The translations under genes and the position numbers were made by a program. The notes under the pieces were generated by a model. It saw only the letters and a list, made by a program, of their open reading frames with translations, did not search any database and had not been told where the DNA came from. DNA of 64,000 nt from Heterotrichella gracilis (taxonomy: Eukaryota; Sar; Xanthophyceae; Tribonematales; Xanthonemataceae): assembly GCA_032358255.1 (NCBI GenBank), contig JAULBX010012210.1, positions 248,001 to 312,000 of the forward strand, given 5' to 3'. This document shows, piece after piece, positions 1 through 64,000 of this stretch (position 1 is the first letter of the stretch; every line of letters starts with the position of its first letter).

Positions 1-566
1 ATAGATCATAATGATTGACTGTCAGACATCGACAGCAGCAGCAGCCCTCCAATTGGTTAACCAGTCTCACAACCAATAACACAAATCTTGGCTGGGTATA
101 ACCATATATCATAACGACGGGCCGTAAAAAATCAACTACCCCCCACCCCACCCACACACATCAGCTGCTGCCATTCTGAATATCACCGGGACACGAGCCC
201 CAGGCGCCTTTGTGCACACGGTAGTGGGCAGCACTGGATACTGCTGACCTGGCAACATTGAAGGCAAGATTAAAAAGCTGTCAATAATCCACCCTTGCAC
301 CATGCCAACAACCTACCATTGTGTGATATGGTATTGTGGTACAAAGTGTGAACCATTTCATCCACATGTAAATCTGTTGACAAATCATTTGCGCCCTGAG
401 GTGGCTGTTCAACGCAGGATATGCTGTGCAAGGCACTGAAAAACCAACCCCACCACTTCCCACCTTGAATGCCATGGTGGTGCAGTACCGTACGCACAGC
501 GCAACGCATGATGTAGCAACCTAAACGCCCTTCCCCCCACCCCCCTGCGCTGCCCCCCGCGCGCGC
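1..566. other. 3' flank of the DnaJ gene, no gene seen
   Basis: No open frame here has codon or family support. It is the downstream flank of the minus-strand DnaJ gene, whose stop codon lies at 567-569. Short pyrimidine-rich runs around 140-165 and 530-560 are the only compositional feature. Confidence 0.5.
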
Positions 567-2499
567 TCAAAACGGCCAGCCCGCTGTGGCTTTACTCGAC
601 CCTTGCAACGTCTTGAGCTCTTCAACCAGCTTGCGCTCGTCGCCGCTCAGCTTCTGCGGGATGGTGATGCGCACATGCACCTGGTGGTCGCCGCGGATGG
701 ACGCCTGCCCCAGCCGGGGCACGCCGCGCTTGCTCATCACGAGCGTGGTACCAGGCTGCGTGCCGCCCGGGATCTTCAAGTCCACCATGCCATCCACGGT
801 GCGCACCTTGACCGTCGTCCCCAGGATGGCGTCGATGTACGACACCTCCACATCGGAGTGGATGGTGGTGCCCTCCCGGCGCAGCTCGGGGTCGTCCCGC
901 ACCGAGATGAACACGTACAGGTCCCCGTCTTCGCCCCCGCGGCGCCCAGCGTTGCCCTCCGCCCGCACGCGCAGGCGCGACCCGGCGTCCACACCTGGCG
1001 GTACCCGCAGCGAGATGCGCTTGGACTTGCGCACCCGCCCGTCGCCGCCGCAGGTGCCGCACGGCGACGACATCTGGCCCACGCCATCGCACTGTGGGCA
1101 GGTGGAGACCTGTGCACGCACAATGCGGGCGTCAGCTGGATTGCAGAGTCAACCAAAGGCTGCACCTGGTGGCATGATCTGCTAATGGCTGGACCACGCA
1201 ATACAAGGGTGCGCACTTCTGACAGCAGCGCCATCAAACAATGGCAGCCCTGCGGCTCATGCGCATGGCAATGGTCACGAACACATCGCATCATGCATGG
1301 CTTGGCGCGTGTTTTCACCTGTTGGAAGGGCCCCAGCGGCGTGTTGACGGCCCGCACCACCTGGCCTGAACCCCCGCACGTGGTGCATGTAGAGGGCGTG
1401 GTGCCTGCCTTCACCCCCGATCCAACGCAGGTGCCGCACACCTCCAGGCGGCTGATCTCAATCTCCTTCTGGATGCCAAAAACAGCCTCCGCAAAGTCGA
1501 TCTGGAGGTCATACCTGCAGCCAACATGTTGCCATCAGGACGGGGAGCCGCAGTGTGCGCACCGGAGGACATAAACTGTGGGCAATGCACCAGTCACAAG
1601 CCATGGGGTGGATGTAAGCGGGACAGGAAGGGCACTGTGCGGGCGATTTGTGGCACCCCTGTTGCGGTGGGAGAGAAACAATCCCAGCTGATGACCAGGC
1701 TAGCGGTACTGATGGCCACATCCAGGACATACAGGTAAAATGTCCTTACAATTTCACATTCACTAACAGAAAAAGGTATCCCCCAGTTTGCGTGCATGGC
1801 TTTGAGCCACCCAGGTAAAGCGGATGATAAACAGCATGCTGTGCCATGTTGAGCAAGTACATTACAGGTGCAGTATTTGCGTACCTCTCATCTTCACCAG
1901 GAATAGGCCTGTTGCGCATGCGCGAACCGCCGCCGCCACCCATGCTGCCCGAGAAGAATGACTCAAAGATGTCAAAGGGGTTGGAGAAGTCAGAGGAGGC
2001 ATACCCTGCATTGTCATGCACACCAAATCAGTGCCTATCGCATCAACCTGGCAAGCAGTGTGTGCAAGCCAGGGGGGGAAGGGCAGGGGGGGAACTGCAA
2101 GCACTTGCCACCCTGGTAGTACAACCTATTACTTTATTCACAAGGCACCAAGCAGAGCCTTATGGTAAAGTGCACTGTGTTGCACCACTTACCGCCGCCT
2201 CCGCCTCCCAGCCCTCCCTTCAGCCCCGCTTCACCATATCTGTCATAGATCGCCTTCTTGTTGTCGTCCGACAGAACCTCATACGCGTTACTGATCTCCT
2301 TGAACTGCTGCTCGGCATTGGGGTCCTTGTTCACGTCAGGGTGGTACTTCCGTGCCTTCTGCCTGTATGCCTGTTTGACGGCCTTCTTATCAGCGCTCCT
2401 GTCCACACCCAGGACCTCATAGTAGTCCTTTGCAGCCCTAACCACAAAGCTGCTGAGTTTGGGTTGCCTTGTAGACTTGGCTGCTATGGCGTGGCGCAT
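567..2499 (-). CDS. Type I DnaJ (Hsp40) co-chaperone, probably plastid-targeted
   Basis: The product is a J-domain co-chaperone that stimulates Hsp70 ATPase and binds unfolded clients. My model has four exons: 2193-2499, 1885-2005, 1319-1514 and 567-1109, giving 388 residues from the ATG at 2499. The J domain spans about residues 25-90 with the HPD triad at 53-55. A Gly/Phe-rich stretch follows, then four zinc-binding CxxCxGxG repeats ([32 protein letters not shown]), then the substrate-binding C-terminal domain. That is the complete bacterial-type DnaJ order, as in plastid CDJ1-like proteins. The frame stays open upstream of the ATG to about 2652 and is Ser/Arg-rich like a transit peptide. 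It begins just after a good acceptor (CCCCTACAG), so an unseen first exon with the true start is likely further left of the promoter. Plastid location is inferred from the organellar type I architecture and transit-like N-terminus; a mitochondrial one is the alternative. Confidence 0.9.
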
Positions 2500-2652
2500 A
2501 GGCACGCCTCCCAAAAAGGCAGATTTGCCGCTGGAGGCAAGGGGTGCACAGTGCCCAACAGCTGAGCAGGTAGGCCGTGACAGCCTGGGTTGTGATCTGC
2601 TGCTGGGCAGGGCGCTGCAGCATGGCGCCTTGTGTGCCGAGCCACACAGCAC

Positions 2653-4360
2653 CTGTAGGGGATATTGACACGGTAAATGGTGTGCACTACAGGGATATGC
2701 ACAGGAGTGTAGGGCAGAAGCTTGGGGCAGAGGCAGTACTGCTCAGGTGTTTGGCTAGCTTGAGGGGTGATGTCTAGAAAGTGCCATGGACATGAGCACC
2801 CCTGTAACTATCTTTGCGGCAACTGCATAGCTCTTGAGTATTTGCAAAAAGTAGTAACAGGGAGCTGCTAACTACTGGGCTGGTTGGTACATAAACTAAG
2901 GGGTGGGTTGGCTTGGGGCCAACACTGCACAGAGCCACAAGAGTGCTGACCTCGCCACACTGCTGCTCTGGTTGCTGTCAGAGACCATGCGCTATTTTAA
3001 CCGTAACGTGTACAGAAGTCCTTGTACTACCAAGTGTGTTTGGCAGTAGTGTACGCTGAAGCCTAGCCCTATCCTGAAAATGCACCCTATATGGATATGT
3101 ACACACACCCCAAATCGCCCAAACCAACGACTCTAAACGCTGGGGCTAAAGTCTACCTGCGCCATGTCTTCAGGTGATGGCGAGCTCAAGGAAAGGTTGT
3201 CAGATACAAAACTGTTGTTTCACACCCAGGCACTCCTCGCCTACTGCAACAACCACACACTTGGCGACGGCTTGTTCAAGCCTGTGTTTGACAACGGCCA
3301 GGGTTGCTCACACGTGCAGTACTGAAGGCAGGCCACTGAAATAACACGAAATACCACAACGCTAGGACAATGTGGGTGCAGACTTTGTGCTGTTTTGAAG
3401 CACAAACTAGCGGCCGTCGTGTAGCAGCCACGCAGGTCGAGACGAATCACACTTGGGAGAGACGGGGGGAAAACAGGGGTAAATTTAATCATTTATATTT
3501 ATTTAATGTGTTAATTTATATTTTTACACCATATAATTTGGTTTAAATGCATAGGCACAAGGCTTGTCGTATAAACTACGACAGTTGCTTTGATGAACCT
3601 CTTGCTTTGATGAACCTCTGCCATAATATGCATCATGTGTTGGCCTCATCGACATGTGCGATTATTAGTAGGGCCAAACTGTTCTGTCAAGTGGAGTGGG
3701 CGAGAGAATAACAAGTTTGGTGGCACACTATACTCGGTTTGGTACTACTATGGTTGAACTACATATCTTGAAGAGAGAAAGACAATGGTACGCACAACCG
3801 GGAAACAGGACACGGGGCAGGGCACATGCGCAGACCAAAAGCCTAGGCTACGGAGTTGCAACTTTTGGGTCTTAGGCGAGCAGGGCATGCCCTGGCCTAA
3901 AGGTGGCCTCTGCGGTAGCAGCCAACGCCAGCTTGTAAGGTGGAAGCATGAAGATATTTGGTACAAACCTACATAAGTGACAACACTGGGACAACTTCTA
4001 GCATTCTGTGCAATGTGCTCATTGATATCAGGAGATGTGAAACACAGGGATGCATGGCGGGTGCCACTGTTGGTGGACGCATGCCTCCAGGGCCACGCAC
4101 GTAACTGTAATGAAAAAGAGACTCCTGAATCAAGTCAACGCTGCACAAGCATGAATGTGTCTGTAGCATTGCAGTTGCCGAAAGACACTAGGTCTGAAGG
4201 ACTGTTTCAATGATTCACTGGGAAAAAGGATGAACCAGGAATGTAAACTTGTGGGCAAACACTCTACCAAAAGCAACCAACAATGAAGTGAGCTGCGTAT
4301 CCTCCACTGGGATCCAGAATTGGTCCGCATGACGCGTGACCTACTCAAGGTAAGCAGGGG
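2653..4360. other. Intergenic: DnaJ 5' flank and SCY1-like 3' flank
   Basis: About 1.7 kb between two minus-strand genes. It must hold the DnaJ promoter and possibly a missing 5' exon. A strongly AT-rich stretch covers about 3480-3550. I see no supported coding region. Confidence 0.5.
3585..3618. repeat. 17-bp perfect tandem duplication
   Basis: The unit TTGCTTTGATGAACCTC occurs at 3585-3601 and again, identical, at 3602-3618, in intergenic DNA. It looks like a recent replication-slippage duplication. Confidence 0.9.
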
Positions 4361-7300
4361 TCACCACTCATTGAAGTCCTCAAAAGCCTTGTCCGGCTTA
4401 GGTTTCACCACTTTTGAAGCTCCCAGCTTCATGCTCTTCTTCTCCCCTGCTGCTGCCCCCATGCGCGCTGGCCGGGAGGTGGCGCCCCCACGCGCCGCAG
4501 GCCGCGGCCGGGGCCGGGCCGCAGGCTTGTCAGCCGCAGGCGGCTTGCTGCTACTGCTGCTGGCGGAGTCCATACCCTCCCACCCTCCATCATCGTTGTC
4601 AAGCTCACCCCACCCGCTGGGCTCTGCGGGTGGAGTGACATGCTGCGGCCGCCTCGGGGCTTTGGCTGGCGCAGGGGATGCCACAGCCTTTGGCTCATCA
4701 TCCATGTCTTCCAATGGGTCATCCCAACCAGCCTCTGCAGCAGCATGCATTTATCCGTTTGTACCACATTGCATGATGTTAAGTTGAGATTCCTGGTGCA
4801 ATGCCAATCGAGTGCCAAATGAGCCATAAAAATGCAGGAGCTGAGCAGATATAATGCAATCACAGGCAACATGCGCTTGGGCGCGCCTTACAATCTCTGC
4901 AGGTACAGTGCAACTCCCCAATACCATAGATTTTTGGCAAGTGAATGCCTCATAAACATTGCCCCACTGCATCTGCACCATGCATTATCACAAAGCAACT
5001 GACCTTCATCATCAGCTGCAGCGGCAGTCACCACATGTGGCTTTGCGGGGGATGGCGCTGGAGAAGCAGCAGGCGTTGGTGCCACACCGCCCCCATCCAT
5101 GGTGCTGGTGCTGGCGCCCCCAGGGCCGCCCCGCGACAAGCCCAACCCCGACAGAGCCCACCCCATGTTAGACAGGTTGCCGCTCCATCCAGAGTCCTGC
5201 TTGCCAGTATCCATGCCAGATGTGGCGGCTGCTTCTGTCTCCAAGCAGCGATTGTGGTCCTTGAGCACAACCACCACTGCATCCATGCATGCCAGGCTGG
5301 CTGCTCGGACATCGGGTATGGGGTCCACTGCCAGGGGTGCTACCGCTGGCAGGATGCGCGTGGCTACCTCCTCAGCACTGTGCATTTCGCTGGTCGCCAG
5401 CAGGGCCTGCAATGCGCAGCAACAAAAAAGATCAACACTGGAAACTGTACTCCGCGTCCCATGCGGGGCACCATGCAAGTTATTTTTGTCAGGTACATGC
5501 AGTATCGAGCAATGCATCTAGAGTTGCAGCCAGCCTTGCAGATGCGGCACCAAGCAATTTGGTCCCCGCGTTGTTTACACCCTGCGATCACCATGCAACC
5601 ATGACTACAAATGCATGTGCCCTGGTGTTTCCACAGACAGCATGTGGCTGTGCATGATGACGCTGTCATGCACTGCCCATGATTACCCGCCCCCACCTTG
5701 AGCCCGGCAATCCTCGCTGGTGGAAACTGGTCCTTCAGCGCCCTAGTGAAAGCGTTGAGCAGCACGCGCTTTGCTGTGGACTCTGAAAGGTGCGCTGCCA
5801 TGTTGCCCAGCAGGATGGTTGTGTTGGCTCGAATGGCGCCCTCGTCATCCATCTGAAGCTTGGCCAGGTGTTTGAGCAGCACCTGGTTGACTGTTCGCTG
5901 GCTCAGCTTGGGCGCAAGGCTCAGCATGGACTTGAGCGTGAGCTCCCGGATGTATGCATTGGTGTCTGAGAACCCTGTCGCTGTGCTGGGGAAGATCTTC
6001 TCCTCCACAACCGACTCAGGGAGCTTGCTGGCAAAGGTGTCGATGCTCTCCAGCAGGCTGCGGCGGATGGTCCTGTCTGTGGATGAAAACAGCTTGGCGA
6101 GTGTCGGCACCACCTTCTTCTCATACTCCTCGGGCTGTAGGCTCTGGCCAATGGTGAGCAAGCATGACAGAGCTGAGGCAGGCGCGCCGCCAAACTCCAG
6201 GGCGTTGGAGAGCAAGGGCAGCAACTTCCGCTGGGCAACTGGGAGCGGGACTTTGGACACTGTGGCTGACAGCTTCCTGAAGAACGAGTCCTTCTCCGCA
6301 CTGTCTTTCACAGCAAGGTTCTCCAAAAAGGCAATGACATCCACCAGCTTGTTCTTCAGCACGCTGCTCTCAACCAGCTTGGAGGGGTTGAGCCTGCGCG
6401 CAGGCTGCGACGCCAACAAGCGCTGGTATGACTGCACCAGTTCTGCCGGCAGGTGCTCCACGATGCGCAGCTCTTCTGTCTTGGTCAAGAACTTCTTTGC
6501 ATACACCTGGCAGCCAGGAATTGGAACGTCAGAGCACTAGCAGAGTGCATCCAGGTAACTCTAATTGCCTGCATGCAGTGCACAAACCATACTGGCACAG
6601 CACCTGTCAACATTTCCATGGCACGAGGGTGGGTGCAATGCATGACCGCTGATGCTCTTACAATGGCTGATATTTTTTGTTGAATGCGTACCTCCTGCAT
6701 GAAGCAACCCAAGCCCCAGGCATCCACGGCCCAAGGCGGGCCATCCGGGATCACATGCCACTCCGCTTTGCCAATCTCAGCTGGTTTGTACTGCGAGCCC
6801 ACCATCCAAGATGCGTGCATGAGAGGCAGGTCCCCTTGGGTGTGGTGGTCTGAAGTCAAGTCAAAGCCATGCAGCTTCCAGTCCAGCGTTTCTGTCACAA
6901 CAACGGCAGCCATGCACACATTCCCGTGGATCTGCAAGCACAGGGCGTCAGTCAACAAACTGTGTACCCACAGAACTCATGTTTTCAGAATTTCAGAGCG
7001 CGCACAGTCACTGCTGCCACACGTACCAGCTTGCAGTCGTTGTTGAGGAAGCTGACTGCGGTGCCTATTTGAAAAATGCCCATTGAAATGTACTCCTCCC
7101 TGCAGTGGTGACATGTAGTTCAAATCTGCAGAGCTGGGCAGTCCTGTCTGCACCCCAAAATCAGCAGCCCCCGTACCTGGACTTTCCATGCAGGTCAATA
7201 ACATCCAGCACATCCACCACGGGGGTGACTGGTTCTGTGATGAGGTAGATGACAGTCTCCCCCTTCTCCTCCACCTCTGCTGTATCCTTGAACGTCAGGA

Positions 7301-7611
7301 TGTTTGGATGCCGTAGCTGGAAAAGGTTGCAAGGCGTTAAATGTCACTCTTTGCTATGACTACAAGCTCTGAGCTGCCTTGCTGTTAGTACAACCTACCA
7401 GTTTCAACCTTTTGGCCCCATTCCTGGCTGCAACCAGCTTCGGGTCCTGCTTGTTGGCAGAGCTGATTTTGAAGATGGACACCGGACTGCCATCGTCTTT
7501 TGCAGTGCCACGGTAGTGAGTCCAGCTACCCCAGGCAGTAGAGAAAGGGGCCCCCAAAGTGTATGGCAAGGTGTACCCAGACCCGACGAGTGCCTTTAGG
7601 CTTGCAAACAT
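4361..7611 (-). CDS. SCYL1: SCY1-like pseudokinase with HEAT repeats
   Basis: Seven exons (7399-7611, 7177-7316, 7027-7099, 6692-6931, 5697-6506, 5004-5406, 4361-4734) give 750 residues. The N-terminus (around GSPVSIFKI and LRHPNIL) matches the SCY1 family kinase-like fold. The catalytic HRD motif is replaced (IHGNVC region) and DFG is absent (LHGFDLTS), so it should be a pseudokinase. Exons 5 and 6 encode an alpha-solenoid of HEAT-type repeats. The tail is low-complexity, with Ala/Pro/Lys-rich and acidic Trp-containing patches (WDDPLEDMDDE, GGWEGMDS), ending in FNEW. In animals this family works in COPI-dependent Golgi traffic and tRNA export. The role here is inferred from family membership. 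The start is the first ATG of the conserved N-terminus. The promoter is shared with the SBP gene to the right. Confidence 0.92.
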
Positions 7612-8258
7612 CGCTGTCCAAAGGCAAAGCCCGCCCACTTGCAAAGGAAAACGTGCTGCTGGATTGGCCACAGGTGCCCAACCAGTCACCCCGAAAATAT
7701 GGTTACCATGCCCCCATTGTTTTACCTGGGTCAAACGAACTGGTTGCCTGGGTCCCTCGCCACTACGGTCAGTTGCCCAGGGTGTGTACAGCTAGTGCTT
7801 GGTTGAAGCTGATACAGTCCAGTCCAGCAGTGGATGCATATGAACGTCGTCAAATCGGCATTGCTTAGGGAAGTTCCTTGGGTTTGTTTAAACTCTGGGT
7901 TTGGCTTAAAACGGGTGTGCAAGCAAGGAGCCAAAATCGAATCAAATCTTGACATCGTTAGGGGGGCACTAGCTGTAGCCATGAACTGGTTAGTGGGCGG
8001 TACAGTTTAGCCCCGCATTCGGGGTGACCAAAATGTGACTAATCCGGCCTGGGGCCCAAATACCAGGTGGCTGTGTGCCAAGTTGTCTGCCAACACCCCA
8101 AAGCTTGTTGGGGCGCGCCTCTCCTACGCCACAACCTCATCATCCTGTAGCAATCGGGGGAATTATTTCTTCAACTGAGTTTTTGGTATTGGCTGTTGGC
8201 GCATGACGCGTCCGATCCCTCTGTGAGCCTCTGTGCCGTGCACGCCCGTGTGGCCACC
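7612..8258. promoter_or_regulatory. Divergent promoter: SCY1-like (-) / SBP factor (+)
   Basis: The 647 bp between the two ATGs must carry both promoters. I see no clear TATA box or named motif. The SBP start codon sits in a strong Kozak-like context, GCCACCATGCG. Confidence 0.6.
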
Positions 8259-11200
8259 ATGCGTAAGGGTGAGGCTGCGTGGAACCCGCGGGACTGGACC
8301 TGGGATCCTTACAGCCTGCAAGCGGGTCGTGCTGATGTTGGCGACATTGGCAAGCCAGGGCGGTCTGGGGGTGGGGCATATGCGGGGCGGGACTACTCTC
8401 CAGACGCTGAGGATGCAGGCACCAAGGGCAAAACCGGCAAGGTTCGCCCCGTGTGCCAGGTCGAGGGCTGCAGCTCTAGCCTGGCAGGCCTGAAGGAGTA
8501 CCACCAGAGGTACAAGATCTGCGAGTATCACCTCAAGATCTCCGCTATCGCCAGGGATGGCAGGAAGCAGCGGTTCTGCCAGCAGTGTGGGCGGTTCCAT
8601 GACCTCACCGAGTTCGACGGCGACAAGCGGAGCTGCAGAGCCCGCCTCCAGCGCCACAACGCCCGTAGGAGGAAGAAGGGCGAGGCACCTCCCGCACGCA
8701 CCGCCACCCACACCACGCAGAAGCGCTCCGCCAGCCGCAGCATGAAGGAGGAGGTGCTCGTGCTTCATGCCACGGGGGATATCCACTCGGACGAGAGCGA
8801 GCACGAGGCGGACCGCAGCAGCACCCCAGCATCCAGCGACAAGCGGTCCCCGCAGGAGGAACCCGAGGTGGGGTACCACCAGCACTATTCCGGCCTGCCA
8901 GAAGGCCCTGGCACCAGCCACCTGCACCACTACGCAGACCGCGAGGAGGACGCAGAGCAGCCCTTCGACCCCACCATGGGCTACCGCACGGGGCGCTCCA
9001 GCTTGCAGTCCATGGACGCACGGTATGGCTACGAGGCGGAGGCGTACCCAGGCTACGAGGCACGTGGTGGGGCCCTCTTTGGGCTTGTGCAGCAGGGCTT
9101 GGGCGACCTAGCTGAGGGCATGCAGGTGGACCCAGAAACCACCATGGGCTACCATCCTGCAGAGGCCTCCCAGCCAGTCAACCTGGAGTATGGCTACAGC
9201 AACCCGCTGTCCACAAATTCCCTCACCTCCCAGTCCACCGCCATGGACCTCCAGCAGGACTACTCGCCCTACTACCCCGGGGCAGGCTTGCAGCAGGAGC
9301 AGCAGATGGTGGGGGAGCCAGGCAAGGCAGGGTTCTTCGATGACCACGTCTCCCTGCAGCAGCACATCCAGTCCTTTGCCGATGTGGCACACGGCGCCAT
9401 GCCGGTGTACGACCCAGCCGCAGCCTACCACAGCCAGCACCTCCAGCAGGACGACCTGGCCTCGGTTGCCCAGGACATGATGGGCGGGGTGGCGCACGGC
9501 TACAGCGCCGGCCCCGGCTCCGCCATGGGCGACGCCATGCACATGCTGTCCTTTGGGGGCACCATGGGGTACACCGCGGAGGAGCAGCTCACGCGCTTCT
9601 CGGTCAAGCTCTTCAACTGCACCCCCGCGGAGCTGCCCCCCAATATTAAGGAGCACCTGGTGACCCTACTGAGCTGCAGCGTGAACGGGGTGGAGGGGTA
9701 CCTGCGGCCGGGGTGCGTGTACATGACCCTCAGCGCGCTCATGGAGAGCAGCGAGCTGATGCGGGTGAAGCACCTGGGCATCAGGAAGGTGGTGGAGCAC
9801 CTGCTGAGGGAGCAGGAGACGGCCGACCTGCTCAGCAACAGGGCAGTGCTGGTGCGTGCTTGGTAGCCTGGACTTGAACTCTTGGTGCTTGCTTCTTGAC
9901 CCGTTGCTAGCTTACTTGCAGTGCTGGTTGCAGTGCTGGTTGCTCTTGTTGCTCCTACCCCTTTGATTGCAACCTGCGTGTCACCTTGTACCTATGCGTG
10001 CCGGCACTTCGTACCACTGCACACTCTGAGCTTTGCATCGCCTGGTGTACCTTTGCTGCCGCGCCGCTTGCCGCGCCGCTTGCCGCGCCTGCACCTGCCC
10101 TGTGCCACCTGACTGACGCGCCCCTTGCCCTGCCTGCAGCTGCAGCTGTTTGACGAGGTGGCGCTTGTGAAGGACTGCAAGGTGCTGCACGTGCTGTCGG
10201 CCTCGGGCAGCAAAGGGGTGTTCCCACACATCGAGAAGGTGTCGCCGCTGTGCGTGGCCAGCGCTGAGCGCCGGGCGGTGCAGGTGTTTGGCAACAACAT
10301 CTGCGGGGAGAACAACAAGACGCTGTGCCGCCACGCTGGTGCGTGCAGGGGTTCAGGCTAGGTCCATGTGTGTAGGGGGCAGTGCTGGTGTATGCCCTGC
10401 ATGTAGCACTGCAGCCTGTTGATGGTTTGTGCTCTGGGTTCGTTTGTATCACTACAGGGAGTGACAGCGTTGTGTACGCACGGCCATGGCGTGCACAATT
10501 GCAGACTCTATAAGCACAGTGGTAGTAATTTTACTGGTCAATATATGTAGTCCTTATTTTGCACATGCTGTTATATCCTGCCACGCTGCGCTCTAGCCCA
10601 CCGCCAGCGGCCTGTTCCCCAGTGCGCACCCGTCATGCGCCTAGCCAACCCAGGCCTGCCACACAGTGCACCCAGCTACCGGCCATGCCCTGACCCCGCT
10701 ACGTCTCCTCCCCGCAGGCATGTACCTGGCCGTGGACGTTGAGGAGGGCAGCCGCCAGGAGGGCGGTGGCAAGGAGGTGCTGGAGCTGCGGGTGCCGGAG
10801 ATGCAGCACCCGGGCGTGATGCAGGTGGGCAGGCTGCTGGCCCTTGCCATTGGAATATCTGCTATATTTTGTATTAAGAATGTTAAGAAAAAGAGAATAT
10901 CTTTTGGGTTTATTTTACAGTATTTTACTTTAGTTCATACACGCACATGCACAAAATGTTGTGATACTTTCATTTTGCCGTTGCTTTAGTGCCACCAGTG
11001 GCATCATCTGCCCGCTTGTGCCACCAAAGGAGGGCATCCCCTGTGTGGCCGGTGCAGCGTGGCTCACGGGTGCATGTGTGCGGCGCAGGTTGAGGTGATG
11101 CGCGGGGGCTTCCTCAGCGACGCCAAGGCGCTGCTGGTGCTGGATGACGCTGCAGCGGTGGCGGAGGTGAACCAGCTGGCGGTGCTCAACATACCTGGTG

Positions 11201-13774
11201 CGTGGCGGTGACGACCCTTGCTGTGTGACACTGTAATGTGTGCCGCATCTGCTTGGGCAGGGAGCCACAGTGCGCGGAGCCCCATTAACCTAGTCTATAT
11301 AATGACACACTTAGAATAAATATACAACGGAGGGGTAAATTAGTATACATGTTTAGGCGTACAGGCGTAATTGTACTGCCGGGGAACCGCAGATGCTTGC
11401 TTTTAGTATTGTTACTTTATACGCGGGTCGTGCTCCGCCTCTCCCTTAATCAGCGCCTACGCTCAGAGTCAAATTGTACCATGGCCAATGGATTTTGTAG
11501 CCCTATGTATCCTTTTGGCTTGCTGCTGCACCTGCCCGAATGCTCACCCTAATTCTGAACCCTAATCAAGCTTGGTTGCCCACAGGCCTCAACGTGGACA
11601 GTGTGCTGCTGGACATTGGCCAGCTGCTGGCATACACCATGTGGCAGAAGCTGGCGGCCGAGGGCGAGCCCGGCGCACGGGAATACAGCCCTACCGACAA
11701 GCAGGGCCTGGCCGCCACCGCCATGCGCCTGCTGGTGTTTGCCATGGACAAGGGGTGGGTGGCTGTGAGCAGGATGGTGCTGCCCTACTGCCTGCTGGCG
11801 GGCGCGGCGCCGGGCGAGCTGGCGGCAGAGGTGGCGCGCTACTCGGGCGGGCTCAGCCTGTTGCATGTGGCGGTGTGCTCCCGCAGCGCTGACCTGGTAC
11901 GCGGTTAGGGCTTACGTGTAGGGTTTTCAGGGCACTCGCAACACCTGCACCGCTCACCTGGCAGGGCATGCATTGTCGCTGCTTGGTTACCGCGGTTTCT
12001 GGTGCTGCCCTTGCTTTGCGCAGCATCCCATTGTGGCTGTCAGCACTTCTGGTGGCGCTGGGTGCTGGTGGCTGCATATGCTGTGCGATGTAGCATGCAT
12101 GGGGTACCCTTCAGCTTGCCTCCAGGCCTCTGGTGGCTGATCGTCCCAGCCGCCATGTACCCTTCATGCGGCTCCCTGGCCTGATTGTCGTATACCCTGT
12201 GTGCAGGTGGAGGCGATTCTGGCATGGTTTAGCGAGCAGGGAGTGGCCCTCAAGGCAGGCATGCCGGGGCCCCAGGGGCTGAGCCCCATGCATTTCGCTG
12301 CCCTGCTACCCGACGGCAACCGCATTGCGCTACTACTGGCAGGTACGCACCGCGCCGCGGCGCACCTGCCTATATCACCCTAGCACGTTCCTTTACATGC
12401 GTGATTTCGGAGGGATGCATCCACCAAATTCGCCAAACGCCAGGCATTCCTGCCTACCACATTCGTGCATTACAATGGTTGATAGGTGCAGAACTTGCTG
12501 GTTCTTGGTGCATTCAGGGGCAAACTGCATTGCGCTGCGAAGCTGCATCTGCACGGCTGGGCATTAGTGGCCTTCATATCCATGATGTAGAAGGCATGTA
12601 CCAGCAGGATTGTTCAATGCCGACTGCACGCCTAGCCACAGCACGCCCAGCTGGCATCGCAATGGGTGTGACACCTACCTGTGATCCGTTTAGGTCGATA
12701 CAAGTCCGCCCTTTCTTGATTTCTTACCTGCACTGGGTTGTGTGTAGGCCTGCCAGATGGCGCCGCCACCTGGGTGCTCTCCAAGGCAGCCGATGGCGTC
12801 ACCCCCTCCGGCTTTGCCCTCAAGCGCGGCCACCTGGTGACTGACCGCGGCGTGCGCAGTGCAATCGGCCTCCTCTCCGCCCCGCCCACTCCCAACAGCA
12901 ACAATGGCAGCCTGGATATGGGCAAGGGCAGCCTGGGTATGGACAGTGCCAAGGAGGTTGTCCTCACCAGTGGGGCGTGTGGGCGCAAGGGGGTGCGGGC
13001 GGTGCGGAAGGAGGGGGAGCCGACGTCGCCCACCACGCCCGTGCACAAGCAGTCGGGGTCTGCGCCAGGCAAGTGCTGGCAATGGGTTGGTTGAAATAAG
13101 CATTTCATTTTTCATTCATCATTAAATTAATCATTTCAAATTAATTTTCATTAGTATTTTGTTGCTAGACCACTTGGTATCAGCTTCTTGGTACTCAGCA
13201 GAACTCATGGTTTGATCAATAGAGGGGGTTCCATCCATCAGAGTCTGTTGTCAAGTACAGTTATGAACAGGGATTCCAGGCCCGGCGCCGACATACGCCA
13301 CCTGCGTGCTGGCACGGGTTTTGGGCCTTGCTGCCATCCTAGGCCTGCGCAGCAGTGCTAAAATACAGGGTTTAAGGTTCAGGGGCAAGAGGGCAGGTGT
13401 TGTGAATAGTTGCGGTGCCCAGCCAGTGTGGGGTTGCGAGCATCTGCACCGCGCACCTCTCCACCAAGACTGACCCGGCAACAACATGTGCAGGTGCAGG
13501 CGCCTCCACCAGCACGTTCCACGACACCCCTCCCAAGAAGCATGCCAAGGAGGAGGCCCAGGCAGACTTCAGCAAGCCCAAGGCAGGGCACACAGGCCAC
13601 CCACAGGCCGCGCGTGCCCGCAACGGCCTGGACGTCCCCACCGACATCTTCGGCATCAAGCTGGCCCCAACGGTGTTTGACCGGGGCTCGGCGGCCAAGA
13701 GCGCTGCCCTGATTGCCTCGGTGGGCGTGGCGACGCTCTTCATGCGGTTTTCAATCGACTCCTTCCTTGCTTGA
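8259..13774 (+). CDS. SBP-box (SPL-type) transcription factor, large form with ankyrin-like region and C-terminal hydrophobic helix
   Basis: Eight exons (8259-9851, 10140-10338, 10718-10824, 11089-11197, 11586-11896, 12207-12342, 12748-13068, 13500-13774; the last acceptor could also be 13493) give 1,016 residues. The N-terminus WNPRDWTWDPYSL resembles land-plant SPL1/SPL12 proteins. The SBP domain at about residues 64-140 has the full set of zinc ligands (CQVEGC, CEYH, FCQQCGRFH, RSC) and the overlapping basic signal HNARRRKK. A long Gln/Tyr-rich middle follows, then the conserved region around FSVKLFNCTPAELPP and YLRPGCVYMTL. Exons 5 and 6 carry ankyrin-like helices (LSLLHVAVCS, LSPMHFAALL). 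The tail ends in a hydrophobic segment (residues about 993-1012), as in long SPLs. Chlamydomonas CRR1, the copper regulator, shares this general layout, but I see no Cys-rich tail, so I do not assign copper sensing. Intron 7 has a GC donor. Confidence 0.93.
10057..10088. repeat. 12-bp tandem repeat in SBP gene intron 1
   Basis: About two and a half copies of CCGCGCCGCTTG lie in intron 1, about 50 bases before the acceptor at 10139. It is simple GC-rich slippage sequence. Confidence 0.75.
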
Positions 13775-15901
13775 AGGATTATAAATGGCGATGGTGGGCA
13801 CCCAAAGCTACTTCTTTTTATTGGTGCTCAGCGGTATTTGTTTGTTTCCTGCCTGCCAAGCTCCCCAACATCACCCCACCCCCCAACCCATGGTCATGGC
13901 AATTCTTCCTCTCACATCACCTTTTATTAGCGCCACCACCATGGCATGCTGTTCATGGTTGTGATGCAGCTCTGGTTTGGATGCTGGTCTTGACACACCA
14001 TGCCACCGCCTCACTCCCTTTGCCATCTACAAGTACCAATCCCTGTCCCCGTCAGGATGCTCGGTGCGCCATGCCCATCCCCAGCCCCATCCCCATCCTC
14101 AGCCCTTTTCCAGTAACTGTGCATGGCGTATGTTTAATGGGTGGCGTTTTGAGTTGTGTTTTCCATAGCCATGGCCTCAATTATCTTGGACCATGCGCAA
14201 GTAGTATGTATGGCAGCACGTGCATCGTTGAGGCCCTTCATGGCTCCATGGCACCGTATGCGTTCCACGCCGACGTAATAGTTATATTGCAGCAGCTGCA
14301 GCACAACGTTTCCCATATGATTGCCCTTTGTGGCACTGCCTTCCAATGACGCCCGTCAATGACTGTGATTTCCTGCCACATCTTGCACTGTATGCACTGC
14401 TGACAGCAGCTTTTTGGAGCCACTCATTGTGGCTGGAACTCTAGATTCAATCAATTTATCAAATTGCCTGCCTGCTGCGTTGCACTGCCACACGACAAGA
14501 ACACATTAACAGCGCTAGATTAAAAATGTAGTGTCGCACTTTGACAGTCAGAACTTGGGTCAAGAATATGTGTTTTGTATCAGTTTTTAAAATAGTCGTA
14601 ATTTATTTTAGTATATGTTTTTGTGGTGTTTGACTAAAATAAGTAGGGTGCACAGTTTGTGGGCATTGCCTTTGTGCCAATAGCATCAGATTTTGGATTG
14701 TAGGGACCCGGTACTAAACAAATGTACTTTGGTGGTATCCTGCAGTCCACCTTTAAATTTGACACAATGTGCGATCTAGATCTAGACTCTTTGAACTGGT
14801 ACAGTGACACGCAGTGCCGGCGGACCGGGTCCAACACGGTGCAGACACCCACGGCGTGCGGATATCCGTATGGACTGTCTGATCAACAATGCTTAACTGT
14901 GTCACTGTCAATCCAATCCCACTGGAATTAATTGAGCAAAACAACCAAACCATTGGACCCTATACTTAGTAGAGTGTACTTTAGAAAGACAGAAAGAAAG
15001 GGGACGCGCAAAGGCGTATACAACTGACGGCTGAGAAAACCTGAAGGTTTCTCATTCTTTGCAAAGATCGTCAACAGAAATGGATCACTTGCTTGCTTCA
15101 TATCCCATGGAGTAAGTCATCCCTGTGGGCTAGGTCCAAGACAGGGGATGAGAGAAAGATAGGTGTATATATGGGGTGTGAAATGCAGGAAAAAAGGCTT
15201 GAACCAGCCCCCAGCCTACCAGGCAAAGGGTGCGACCCGGCCACCATTGCTGGCTTGAAATTAGCTAATGCAGGGAATGTAAAAAGGGGGTTGCGTTCAA
15301 CGGGCTGTACACCAGGACTTAAAAATGGCAGTAAATGCTGCTTGTAACCTGGACCAGCAGATACAGACCAGCTAGCAGCCACTACAACGTTCAACAAGGA
15401 GTTCTGCGAGTCACTAAATCACAGAACATTTCAACACAAGCTCCTAAGATATGATGCTGCCTTTCAGGGGAAGACCTGCTATTGTAACTAATTCCAACGT
15501 TCAGGCAAAAAAAGCCTGAGCATGCATCACGAGTTCAACAGACACCACACATTTGCAGTGCTGGCTATACCCAACTTTGTTTGGGAAGCTACACCACCGC
15601 CAGAAACCACACAAGTGACCTTTTCCCGTGAGCAGCTGAGATTCGATTTATGCATGCGTCACACGCAAGCACAGCCGAATATGACAGCAGCTTGCAATAG
15701 TGCAAGGGTCCCGGCTCGTGCGTAAGGTGACATTTGCAACCGTACATTGCTCTCTCAATCAAATTGTTTGAATGGGAAAACCTCTAAATCTAGTGACTGA
15801 ACGGGATACACCACTCGACGCTCAACAAACACTATCCTGAAGCCAACACCGACAACCGCATTAAGGCGAACGCTAACCTGTGGCCAAGCTATGGGTGGCA
15901 A
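13775..15901. other. Convergent intergenic region, AT-rich
   Basis: About 2.1 kb between the stops of the SBP gene (+) and the RING gene (-). The stretch 14460-14640 is markedly AT-rich. A fragment at about 14990-15025 resembles, in reverse complement, part of the dispersed repeat at 29986-30055 and 57541-57605. No coding region is supported. The RING 3' end might instead be spliced at 15987 into 15869-15780, see that entry. Confidence 0.5.
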
Positions 15902-18900
15902 TCAGCACTGTTCCGTGCCCAAGCCTTCAGGGCTTGCAGATGACGTATCTCCCCTGCCATCCTGCATGCCCCCTGCGATGCTTACCTCCTCACCACCACC
16001 AGGCACCTCCACCGCCACCTGGCCACCCCCAGCCCCTGCATCCCCACCACCGGCGCCAGCCGCAGGCGCATGCAAAACCTCCGGCGCGCCACTGTCCGAC
16101 ACCACCGCCACCGCCGCCATGCGCGCCGCGTCCCCATGCCGCGAACGCTGCAACCCGCCGTGGCGCCGCCGGGACCTCCGCGGCGCGGCATCCGCCGGCA
16201 GGGCCGCAGGCTGCTGCTCCCGCGCGCGCTCCTCCTCCTCCGGCAGCAGGGAGCAGCGGCATATCGGGCAGGTGGTGTGGGTTGTGAGCCACTCGCTGAT
16301 GCAGCTGTGGTGGAACTCGTGCTTGCAGGGCAGCTGGCACACCTGCTCGCCCTCCTCGTACTCGCACAGGCACACAGCGCAGGCAAGCTCCTCCAGGCTG
16401 CAAGGGGGTGGGGGGACACGTCAGCAAGGGGTGCCTTGTGCTGCTTGTGCTGAATTGCAAAAGCTCTAATGTCACCAGCTGGCGATACGTCGTTTTACAT
16501 AGAATACAATTTAAGTGAATGACACGAGGAAAGCAAACAGGGGGGAAGACGTTGGCGTGATACAGCCTGATTGGAAATCATGCAGCGTTTGGCTGGAATA
16601 ACTTGCTGTACCTTTGCAGTTTTGAACTAGGAAATGCTAGTCTAGAATGCAGCTGGGCAAGTCATCCTGTGCAGCGACATTTCCCCCCCTGTTCATGTCA
16701 CATGCCTCTACACCTGGAGGAAGTAATTACCCTTGATGAATGCAGCTAGAGAAATACCACTAGCTTCACGACACCGTAGTGGTTGTGCTCAGGGTTTAGG
16801 GTAAATCATGTGAGCAAGAGCGCACGTCACCCACCTGCTCTTGTCAGCTGCCTCCACGCCAACAGGCGGCGTGAAGCTGAAGGCCTGGAAGGAATTGATG
16901 ACATCCTGGTTCACGCCCATGGGAAGGGCGTTGCGGTTGGACCGGGGAAGGTAGACCACAGCATGGCCTGCGTCGGGTCTGCGGGAGGGCAGGCACGCAG
17001 AGGTCAATGGTGGTGATGGGTGCGAGTTTCCACCAACACCCTACCATGCCACACAAGGTGAGACCCCTTCCATGCAACTTTGAAACCCATTCCATGCCAC
17101 CGGCATCACAATGTGGATATGCACTACCGCAAATGGGCTGCCCTCCTTAAATGGACTGGCATTTATGTGGTGCCAGAATTCGTGGACGACTCTTTCATAC
17201 ATGGTGTAAGCAATGCCAGGACAGAGCTGAGTGGCGCATGATCGTGCAACGCTGCTCGCGACCATGGCTGTACAGCTGGTACACATGTAGCAACGGCATG
17301 TCCTGCAAACACATGTGCATTTCCCGCAGCTATCCCTTGCATGCATCCCCCTTGGCACATCAGCGGGACCGTCTCCAATGACCACCCATGGGCCCCCTCT
17401 GCTGTTGCGATGATTATTTTGATTTTAATTGTAAGTTGTCATTATAATTTCTACTGTGAATTGCAACCGTAATCAATCATGCTCCCCCCTGCGCACCTGT
17501 TGCGCTGCTGCCTCCTGCGCACACAGTACACCAGCGCCAGGCTGGCGCCCACCGCGGCAATGGTGCACACCGCGGTAATCAAGATGATGACCAGCAGAGA
17601 GGTTTGGCTGCTGGTGGCAGGCGCGGTGATGGAGATGTTGTAGGAGAAGCCCACGTGCACGTAGTAGTCCAGGTTGATGATGCCGAATATGCGCGGGCTA
17701 GCGTCCAGGTCTTCCTTGGCAAGGCTGTAGGTTTCTTCTCCAACCACAATGGGAGTAGACCTGTGGAATGGCGGCAGGGGTGATAATACGGTAACCATAA
17801 ATCTGGTTGTCTGATGCTATGTGCCACGTCCAGGGCATGTCAGGGATGTTCGTACCCACCTCAACACCTTCTTGCGGTCGAGCAGTGATGGGAAACCGCT
17901 GCCTGACTGGAACAGCACAATAGCCTGGCCACCGTCGTTGCTGAAGGACACCAGGATGCCGTTCTTGTACCTGCAGGAAGGGGGGGAGGACACGCGGTAA
18001 GTCGCCCTTCATGTGCCTTATGCTGCAGTGGCATGTGCAGGGGGTGGTGCATGTAATCATGACATGTGCTTGGCGCATACTGCAACGTAATTGGTACCAG
18101 TATGGCTAGGTCAGCATTTGACAACCACGCAAATCTGCCAACCAGGGGTCAATCACAGAGCCCCATGCAACTGCTGCCTTGGTGGGCTTCCATGTGAGTC
18201 GGTATTTGCTCAATTGCGCTTGTAATCATTGACAATGATACTGGTTATGAATCGATGCGAAGATCAGGCCGGCTTCGCAAGAAAAAAACCATGATTCCAA
18301 GGCGATTTTGGTGCTCATCAACGCACTTGTTCTGCTCACTCATCTGCAGCTGCACATATGCAGACTCTCCAGGCTCCAAATAGCCACTGATGCGTCCCCC
18401 CACCGGCATGGTGGCGAGTATGCCCTCACAAGCGCTGCCGCCCCACCCTGCAGGCACCACATGCGGGGGATAAGGTATACCATACAGGAAACCTCGATGA
18501 AAATGCAACAGCCAATTGGGCGTGCTTGTTTCAACAGCACAGGCTGCAGGTGTTGGTCCGGGGATTGCTGCCATCCCAAGAAGGCCAGTGGGTCACAGCA
18601 GTGTGGTTATGCGCCTGAGACCACTGGGTGCTGGCTGCAGCATGTCATTGGCCACTCTGCTTGCTGCAAAAAGCCTAAGACATGGTCTCCAAGAGCACCA
18701 TCTGATGTCTGGCGGGCACACCTTGTACCCTAGGTACAGCATGCAAGGATGCTGGTGTCCCAGATGATGCTGGTGCTGATTTGATGCTGATGCTGGGATG
18801 CTGGTGCTGAAAATGAGTGGGTTGGTGTGCATGCGCATGCCCCACACCATCCACCCACTGCACACGTGCCTGCATCGCAAATGCATGCTGCCTGGCCATT

Positions 18901-20827
18901 CAAGTCCATGCCACAGGACCCTCTCCCGTGGCAGTCCCATGAGCACATGGGGTCGAGCGGCCCTGCCGTCCACCGGGCAGAGATCGAGTAGCTGGCAAGC
19001 TCACGGATGTACACATCATTGTTGTACACTGAAGCATAGTACCTGGAAACAGGCGGGGCACAGTCAGTGAAGCATAGCACATAGGAGACAGCGGTGCACA
19101 GACAGTGAAGCATGTCACCTAAGAATCAGGCAATGGACAGTCACTGCATGGGGAGGCTGTATATACGCATGACACATCTGCACAGAGATGTGTGGCCGAT
19201 TGCACATGGTAGCAGGGCTGTTGGTAGAGCGAGCGCTACTCAATTACCTGCCCGCGGTCACATTCTGCAGGTGGATGCTGTGGTAGTCTGAGCGGGACTG
19301 GAAGCTGGCCTTGTCAGCGTAGTGCTCAAAATCAAACAGGTTTGGCACGCGGTAGGGGGCAAAGCCAGCATCAGCTGGTTTGAGGAAGAGCACGGTGTCC
19401 CCTTGTGTGCGGTGGACCTCCACCATCAAGTTGGCCATGGGCTCACCCAGCTGCGCGCACATGACCCAGCTTAGCGCCATCCATGTCAAAACCCATGCAA
19501 TGCCATGGCATGGCGTGCAATGCCATGGCGCAACCTCCCACTGATGGGTGGATCTTGCCATGGTCAAGATGCAGTATCCCAGGCAGGATGGAATTGCACA
19601 CCAAGCTAACGAGCATTGGCTGAATGGTAGCAACAACCACAGCGCCTGGTACCTAGCGCGGGCTGACCGGGCAATAGGCATGCGCTTCAGCAAGTGGGCA
19701 TACCTCAATTGTGAAGTGCTGCCAGCCTCCCGGTGCAAGCGTGAAGAAGCCGACCTGCCTTCGCTCAAGGACCTCCAGCTGCTCGTTGCAGGCATAGTCC
19801 CCGGTGTCCGCGGTGCAGCGGCACACCGCACAGTCGCTCTGCCCCTGGTCACACTGCTCATTCACCAGATCGCACACCCCACGGCCAGAGCAGTTGCCTA
19901 TTGGCTCAAGTGCGCTGTCTAGCAGTGGGCTAGCACATTGTGGTGTGGCTGAGCACGTCACCCGTAGTTCGAACTCCAGCTTGTCTGAGAAGAGGGAAGA
20001 GTTGAAGTACTGCACCACCATCTCCCAGTCGGATGAGCCACCGGGGAATGGCGCTTGTGCGGCTGGGATCTGGACATACTGGTAGGGACTGGACAGCTGG
20101 TACGAGACTTTGTCGAAAAAGGTGCTTTGGGTGGGCGTGACCTCAAAGCGCCGGTCATCCTGCTTCCACAGGACTGACGGTGCTGCGCCCCGTGCCACCA
20201 CCATGAGCAGCTCTGAGGTCTGCTGGTAGTCGGATGTCGAGGGACCAAGGTTCTCATTCAGGTTCCAAAGCTCAAACAGCAGGAAGCTGCAGGTTGCAAC
20301 GAACGTTGTCAGGTTGTGCCACTCAAGCAAGTGCATCGTGACAGCCAGGTGCAGATGAGAAAATAATTGCAATGGTACCAATGGCACTGCGCCACAAACA
20401 GAAACACCAACCTTGGTATGCTGCTGTCAACAGCGCAGCTGGAGTTTGCAAGCTGTTCAGCGGTGACCTTGTACAGCACGCCACACCCAGGCACAGTTTC
20501 ACTGTGTTCCAAGGCTCCCAACTGCAGAACCTTGGGTGGCGTTGGACACTCCTGCCCTGTGACACCCACTGCAGCATACAATAGTCTGTTTCAATGCCCA
20601 ATTTCTAAAGGACTAGCTGTGCACTAGTCACAACAGTGCAGCAAACAAGATACTCTCCAGCGCCAACAGGTGGGGACAGGCAACATGCACACACACACAC
20701 ACACCACCTTCACCAAGGACAGGGGAGAGTGCTGACTGCATGCAATACACGCACCGAGCACCGCTGCCAAAATAAAAGCGAGAGGTATTGGCAGGCTCTT
20801 GTAGTGGCAAGCCTTGGCAGCTGTCAT
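15902..20827 (-). CDS. Type I membrane RING-H2 E3 ubiquitin ligase with EGF-like modules
   Basis: Ten exons (20755-20827, 20412-20568, 19704-20286, 19248-19450, 18870-19042, 18327-18447, 17860-17970, 17497-17760, 16835-16978, 15902-16397) give 774 residues. Exon 1 encodes a signal peptide (MTAAKACHYK then a hydrophobic core ending VLG). The luminal/extracellular part has many Cys, with an EGF-like motif NCSGRGVCDL near the middle and a second, CSWDCHGRGSCG through CICDAGWGGSACEG. One transmembrane helix (LLVIILITAVC onward) is followed by basic residues (RRRQQRN). A RING-H2 finger follows: CAVC, CKHEFHHSC, TTCPICR, ligands complete. After the RING comes a low-complexity Arg/Ala/Gly-rich tail. 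This suggests an endomembrane or surface E3 ligase with an external sensing or binding part; substrate unknown. Intron 5 is GC-AG, which makes the EGF Cys pattern complete. An alternative 3' splice (donor at 15987) would change the last residues. Confidence 0.88.
20687..20705. repeat. (CA)n microsatellite
   Basis: About nine CA units in intron 1 of the RING-H2 gene. Likely length-polymorphic; no function inferred. Confidence 0.85.
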
Positions 20828-21939
20828 GCCGCGTGTCCTCTCGGCAAGCCGAACTCGAATTGGGTTAAAACATTGGGTATAGGCTTGTCCAACTGGGCAC
20901 TGCCGCAGCAATGTCACAGACCTAAGATCATCAGGTTTGTGTTGCAGGACCCTGGCAAGCGATACAGACCCAAGGTACAACGGCGAACACGTACACGCCA
21001 ATTGGCACGCTTTTGAGCCAGCTTGTATCTAGCTGGCCTCTAGCGTTGTAAGCCACAGCATTTATCCAGGGGAACACACCCACCACCAGTGCGGTGTCCC
21101 CAGTAAACGCTTGAGACAACAAACCTCTATGTGAGTACGTTATCAGTTGCCTGCCCCTCTGTTATGTCTTGGCAAGCATGACTTTGCCAGGACCCAGTCG
21201 GCTGGCGCGCGCGCCTGGGGTCGCCCAGGGCGAGCGGGCGGGCAAGGGGTACTAACCCAAATAAGCAAAACTTAGGAAAATATAGTGTAATTAGTTGATA
21301 ATTGTTCCCGATAAATATTGAAATATCCCTCTTTTGGCCGGGGTCTGTTCTTCTACGTTATATTCCTTTTATCACTACTCCTATGGCTTTTTCTCATTTT
21401 TAAAATATTTTTTGCGGCGGCCGGGGGGGCGGGCAGGGGGCGGGGGCGAGGCGGGGGCGAGGCCGGGGAGCGCTGAGGCCAGGGTAGGCGATGCCATGAG
21501 CCGCGACCCGCATGCTCACAGGGGCACAGACATGCACGGGTGTGGCTGGTCCCTATGCCACACAACTAGTTCAACTTGGTCCAGCCTCTGGACCAGGGCT
21601 TTATTCAAACCCACAATAGGCATGTACAAAATGGTCGTCCAGATTGCAAGCCAGCTCCAGAAAAAAATGCAAAGCAATATGCAGAGGACCTACACAACAG
21701 CCTACAACTTGGCAGCGCAACATGTTTTAGGATGGCACACCCTACTCAACTCAGCCACGACATTTCTAATGGACCCATGCTGCACGGATATGTCTTGAGA
21801 CACTGTGTCCAAAAGATACACCCAACCTTAGCACACCAAACCAAGGTAGAGGATCAAAAATTAAGACCAACTGTACCAAACCAACTGTACCAAGCCAACA
21901 CTCATTCCATGGCTTTCTCCCATCAACCCTCCAAGCAAC
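20828..21939. promoter_or_regulatory. Promoter region of the RING-H2 gene and 3' flank of Fe-SOD
   Basis: 1.1 kb between two minus-strand genes. It contains an AT-rich block at 21260-21410, followed by an extremely G-rich block at 21421-21470. No coding region is supported. Confidence 0.5.
21423..21467 (+). other. G-rich tract, potential G-quadruplex
   Basis: Six runs of three or more G occur within 45 bases on the + strand (21423-21429, 21431-21433, 21436-21440, 21442-21446, 21453-21457, 21464-21467). The tract lies about 600 bp upstream of the RING-H2 start. It is directly visible in the sequence; folding is inference. Confidence 0.6.
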
Positions 21940-23624
21940 TTAGGCGGTCGCAGCAGCGTATCTGGCGGCAACCGAGTTCCAGTCGATCAGCTCGTCCACG
22001 AAGGTGGTCATGTAGTCTGGCCTCTTGTTCTGGTAGTCCAAATAGTAGCTATGTTCCCAAACATCCATGGTCAGGATGGGAGTCTCACCTGGCACAGAAA
22101 CATCACGCGTTCAGTGCCCATCACTGGTGACCAGCAAACGGACCAAATCTTAGGGGTGCGGGGTGGGATTAAAGCTACAGACGCAAGGTATGCATGCTCC
22201 CCAACCTCCGTGGTCAGGATGGGAGTCTCACATGGCGAGCAAATACCGCGCGATAAGTGTCCAGTCATCCGAGTGCCCATTGGTGCCCACATGATTGTCT
22301 ACTCTCAGACATATACATGGGCTACAGTAGCACACAAGCGAAGAGTGCAAGCACAGCAGTCATTTGATGTCCCAAGCATCTGTGGTATGCAAGCATTACC
22401 CTCAGTGGTCAGTGGGGTCTCGGCGTTGGGGGTCTTGCGGATGGCGACCGAGCCATCCTTCATTGCCACCAGCCACGCCCAGCCGGAGCCGAACTGGGTC
22501 GCGCCAGCCGCCTTGAACTGCGTCTTGAACTCGTCGTAGGAGCCGAACGCCTTGGTGATGGCGTCAGCCAGCGCACCAGTGGGAGCGCCTGCGCCATGCC
22601 CACACCAAATTCAGACCTAATGCTACCATGCATGAATGCGGGAACCATGGGGAGCTGGCCACCTGAACTGCACAGCGAGATTGGGCTTGGCAACTAATCC
22701 AGCGAGTGCTTACCGCCGCCGTTGGGTGACATATTTTCCCAGAAGAAAGTATGGTTCCAGACCTGCGCCGCGTTGTTGAAGGCAGGTGTGGGGCTGCCGT
22801 TGTTCCATGTGGCGTGCACGATCTGCGCCAACCAAGCAAAAGTGAGAAGGGTTCAACAGAGAGACGACACGTTATTACTTGGAATGGGTTGGTAATATAT
22901 AAACCAGCTATATGTGGAAGGTGTGGCTCAAGGCATGGGGGCTCAAGACATGGGGGGCTCAGTGGTTGCACCACACCTCCTCGATACTCTTGCTGTCCAG
23001 GTCGCTGTCCTTGATCTGGTTGTTCAGGTTGGTCACGTATGCTGCATGGTGCTTGCCCCAGTGGTACTCCAAGGTTTGCTGCAGGCACAAGAGGTGATGT
23101 GACACACAGCAGGAACAAGCTCAGGAACGAAACTGGCAACCCTCAATGTGCCATCAGCATCCCGGGAACGCCCATCGGGGGGCAGCACAAGTACAGTAGA
23201 TGATGAGCGTATGCAGAACTGTTTCGACATTACCCACCTTGGAGATCTTTGGCTCCAGAGCATCCTGCACACACAGCCACAAGTTACACATGCGCATCGA
23301 ACATGCCAGAAGCATGATGTGCAGCACGTTACCCAATCAACCGCGCGCTGTGGCTAGTCAGATGCAAACGATTCATGCGCACCAGAGGGTATGGTGGTGG
23401 CTTCAACTCCACAGCAGCCTTGGTCACGAAACGAGCCTGCACACGTTAGTCAGAGGTGTGAGATGGGACCTCAACCCTACAACATAGGCGTGCTCAACAC
23501 ACGGTGCCCAAGAGCACGTTGGATGGTCCTACGGTATTACCTTGCTGGAGGTGCGGCGTGCAGACGAAGCAAAGGCCAGCTTCTGGCCGGTGAAAGCCTT
23601 GGACATTGAAGCAGTGACCGCCAT
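21940..23624 (-). CDS. FSD1: Iron superoxide dismutase, plastid precursor
   Basis: Seven exons (23541-23624, 23383-23436, 23238-23264, 22977-23078, 22714-22822, 22400-22588, 21940-22088) give 237 residues. It converts superoxide to oxygen and peroxide in the chloroplast. The N-terminus ([14 protein letters not shown], then Ala/Ser/Arg-rich) is a transit peptide, with the mature part starting near [11 protein letters not shown]. The four metal ligands are in place: His61 in LEYHWGKHH, His113 in QVWNHTFFW, and Asp197 and His201 in DVWEH. Gln109 in NNAAQ is the outer-sphere Gln position typical of Fe rather than Mn enzymes. The C-terminus [13 protein letters not shown] is diagnostic for plant and algal Fe-SOD. 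Exon 3 is only 27 nt. Intron 6 holds a decayed duplicate of the start of exon 7 (22194-22235). Confidence 0.96.
22194..22235 (-). repeat. Decayed duplicate of the 5' end of Fe-SOD exon 7
   Basis: The 42 bases here match 22051-22092 with five mismatches, offset 143 bp. In the gene sense both encode ETPILT; the copy then reads TEVGEHAY where the true exon reads MDVWEHSY. The true exon is preceded by CCAG, the copy by CCAT, so its splice acceptor is gone. It is a partial tandem duplication now buried in intron 6. Confidence 0.8.
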
Positions 23625-24090
23625 CGGAATGATGTGGGCACCTAGGTGCGGGAATATAGGGGGAGTGCGAGTGCGTGCGAGTCCTCCAACGCAGCTAGGT
23701 GTGGACAAAAGTAGCAGTTGACTATTGTTACGTCAGTTCTTGTCATTACGAGAATAGAAGGTGATATCGACAGAGATAAGGCAATGGCTACAGTGCAAGC
23801 ACCGCCGCTGCACCGCTATCGACCGCCTATGGCAGCGGCGGCTTTAGGTGATGTGCATGCATAGTTGGGTTTGTACGTATCTACCGTTTACGATAGCAAA
23901 ACTCCACTTCAGTACCACTATATAGTGTTCTCTGTGGTAGTGTTTGGTTGCATGGGCCAGCGGGTACCGCATGCATATACACCCAGCGGGTACCGCCTGC
24001 CCAATAATGTGATGATGATGTCCACTGTTCTATCCAACTGATACTGTACGCCAGGCACCAGCGTACTGATACGCCCTTGATACCAGCAGC
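23625..24090. promoter_or_regulatory. Divergent promoter: Fe-SOD (-) / mitochondrial bL33 (+)
   Basis: 466 bp separate the two start codons. A near-duplicate CAGCGGGTACCGC occurs at about 23959 and 23986, and may be a repeated element. No named regulatory motif was recognised. Confidence 0.55.
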
Positions 24091-24267
24091 ATGGCACCCG
24101 CCAAGAAAGGGGCCACTATACTGGTCAAGCTGCTCAGCACGGCCGGCACAGGCTACTTCTATGTCAAGCAGAAGAACCCAAGGAAGATGACCAAGAAGCT
24201 GGAGTTTGTCAAGTATGACCCACGGGTTCGGCAGCACGTACTATTCACCGAGACCAAGCTGAAATGA
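24091..24267 (+). CDS. MRPL33: Ribosomal protein bL33, mitochondrial type
   Basis: A single-exon gene of 58 residues. The core [13 protein letters not shown] and the end [18 protein letters not shown] match the bL33 family closely along the full length. It lacks the Cys pairs found in zinc-binding L33 and has no cleavable transit peptide. Both fit the short nuclear-encoded mitochondrial L33 of plants. The plastid homologue is normally encoded in the plastid genome. It is convergent with IBA57, another mitochondrial gene, with 196 bp between stops. Confidence 0.95.
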
Positions 24268-24463
24268 AAAGGTGGGGCCCCCCAGCTGTGAACAGTGCAT
24301 TGGATTCTGCTGGTACGCTCATTATCCCATGTGGGTCGGATCCAGCCAGGCCGTAATACAGCTCTTTGCGCCATTGCTGGAGGGTCTAAGTGCTTGACAA
24401 GCACTGCAACTCAGCACCATGTTCACCAAGCCATGGGTTTGCTGCAGGCGCCGTTGCGAGCAG

Positions 24464-26306
24464 CTATGTAGCCAGTGCATCTGAAGGCCACCAGGGAGGG
24501 ACCACAGGCTTGACGGCTGTGTCAGACCCTGAAACCAGCAGCTCCTTCCCGCCCTGCGCAAGCCAGTCGAATCACTCACATGGAACTTCCTATTTCCTCC
24601 CACTTGCAATCGGCCATGCAGTGCAGTCTCAGCAGGAATGCAGAGCACTAGCTTGCAGACGAGAGCAGCCACAACCAGGGGTGATGTTGTGCACTGCAAA
24701 GTGCTGGATACAGACTTACTTTAACGGCCTCCAAGCGCACCACTGCCAAGCCAGTGCCAGCGCCAGTCCATAGACGCAGCTTTCCCACAGGCTTGCCACT
24801 TGTCGCATCAACAATCTCTTTACCAACCTGTAGGCCTGCGGGACACAGCAATTCAGTGCCAAGACAACAGTTGTCACCAAATGGCTTGCTTGTATGCTCA
24901 ACCCTCAGTAGTGTTTTAATCACTTACCTTCTACAGAGCTCAGTTGCACTGGCATCAAGCGTTTCCGCACTTGACCTTGAAAGTGTGCCCGCGCCATGAG
25001 CTCCTGCCCCACATAGCACCCCTTGGTGAAGCTGATCCCTTGTAACCAGTCAACGTTGTACTCTAGGGCAATTGCTTCACCTGTGTATCACATTGCCCTG
25101 TCAGACCACCTGCTCACAAATCCCTGGGACTACAGGCGATTGAAGTGCAGACATGACAAGTGCCAGGACGTTGAGCATTTTACCAGGATGGTATATATGC
25201 GCACTCTTTGCAAATAGTGTATTACCTGTGGGTATCTCTTGAATGCCCTCAGCGATGCCTAGCTGAACTCGCCACTGGCGGAAAGCATCGGCTTGTGCAA
25301 TTGTCTCCCCTGCAATATGCTGTGGCTGTGCATCCCTTGGGAACACAGATCGATAGCCCAGGAGGGCCAGTCGGGGGTCCCTTTCCCAATGCATAGTCCC
25401 TGCACAAGCATAGCCAGGCATTAGTGCACAGTCTGGGCCAGACGAGCCCACCCACGCCCACGGCGTTACATGACCTTTGGTATGGCAGATAACCAATGTG
25501 ACATGTTGTGTGGCAAGTCACACCTATGGGTACACTGTTTATGATACTGACCTGATGTGCTGGGTTCCACACCACCGCCAAACCGCGTCCATACCCTGTA
25601 CTCCCCCGACACGTCTGCGATGTCAACTTGGGCATGAAGCTTGTACCTGTAATGCACGCGCCATGCAATGAGTCTGCCCGAAATTAACCAGTTTCAATTC
25701 TGAGTCGTTGAAGATGATGAAGATGAGTAATGCTGTTGCATTCAAGCTAGAATTCTCTTCCCACCTTCGAAGTAGCCGTAGCAACCCCGTCAGACCGGTG
25801 CTGTCAGCATCTGCCAGGAGTGCGCTCGGGTCTTCTGAAACCGGCAGTTTCTTAGGGGTTTACCACAAGCGCCGTGCAATATCAAGCAAGATGGCAAAAC
25901 CATACACCAACGCATTACACACCTTCTGTCTTGTAGAGCACCATGTCGTGTAGGAACCTCCCCTGTGCGTTCAATATGCATGCATACATAGACCCGACTG
26001 TACCCTCCTCCAGGGCCTTCACATCGTTGGTGACCAACCCCTGAATGCCAGAGCTGCGTCAGTTGGGTCTTCTTCAGACAACGATATTCCTTTCACGGCA
26101 CCACAGCTTACCTGCAGGAAGTGGTACAGGTCCACACCAGAAAGCCTCAGCACAGAGCGGTCCAGTGGGGCTATCCAGGCTGGCACGTTGCTGGCAAATG
26201 GCCGTGCTTGCGTGTCAATCGCCAGCCCCTGTACTGTGGCAGCAACCTGCCTCCATCTGCCACTGCCTGCCAGCAGCTGTCGGCAGCTGCTGACCAAGCA
26301 AGACAT
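24464..26306 (-). CDS. IBA57: IBA57, folate-binding Fe-S cluster assembly factor
   Basis: Eight exons (26112-26306, 25923-26040, 25765-25834, 25552-25646, 25226-25399, 24928-25080, 24720-24835, 24464-24553) give 336 residues. The family (YgfZ/GcvT-like) acts late in mitochondrial 4Fe-4S cluster assembly with ISCA1/2. Evidence: [17 protein letters not shown] followed by GLVTNDV at the N-terminal folate-binding fold, LLADAD, and the invariant signature KGCYVGQE with Cys239. The terminal PPWWP motif is typical of IBA57 C-termini. The N-terminus [20 protein letters not shown] has no acidic residues and several Arg, fitting a mitochondrial presequence. All eight junctions keep phase. The promoter is shared with the EEP nuclease gene. 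Confidence 0.95.
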
Positions 26307-27040
26307 GTGCACCGTCTAGTGAAAATATCTATTGGCCAATCACAAGCACCCGTCCCACGCAACTCTGAGCATATGGTGTGCGCATGCACACTAACTATCA
26401 CACGTACAATCACACGAAATATATGAAGAAGTGGAACGCGCTGCAGGGACAGAGAAAGGGGCTTGCAATCAATTTGTTCGCTTGCATGCATGCATGCGTG
26501 CCACGCAAACAACCATTTTGCCAGGTTTGAGACCCTCAGGGCGTTGTTGCGCAGATGATTTGAATTGCAAGGTCTTGGTGGCCTTTGAACCTTGTGTTTG
26601 ACGAAGGAGTGCCTAACACTGTTAGCAACAAATTCCATACCCACCATTGGTGCTGCAGGAGGGCACAGCGGGAAAGGCTGGGTGAGTGCCCGCAGCAAAA
26701 TAGCAATGCTGTGTGTGTTTACAGGTGTTCGCACGCAGTTCTGCCTGCCGTTGAAACGCTTACAAAATGCATTAGCTTGTAGCAGTGTGATCGTCGGCAC
26801 CGTGGCTTGAACAGACAACTGGACACCTGTGTCGTGCATGTGCATGCAGGCTATTCAGCTCCTAGCGCAGGGTGGCCCCCTTCCATACCACTGTGCTACC
26901 GACACAAAGTGCTACAATCTCATGTAAGCCTCTAAGCCCTCCAGATCTGACGTGCTGTAGTGCAAACTGGCAATGCATGTAAGTGCATGTAGCTGATGCC
27001 CATCAGCGGGTACCCTTAGGCACTTGGTGGAGACTGTACC
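26307..27040. promoter_or_regulatory. Divergent promoter: IBA57 (-) / EEP nuclease (+)
   Basis: 734 bp between start codons. A GCATGCATGCATGC tract at about 26483-26497 is one of several such palindromic tracts found in gene-flanking DNA of this window. Confidence 0.55.
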
Positions 27041-29236
27041 ATGGCCAAGGCAATTCTATTCAGTGCACTCATTGCTGGGGTGACGTATGCCACGTGGAGG
27101 AAGAGCACTCACACCAAGAAGGGCAGCAAGGCGCGCGTCATCCAGCGTGGGCGGCCATTGAAACCAGCATCAGAGGACGATTTCAGCATTGTCAGCTACA
27201 ACGTGCTGACTGACAACTTTGCAACGAGACAGAAGCACCCGCATGTGCCTGCAAAATACCTGGAGTGGGATCACCGGTGGAGCTTGCTACAGCGGGAGCT
27301 GGCTTCATTTTCCGCGGACGTCATGTGCCTGCAGGAAGTGGAGCTTGCTAGGTACGTGCTTGTTTAGGGTTTAGGGTTTTACCTAACACCTGACACCTAT
27401 TACAATCTCCCTACACCTAGTACAAACAGCTATATTTGCACCTTGTATCACCGTTGGTGATATGCATTGTCAGGCTTGGGGTAATAGGTTTGGCAATCAC
27501 TGCAGGTGGGAGGAGTACCAGATGTTCATGGCGTCTCTTGGGTATGAAGGGATCCTGCAAGACAGGACAAAGGAAGGCAGTAAGATCGGCAACGCCATTT
27601 TCTACAGGCCAGAGAAATTTTCGGTGCTGTGGGTTGAGCAGCGCACACGGGTGCTCATCACGGCACTGCAGTGGAGCTCGTGTGGCGACACAAAAAAGGT
27701 ACCAGCAGGGGACTGGTGTTGGTGCATTGCGGTTGATCAACCCCGATATCGTTGGAAGGCAAATAATTGTCCAGTATATGTATGGCTAAACCATCACAAG
27801 CTATTGATGCTACAGTGCGACCCTGACTTTAATCAGTCAAATGGTGTGTGATTTGATGGCTTGCATGTACCCGCAGGTCACCTACCTGTTGAACGTGCAC
27901 CTGGAGGGCAACCCCTACCGACCCAGCGACCGCGTCAACCAAATGAAGAGCGCGCTGGCACGCCTGCAAGCTCGCCTGGTACGTGCCATGCACAAGCCTC
28001 ATGCCGTGCACTACCCCTTGGTCTGCATGGAGCACCCTCACCACTAGCGTCCAGCGGATGCACCAGCGGATGGCGTGTGATGCCGTTGTCTTCCTCCTTT
28101 GCTCCAGCTACTCAGATGTGCCCAATAACATTGCCAATTTAATCCTTGGGGTGCCTCCTCACTGGCCAATTCCCAATGCAGGGCGACACCCATGTCGCGG
28201 AGCACAGCTCCGTCGTCATCTGTGGCGACTTCAACTCCGGCCCCGATGGGGCTGTGTACCACCTGCTGTACAGGGGCCACCTGGAAGGGGGTTTCACCGA
28301 GGCATACATGCCAGATGTGCGTGACATAGCAAAGGGTAGCACTGCACATGGCATGCTGCTGGTGGCTTACAGACTGTTTACATGCTGAATATTGCAGAGG
28401 GATGGTCGTAAGGGTAACAGCTTGCCGCTGGTGCTCAGGAATGCAGCAGGGCCAGACATGCATGTGCGTGTGCCACTGCTACCGTGCATCTGAGCGGCGT
28501 GCCTTATGCCTAAGGCCTTCCATCGCTGGTCTTGCACTGGTGTTGGAGGGAAATTTTAAGGGGAGATTCTGATGACAATGCTGGTACTGCACTGGTGCTG
28601 CATGGGGATCAAATGCAGCTTGTGACTCCTTTCTGATTGTGCAGGAGCCAGTCACCGATGAGACAATCTCGCACCCATTTGCGCTGCAAGACGTGTACCA
28701 CACGGCGCGCGCCACCCCGCCATTCACGAGAAATGTACGCCCTGCCAATCTCCGCAGTGTCTACTCCAGTTTGTTGGATCAGTCCCTGCATAGCTAGGCC
28801 TTTTCCACACAAAGTCAAGCGTGCTGTTTGCCGATGGCCTTGTTCACGACATTCAGCAAAGGAATCTTGTTCCAGCCAAAACAGATTGTGCTCATGGAGG
28901 GTAAATGGAATGACTCTGGGTCTCCCACGACTGCCACCGGTTGCAGGTTCCAGCTTGCGGCCTTAATACCATACCTGTGCATATCTTTCCCTACTTCTAA
29001 TGGTCCAGGAGTGCTGGGCACACTTGCCTGAACAAGCATGGTGCATTCTCCCGCAGGTGCCTCAAAGTGCAGCGGTCATGGACTTCATCTGGTGCTCCCG
29101 CCACTTGGGGGTGTCGGCTGTCATGCGCCCCATCTCCCTAGAGGACAGGCTGGTGGTGATGACAACGCACCTGCCAAACCGCCTATACCCTTCAGACCAC
29201 CTGCCAATTGCCGCCATCATTCGCCAGCAGAGCTGA
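27041..29236 (+). CDS. CCR4-like endonuclease/exonuclease/phosphatase family enzyme
   Basis: Seven exons (27041-27351, 27506-27698, 27877-27978, 28182-28316, 28398-28463, 28645-28734, 29057-29236) give 358 residues. The fold is Mg-dependent EEP phosphodiesterase, CCR4/nocturnin/Angel type, acting on RNA 3' ends or related substrates. Motifs in order: FSIVSYNVLTDN, the metal-binding Glu99 in CLQEVE, NVHLEGNP, Asp218 and Asn220 in ICGDFNSGPDG, ISHPFALQDVY, MDFIW, and the catalytic SDH (345-347) in PSDHLPI. The N-terminus (MAKAILFSALIAGVTYATW then Lys/Arg) is a short hydrophobic helix, which could be a membrane anchor or an organelle signal. The exact substrate cannot be told from sequence. Intron 1 includes two TTTAGGG units. 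Confidence 0.9.
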
Positions 29237-29492
29237 CCGGGTCCCCTGCTGTGCGTGCCCTGTGGGAAGCTCAGGAGTTTCTGGCATTGCTGGCATGCGT
29301 AACAGCTGCTACCAATGTGCACAACGTTGCCGCATCGCTGGGGTGGGGGAGGGGATGGGGGACCCGGTCCGTTAAGCACTGCCGCTTCAAGGAGGCTGGT
29401 GCTGGCGGCCGAGTGAGCTGATCCAATCACTGCGGCACTGCCACTTTTGCCTTGCTCAATTGTCACAAGTCGCTCCCCAGATTATAACAGGG

Positions 29493-29566
29493 ACTAAGTC
29501 TTCATGTGGTACCTGTTACTACCTGGAGCCATTCAAGTGAAGACTTAGTGCTAACTGACAGGTACC
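29493..29566. repeat. Two interleaved inverted repeats (pseudoknot-type order)
   Basis: Arm A ACTAAGTCTTC (29493-29503) pairs with A' GAAGACTTAGT (29539-29549). Arm B GGTACCTGT (29508-29516) pairs with B' ACAGGTACC (29558-29566). The order A-B-A'-B' is that of an H-type pseudoknot in RNA. It would lie in the 3' UTR of the EEP gene if that UTR reaches about 330 nt. Confidence 0.6.
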
Positions 29567-29985
29567 ATGTGGCACTGCATTATTTATTACATTGGCGCTT
29601 GCAATTTTTGTTTAAACACTTGCAGACGACTCGGAGGAGTATGTGACACGCGTCCGCACCCAGGGCCTGCAAGCTGCTATTCTTTGAAGGCATTGTTTCC
29701 CAATTGTTCCAAATTGGGAAAACCGCTGTAAAATTTCTTTTCCTTTGTTTCACTAACCAATCCGCGATCCGCGATCTGGAGACTCCTCGCATGATATATC
29801 TGATTCAGTAAAGCTAACGGTTAAGCTCCTTGCAACTTTTGGGCCCTAGGGTAGTACGTTTGGTGCAACAATCGAAAGTCCATTGTTCACTAAGTGGGAA
29901 ATCCCATGTCTTGTCAATTCCTATTTTAATGGTTATAATAGGTAGTATGGCCCACGATGATTTTTTATATCATACTACATGGAAA

Positions 29986-30055
29986 AGGAAAAGGAAAGAA
30001 ACGCCAAAGGCGTGCATAAGGCGAAATGGCAACTATAATATATACGCATAGCCCT
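29986..30055 (-). repeat. Dispersed repeat fragment, copy 1
   Basis: Read on the minus strand this begins GGGCTATGCGT, continues through CGCCTTATGCACGCC and TTTGGCGT, and ends in a pyrimidine tract. The same order occurs at 57541-57605 on the plus strand with a 9-nt gap and few mismatches. A member of an unnamed interspersed family; its full borders are not visible. Confidence 0.65.
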
Positions 30056-30332
30056 TAGAAAAATAATCACTTAATTGGATGGGTTGCACCGCAACTGCAC
30101 CGTTGACGCAAAGCGCAATGGGGCGCTCGCGTCATCCTATGCAGGTGGCAGGATTCGGTTGTATGCATGGTCTTCCAAACCTGTGGCCTGATTGATGACC
30201 AACGAATTCATTCAGACTGGGCCAATGGGCCAAGACTCCGTTGATCAATGACAATGTAACCCAATCCGACTCCTCGCATGTGCCCTACAGCAACCGCAGC
30301 ACCCACACAGAATCCCCCCATCATTCTATGGC

Positions 30333-33300
30333 TCAGCCTGGGAGCAGCGCTTGCATGGCATCAGACAACCTGCCGTGCATTGCTGCCACCACCTCCGCTT
30401 CACTCCTGCAAGCAGCCTCGCCCACACCCCCTGGGTCCTCCACGCACCGCCATGCCACATGGCCATCAGGCCGCACCAAAACAGCCCCACCCTCAGACAC
30501 ACCTCGCAATCTGCCCCATTCCCCGCTCACATCCACCGCCACAATGGGTTCATGCCCCGGTGCCATGCCGCTTAGCAGGGCCATTGCGGTCTCATGGGAA
30601 GGTACGATGACTGCAGCTTGCAGGGGGGTGTTGGGGTGCTGTGCTGCTGCCACTTGGGCTGCTGCGGTGGACCAGGCTCCGGCTGATGGACCGGCGCTGA
30701 CTAGGAGGAGGAACTTGGCCCCTTGCGCTGCAATCAGGTGTACTGATGACATCACGGGGCCCTGGCTGCCATCTGCAAAGGGCCACAGGCGATGTCAGGC
30801 ACATCTTCTGCACCCAAGCGCAGTGCCATGAGCATTAGTGGGCACCCAAACGCAGTGCCATGGGCATTGGTGGGTGGCCTGTGGGTGGCAGACACACACA
30901 AACATGCCGGAGGTAGGACTGGCTTCTAGACAATACAAATGTCACTGAGGGCTCTGTAATAACAACACTTACCACGTTGCGTGAGGCTGAGCTCGAAATG
31001 CGGCAGGCGGCAGCCCGGCCGGGTGGATGGTATGTATGGGCCCCCTCGTGCAAGGCCACCGGGCGATCCCCCCAGATGCGCCCCTTGGAGTTCATTTTCC
31101 AATATCACGGTGCTGCCAGGCTGGTCATAGCAGAAGCCCAGGTCCTCCTGCAACAAGGGTGTGGAAATTCATATTCACGCCTTTCCTCACAGATATCTTT
31201 TGCTTCATTTCATGCGGCATACATATGGTTGCCCTAGTGGCAGTGTGTGACACATGCGGGGGCCACATGCGACCTGACCAGTGTCGTGCAGTTCCTTGCC
31301 ACATGGCTGACCTTGCATGGCATCTCAGGTTTAGCGCCTGGCACGCATGGTACCTATCAACCTGACTGGACCGCAAGAACATGTGTGGCTGAGTGACATA
31401 TACAAACAACTGGATTAGCCATGCCGTGCCATGGGGCCCTAGCAATGCATACAGACGACAGCGTGAAGGGAACAGCTTTAGACAATTTTTCACAGCGTGC
31501 CACTACAAATACGCCCTACACCTCGTCTGCCACCAGCATGCAATCACCTTTGGGAATTGCAGCTTGAGTGCCCTCCCCTCCGTCAATATCGCTTCCACCT
31601 TGGCCCTGCGTGCGCTGTACAGGGGTCCTTTTGGGCCCCCCAATGCCAGCCCCACCTGTAGCGCCCCCTCTAGCACCGAAGCACGCATGGCTGCACACAA
31701 ACAGGTCACCTGTCATGCCCGTCCAATGCATCCATCTCAAATTTAAAATGACAGGAGATTTTGCACATGAATTGAAGTGAAAGGAAATGTGCGATTGATG
31801 TCGACCCACGTGACTTACCTGGGGGCATCATCCAAGACGCCAAAGAGGAGGACGCTGCAGCTGCTGCAGTGTGCGCAAGTGCAGGATCCAGCCCAAGCGC
31901 AAGGGGTATCTACGATGCAGCACGAAACAGAGAGTGAGTCCTCTGGCATCTTACTCTTTGCCTTTGCATCATCACGCAGCAACAGACTGAAACACACGTT
32001 CTGCAAATTCGTACCCCATGGTCCTCGGAAGAATGCCCATGAGAAAATATGATTTGATGAGGATCCCCAACCGCTGGACTGCCGAGACCACGAAGACACA
32101 TGCGCACAATAAATCAGCCGATCCCATGGGGAAATTCCAGCTTCTCTCCCACCTACCTGCAGCGTGGTTTGATAGTTGTCCATGCTGAGCTTGGTGTTGG
32201 CCACAGCCACTGGCCGCCGCTCACATGCATACGCAGCCACCAGCTGCCGCCCAGCCTGGCCCTGCAGGGCCATCGCCAGGCGCCAGGCCAGGTTGTGCGC
32301 ATCCTGCACCCCGGTGTTGAGCCCAAACCCCCCTGCAAGGTGGGTCGCCGCGTAATGAGGGTGCCTCATCTCTAAGGGAGCATGATCCCATGCCACCATT
32401 GTCAAGGTGCAGGTAGCTATTTTCAAATCAGAAAATAGTGCAAACATTGCGAGAATATGGCAGCTTGTCAATGTGTGCCGTTTACAACCTGGCTCTTCTG
32501 CTACAACGCATGTCACCGACAGCACAGTTCCTAAGAACGCACCCTGTCAGCATGACACTGACCAATTGAACAGCAAGTATCCCATTCCCAAATGTGCACT
32601 CTGTGGGCATCACTCGTACCCGCGGGGGGGAATCTGTGCGCCGCATCCCCCACCAGCACCACTCTCCCCTGCACCAGCCGCTGGGCCACCTGGGCAGTCA
32701 TCAGCCAGGGGCGTACGCTCAGCACCTGCACACCCACCCCCTCCATGCCAATGGCTGCCTGGATGAGCTCCAGGCAGCGGGCAGGGGTGAAGTCGGAGGG
32801 GGATTGGAGGGGAGGGAAGTAAACCACCTGTTGAGGGGGCGAGGCACCGCGCTGAGGTGGGACAGTGCATTGGCATGCTGGATTGTGTGCGTGGTTGAAG
32901 TGCCGTGGCAGATGAGATGCTGCTGTATCAGTGTGTGGGACACAGTACACTCATAAGTGGGACACCATGTTGACCTGGGTGCAAGTGTATCCTAGGAGGA
33001 GAGGTCACCCAGGCACCCACCTCCTTCCACTTACTACATAGTACTAGTCCATTTCCACCTCTGCTCCTAGGATCCTGCCTGGGTATGCCTCACCCCCATA
33101 CACAATCAAAGGCCTGTCAGGTACAACCCACACACAAAGCAAAGACACAAACCAAAGGCCTGAAAGCATGGCCCACAATCAAACTGCAAGCAGAAGCAAT
33201 TTCCATTGAATCTGAAACTTGAAAAACCTGAAGAAAAAAGTGAAAAATGGAAGCAATTCCCCGTAAAATCTGCTCACCTGCAGCACAAACTCTCCCTCCT

Positions 33301-35314
33301 CGATGTTGTGCGCGATGACCACCCCCACCACCTGGCTGTTGAACACAAAGTACAGCATGGCCTCCCTGCCAGCCAGCAGCCGGTGCAGTCCCCGCGCCTT
33401 GAAGTGGATCCCCACCAGGTGCTGCTGCAAGTCCCCAATGCTCTCGCAAGGGATGCCCAACGATTTCCTGGATCGGGCACAAGTGTGTAACATATTGAGG
33501 CACCCACCTAGCATGCCTAAATACATATGCCAATCACATGCCACACTGAGGTGAGGCATACCCACGCATGCTAATCTAGCTTGAAAGCCGGAATGCACAA
33601 ACTTGCATGCCACACTGGACCCAGTCTGGACAATGGCTTAGTGCCCGGGTCAACCACTGCCATGCTGTACCTGTGCCATATGTAAGCACACCCACCCTGC
33701 AGCAATAAAACAACAACATGTTCCAAGCAGTTCCAGCCATCATTCATGGCATCCTCTACCCACCTGATCCCGCTGTTGGCCCCATCAGCCGCCACCAGGT
33801 AGTCGCAGCGCACGCGGTATGGGAGCCCCTGTGTGAGATGGGAGAAAGATCGGATTGGCGCCGGGGCAGCGCCAGGGGTGGGTTTACCAGCCATGGAGCA
33901 CGGTACACTTTGAGGGCATCCGCACTTGGCACTCCTTAACTGCTCCTAGACAGATGCTTGCCAAACCAGCCAACAACCCCGATACCAATCCCCACAAATT
34001 CCAATTCCCACAATTTCCCAATCCCCACATCACTCTAACCCCCGACTGCATTTAATGTTTATTATTCAGCAGCTCATTTTAAAGGTTGTTCGCCACCACA
34101 CCGATCCTAACCCTCCCCCCCCTCCTCCCCCCGCCCTGCGCACCTGCCCTGCAGCCACCTCCAGCACCATGCCCTCCCCGTCCTCCTGAAACCCCACCAT
34201 GCCATGCCCCTTGCGCAGCTCCGTACCCTGCTGCGCCCTGGCCTCAAGCAGCTGCTGCAGCCGGTTCTGAGACAGGTGCGCAGGGCCACAGGGGCTGAGG
34301 GAGGGGGTGCGAGGACTCGTCTGGCCCTGGGATAGGGCGGAAGGGAAGGGGTGGGGTGAGCATGTGGCATTGCGTTACCTATTGTGCAATGACCGATTTT
34401 CTGGCAGCATGTGCCCTGCATACATCTGCAGGTGGGGTATCCTTGCCAGCGGGTGGCCAATGGTTCAAAAAGCCCAAGAAAAATGTTTTTTTATTTTTTT
34501 TTATTTTCTTGCTTCCGCAAAATAAATACTAATAAACAGGGCAGTCCATCTGACCTCGAGTACCCCCACCTTGAAGTGGTCCACCTCGCCCATCCACTCG
34601 CCCACCATGCTCTCGCAGTACGCAAACTTGCGCCAGTGCGCCAGGGGCGGCATGATACGCTCAATCTCCTCCCCCAGCCCCTGCATCCCGTGAAACACCT
34701 CCATGGTGCGGTTGTTGAGGAAGTGGGCGCGGGGGTGGTCTAGGAGCTCGGGGGAGCGCTCCAGTACCAGGGGGCGAATGCCGTGCTGGGAGAGTAGGAT
34801 GGAGAGGGACAGCCCGCTGGCGCTGCCGCCCACAATGACCACCGGAAAGTGCTCTGCAAGGGGATGTCACGCGTTGTGGAGAGGTGGGGAGGAAGAAGGT
34901 ATTTCTGATGTGCAATAAAAGCATGCCTCATCCTGTTGCTGCCTTCCAAGAGGCTTAAGAGAATGGTCGCCGAAATGGGCAAGTACACCCCCAGGCAGGC
35001 TATATGCACCATTCGATCTACAACGTCATACCTAGCACCAGCAGTGCATTATTGCGCTCCATTTTTCACATGAATATACAGGCAAAAATGCAGCATGGAG
35101 GTACAATCAGAAGACCCTTGCAGCAATAACGGGGTTCTTGAATAGAGAACCTCTCAGACACCCCATGAAAATCACCTGGCGCCGCAGACGTGCTGAACCT
35201 GCACCGCAATGGCCCCACCACCCCACGCCACGTGATTCCCTGCCATGCCCCTTCCGCTACCCGCGGCCGTAGCTGCAAGCACCGGCGTCCACCCCATGCA
35301 AGCCACCCCACCAT
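30333..35314 (-). CDS. FAD-dependent aromatic-ring monooxygenase (PheA/TfdB type), organelle-targeted
   Basis: Eleven exons (35176-35314, 34570-34853, 34144-34326, 33764-33828, 33278-33467, 32620-32827, 32157-32332, 31819-31909, 31548-31690, 30973-31147, 30333-30772) give 697 residues. Family members hydroxylate phenolic rings using NAD(P)H and oxygen. The first FAD motif is VVIVGGSASGLSLS (residues 51-64), the DG motif is YLVAADGANSG (Asp217, Gly218), and the second FAD motif is VVLVGDAAHRFPPAG (Gly347-Asp348) followed by GFGLNTGVQDAHNLAWRLA. A C-terminal thioredoxin-like domain ends with the characteristic VRPDGHVAWR. The first 45 residues are Arg-rich and end CRFSTSAAP, as in mitochondrial presequences. 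Possible roles are quinone-ring chemistry or breakdown of phenolics; substrate unknown. The start codon lies only 32 nt after the stop of the upstream same-strand gene. Confidence 0.9.
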
Positions 35315-35346
35315 GGCTCCCGAGCTGCTCTGCACTGCTTGTGGTG

Positions 35347-36197
35347 CTACAGCGCCAGTGTGGTTAGCAGCTGTGCCAGCTCATCCTCTTCTTCGGCACT
35401 TCGCTCATCCCTGGGATCAAATAACGTGCACGATAAGTATTAAAAACACCTGATGCGGTCACAGGAGGGCGGCAGCGAAAGCACCATAGGGTTTGTTTGC
35501 GGCTGTTGCCTTGGGAGTTTCAGATCCAGGTGCAAGTGGCTGATGTGACCGGCATGGGCATGAACATTTATGCGCACAAAGGTTGTTTAACAATTGGTTG
35601 CCATCACGAGTTTGTAGTACAATTGAATATTGCCAACAACGTTTTTGAGCCCCGTGTTGATTCGAACGGTTCAGTAGCGATCCAGACTGTGCAGTACCCA
35701 CACACCACGCCCATGCAGCTGCCCCATGTACCTGTTTAGCAATTGCAGTGCTTTGGTGATCACTCCAACGCGGTGCTGTGCATAGCGCGAACCCCTCGGC
35801 AGTGCCTGGTAGGACTCCAGCTGGCGCTGCAGGGCTGCACGCTGCGGAGCGCTGCCAGGTGGCAGCACGTCAGTAATGCGCACAGGCCGTGGCTGTCGGA
35901 TGACAGGCAGTGCGGGAGATGCTGCCGTTCCTGATTTGCGTGCAACCCGGCGCCGCTGCCGGAGCTGGTTGCCAATTTCCGCCTATGGGATGTGAGATGG
36001 CAGGGGTGAGAGTGTGGCCAGCTGGGTTCTAGCAAGGTGTTCGATTCAATTTCAGGATGACTTACACAGGAAATTTTTACAACCGACTGCAAGGCATTGG
36101 AATCCTATGAATTGATAGTTGGTCCCATGCCCCCACCTGGGTGAATGGCACCCGAGACTGCTCTGTCTGGATGTGAGGATCCAACAGAATGCCTGGT
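35347..36197 (-). CDS. Unrecognised small protein (5' end not found)
   Basis: Three consecutive in-phase exons (36137-36197, 35732-35982, 35347-35410) encode at least 125 residues. The stop is TAG at 35347-35349. The visible part begins PGILLDPHIQTEQSRVPFTQ, has a strongly basic stretch (QLRQRRRVARKS), then VRITDVLPPGS, a helical region ESYQALPRGSRYAQHR, and an acidic end (DERSAEEEDELAQLL). No domain or family was recognised. The first exon with the ATG is not identified. The gene lies on the same strand just upstream of the monooxygenase, 32 nt between stop and ATG, which could mean a dicistronic transcript. It could also be an upstream-frame artefact, but consistent splice phases and a composition shift argue for a real gene. 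Confidence 0.55.
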
Positions 36198-37392
36198 CTG
36201 GTACATATGCATATGTACCTACCTCCTGTCAAGCATCCTGTGCAAGAGCACCTCCCAAAGTAAGGCTCAGCACAAGGGTAAATGGGGGCATCACCGTCAA
36301 CACATTACTTTCAACCATCAAAGTTGAAACCCGCTGCCAGAAAGCAACCCGCACGGCCAACGCCAACTTGGAAAATATGTGTGGTCGTCGTGGTTCCACG
36401 GCATGCCATGGCGATTGCAGCATTGCTGACATTTCTGCATTGGCAATGACATTGCAATTGGAAATACCTGCTGCTTATCTGTCAGATCATCAGGCTTCAT
36501 GGTGCCATGGTGGATTGATTGTAAATTTAATGGCACTGGCGCCTGCCAATCTCCAACTGGCATAGCCTTGTGGCCAGGCCGAGGTTCACTTTTCCTGCAC
36601 AGAAAAATGGTAGTGGTCGAGGGAACGCTAAATATCAGTTGGTTTTGACAACACAAACGTGTTGTGCGACACAAACCCACTACTATGGCGCCCATATGCT
36701 CCTGACACATGCATGCATACACCCATGTACCCAGTGCATGCATTCAAATGCACTGGGTTTAATGCAGAATTGACGTGTCAAAAAGCATGTGCTGGGCCTA
36801 CGTGAACCTGGAAGGAAACTCAGGGATACACCTGTGCGGGTTTGGCAACTTGGCAATGGACAACTTCTAATCACACCTTGAACAGCCTCGACCTCGACCC
36901 TTCAACGTACCTTGGCAGTGCTCTCCAGAGAGGTTTCTTGTCAGCCAGAGTCTAAACTCGGCACCTCTACAAGACAACCTCTGACTTGCGCCCTGATAAG
37001 TGCTGCAGAGGAGCGTTTAAATACGGTATTTACGCACTCGAGTGCCTTTCAATGCCCGAGACTCTCCCTGTCAGTGAGACTCTCCCTGTCTCCTTGTCAT
37101 TGCCTGAGACTCCTTTAAAAGCAACAAGCACTAGAAAATTATGTTTACTCGAGTGCCTTTCAATGCCCGAAACTCTCAGTGAGAGTCTAAGGGTCTGCGA
37201 GACAGACAGAAAACCGCCGTATAGGCCTTATGGAGCTACATGTATGAGCAAACGACTATGATACACCCTGGGAGACACCTCTAAAGTACTGTAATCCTAT
37301 GTTGCCATCCTTGAATGTTGACGTGCTAAACGAGACGAGACCCACACCAGCTGCTCAGAAACCTTACACCCAAAGGCAACTCAACACTCAAT
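36198..37392. promoter_or_regulatory. Divergent region: small unknown gene (-) / NBS1 (+)
   Basis: About 1.2 kb containing the NBS1 promoter and probably the missing first exon of the small gene. Direct repeats sit at 37036-37059 and 37147-37170. Confidence 0.55.
37036..37170. repeat. Pair of identical 24-bp direct repeats in the NBS1 promoter
   Basis: The same 24 bases, starting ACTCGAGTGCC and ending TTTCAATGCCCGA, occur at 37036-37059 and 37147-37170. Each contains the palindrome ACTCGAGT. The DNA between them has further copies of a GAGACTCTCCCTGTC unit. Position 220-360 bp before the NBS1 ATG makes a binding-site role possible. Confidence 0.85.
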
Positions 37393-40300
37393 ATGGTGTT
37401 CATGCTGCAAGGCCTGCAGCACAACGCTGAGACAAACCAGTATGAAGAGCCTGCAGCGTTGAGGTACTACCTTGCTGCTGGAAAGTACACGGTTGGGCGA
37501 CAGTCCGGCGTGGTCGACTTGGCAATAGGAGAGGACAAGTCCATATCAAGGAACCATGCGGACATCACTGTTTCGGAGCTGGAGGACCCTCGCTCACTGA
37601 CCTGCTCCACCAGCCTAGTCGTGAAAGGTGATATGCATGCATATAGGCAACAGCAAGGCTTGCTATCCTGATATAGGTACTCGTGTGGGTTCTAGCATTG
37701 TGTATAAAGGTTGCTCATCTTTCCATGTACTGGGCACTGCAGTACCTGTGTGATGCATATGCATGCATACACAGAACCCTTCGTTGAGATCAAGCAATCT
37801 TGATCTATACATTGGCACCTTGCAGACTTGAGCAAGTATGGCACCTTCGTCCAAAACACCAACCTTGAGAAAAAAGAGTCACCCGTGTTGAACAATCAAT
37901 TGATGAGATTTGGTTATCGCTCCAACTTCAGGTACAGCACCCGTACCCTGGCACCGTTGTATGTGTCAGCAACAGTCACATACCTCTGCGCTTACAGCCA
38001 GCGGCTTACTTTTGCCTATTGAGAACGGCTGTGAATCTCACATTTTTGTACAGGGTTTTCCAGCAAGAGCATCTGCTGTGGTTTCTCAACAAGGGCGATT
38101 TGGATGCCCAGGCAAGCGTTTGTGCTCGTTTAGGTACGTGCTGGCACAATAGTGCCTGTGCCTGCAGAAATGCCTGGAAGTCCATGAATTATGAGAGGAT
38201 ATAAGATTTTAGGCAATGTCGGTGTACAGGCGATGCGGGTGTTCGGTCTGCAAACAGCATTTCAGAATAGAAAGAGCTCATGCACTCATGGTCCACAGTC
38301 ATGATGAAATAATTGGCTTGTGGTATTTGCTACATGGCTGCAAAGCACCAGCTATTGCATGAACTGTTTATGTATGCTGACTCAATGTCACCTGCAGGGT
38401 TTCATGCGTGCCTGGATTGGCAGCCTGGTGTCAAGGTTGCAATTGTGGGGCGACAAGGAGAGTCTACATCCTCTTTGTGTGTGGCAATAGTACAGAATGT
38501 GCCCTGCGTGACATTGGCATGGTACGCTATGTGATTGTACTTTTTGCCTAGCAGTATTCCTGCTGCCATTCCTCACTTTGTCGCATCCTGCAGGCTTGAA
38601 GCTTGGAGCAATCGAAACACCATTGGTGACGCAGTTCCTGACGAGCACAGCCATCGACCCCAGGTCTCCCACCCAGTAACCCATGAGCAGATTGCGATAC
38701 ATGAGGGCAGCAGGCAGGAGCTGTTTGCCATGCTGAAATTCCAATGGAGTGATGGCACGAAGGTGGGTTTGCATGCTGCACATGCACACTCCTAGGAAAG
38801 GTCATGCATGGATGTCCACCAGCTTTCCTGCATCATTGGCGTATGCACATGATCATGGTTTCATGCATATCACCATGTTTCATGCTGCTTCGCAGATTTA
38901 AAGCCAATCGCCATGCCTGTGACATGCAGGATCATGCAGAGCTGTCACAGGCTTGTGCACTGTGTGGAGCAGCGGATGTTGGCCCTGGCGACCCCACGTC
39001 TGTTGCTGTGGTTCCGAATGACAGCGCCAGCACCCCTCTGCAGCAGCAATGGACAACGCCGGCACGGCTGATGGTGCGTGCATGCATGTACTCAAACCCC
39101 CGTCAGGTGACTGGGATCATCCACCCAGAAGTTTATTCAGTCCGCTCACTTACATGGACCATGGTTACCAATGTAATAATGAATTCACACTGCGCAGGCT
39201 GCCATTATCACCTCCACGCTCACGGACTGTGTTCAATGGCCCGCACTGGCTGCTGCCCATGCCCATGTGCACACTGCCCAGCAGCCAACGTCATCACAAG
39301 CAACAGACGCAACTGATGCGGGTGATTTGGAGGAGTTTGAGGCAACCGCGCCACCGCCGGCATTGGACATACCATCGCCTTCTCCAAGCCGCACTCGCAA
39401 GCGGTCTGCAGGTGTGTGTGAGCTGGACTGGACTAGGTCACATTTCACAGCATGGACTGAGCTTGCAAGTTGCAGCACGTGGAATATACCACAGGCCCTA
39501 GAACGATCAGACAGGAGTTCCTGTTTACTGCAGGAATTTTCCCAAGTCATGTCATGCGTTACATTGCCTCCTGGGGCAAATGCGATGGCATGTATTGTGA
39601 TTCATGAGTTGTTCATCAATCATGAATCATTGCGAACCGTTCAGAACCGGCGTGAGGTGACCTGACTTCTTGGCACGCAGGTGCTGATGTGCATCCTCCA
39701 GCCAGCAGCAAGCGGCGCAAACAGCGAGGGGGCACCAGGCAGTCAGGTGTGGCAGATGCCCCAACATCAGCACCCCCCTCACCACCTCCAGCAGTGGTGG
39801 CAGCACCACCTCAGCATGCACCAACACTGTCGCCGGTGCCAACACCTGCACCTGCTCGAGATTATGTCCCAGTTGAACAAACGCCCGGCGCCTCAGTTGG
39901 CAAGTGGTCCTCTCTGCACATGGCGCCACGGGCAACCCCGCAACACTCCCGGCAAGCAGCGCAGAAGCAGGCGGAGGTGGTACCTCCCCGGCCTGCAGCT
40001 GTCGCTATTCCCCTGGATCCACAGCTTGATGCAGGGTCAATGAGGAGGCCTGGAGGTGGAGCGCAGAAGCTGGTGGAGGATGGGTCTGCTGCTGCTGTGG
40101 TGTGTGCTCCGCTGATCGCAAAGGTGAGCGGGTACCAAGAGTACAAACTTATCCATATAGCTACTGGCTGCTGGCAGTTTTGGAATGGTCAGCAGTGTGT
40201 CAGAATGCTTTACCCAATAACTGCGGTGCTTTACCCAATAACTGCCGTGTTTGGTGGTGCAGCCGTCAGTTGCAAGCACAGAGCCAGCGCGCGCATCCAG

Positions 40301-40852
40301 AGATGACCTGCCAAACTACAAGGCGTTCCGCAGAGCTAATCGGGGTTTCCAAGCGCCATTGCTCAGGCCGCGCATTGGCACAACGGTGCATTCTGAGCAC
40401 ATTGTGACGCAAGATGCTGCTCTCAGGTCAGGCACATGTCCTTGCAATGCAACGCGATCATTCATCATCTATCTCTTGCTGGAACCATCTGCCTGGACAT
40501 TGAGACATTTGGGAGGCAATCAGGTTGCACACAAATTCAGTTGTACAGCCCCTGACGAAGTTACATTCTGCCATGAACATGCAACCTGTTGTCATCCACA
40601 GTGGCATGTTCAAGTGCATTGTTGCTTTTGCAGCACAACTTTACCAAAAGAAGCTACAGTATACGGGTCAGAATCCTGCACTTGGCCTTCGCAAATACTG
40701 CCGGGAAATACATGTACAATCAGATTCAATAACTCATGCAGTTTTTGTACAGGAACCAGCAGCAGAGGGCAGTGAACGACCGCGCAGCTGAGGAGCTGTT
40801 TGCAGCAGCTGTCAAGACCAAGAAAGGGCCTGCCCGTGGCCGAGGTCGCTGA
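37393..40852 (+). CDS. NBS1: NBS1/nibrin, MRN complex subunit
   Basis: Ten exons (37393-37627, 37826-37931, 38054-38133, 38398-38521, 38594-38762, 38930-39073, 39198-39411, 39681-40123, 40263-40426, 40753-40852) give 592 residues. NBS1 brings MRE11-RAD50 to double-strand breaks and activates ATM. The FHA domain (about residues 20-110) shows VGRQ, SISRNHA and SKYGTF. A BRCT-like region follows with the right length and spacing to animal nibrin. A long Pro/Ala/Ser/Gln-rich linker with basic clusters (SSKRRKQR) is next. The MRE11-binding motif appears as DLPNYKAFRRANR (compare NFKKF in animals). The C-terminal ATM-binding element is EELFAAAV (from residue 573) followed by a basic end. Exon 6 uses the second of two nearby acceptors, because only that one is in frame. 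Confidence 0.9.
40207..40248. repeat. 21-bp tandem duplication in NBS1 intron 8
   Basis: GCTTTACCCAATAACTGCGGT and its neighbour differ by one base and lie side by side, 14 bases before the acceptor of exon 9. It may shift branch-point spacing. Confidence 0.85.
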
Positions 40853-40988
40853 CATCACCCAGCGAAAGATTTGCAGTTTCGTGGAGCAATATGGAACCAG
40901 ACGCTGGCTATGAAACATATCGCATCGAGCAAAACAAGTTCACTAATGGACCATGTATTTCCATGCATGCAATGTCTGACGGCCATGT

Positions 40989-43793
<2,805 letters not shown>

Positions 43794-44273
43794 GTTACTG
43801 TGGCTGCTCACTCAGGAGACCTGGCTAGCGATGTGACCTTGGGCCTATCCAATAGGTGCCTAGAACGGATACAAGCCAGAAACACTAATCCATAGATCAA
43901 ATCACCCTTGAAATGCACTATGCTGTTTGCACCAGCTGGGTCAAGATAGGAACAAGTGAGACACTGCGTGCAAGTTCTGCATGCATGCATGCGATGCTGC
44001 TAATATGCGACAGAAAGCTTACAGCGCAATAAGGTGTTCCAAATCTCAGAAAACAAAATAGAAGCACTCCCTCTGCTGTTGTCAACTCAAGCAGTGGACA
44101 TCATCATCCAATGGTTTATGCATGCATGCATGTGAGAGCGGGCATGAGAGTAGCCCACTTTGCAGCCTCTTCCAACCGTATCAAGGCTTGGTAGAAGTTA
44201 CAGGGCCGTCCAGCAGTAGTATTCTGATAACCCCCATCCTTGTTCGTCTGCACGGCTCCACCTGGTGATAGCA
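43794..44273. promoter_or_regulatory. Divergent promoter: NDUFAF7 (-) / plastid membrane protein (+)
   Basis: 480 bp between start codons with two GCATGCATGCATG palindromic tracts (about 43979-43992 and 44119-44132). It is shared by a mitochondrial and a plastid gene. Confidence 0.6.
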
Positions 44274-45048
44274 ATGGCGGTCCTCTGCCAGTGCCCTTCT
44301 GTGGCCACCACCACCCACCCCAGAATCTCAGCATTCACTCGCCTACAGTTGCATCCATTCAGGTGCAGTCCAGCCAATGGCCTACACGCAGCAAGGAACG
44401 TTGCTTTGGGCAGTCCACGCCGGTGGCATGTTTGCCGGAGCGCAGAGGAAGTAAGGGTTGGTCCTACAGTGCTTTTGCTCCCAAGGCCTGCTACTTCAAC
44501 AGCTAACGACTGCTTGTCCAAAGCAGGACAAGGATACAGCACTAGGGAAGCTTGCCGATGAGTCCTTCCAACCGCCAAGTCCAGACGAAAAGGATTTCTG
44601 GGAGGGAGAAACGTGGGAGGTAATGTCCAATTGCTCCACAAAGGCATTGCCATGCAAGCCATATGCGCACTGTGTCAACAAGGATCTGACTCTCTTTACT
44701 GCTACATGAGAACCTCTCTCTTCTCTGCCTGTAATCAACTACTGTGATTTTTCCTTGCAGTGGCTTGGAAAGGCGCTGTACTTTGCAGTTCCAGCCATCA
44801 TAGCGCTGGCTTTGGGAGTTGGGTTCATTGCAGCAGGGTCATACAACGAGGGCGCCACGGTGTATCTGAAAACGTGAGTCTCCTTCCTGTACCCGATGGT
44901 TGTGTTAAAATTCACCTCTGAGCTACTCAGGCTGCTTCCAGAGGTTCCTGAACTTTACCTACATGCGTTTTCTGGCCTCCACACGTTTCTTATGTCATGC
45001 AGGCCAACGTCCGACAGCGACCCTGCTCAACTTTTCGTGGCAGAGTAA
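44274..45048 (+). CDS. Small plastid membrane protein, one helix, conserved in plants, function unknown
   Basis: Four exons (44274-44450, 44527-44619, 44761-44873, 45003-45048) give 142 residues. The first 59 residues are rich in Arg, Ser, Thr and Ala with no acidic residue until the end: a chloroplast transit peptide. The mature part has DEKDFWEGETWEWLGKALY leading into one transmembrane helix (FAVPAIIALALGVGFIAAG), then SYNEGATVYLKTP and a short tail. From memory, plant proteins carry DFWEG, then Trp, a helix and YNEGAT in the same order, so I take this as a green-lineage family. I cannot name the gene or its function. All four junctions are in phase. Confidence 0.8.
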
Positions 45049-46149
45049 AGGATCCAGTACCCACAAAGAACGACAAACTACAACGGCGCCATATATGTGA
45101 ACGACATCCACTCAACTGCCGCCATGGGATCAAACTTGAAGGGAGCGGTCGAGGGGTGCCAAGCCATCCCGTTGGATTGGCAACTTGCTGACAATGGCAT
45201 TTTGTGGCATTGCAGCTATACAATCATGGCTAACACAGCAAACACTTGGCAATCGAACCTTATTCAGGAATTACATAGTGGGTGACAGGACAGATACCCA
45301 ATTTTTTCTTCAACAGCCCCTTGTAGGAATGTTTGGCAAGCGCCCCACGTGCGGTGCAGCTGGGCTTGGAGCTGGGGCTTCTGAAACAATATTGGATATA
45401 TTTTAATTGCATACCCTTGGTGCTTGTGCAAGTTTGGCTACTCGCAGTTGTATCGTGTGATTGGTCGTCATGCGCCTGTCCCATTGCCAATTGCGCCAAT
45501 CAAGTGCACCCCGTAAGCTGGGTATGATGCCGCACAGGGCTGTGGCGGTACACAAGGAGAACAGAAAGGTATCCACCTGCGCAGCAGTGCCTGCTTTCTT
45601 CACCTGTCTTGGTGGCCACGCCTCCCCGGGAGTAGTACTCCAAGGGGTAATACCCCCCCCCCCCTCCCCCCGCGTATATGTTGAGACACGCCCTCGCGTT
45701 GGAGAACCGTTGAAGTGGGACAAATTATCCCAACAGATTATACACAAACAATAGGCGAAGGAAGCTGCTCAATGGCTTGGATGAAACCATGCCAGGCCAT
45801 TTCAATGCATTGGGGTGTAACGTGGCAGTGGGACGTGTCAGGACGTCACCAGTGACGTATTTTTATATCCAGCTGGCGACACACGGATTGGGCTTAGCGC
45901 GGATCTGTACAAGAGCCCGACAACCTAGTTGCTGACAAACAAAAGAGAAGATTTTATCCTTCGTAGGTTGCTCTGTTACACAAACGCAGGAACACTCACG
46001 CACATGCATGCACAATGCATGCAACGTATAAATGCTGCACGCTTTTTAAAGTACTTATGGGACGCGTCCCTAAGAAGCTGCTGGGCAAAGCATATACTTG
46101 AAATAAAAAGGTGTAGTACACAAGCGCATACTGGGCACTTGAAGGCAAC
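45049..46149. other. Intergenic: plastid protein 3' flank and GH88 promoter
   Basis: 1.1 kb with a C-run at about 45653-45671 (12 Cs, one T, six Cs), a likely length-variable tract. Open frames here look random. Nothing else recognised. Confidence 0.5.
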
Positions 46150-49026
46150 ATGAGGGAGCCACGCAGGGCGGCGTTGAACGTGAGGGGCTCCACCTCAATA
46201 GCTGTCACGGTTGCCACACTGGTGCTGGCGTCTTGTACAGGGGCCCTCAGCAGTGCTGCGGACAGGAAGCTGATCAGCGTATCCAAGTGGACACCCAATC
46301 CGTTTTGCAAAAAGGGGAAAGACTCCAGTAGCCCGTCCCTTTGCGCTGGGCTGGCGTTTGCTGAGAAACAGGTACGAACAATAAGTCAGCTTGTTTGCAG
46401 CATATTGAGGAAGCCGTAAGCTGCTTAGCTTGCTGACTAGACCCAGCACTTCAACCCAATTTGCTTCTGCCAGACTACTCAGTTCCTGCGACACCAGGTT
46501 GATAGCCTCTCCAACCTTGTGTACTGCTGGGATCCAGGTGGCAGCTACTGTACCTACCATAAAGCAGCTCAACCATTATCCAGAATACACACCCACGCCC
46601 TATGGCGCGTGGAACTTGCAGCTTCCCCGCTGGACCTCAGGCTTTTTTCCCGGAGCACTTTGGACCCTCTATCAGCACACAGGCAACCTGGCATGGAAGA
46701 CAAGGTGAAAATACTTTTTAAAGTATATTTTGCTCTCGGCTGCAAAGCAACATGTGACCGGCGCAGACTTGAGCTTGTGGTTGCCACATTTTTGGGTGGC
46801 AAGGTAACCAATGCTCCGCTGTCTTGCAGTGCGTTGGAACGCCAAACGGGCTTGCAGAAGATGATGCGAAACAACAACACGCATGACCTTGGGTTCATCT
46901 TCATCCCATACTTGAAAGCTCAATACCTGCAGCATGACACGGCATCCCGCCAGGTAAAGCTTTGCTGCTCGGTTATCTGTGGGAACCCCCTGTGAATTGG
47001 ATCGATGAAGCAAAATTCACAATAGCAGCTGAATTAATGCCCTGGTTGATGACATGTTTGGATGTGGTGTGCACAGTGCCCCGATAGCACCAAGACATTG
47101 GCGCACCCTGTAATGGCTCTGGCTGTCATGTATATCTGCATGCATTTGCCTTGCAGATGTGTAAATGCCATGGCATCAGCATCTAGGTATCCGTCATGCA
47201 GTGCCCTTACAACAACTCGGATTTAACCAATTTGTCGGCCATGTGATCATCAAGTGCAAATATTCGTTTAGGTGCTTCTGACAGCAGCAGGAACGCTGGC
47301 TTCGCGATTCAACCCTAAAGTGGGAACCATCAGCACTAGTGGCCCGCTTGATTCCCCAGATTATCGCGTGATCATTGACAGCATGATGAACCTGGAGATG
47401 CTCTTGATTGCAGCAAAATTGCCTGGTGGGAAGGCAGTATGGCGAGACATTTCAATCACGCATGCCCGCAAGTGAGTAGAACTGGCTGGTTTTAATTTAC
47501 TGCAAAGTTTTCCTTGAACCAGTAGGATGCATATCTCCAAGCTGTCAGTGATGCCAGATTGGCGATGATATTCTGTGGTCCACTTTTATCTACCTCACAC
47601 ATTGCGCCACTGCCATTGGATATGTCCAATAGTATAAGTGTGGTCCCAAATGCCACTTTGCAGGGTTCAACAAAATCACATCCGGAAGGATTGCTCAGTT
47701 ATCCAGGTACGTTGCATAATGGAGTTATTTATTAGGAATGGACGGTGGGGAATGAGGCCCATTTTCACCCTTCCATTTAACACACACATGTCTCCCCTTT
47801 GCAATACAGGACGTCTTTTACAATCCAAGAACAGGTGATATCAAGTTAAAGACATCTTACCAGGTGGGTTATTGGATCATGCCGCACTTGTCTGCCCTGG
47901 GAGATAAGGCAACCCATGTGCCAAACTGTACGCATGACTCAGTTGAGTCTGCGTTGGTTGTGAGACCCTGGCTGCAACGCCATCAATTTACTTCTTGATA
48001 CAACAATTCTTGACACACACAAGCCTCTTCAGTGAATGCAGTGACAGTGATTGCATTGTCGCATGTGTGCTAAAGAGGCACGTCAGGTTGCGTGATGATT
48101 GCTGCAGGGTACAGGACCTAATGGGATTTGGTCACGCGGCCAAACCTGGGCTGTGTACGGGTTCACCATGATGTACAGAGAAACAAAGATGCCAGAGTTT
48201 CTGAAGACCGCAAGGTAGACGATAGAACCAGTAACTGAATGGCACTTTGCGCGTATGCAACTAGTGTGTGTGATGGGGGGGAAGGGGATTATATTTGGAT
48301 TGGGAAGGGGTGCGCAAGGGCAGCCACCTTTTGTGGTTTTTCAATGAAATGGATTGTGTTTATTTAATCTATAATTAGGTGAATGCTAGGTACTACAGCG
48401 TTGTTGGTAAGCCTACATTCAATGTGAAGTAATTTTGTACAGGTGCGTGGCAGATTGGTACATCAAACACCTGCCCATGGACAAGGTTCCTTACTGGGAC
48501 TTCACAGTTGCCTCAAATAAATCTGAGCCGCGAGACAGCTCAGCGGCAGCAGTTGCTGCCCTGGGCCTGCTGGAGCTTGCAAGTCATGACCCGCGCTATA
48601 CTGGCAAAAGGTAACAAACAATGAGAAAATCCCCAGTTCTTGCGGCATGCTAATAAATGTCACCTGCCCTGTCGGACAATGGCATGTGTGCCTGCCTCAT
48701 GTGACATAGCAACGAGTCATGTCACATAGCAACGAGCTTGGTTTGTTGCACTTTGCAGGACAAGCAACCAGTACTATAAGGCCGCAGTTGAAATTCTGGA
48801 GGCGCTTTCTGCTGCACCCTACTTGGGTTCCCAGAGTAAAGGCCATTCAATTCTACTGCGAGGAACGTATGGCAGAAGGCAAGGACATTTTAACCAAGGC
48901 CTCATTTGGGGTGACTACTACTACCTTGAAGCGCTCTTGCGGTATCGGTACTTGCAGTGCCCTGCCACCTTGAGTTTAAACTACCAGTCTGTCGACAAGT
49001 ATGTCCAAAGTTACAGAGTGTACTGA
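46150..49026 (+). CDS. GH88-like unsaturated glucuronyl/rhamnogalacturonyl hydrolase, secreted
   Basis: Nine exons (46150-46371, 46538-46704, 46830-46953, 47272-47471, 47664-47706, 47810-47863, 48108-48214, 48443-48610, 48759-49026) give 450 residues. The N-terminus is a signal sequence (SIAVTVATLVLASCTGALSSA). The (alpha/alpha)6 barrel is shown by RWTSGFFPGALWTLYQ, THDLGFIFIPY, IIDSMMNLEMLL, IWSRGQTWAVYGF, DSSAAAVAALGLLEL and GLIWGDYYYLEALLR. In the family the catalytic acids are Asp residues of the HDLGF and IDxMMN regions, and both are present. Such enzymes remove an unsaturated uronic acid left by polysaccharide lyases. In an alga it may act on its own wall, on bacterial exopolysaccharide or on a host wall. 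Fungal and bacterial homologues are common, so horizontal transfer is possible, but eight spliceosomal introns show it is long settled. Confidence 0.92.
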
Positions 49027-50038
49027 GGCTTCAGAAGACAGGCTCAAGTTGAGCAAGAGGGTATGCCACTCGTGTGGCTGTGTGAGGCGGAGCATGGCAC
49101 CCGAGTTTGCCGTCTGATTGTTTGCCCAAATGATATTAATAGCTATTTCTTTTGTGTTCCTCAACCTTCCATTTCTTGTTATTTATATTAGATCGCAGCG
49201 CTAGCGACCACTGCAGCTACCACAACCCTAGATAAGTCTGCGCAGCGGGATAGAACCAGGTGATGCATGACACAACACGATGCACCACTATTGGTGATGC
49301 ACAACTGACAAGCACTTGGGAAGAGCTTTTTCAAAGCCTTTGCTTGTATATGCAGTATTGTGTTTCCTCACTTAGACCTGGAATCCACAGTGCTTGAAGC
49401 AACATGTCCATTCAAGTTTTGGGCGGGCATTTCTTGATAAGCTTTTATTATTGTTATTGTTGTAATATTACTCTTTATTATAGAAACGTATCAAGTTGAT
49501 CGCCCACCTTCTTCCCCACTCACGAAGATTGTTTGCCTGAGTGCCATAACTCCCCCACGCCTTATCCTTCAATTCCTTATCACACCAGTATGGCCCATAT
49601 AGATCACGATTCACCAATGCATGCATATGACTGTTAACACCAAATCCAGTGGCAGCTTGTTTTTTACAGCACGAAACTAACCAGTATCAGCTACTCCAGT
49701 AGCCTCCGCAGTGTGACCATTGTGACATAGCACTAGTTGGCTACAGTCTGCGGTGAGGGGTTGCCAATTGTTCGAAGCATGCATGCATGCATGCATGCTA
49801 GTCGCAAAGTCTTTTCAAGAGTTTGTACCAACACACTGTACTGTATCTGAGTTGACAATAGCAAGAACAGGTCCCATTGAAAACTTTTCGGAAGAGGAGC
49901 AGCGCACAGGCTGGCAACGGGAGCAGCAGGAAGCGACTTCTCTTGGGCAGCAGCAAATATTCCACTGACCACACGACTTCACTGCAAAAATATACCTCAG
50001 ATGTAGAGGCAATTCAGCCAATATCCACCTGGAACGGC
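49027..50038. promoter_or_regulatory. Promoter region of the polymerase fusion gene and GH88 3' flank
   Basis: 1.0 kb. TGTAA at about 49461 is a candidate polyadenylation signal for GH88. A 22-bp run of GCAT units lies at 49778-49799. From about 49863 the frame that leads into the polymerase ATG is open and shows basic, Ser-rich content (FRKRSSAQAG, SSRKRLLLG) after a possible acceptor (AAGAACAG), so the true protein may start further upstream. Confidence 0.5.
49778..49799. repeat. (GCAT)n palindromic tract
   Basis: Twenty-two bases of alternating GCAT, fully self-complementary, 240 bp upstream of the polymerase fusion ATG. Shorter tracts of the same unit occur at about 26483, 43979 and 44119. 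Confidence 0.9.
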
Positions 50039-53000
50039 ATGGATGCCGCACCAGGGCAGGCCTCAGGCCCTGGCCTGCAAGACCACCAGGCACTGCTGCC
50101 AATGACTGGCGCTGAGGGCCCTGCCAGCAATGTAGCCCTACTTGGTGGGACAGGGCACGCCAGCGCTGCTACCGGTATTAGCAGCGGGATGGGCAGGTGG
50201 GGTCATGCGGAGGGCACTGGTGGGGCTGTGCAGGTGGTTCCAGACACCAGCCGGGTGATACTGCACTTCGATATCGATGCGTTTTATGCCCAAGTGGAGG
50301 AAGTGAGGAACCCGGCTCTGAAGGACCGTCCTTTGGGTAGGTTTGGCCTTGCACGTACGCTTTCCTGTTGCATGCAATGGTGAGGCAGCACTAGGCACGT
50401 GGCGGCACCTTTGACGCACACAAGGTGGACCACACAACCACCAATGGCTCGGACTCACACTTGCACGCCGGAAAGTGTATGCTGCTGTGTGCCAACTATC
50501 CCTTGATGCAAATCCAGGAGTGACCCAGAAGTACCTGATCGTAACCTGCAACTACCCCGCCAGGAGCATGGGTGTGACCAAGCTCATGAGCATAACTGAG
50601 GCAAAGCAAAAATGCCCCAACCTGGTGCTTGTCAGTGGAGAGGACCTGACTCCTTACCGCCAGGCCAGCAAGCAGGTATGCGGTGACGATATGGGACAGC
50701 ATCCCACGTTTCAGGCTTTGGTTCTGGGCTGTGGTTGGTGAGCCATGTGCAAAACCCTAGGGTCCATATCCTAGCAATCTTGGATTTTTGTGGTACCAGG
50801 TTCAGCAACAACCTCCCAGCCATGTGCTGCCAGCTCGCCCGTGTTGTTGCCTAAATGTTCAGAAAATGTCGGCAATAGTTGAAGGAGGGATTCCTATGAA
50901 CCAGTGTGACTTGTGCAGCTCAGTCACTGAGTGTCATTTGTGCAATTCAATGCATGCAGCTGCTCAGCGTGCTGTCTCGGTTTGGGGTGGCTGAGAAGCT
51001 TGGCCTGGACGAGATCTTTGTGGAGGTCACCAAGGAGGTGCACAGCAGGATGTCCAAGGGTGTCGGCGCAGCGTCCTGGTGTGGACATGTGCACAGCAGC
51101 CAGGTAAGTGACCAATGAGCGTGGGAAGTGCTGGTGTGATTTCATGTGCACTGGGTGCCTACCATGCCCCGGCCATGCTTGGGTCGCTTAACACCATGCA
51201 TCTGGGTTTATATGAATCAGTCTGCATCACATATGCCCATTGCAACAGATAGCAGAAATAATATACTCATTCGATTTCCATTTGTTCTCCTGCCAGGTGC
51301 TCCTGACCCAGGATAGCAGGCATCGACCACAGGATCTCAGAGTACGCAGCAACTTTGCTGAGCAGCACGGAGCATGTGCCTTAGCAGCTGAGGGCATGAA
51401 TGTGGCGGCAGGGGTGCCTGAATGGGAGCTGATGCTGCGGGTGGGCAGCGCCATTGCTCAAGAGGCACGAGCAGCGCTCAAGGTACTTTAAAACCTTGCA
51501 GGCTTCAATGCTACCATGGACAGCCATAAATTGACTCATGTACTTTACATGAAGGTGACGAGATATGTCATGCACTGCTTGATCAGGTTTGCCAGGCTCA
51601 TGTTGGAGGCCCACCATGGCGACACATACGCATGCCGTGTGATTGGATGCAGGTGGAGGTTGGGTTCAGAGCCTCTGCTGGCATTGCATGCAACAAGATG
51701 CTCGCTAAGATGGCTAGTGGGCTGCACAAGCCTGACGATCAAACTGTGCTCCCCCCTCCTGAAGCCCTGGATTTCATATCACCCCTGCCAATCCGCGCGG
51801 TTCCCGGCATTGGCTACAAGCTGGCTACAGAGCTGACCCAAATGCAGATCCAGACGGTGGCAGATTTGAGGCAGTTGAGCAGGGATGCGTTGGTGGAGAA
51901 GTTTGGTGACAGGATTGGGGTGTTTGTGTACATGGCGTGCAGGGGCCAGGTACGATTATTTGCCCACATAGTTCCTAAGCACTTAGCATTAGAAATATGG
52001 CTGAAGACGACATCAGCACATTCCAGTACATGCTTCTCAATCATATTTCTGCATGTGTCTGGGCAAAACATGGCATCAATTTACAACATTCTGGTCATTT
52101 GGCATGCACTGTACTCGTACCAGGTCCTGTTCAATTGTGCCGAGTATGTCCTTGGCTGTCTTGCAGGATTTTAGTCCTGTGCAGGAGCGTGGGCCTCCAA
52201 AGTCCATCACAGTGGAAGATTCCTTCAAGTCCTGCAGCTCGCTGGTAGCTGTGGAGCATGTCGTGCGCATTCTGGCACCAGATCTGCTGGAAAGGTTGCT
52301 AGAAGACTATGAGGCAAGCGATTGCACTCAACTTCCCAAATTGCAACACTACTGCAGTTAAGGAACTAACTGTCATCCATGAAAGTCACCCGCTTCATTC
52401 TTTTTAAACACAATGTACCCATATATCATGTATGTCACAATGGAAAATACCCATGTATTATGTATGTCACAATGAAGGGAAACGAGTCATTGGACCTCAT
52501 TACATTGGCATTCACAGGAGCACCGAAGAAGGCCTAGCACGCTGACTGTGAAATGGAGGAAGAAGGGCCAAGGATGGAGCCGCACTTCAGCATCATGTGC
52601 CTTGCCTCAGGATGTGCAGTATTTCCGTGGCACCAAGGCAAGTAACTGGACCAGGTGCAAATGGCAGATAGATGTCAGTTAATGGAAGCACACATGGAAC
52701 TCCCTTTTGGTGGCACTGTTAGCATGATGGGGGACAGCTTTACCATCGTAAGCATACAGTAGCTCTGGAAATGATCATACAACAAAATGCACCTAGTTGT
52801 TTTTACTCCCACCCATTGTCCCGGTGATATTTTGTTTCCAACGACCATCCCCAGGAGCACCAGGAGCAGACGCTGCAAAGTGCCGCAATGGGCCTGCTGT
52901 CGCGCAACCTCAAGGAGGCCTCCTTTGACCTGACTCTGATCAACCTAGGGGCCACAAGCTTCTCTGCTGGTGCAGCAACCTCCGCCGGGTCTGGCACACT

Positions 53001-56000
53001 AGACAGGCTGTTTGGCCGCCAAGTGGCGCCATCACAGGCATCAAGCCAACAACCATCAGCTCTACCAGTGCAAGGTCTGTCCCTGATGGGCCACCTATCG
53101 CATTTGACACCCTTTTTGCCGCATTTAGTGCGTATTTTGTACTGTGTGAACTGCATGGTTGTCACACCTTCTGGGTATTGGCCAGCTTTCACTATGACCA
53201 ACGGTTTGCCTGACTGATGGCAGTGTGTTTTGACACAGGTTCTGGTTCAGCCTTCCAGCTGGCCGCTGCATCCATCAGCCAGCGCAGGAGCTATGGAGCT
53301 GCCCCGAGCGGTGGTCCAATCAGCAAAAGTATGGAACGCGCCCTCAGAGAAGCCAGACCACAACCTGCCAATGCTGACAACCATAGCTTGACAGATGCGG
53401 CCACGCCTCTTGATAGAGACCCCCCCTGGCAGCCTGGTAGACTGGCGCAGCAAAGCAGTATGCAGCCACACTGTGTACAGCTACATGCCAAACCTCCAGA
53501 TGCTGATTGGGGTTTTGATGACATGGCGGATGGAACGGATGAAAGCATATGGGATGATCTGCGCTCCATTGGCACTGGGCAAGCACGGTCAGAAGCTCAG
53601 CGCGTGGTACAGCAAAGCTTGCACAGGGCAGTCGAGCCCCCCTTTCTGCAGGCAGCCAGCAACACACTTTTGAGCTGTGTGGATCCCTCTGTCAGCCAGC
53701 CCTGCTGCAGTGTTGCAGGCGCCTCCAGCAGTGGGCTTGCTGAAGCGCCGTGCGCCAAGTCACTGGGCATAGATTTCCAGCCTGCAGTGTCTCAATCTGG
53801 CCACAAGTCAAGCAGCAGTGGCCCTCCTGCACGTGTCGTGATCCACTGTGACGTGGATTGCTTCTACTGCCAGGTTGAGAGGATGGATGACCGGTCCCTC
53901 ATGGGCCGGCCTGTGGTTGTGCAGCAGTTCAACAGTGGAGGCTTTGTGGCGGTATCCTACGAGGTACGAGTGGCTGCGAGCTGTGCAATATGCTATGCCC
54001 CAATACTGACCTTTCAAACTGCAATCTGGAATGCACATACTTGCTAGCATTGAAATTTAACCCACTTCCCCTTCGGTGATTGGCTGCCAGTGCAGGGCTG
54101 CTGATGCGCCAGGGCTCTGTCAGGAATTTGCTATTTTAACAGAATGTTTTGGGCTGCTGCAGGCCAGGGCAGCAGGCATTAAATGTGGAGACGGTGTTGG
54201 CGATGCCGGCAGGGCAAGCATCAAGCATCTGCAGGCCATTGGCGCTGTGAGCATGGAAGATGCCATGCGCAACTGTCCTGGGCTGGTGGTGAAGCCAATG
54301 CGCACCGAGCGTTACCGGCAGGTACTTCTATGAGGGCGAATTGCCTAGTATATTGATGGGTGGCAAAGCTGTGTGCATTTGTAATACATTTGAGCAGCAG
54401 ATTTTTATCGAATTGGATGCCCGGAACCAAGTATGACAAGCTTGTGTGTTTATTGCAGGTTGGCAACATTATCCATGACATCATCCGTCGCTTTGCTCCT
54501 ACCGGCGCCGTGGCAAAGACCAGTTATGATGATTTCTACATTGACGTCAGTGCACACTGCCAGGCTGATGCCGACACCCTAGTGCCACAAACCTGCCCTG
54601 CTGGAGTGAAGGTGGTGCAGGGTGGCCAATGGGAGCTCATTGAGGAGCCACTGAGGAAGGGAGTGCAGGTAGTTCACGGAACAGCCTTATTTGGTTGGTC
54701 ATAGTGGCATTAAGTTAATGAAGAAGGGCATTGTGCATACATATGCCCGCCAGTGATCCTCTTTTGCGTGCTTGTTATGCAAGGGTCATGTGGCTACCCT
54801 GGGTTTTACGTATGTCACAAACCAGGAATGAGTTGCAGTGCATAAAAACGTTGCTTTATGCAGTGCGACTGGTGCAGTGTGTGGATCATTAAAACAATTG
54901 GATCAGAAATATGTTGGCAGGTTTGGCCAGTAGCATCTGTCTACGGGCGGCGTGAAATACAATTATCATGCTGCACAGGTTGCGATGGACATCAGAGATG
55001 CTCTGTGGCAGGAATTGGGGATTGCTGCTTCATGTGGAGTGGCTCGCAACAAGCTGCTGGCTCGTCTAGTTGGCCCCATGAACAAACCAGACTGCATTTC
55101 AGTCCTCCCCAGCAGCAGCGTGGAAGCGTTCATGGAGAATATGCTCATACAGAAAATTCCATCCTTGCAGTAAGTGCTTGTTTCCTTTCTCCTATTGCCT
55201 TGCAATGTCACTGGGTTTCCCACTTCCACTCCCACTGCTGTGACCAGTGTGGCCCCTGTGTGTCGCTCCATGGAATAGCTGACCAAGCTAGTAAACATGT
55301 TGGGCACTATGCCAGCTTAAGGCTACCTGATTATGCAATCATTTGGCAGCCTCTGGCAAAGCTTGCATACATTGCTTGTCTACAGCATCAGCTGTTAGCA
55401 AAATACAACTTGTAGACATTTGTATACCAATTTGCAGGCGGAAACTGGGGAATGAGGTAGTGGCCGCTCTTGGCATCAGCCAGGTGGGTGAACTGTCGAC
55501 CTGCACCCCGCAAGCCCTGGCGCAGTTTGGCCCTGCAGTTGCAAGGTTCCTGACTGGGCTGCCCAAGGGTGTGGATGACTCGCCTGTGGAGGAGCGGGGG
55601 CCCCAAAAAAGCATCATCAGCGAGAAGAGCTTTCCGGCTTTGACCTCGGATGCTGCTGTTGCCGGGGCGCTGAAGCCGCTCGCTGCAGCGCTGTGGGGGC
55701 GCCTGAAGGAGGTGAGGCATGGGGGATGTAAACTGTCACAACTAGTATGGAACCATCCATTGAGTTAGAGCCTAGCCTGTGCTGTCACAGTTTGAGTTGC
55801 CAGCATGAGCAGGGTGTGTAACAGGTGGGGTTTGTGACAGGTGGGCCAGGCAATTACAACAAATCGCGGCATGGCGCAACCGTCACAAACCCTTTCTTTT
55901 CAAAATATTATCTTTGGTGCTGAGATTTCTCGAGTCCTGCACAGCTTGCGCAGACATGTGGTGCTGTGCAACAGCCACGATTGGCACGTCACCGGAAAAC

Positions 56001-57195
56001 ATGTGTAATATGTGACAGAAGTGTGCTTTGCGTGCAGGACACTGCCCTCCACAAGCGCATGCCCAGCAAGCTCACCCTGACATGGAGGCAGGGCTACGAC
56101 ACCCCCAAGGCGCGCTCCACAGCCATGCCATCATGCGCACTGACCCACCTGTCCAAGCTGCTCCTGGCACACCGTGAACCAGCCCTGCCTGCTGCAAGCC
56201 CCTCCCCTCACAGGCAGGCGCCACCCACAGCAACAGCGCATGCAGGTGGAGTGCCACAGGCGCGAGAAGGGAGCGCTGACCAGCTATCCCAGCAGCAACA
56301 GGAGGATGCAGGGGCCAGTGATGTCATTGCCACTGCCTGCATCGCCCTGCTCAAGATCAGCGCTCAGCCTCCCTGGCGCATCACGCGGTTTGCTGTCGGG
56401 GTGATGTATGACGCCGCTGCACCACCTCCGGCACAGGCGGGCAGCATTCTGGGGTTCCTCCAGCCACGTGGCACACTGCCCATTCCCAATGGAGGGGCAT
56501 CAGGGGGTTTGACCTCTCAGGTGGGATGTGAGGTGGCTGGTGGTGGCGCCAGCCTGGAGTTGGGTGTGGAGGCAGGGCAGTGGGGTGACCGAGGTCAACA
56601 AGGCATGCGCCATGACTCTACCTCCTGTGGACTGGATGGTGGCGTAGGCTGCTTGGGGGATGCTCCTGGCAGCACACTGCAGCCACCAGACCATGAGCCT
56701 CGTCCGGCTGGTTCAGCGCATGCTCAGCCCAGCGACAGTGCAGGTGGGATGCAGGGACACAAGGTGGTGGGGTCCACGGCTGGGGATAGCACGCTGCATG
56801 CGGCTCAGTCAGGGGGATTGCCCATGGCTGCAGAGCTTGGCGCAGCTCAAACCCCAGCCATGCCAGCTGCATCTCGAGCAGCCGCTGGGCAACCCAGTGG
56901 CAGAAACCCTTCACAAGGGTCGGCGGAGATTGCCAAGCTCAGGGGTATGCTGAAACAGCATGCGGGGGATCTGAGGCGGCTGGTTGGGGATGATGTCCTG
57001 CAGGGACTGACTGTGCAGCAGAAGTCCGACATGGAGATGGCGCTCAGGCTTCAGCAGGACGAGCTAGGGTTGCGCCAGAACCCTAAGGGTGGCGGGGGTC
57101 AGCGGTCTCCTGCCGGCCGCAGCAGCAAGCGCAGCAAGCTGTCCACAGGCGGGCCACTTGATGCCTTCTTCAAATTGAAACCAAAATCTTGCTGA
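50039..57195 (+). CDS. POLI-POLH fusion: Tandem Y-family DNA polymerase: Pol iota-type module fused to Pol eta-type module
   Basis: Fourteen exons (50039-50336, 50518-50675, 50960-51103, 51297-51482, 51653-51949, 52167-52313, 52518-52637, 52855-53074, 53239-53963, 54163-54321, 54459-54668, 54979-55169, 55438-55711, 56038-57195) give 1,428 residues with every junction in phase. Residues about 70-480 are iota-like: HFDIDAFYAQVE (Asp78), VTQKYLIVTCNYPARSMGV, GLDEIFVEV (Asp169-Glu170), SAGIACNKMLAKMASGLHKP, IRAVPGIGYK, then a little-finger domain. A PIP-like box GTLDRLF ends at 503. A Ser/Gln-rich linker follows to about 720. Residues about 725-1100 are eta-like: HCDVDCFYCQVE (Asp728), GGFVAVSYEARAAGIK, SYDDFYIDV (Asp842-Asp843), AASCGVARNKLLARLVGPMNKP, and KSIISEKSFP. 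The tail ends in a better PIP box, GPLDAFFKLKP (1415-1425). Both enzymes do translesion synthesis. Introns 6 and 7 have GC donors. The ATG used is the first in frame; the start could be upstream. Confidence 0.88.
52417..52474. repeat. Imperfect 26-bp tandem repeat in polymerase intron 6
   Basis: Two copies starting ACCCAT and ending TGTATGTCACAATG (52417-52442 and 52449-52474) lie in the GC-AG intron between exons 6 and 7. Confidence 0.8.
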
Positions 57196-58404
57196 TGAAC
57201 TGACAGTGACTGTGTGAAAGTATTTTGACCTGGTAGCGACCTGATATTATGGTACCCGGACTTTCTGTCCTATGGAATAATATAACATGCCAACTGTCAA
57301 TGTGTCGTTCCATGCCAGCGCCAGCTATCCTTGTGCTGACAGCCGTGCAATTGGCATGGCGTGAAGCCCACGCTGATGGATGCACAATATATGCACATAT
57401 GTTCCATTATGGGTTGTCACCCCACATGGTCCTTCTTTATTTCCTGCCGGCACCTACACTGCTCCCCACAGTACCACCACTCCCTCCACCACTACTTTTT
57501 TCCGTCCGAGGGACGGTTTCCCTGACTGACTTGACTTGGGGGCTATGCGTAGTTGCTATGCCGCCTTATTTACGCCTTTGGCGTCTGTTTTCTTTTCTTT
57601 TCTTTTCTTGGGCTGGGTATGCTGCATTCCATAAGGACTCAAACGTCAGAAGCAAACTTGACTTTTAGCCCAGGCTTTTGGGTTGTGGGATTTGCAAATG
57701 CATGTCACATCAGCTGAGTGTCCTACACGTGTTGTGCACGCTGAGGGGCCTAGGCTAACCGGTGGGATTAATCCAAATCCCACAGGGCCTGGCCAGCACT
57801 ACCTCTTCAAGGACAACAGGCTCGACCCTTTAGGGCTTAGAAGCGGCTTAGAAGCTCCAAGGGTTTACGATGACCCTTGCAGGGCCACCGGTGGCACACT
57901 TTGCCATGGGACCTGCCGAAAATCGAATCTGATATAAATTTCATCCTGAGTCAGCACGTGGGCCTGCCACGGCGATATCTCATTGGCCAGGCAGGATGGC
58001 GCCAAAAGGCCAGACTTGAAAGCTGTGCCTTCGGCCGTCAAAACTGTCTTCTTGCTGTGGTTTCTCGAGCTTTCCTAAGCACCGGAGTGGTATCCAACAG
58101 CCAAGGTACGGCGAAAGCACCGTTGCATGGCTCTTGCAATACATGTGCACCCACGGCATGTGTTCAACAGCTCAGGGCGTGGCTCCGGAACCTCCCGGGG
58201 CCGGGGGCAAGCGTTGCACTCGGAACTGTCGCATTGCGTGTACAAGCCAGCAGAATCCTTTGTATTGCTCGTGCTGAAACCATTTGGCCTAGTAAGGGCT
58301 CAGGCTGGCTCAATTTTTTAAGGCTTGGCAACCTGCCAGACTGAACCCTGGCTTTCGCGCAGGTCGTTTGCCCCCCACCAGCCCTCACCACCCCGACCTC
58401 CACC
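57196..58404. promoter_or_regulatory. Polymerase 3' flank and PsbQ promoter
   Basis: 1.2 kb. It contains one copy of a dispersed repeat (57541-57605) with a pyrimidine tract. The PsbQ promoter should lie in the right half. Open frames here (for example around 57877-58344) show no family or compositional support. Confidence 0.5.
57541..57605 (+). repeat. Dispersed repeat fragment, copy 2
   Basis: GGCTATGCGTAGTTGC, then CGCCTTATTTACGCC and TTTGGCGT, then a TTTTC-rich tract. It matches 29986-30055 read on the other strand. Both copies lie in intergenic DNA just past gene 3' ends. Confidence 0.65.
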
Positions 58405-59973
58405 ATGGCCTCCTCAATGCTGCTCAAGGCTCCCACCACCCGCCCTGCGGCTTCCACCGTGCGCAGAGGCCCAGAGCCTCGTCGCCTGTCCGTTGTGGTG
58501 CCACGGGCGTCTGCAGGGTCCAGCTCAGATAAGCTCAAGGTCAACCTGGTGGGAGCGGCGGGCTTTGCTGCGGGCCTGCTGCTGCTTCAGGGAACGCCTG
58601 CCCTTGCGTTGGATTTGGAGCCCGGACAGCAGTACCTCAGTGAGTGACGTTTGGGCAGGGATTTCAACCCCGTTTTGCTGAAGGTCCCATGTGGCACAAA
58701 TTTTCAAAACCCTAAACCCTAAGTCATTCTGTAAACCCTACATGCCCTGGAGCCTCACTCGCAGTTAGTTGTTGCGACGCAGGCAGGTCCATACATTTGG
58801 AGAACACTTGTGCAAGCTACATGCTGTCCCTGCCAGTATTGGTAACCATCAGTGCTGATACTATGCGCGCGCTGCATGTTTACTATTATACTGCGCAAGC
58901 CGCATGGCATGCACCGCTGCTACATCTGCGCTTGCAACACTGTACTCATGATCTTCCTGTTCTCTCAGAGACCCAGCAGAGCATGGACCAGGCTCGCGAC
59001 CCCCAGGAAGACCAGCGCAAGCGCTTCTCCTTTGTGGATGTGGATGGCCTGACCGTCGACAAGAGCAAGGCGCGCATCAAGGCAGCGTACTCTCGCCTGC
59101 AGTCCTCACTGAAGGCGGCCGTTGACAAGAACCACTGGTCTGACATCCAGGCCGAGGTCAGGGGCCCACTGGGAACACTCAGGTATGTGCTAACCAGCAG
59201 CTGTGTGCCTCTTGAACACGTGGCCACTGAACCTGCGAGTCATGAACATGTGGAGTGCATTATTACGCAATAATGCTTACCCTATTTGTAGCGTGCAATC
59301 GACCAGTGACTATGTTGGCACCTGCCAAGACCCCTGCCAGAATGTATACCACATATTATGCATGCAAATTGAATATAAAGTTCCAATTGATGAACGTGGA
59401 GCCCTCATGCGATAGGCCCATGTTGCGGTGTGCCAGGGAGGAACAGTAGTGCTTGAACCATCCCTTGTTCACCGTGTCTCCCATGGTGCAGGTATGACAT
59501 CGACCAGCTGGTGGCCACCAAGGGCAAGAAGGACACCAAGGCACAGGAGCTGCGCAACAGCGTGGTGAACGCTCTCAATGAGGTACACATTTCCTGCCTC
59601 ACCCTTGCTCAAGCTAGTAACTAGCCACCCTACCCACACCAGCTATGTCGGTGTGGACACCTGTCGGTTGCAACTTAGTTCCAATGATGGGCAATGTGAC
59701 ATGGCCGCAACCGCATTCCATGCATTGGGTGGTCATGGCTGTAACAGCACCACGGGGTTGTTGCGCTTGGGCTTGAGCAAGCGTGCGCGGTTGCAGCGGT
59801 AGTTGTAGCTACCATGAACCTTGGCCTTCGCCTAGTCTCCACACTCACGCGTACTTGTGTTGTCATGTGCGCAGCTTGACCTGGCGGCACGCAAGAACGA
59901 TGCCGCCAAGAGCCAGACCCAGTATGCGGCGGCGGTGAGCGCTCTGGAGTCTGCCATCTCCTACCTGGGTTGA
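58405..59973 (+). CDS. PSBQ: PsbQ, oxygen-evolving enhancer protein 3, thylakoid lumen
   Basis: Four exons (58405-58639, 58969-59182, 59492-59582, 59875-59973) give 212 residues. PsbQ is an extrinsic subunit that stabilises the manganese cluster of photosystem II. The N-terminus is a bipartite signal: a Ser/Thr/Arg-rich stromal transit part, then KLKVNLVGAAGFAAGLLLLQ and a cleavage site after TPALA. The mature protein is an all-helical bundle with KSKARIKAAYSRLQSSLK, HWSDIQAEVRGPLGTLRYDI and ELDLAARKNDAA, which match the algal PsbQ pattern (acidic/basic helices around the GTLR core). It is shorter and more divergent than the land-plant form, as in other algae. Intron 1 contains CCCTAAACCCTAA units soon after the donor. 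Exon 1 donor is GTGAGT. A PsbQ-like (NDH-linked) protein is a less likely alternative. Confidence 0.85.
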
Positions 59974-60151
59974 GTGGCTCCCCAAGTGCCTTCTGAGCGG
60001 GTTTGAGGGCTGAAGTGGAATTTATTAGCCTGGGGTTGGCTTCTGCTTCCTGTTGACCCAGAACGTCAGCAAATTCTGTGCAGTAATTTCCTCTTGTATG
60101 ATATGAATGAAAATATGTTTGCTTTGTATGCAGTGTTGGGGTTCTACCTAT

Positions 60152-60156
60152 TGTAA
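60152..60156 (+). terminator. TGTAA polyadenylation signal of PsbQ
   Basis: TGTAA occurs 179 nt after the PsbQ stop. UGUAA is the usual near-upstream poly(A) element in green algae, so cleavage is expected about 10-20 nt later. Confidence 0.5.
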
Positions 60157-60227
60157 TGAGTGTCGATGGAGTGTTTTTCAGTGACTCAGTGATGAATCCT
60201 GGGCACATGCAGTTGAAGGGCTGGTGA

Positions 60228-60253
60228 CTCAGCATTTGCTATAAAATGCTGAG
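60228..60253. repeat. Perfect 10-bp stem hairpin downstream of PsbQ
   Basis: CTCAGCATTT and AAATGCTGAG flank a 6-nt loop (60238-60243). It lies 70 bp past the likely poly(A) site, so it may act at DNA level or in transcript termination, or have no role. Confidence 0.6.
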
Positions 60254-60795
60254 CCAGAAGGAAGTGAAGTAGTGGTTATTTTCTGTAAATTTACTGTCAC
60301 TATATGTCTGCTGTCAATTGATTGACTAAAGTCGACCCGCACTCGGCTGGTTCCCTGCGCCATGCCATGGCAACATTCGCCTTGGCGCCATGGCATGTGG
60401 TTGTCACCCTCAGGGGGGAACTAGCCTGACAAGCAGGGGGCAGGTAGAACTGTCTGCTGTTTTGGCCTGGCGAGATACCCAACTGTGCTGCAAAGCAGTG
60501 TCATTCGCTGTTAATGAGGTGGGGCCTGGAGGTGCCCACACCCCGGGGCAGCTTTTGCAGTTTCAATCCCCAACGAAATTCCACACACCGCACCGTGAGT
60601 CCAACAGGCTGATAAACGTCGACACAGCACTTGCTAAGGGCATTGCTGACACGTTCAAGCAATAGGAAGTTTATTTTTAAGTCCCGATGCAGTTCAAGTA
60701 GCTTTCTGGTCGTGCCCTTGTTCGAGGAAGTCCGAGTGGTCACTTGGTTTGGTTGCTCGTTTTCAGCAGCAGATTTAGAGGCTGGTCCCATCAAG

Positions 60796-63510
60796 ATGCC
60801 TGGGTTGCTTCATAAGCCTGATGCTTTGCAACTTAGCCTCTGTGTAGCGAGGTCTTTTTACAGCAGGCCAACCCTACTTGGGACCCGTTATTGGAGGCAT
60901 TACTCGAAATCACCTACGCTTGACAACTCACACCCTTGCTACCGCCGTTCCATCCGACTGGTGGCAAGCACTGCCAGTGGCACAGGCGTGAATTCGGAGA
61001 AAGCCTCGGCTGTTCAAGTCACCAAGCGTGACATCGTGGTTGCTGTTGACTATTCTAAGGCATGGCATTGAATTTGCAATTGCTGACCTGGCACATCCGG
61101 CATTGCCCAGCATTGCCCTCTGCCTGCCTGGAAGTTAGTCGTCTAAGGGATACGGGCTTTGGGAAGCAGAATTTTTTTATGCGCGCATAAAAATGATGTC
61201 GGAGCTGCCGTAACTCGGTTTGAACTTGCTTTCGAAGTTGATGCATGCATTCAATATTGGTGTCGGAATAGCACGCCTAGGCGGGCTTGCTTAACGTCAA
61301 ACTATTTTGGTGGATATGCCACTAATAAGACTGATATTTTGCAGGACTCGGAGTATGCGTGCCACTGGGCTGTTGCTCAATTGGCAAGACCAGGTAACTT
61401 GAGTGCGTGGGCTTGCCACTCTGATGCTGAACGTACTGGCAAGAGTAATAGAACTCAGCGTGGACTGAGAGTTGGGTAGGACTTATCACAGTACTTTACG
61501 CAGCAACTTACGCGCCAGGACATGCATGGCTCATGTGCGGGGTGAAATGTGGGTGTTTAAAGCTGACTCTATAGTTAGGTAGGACTTGTGCGGGCAGTAC
61601 TTTACCATTGGTGACAGCATGCCTGCCGCGTTCAGAGCAATATGGTTCCTGTGCCGGGGGCGTGGAGGGGAAGAGCCCACAGACTGTTGGTTTATTTCAA
61701 TAAAATAGCTGTCACTTATATGTATTTGACCCTGTGCAGGCGATGTCTTCCACCTCCTCCACTGCATACCTTTCCAGATGCAGCCAAGTGCGTATGTCAC
61801 AGAGACTGGGCACATGGTATTTGTTCCGGTGGAGGAGGGACTTGAGGAAAGGCACAAAGAAAGCGCCCGGAAATTTGTGAACGACAAATACCTGTCCATT
61901 TTTGAAGAAGCAAATGTACGTGCAACCCTACATCGTGCACCACATCTGGCCATCGAAAGGCTATCTCGTAACTGTTGTTGCACGCTGAGCTGTTCCCCAG
62001 TGTCATAAAATCCATTCAAATTTCCAGTCCTAGAGGCAGTTGTCAATAGCGTTGGATCAGGAGGTATTAAGCAAGCCCAGCAAATGGACAATGCTACTGA
62101 ACACGAGTGCCCATGATTTCCCTTACATGAATTGGTGATGGTTCCAGCCCATTAATGCGCACAATATCCCGTGGCGCATTGGCGGAACTGCCGATAAGAC
62201 CTGCTTTGCTTGTGTTGCAGGTGGCATGCACTGTCGATGTGGTACGGGAGGGAGGAGCCACGGCGGAGGCAGGCGTGGGCGATGTGGTGTGCCGAGTGGC
62301 TGAGGAGTACCAGGCAAGCATCAACTCTATACACAGCATGGACATGCGCATGCGTATCAGTCACTGTGTGCTGCCATGTACATGTTTCATTGTCCATGGT
62401 TTGTGGCATGAGGCATGTGGCAAGCCTGCATTTGTGTGCATTCAGGCGGCCGCAGTGATCATGGCAAGTCACAGCAAGGGCCTTGTGGCTGAGATGCTGA
62501 TTGGCTCCATCAGCAGCTACTGCGCACGCGTGAGCAAGCAGCCTGTGCTGGTGCTGCACAGCCCGGTAGCAGCCAAACCAAAGGGGTACGCAGCATGTAA
62601 GATGTTTGCATAAATAGCGCTTGAGCGGAATGCAACAGCCTGCATGCGCACATGCTATATCCATTTTGTGTCGATGCAATCGGCTGGTGGCTAGCAACCC
62701 GTAGCACGCCTGTGCAATCGTGCACAAGCAAGAATGCTTTGAACGTTCTGGCACCCTTATTTGGGACCACTTGACAGCACTCTCAAGGTACAGGCCATGA
62801 TTTCTTAAGAATGGTGTGTACACAGGCTCGAGTCTATCCTGGCACCTTTGGCCAGCCTGAACCAGCACTGGCAGCGCTTTGCCACCCATGGGGACAGCCA
62901 GGAGGCTGAGGAGGCAGGGCAGGTGAAATCCCCTCAGCCTGCGGCACCCTCCCAGCAGCAGCGCCATGTGCTCCTGGCGGTGGACCAATCACAGCGCTCC
63001 CTTGATGCTTGCCAGTGGGCGGTGGACAACATGCACCAGCCCGGGGACAAGTTTCACGTGGTGCATGTGATCCCCACGGTATGCGCCATTTGTATCTGTT
63101 ACTTTGCCCATGCTTGCCCATGGGCCTGCGCTGAAGGTCTGAATGGAGCGTTTGGCAGTGTGCATGGGGTATTGTTGTCCGATGCATTGGGACATGATCA
63201 TTAGGGTTATATGTTACAAGAATGAGATGAAATGGCTGCATGTGTTGTTGAATGTAGGCATCAGCAGGCCTATAGGGCAAGCAAGACACTGACAAGAGAA
63301 GTACAGCGGCTGCTGTGGCGGTACGTAAAACAGATAACAGTCACTTAGTGAGGGGTCTATCATATGCTACAGGTACCTGATCGTGTGCTGTACAACCACG
63401 GGGAGGGCCTGTACATCCCAGCTGCCGATGTGGAGGAGATTGAACGTGGGGTGCGCCAAAAGCTGCAAACTTGTGAACAGTTGCTCCAACGTCACGGTGT
63501 AGAGTATGAG
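60796..63510 (+). CDS. Tandem universal-stress-protein (UspA) domain protein, plastid-targeted, 3' part beyond the window
   Basis: Seven exons are visible (60796-61059, 61345-61393, 61740-61915, 62221-62313, 62446-62585, 62826-63078, 63373-63510), 371 residues so far. Residues 1 to about 70 are Arg/Ser/Tyr-rich, a plastid (or mitochondrial) transit peptide. The first Usp domain runs from DIVVAVDYSKDSEYACHWAV through GDVFHLLHCIP and VIMASHSKGLVAEMLIGS to QPVLVLHSP. The nucleotide-loop Gly and GS residues are kept, so it may bind ATP. A second domain begins RHVLLAVDQSQRSLDACQWA and continues HVVHVIP and VPDRVLYNHGEGLYIPAADV. The last visible exon ends at a clean donor at 63511; the remaining exons were not found before the window end. 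Introns 1 and 4 use GC donors. Function beyond stress/nucleotide sensing is unknown. Confidence 0.87.
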
Positions 63511-64000
63511 GTGAGGTAGCACAGGATGCCCAACAACCCCAGTTTTCCTGTATGCCAAGTCAGGGTCCCTGTTGTCACCATGCTTGGTGGTGCAAGGTGT
63601 GAAATGTTATATTTCATTTCCTAGGAAACGTGAATGCGAATCGGGTTGTATTGTAGGACAGCAGTACCAGCTCACATGTTTTAATGGTGAACCGGCTTGG
63701 GTCTCATTTGCATGCCCATGTGAAGCTTTCATAATCATCACTTGATCCCTGTTTCCTTTTGATATCGTGTGGTGCTGATGCCATGTAACAATCTGGATGG
63801 TATGCATCCTATTGTTTGCATCGTTCACTCACGCCACGGTGACACAAGCAAGGGCTGTACTTTATTCCTGTTATATGCAATACACATTCAGGACTGCTAG
63901 ATACACAATGTGTTACATGTGCAGGCCCATGAACGCATTGGCACCCAATTTTTTTAATGTCCATTATAAAGCAGTGCCACTATTTGGGCGTGTAATTGTC
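63511..64000. other. Probably intron of the USP gene
   Basis: This stretch follows the donor GTGAGG at 63511. I found no acceptor leading into a frame that continues the second Usp domain, so the next exon is likely outside the window. Confidence 0.45.

What the first reader, a model, noticed from the sequence alone, without database searches (positions are those of the whole stretch)
50039..57195. One gene encodes a DNA polymerase iota-DNA polymerase eta fusion
Seen: fourteen exons join in phase with no stop, and two complete Y-family catalytic cores appear in order. The first has the iota-type VTQKYLIVTCNYPARS; the second has the eta-type GGFVAVSYEARA. Known: iota inserts opposite damaged purines and eta bypasses UV dimers; they are separate proteins in animals, and iota is not generally reported in green plants. 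Inference: a single chain could do insertion and extension by handover, or keep a fixed ratio. I know of no described natural protein of this layout.
Basis: partly seen in the sequence, partly recalled or inferred. Interest (0 to 1): 0.92.

Follow-up and report, generated by a model that had tools for sequence, protein, structure and literature searches.

The report
Two fused lesion-bypass DNA polymerases
In this green alga, and in other green algae, one gene appears to make a single protein that holds two damage-tolerant DNA polymerases in a row, one of the known iota type and one of a distinct, apparently unnamed relative of the iota/eta group, which offers a natural test of whether two such enzymes work as a relay.

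Summary
Fourteen exons (50039-57195, +) join without a stop into 1428 aa with two Y-family cores. Module 1 is Pol iota. The fusion looks real: exon 9 alone carries a motif of green-algal iota and the start of module 2, and 14 of 20 database hits hold both modules in this order, 11 named species among them; the modules diverge in step (Mantel r 0.89). The "eta" label needs correction. The same genome has a separate plant-type eta, and module 2 forms its own clade (100/99) with an Asp-Asp motif III in 27 of 27 rows and a finger insert of about 19 residues. Trees lean towards eta, fold comparison of a relative towards iota, so I call it a third RAD30-type subfamily. One metagenomic protein carries the cores in the opposite order. 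Other green algae list iota without module 2. Most likely it is a PCNA-tethered enzyme that passes the primer end from iota to module 2; no RNA or activity was tested. The searches named found no description in print; Pol iota itself was already reported in green algae.

The parts
50039..57195 (+). whole fusion gene, 14 exons: 50039-50336, 50518-50675, 50960-51103, 51297-51482, 51653-51949, 52167-52313, 52518-52637, 52855-53074, 53239-53963, 54163-54321, 54459-54668, 54979-55169, 55438-55711, 56038-57195
   Evidence: in phase, 1428 aa, no internal stop; splice sites chosen by eye, intron 8 borders not unique
50234..52974 (+). module 1: Pol iota catalytic core (residues 66-490, exons 1-8)
   Evidence: Pfam IMS, iota thumb PF21999; PDB iota 263.7 against eta 177.9 bits; iota clade 100/98; coordinates
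53239..53963 (+). exon 9: iota-side motif, linker and first part of module 2 in one uninterrupted 725-base exon
53283..53351 (+). linker motif RRSYGAAPSGGPISKSMERALRE, a signature found behind the iota core of many green-algal iotas, inside exon 9
   Evidence: RR.Y...SK..ER in 12 of 17 fused, 13 of 27 iota-only and 1 of 15 module-2-only entries (P0017, which by eye also holds the end of an iota core); expected from shuffling 0.005, 0.005 and 0.000
53814..56193 (+). module 2: second Y-family core (residues 716-1095, exons 9-14), a RAD30-type subfamily distinct from canonical eta
   Evidence: Pfam IMS 111.8 bits; own clade 100/99 of 27 rows, 100/98 of 16 rows; coordinates
54184..54240 (+). finger insert CGDGVGDAGRASIKHLQAI (residues 773-791) with GDG.G..GR signature
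   Evidence: 33-35 residues between SYEAR and CP in 23 of the 24 module-2 rows that matched the pattern (1 mis-hit; 3 of 27 rows no match); 16-18 in 5 of 5 eta rows; 16-17 in 21 of 23 matched iota rows (2 mis-hits)
54528..54533 (+). motif III of module 2, Asp-Asp (residues 842-843) in place of Asp-Glu
   Evidence: DD in 27 of 27 module-2 rows; DE in 5 of 5 eta and 28 of 29 iota rows
57028..57054 (+). tail helix DMEMALRLQ, resembling the last helix of the UBZ zinc finger of streptophyte iotas (zinc ligands absent)
   Evidence: this pattern in 3 of 17 fused proteins (several of the 17 are truncated); ubiquitin binding is inference
57151..57171 (+). C-terminal GPLDAFF, PCNA-interaction-like motif
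   Evidence: pattern at the end of 9 of 17 fused proteins and of many iota-only and module-2-only ones; motif recalled, binding not tested

Best explanation
One gene encodes a single translesion synthesis enzyme with two polymerase cores: Pol iota, a linker of about 225 residues (disordered in the model of a relative), a second Y-family core of a distinct RAD30-type subfamily, and one shared tail with a UBZ-like helix and a PCNA-binding-like motif. Shown: the gene structure, the two cores, their separate ancestry, recurrence of the layout in core chlorophytes, and retention of acidic residues at the catalytic positions. Inferred: the tail holds the protein on (ubiquitinated) PCNA; iota inserts a nucleotide opposite a lesion; module 2 takes the primer end without leaving the clamp and extends past the lesion.
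For: Fusion: exon 9 joins an iota-side motif to the start of module 2. Of the 20 hits (P0001-P0014) hold both modules in this order, complete or truncated, and 1 (P0016) in the reverse order (domain table); P0024, P0026, P0028 and the damaged model P0021 add more. Module distances of 12 fused proteins correlate (r 0.887, 0 of 5000 permutations). In relatives P0062 and P0066 the iota reading frame ends in the first strand of module 2. Separate ancestry: iota clade 100/98, module 2 clade 100/99. Catalysis: motif I D.D in 23 of 27 and motif III DD in 27 of 27 module-2 rows (of the other 4 in motif I, 3 are gaps and 1 is 'NH', which I take to be three truncated rows and one broken model). A passage of PMC5264235 reports yeast eta D30, E39 and D155 as essential and E156 as not essential though important for efficiency; module 2 keeps the first three positions (E39 by spacing) and has Asp at the fourth. 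Insert-then-extend by two polymerases is an accepted scheme (PMC11276120, passages).
Against: No RNA or protein was seen, and no activity of either core is known. In that accepted scheme the usual extender is Pol zeta, not a Y-family enzyme. Another passage of PMC5264235 says that changing the catalytic acidic residues, the one at 156 included, to alanine makes the enzyme inactive, so the Glu-to-Asp change could matter. Many green algae list iota without module 2: Coccomyxa (P0058-P0060), Bryopsis P0061, Chlorella variabilis P0063, Monoraphidium P0065, Raphidocelis P0072, Haematococcus P0074, Pedinophyceae P0146 and others (that search only admits proteins up to about 915 aa, so it selects against fusions). 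Trebouxia has iota and a module-2-like protein as separate entries. The linkage is therefore not indispensable. Pfam at E up to 0.1 found no ubiquitin-binding domain in this protein.
Confidence: 0.5

Rival explanations
1. Two parallel inserters on one clamp tail: each core deals with its own lesions, and fusion only fixes the ratio and the recruitment; no handover within one bypass event.
For: Both cores keep acidic residues at the catalytic positions; the linker is long and of low confidence in the relative's model; one shared tail; the usual extender in TLS is Pol zeta.
Against: Does not explain by itself the preserved pairing, or a possible second fusion in the other order (P0016).
Confidence: 0.33
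2. Module 2 is a weak or inactive core kept as a scaffold, in the way that ImuB serves bacterial mutasomes (recalled).
For: Motif III is Asp-Asp in 27 of 27 rows and the residue aligned with eta R61 is Cys or Lys.
Against: Acidic residues stay at the catalytic positions; the DD form is itself invariant; the Phe-Tyr steric-gate pair is kept in 23 of 27 rows (3 gaps, 1 other).
Confidence: 0.1
3. Module 2 is simply the alga's Pol eta.
For: Eta plus module 2 form a clade 99/96 once 19 rows are left out; hairpin GG[FI][VI]AVSYEAR and Q38 are shared with eta.
Confidence: 0.04
4. Gene-model artefact: two neighbouring genes, iota and module 2, read as one.
For: The disputed intron has many equally open splice choices; no transcripts seen; some green algae list the two as separate entries.
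Against: Exon 9 carries iota-side motif and module 2 start together; same layout in species of three algal classes; iota frames running into module 2 in relatives.
Confidence: 0.03

Closest known systems
DNA polymerase iota (RAD30B/POLI)
   Same: Module 1 in sequence, tree, thumb domain, QKYL hairpin and (in relative P0001) fold.
   Different: Known iotas carry one catalytic core (recalled); here a second core sits between the iota core and the clamp-binding-like tail.
DNA polymerase eta (RAD30A/POLH)
   Same: Module 2 shares the hairpin (Q38, AVSYEAR) and groups beside eta in the reduced tree.
   Different: DD instead of DE, about 19 extra finger residues, no Arg at R61, separate canonical eta in the same genome.
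Human Pol eta - Pol iota partnership
   Same: The two are reported to interact physically and functionally (title of McIntyre 2013 seen in the reference list of PMC4904029; the paper itself is not held).
   Different: There two separate proteins; here one chain, and the partner is not canonical eta.
Pol III alpha fused to a Y-family core in bacteria
   Same: Two polymerase cores in one chain (P0041, P0045).
   Different: Y-family plus C-family, bacterial; seen only in passing.

Membership tests
Pol iota (module 1) | clusters with animal and plant iota | tested here: met
   29 iota rows, 100/98; 24 rows, 97/88
Pol iota (module 1) | iota thumb domain PF21999 | tested here: met
   48.9 bits, cut-off 27
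Pol iota (module 1) | hairpin residues QKYL.VT that shape the narrow pocket (role recalled) | tested here: met
   VTQKYLIVT against human VQQKYLVVT
Pol iota (module 1) | template-dependent low fidelity opposite T | not testable with these tools
   needs enzyme
Pol eta (module 2) | lies inside the canonical eta clade | tested here: not met
   eta (4 rows, 99/94) and module 2 (16 rows, 100/98) are separate clades; a fifth, long eta row stands apart; only 4-5 eta rows available
Pol eta (module 2) | nearer to eta than to iota | tested here: inconclusive
   trees favour eta but iota is not rejected (p 0.42, 0.167); PDB bits nearly tie; the fold of relative P0027 is nearer iota, without a canonical-eta control
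Pol eta (module 2) | motif III Asp-Glu | tested here: not met
   DD in 27 of 27
Pol eta (module 2) | R61 and finger spacing of 16-18 residues | tested here: not met
   Cys or Lys and 33-35 residues in 23 of 24 matched rows
Pol eta (module 2) | Pfam POLH-Rev1_HhH above cut-off | tested here: not met
   20.0 bits, cut-off 27; module 1 itself reaches 31.2, and some relatives list PF21704, so this feature separates poorly
Pol eta (module 2) | error-free bypass of a thymine dimer | not testable with these tools
   needs enzyme

The most novel reading that the evidence does not exclude
Module 2 founds a third eukaryotic RAD30-type subfamily, marked by an Asp-Asp motif III and a GDG finger insert and present in green algae, a haptophyte and other protists, whose dedicated partner is Pol iota: the two were joined into one chain at least twice, once in each order, and in core chlorophytes work as a built-in inserter/extender pair.
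Probability: 0.4. Interest if true: 0.88.

Novelty: new variant of a known kind. Interest (0 to 1): 0.74.

Why it matters
[quoted passage not shown] A natural chain that ties iota to one particular second polymerase, found in species of three algal classes, points to a partner it may need and makes the relay model testable with one gene in one alga. It also suggests that the RAD30 branch has a third member that some records name eta.

Tried and rejected
Recent duplication of one module: rejected, two separate clades. Read-through of two genes: thought unlikely on exon 9 and recurrence. Canonical eta: see rivals. Viral or prokaryotic origin of module 2: no relatives in viral contigs by single sequence or alignment, nor in prokaryote genomes by alignment; module 1: none in viral contigs by single sequence. 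These scans use a few short patterns, so they are weak negatives. Missing N-terminal motif: only weak hits upstream, such as FRKRSSAQ at 49886, in frame with exon 1 but without a start codon before it. Poly(A) words TGTAA, AATAAA and ATTAAA: none in 53041-54000, but none in 57151-57700 either, so uninformative. Fold comparison of the whole two-module model showed module 1 only; module 2 was compared through relative P0027 (mean pLDDT 67.6 for the whole chain, core much higher). Rows: the 48-row tree dropped 19 of the 67 rows for length, truncation or redundancy, chosen after I had seen. Only 5 eta rows were at hand, 2 of them my own exon joins. The motif count groups entries by hand, and several 'module-2-only' and 'iota-only' entries are probably pieces of fused genes. 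Lowered after checking: confidence in the relay from 0.55 to 0.5, and the parallel-inserter rival raised, because the accepted extender is Pol zeta.

Full report
What is there. The gene at 50039-57195 (+) was rebuilt exon by exon: 14 exons, 1428 aa, no internal stop, 11 GT-AG and 2 GC-AG introns. The window is part of contig C123 of an unnamed 68.5 Mb assembly of 903 contigs. Pfam finds two IMS catalytic cores; the iota thumb domain PF21999 is listed for the first only.

The fusion is real, as far as sequence can show. Joining in phase at intron 8 is weak evidence, since 81 GT-AG choices keep the frame. The better argument is exon 9. It carries RRSYG...SKSMERALRE, and in the same uninterrupted 725 bases the palm start of module 2. 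The motif RR.Y...SK..ER is found in 12 of 17 fused proteins and in 13 of 27 iota-only entries (for example Trebouxia P0057, Coccomyxa P0058, Chlorella P0063), but in 1 of 15 module-2-only entries, P0017, which by eye also holds the end of an iota core; shuffled sequences would give 0.005, 0.005 and 0.000. So the motif belongs to the iota side. In relatives P0062 and P0066 the iota frame runs into the first strand of module 2 (QRVVIH) before it ends; P0066 and P0030 (the rest of a module 2) carry the same contig-length label, 17741. That these frames are unspliced is inferred from their metagenomic source; I could not fetch the DNA.

Distribution. One search returned 20 proteins: 14 (P0001-P0014) have both modules in this order, complete or truncated, 1 (P0016) in the reverse order, and the other 5 are an iota (P0015), a module 2 with the end of an iota (P0017), a kappa (P0018, by its name) and two Rev1-like proteins (P0019, P0020, by their domains) (domain table). 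The 11 named fused species are Apatococcus fuscideae and lobatus, Micractinium tetrahymenae, Edaphochlamys debaryana, Nannochloris 'desiccata', Auxenochlorella protothecoides, Astrephomene gubernaculifera, Pleodorina starrii, Volvox africanus, and, from the JGI labels Botrbrau1 and Ulvmu1 as I recall them, Botryococcus braunii and Ulva mutabilis. Four were looked up: A. lobatus and Auxenochlorella are Trebouxiophyceae, Edaphochlamys Chlorophyceae, U. mutabilis Ulvophyceae. Distances of module 1 and module 2 among 12 fused proteins, the window's included, correlate (Mantel r 0.887, 0 of 5000 permutations as high), as expected from shared descent.

Against a strict rule. Many green algae list iota without module 2: Coccomyxa (P0058-P0060), Bryopsis P0061, Chlorella variabilis P0063, Monoraphidium P0065, Raphidocelis P0072, Haematococcus P0074, Pedinophyceae P0146 and more. 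That search admits only proteins of about 288-915 aa, so it selects against fusions, and 120 of its 383 hits were listed. Trebouxia has iota (P0057, P0152) and a module-2-like protein (P0031, P0033, P0035) as separate entries. Loss, fission or poor gene models could each explain these.

Marks of the subfamily. Motif III is Asp-Asp in 27 of 27 rows, against Asp-Glu in 5 of 5 eta and 28 of 29 iota rows. Between SYEAR and the CP motif there are 33-35 residues in 23 of the 24 rows that matched the pattern (one mis-hit; 3 of 27 did not match), against 16-18 in 5 of 5 eta rows and 16-17 in 21 of 23 matched iota rows (two mis-hits); the insert carries GDG.G..GR. The residue aligned with eta R61 is Cys or Lys. 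PMC5264235 (passages) reports that yeast eta D30, E39 and D155 are essential and that E156 is not, though it affects efficiency; another passage there says that alanine at the three catalytic acidic residues inactivates the enzyme. Module 2 keeps the first three positions and has Asp at the fourth. So I think it active, with altered chemistry. Members outside green algae include Phaeocystis antarctica (P0037; haptophyte) and entries whose organism I cannot name (P0016, P0034, P0036, P0038).

How it may work. Architecture: iota core, a 225-residue linker, module 2 core, then one tail with a helix DMEMALRLQ and GPLDAFF; in relative P0001 the linker is of very low confidence. The helix pattern is met in 3 and the end motif in 9 of 17 fused proteins, several of which are truncated. 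Streptophyte iotas (P0075, P0078, P0128, P0142), the Cymbomonas module 2 entry P0022 and the near-identical P0023, P0034 and P0016 have instead a full C2H2 UBZ pattern, and in P0075, P0078 and P0128 that helix is the end of the UBZ. The chlorophyte tail thus looks like a UBZ that lost its zinc ligands. I infer clamp binding, insertion by iota, and extension by module 2 on the same clamp. Two-step insertion and extension is an accepted scheme, but with Pol zeta as the usual extender (PMC11276120, passages). Alternatives are given as rivals.

The reversed protein P0016 (1295 aa, metagenomic) has module 2, then iota, then a UBZ pattern. If it is one gene, the same two partners were probably joined independently, which would be strong evidence for a functional pair. 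It is a single record whose DNA I could not read.

Print. Searches listed no paper that I could recognise as describing such a fusion (listings only; one search listed 15 of 192 papers). PMC8595933, of which I saw the abstract in part, passages and section 7, includes iota from green algae, Raphidocelis among them, and contains none of 'fusion', 'fused', 'tandem' in its main text. Papers outside the open library were not searchable.

Noticed in passing
P0016 (metagenomic protein, 1295 aa): Same two polymerase types in the opposite order (module 2, iota, UBZ pattern) in one predicted protein.
   Followed up: partly
P0041, P0043-P0046, P0048, P0051: Bacterial proteins of 1306-1476 aa whose listed domains combine a Y-family core with PHP and Pol III alpha; the two read (P0041, P0045) keep a SIDE motif in the Y-family core.
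   Followed up: partly
G000 contigs C442, C760, C222 (L013-L015): Y-family hits on contigs whose composition differs from the alga (correlation 0.27-0.39), probably bacterial sequence in the assembly.
   Followed up: partly
G000 contig C347 (L011): A second canonical eta-type gene besides the one on C112.
   Followed up: partly
introns at 52314-52517 and 52638-52854: Two consecutive GC-AG introns in the iota half.
   Followed up: no
window 58405-59180: Next gene downstream looks like a plastid-targeted PsbQ-type protein (recalled resemblance, not searched), consistent with an algal nuclear contig.
   Followed up: no
P0027 and P0038: Module 2 proteins with a C-terminal RanBP-type zinc finger pattern.
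   Followed up: no
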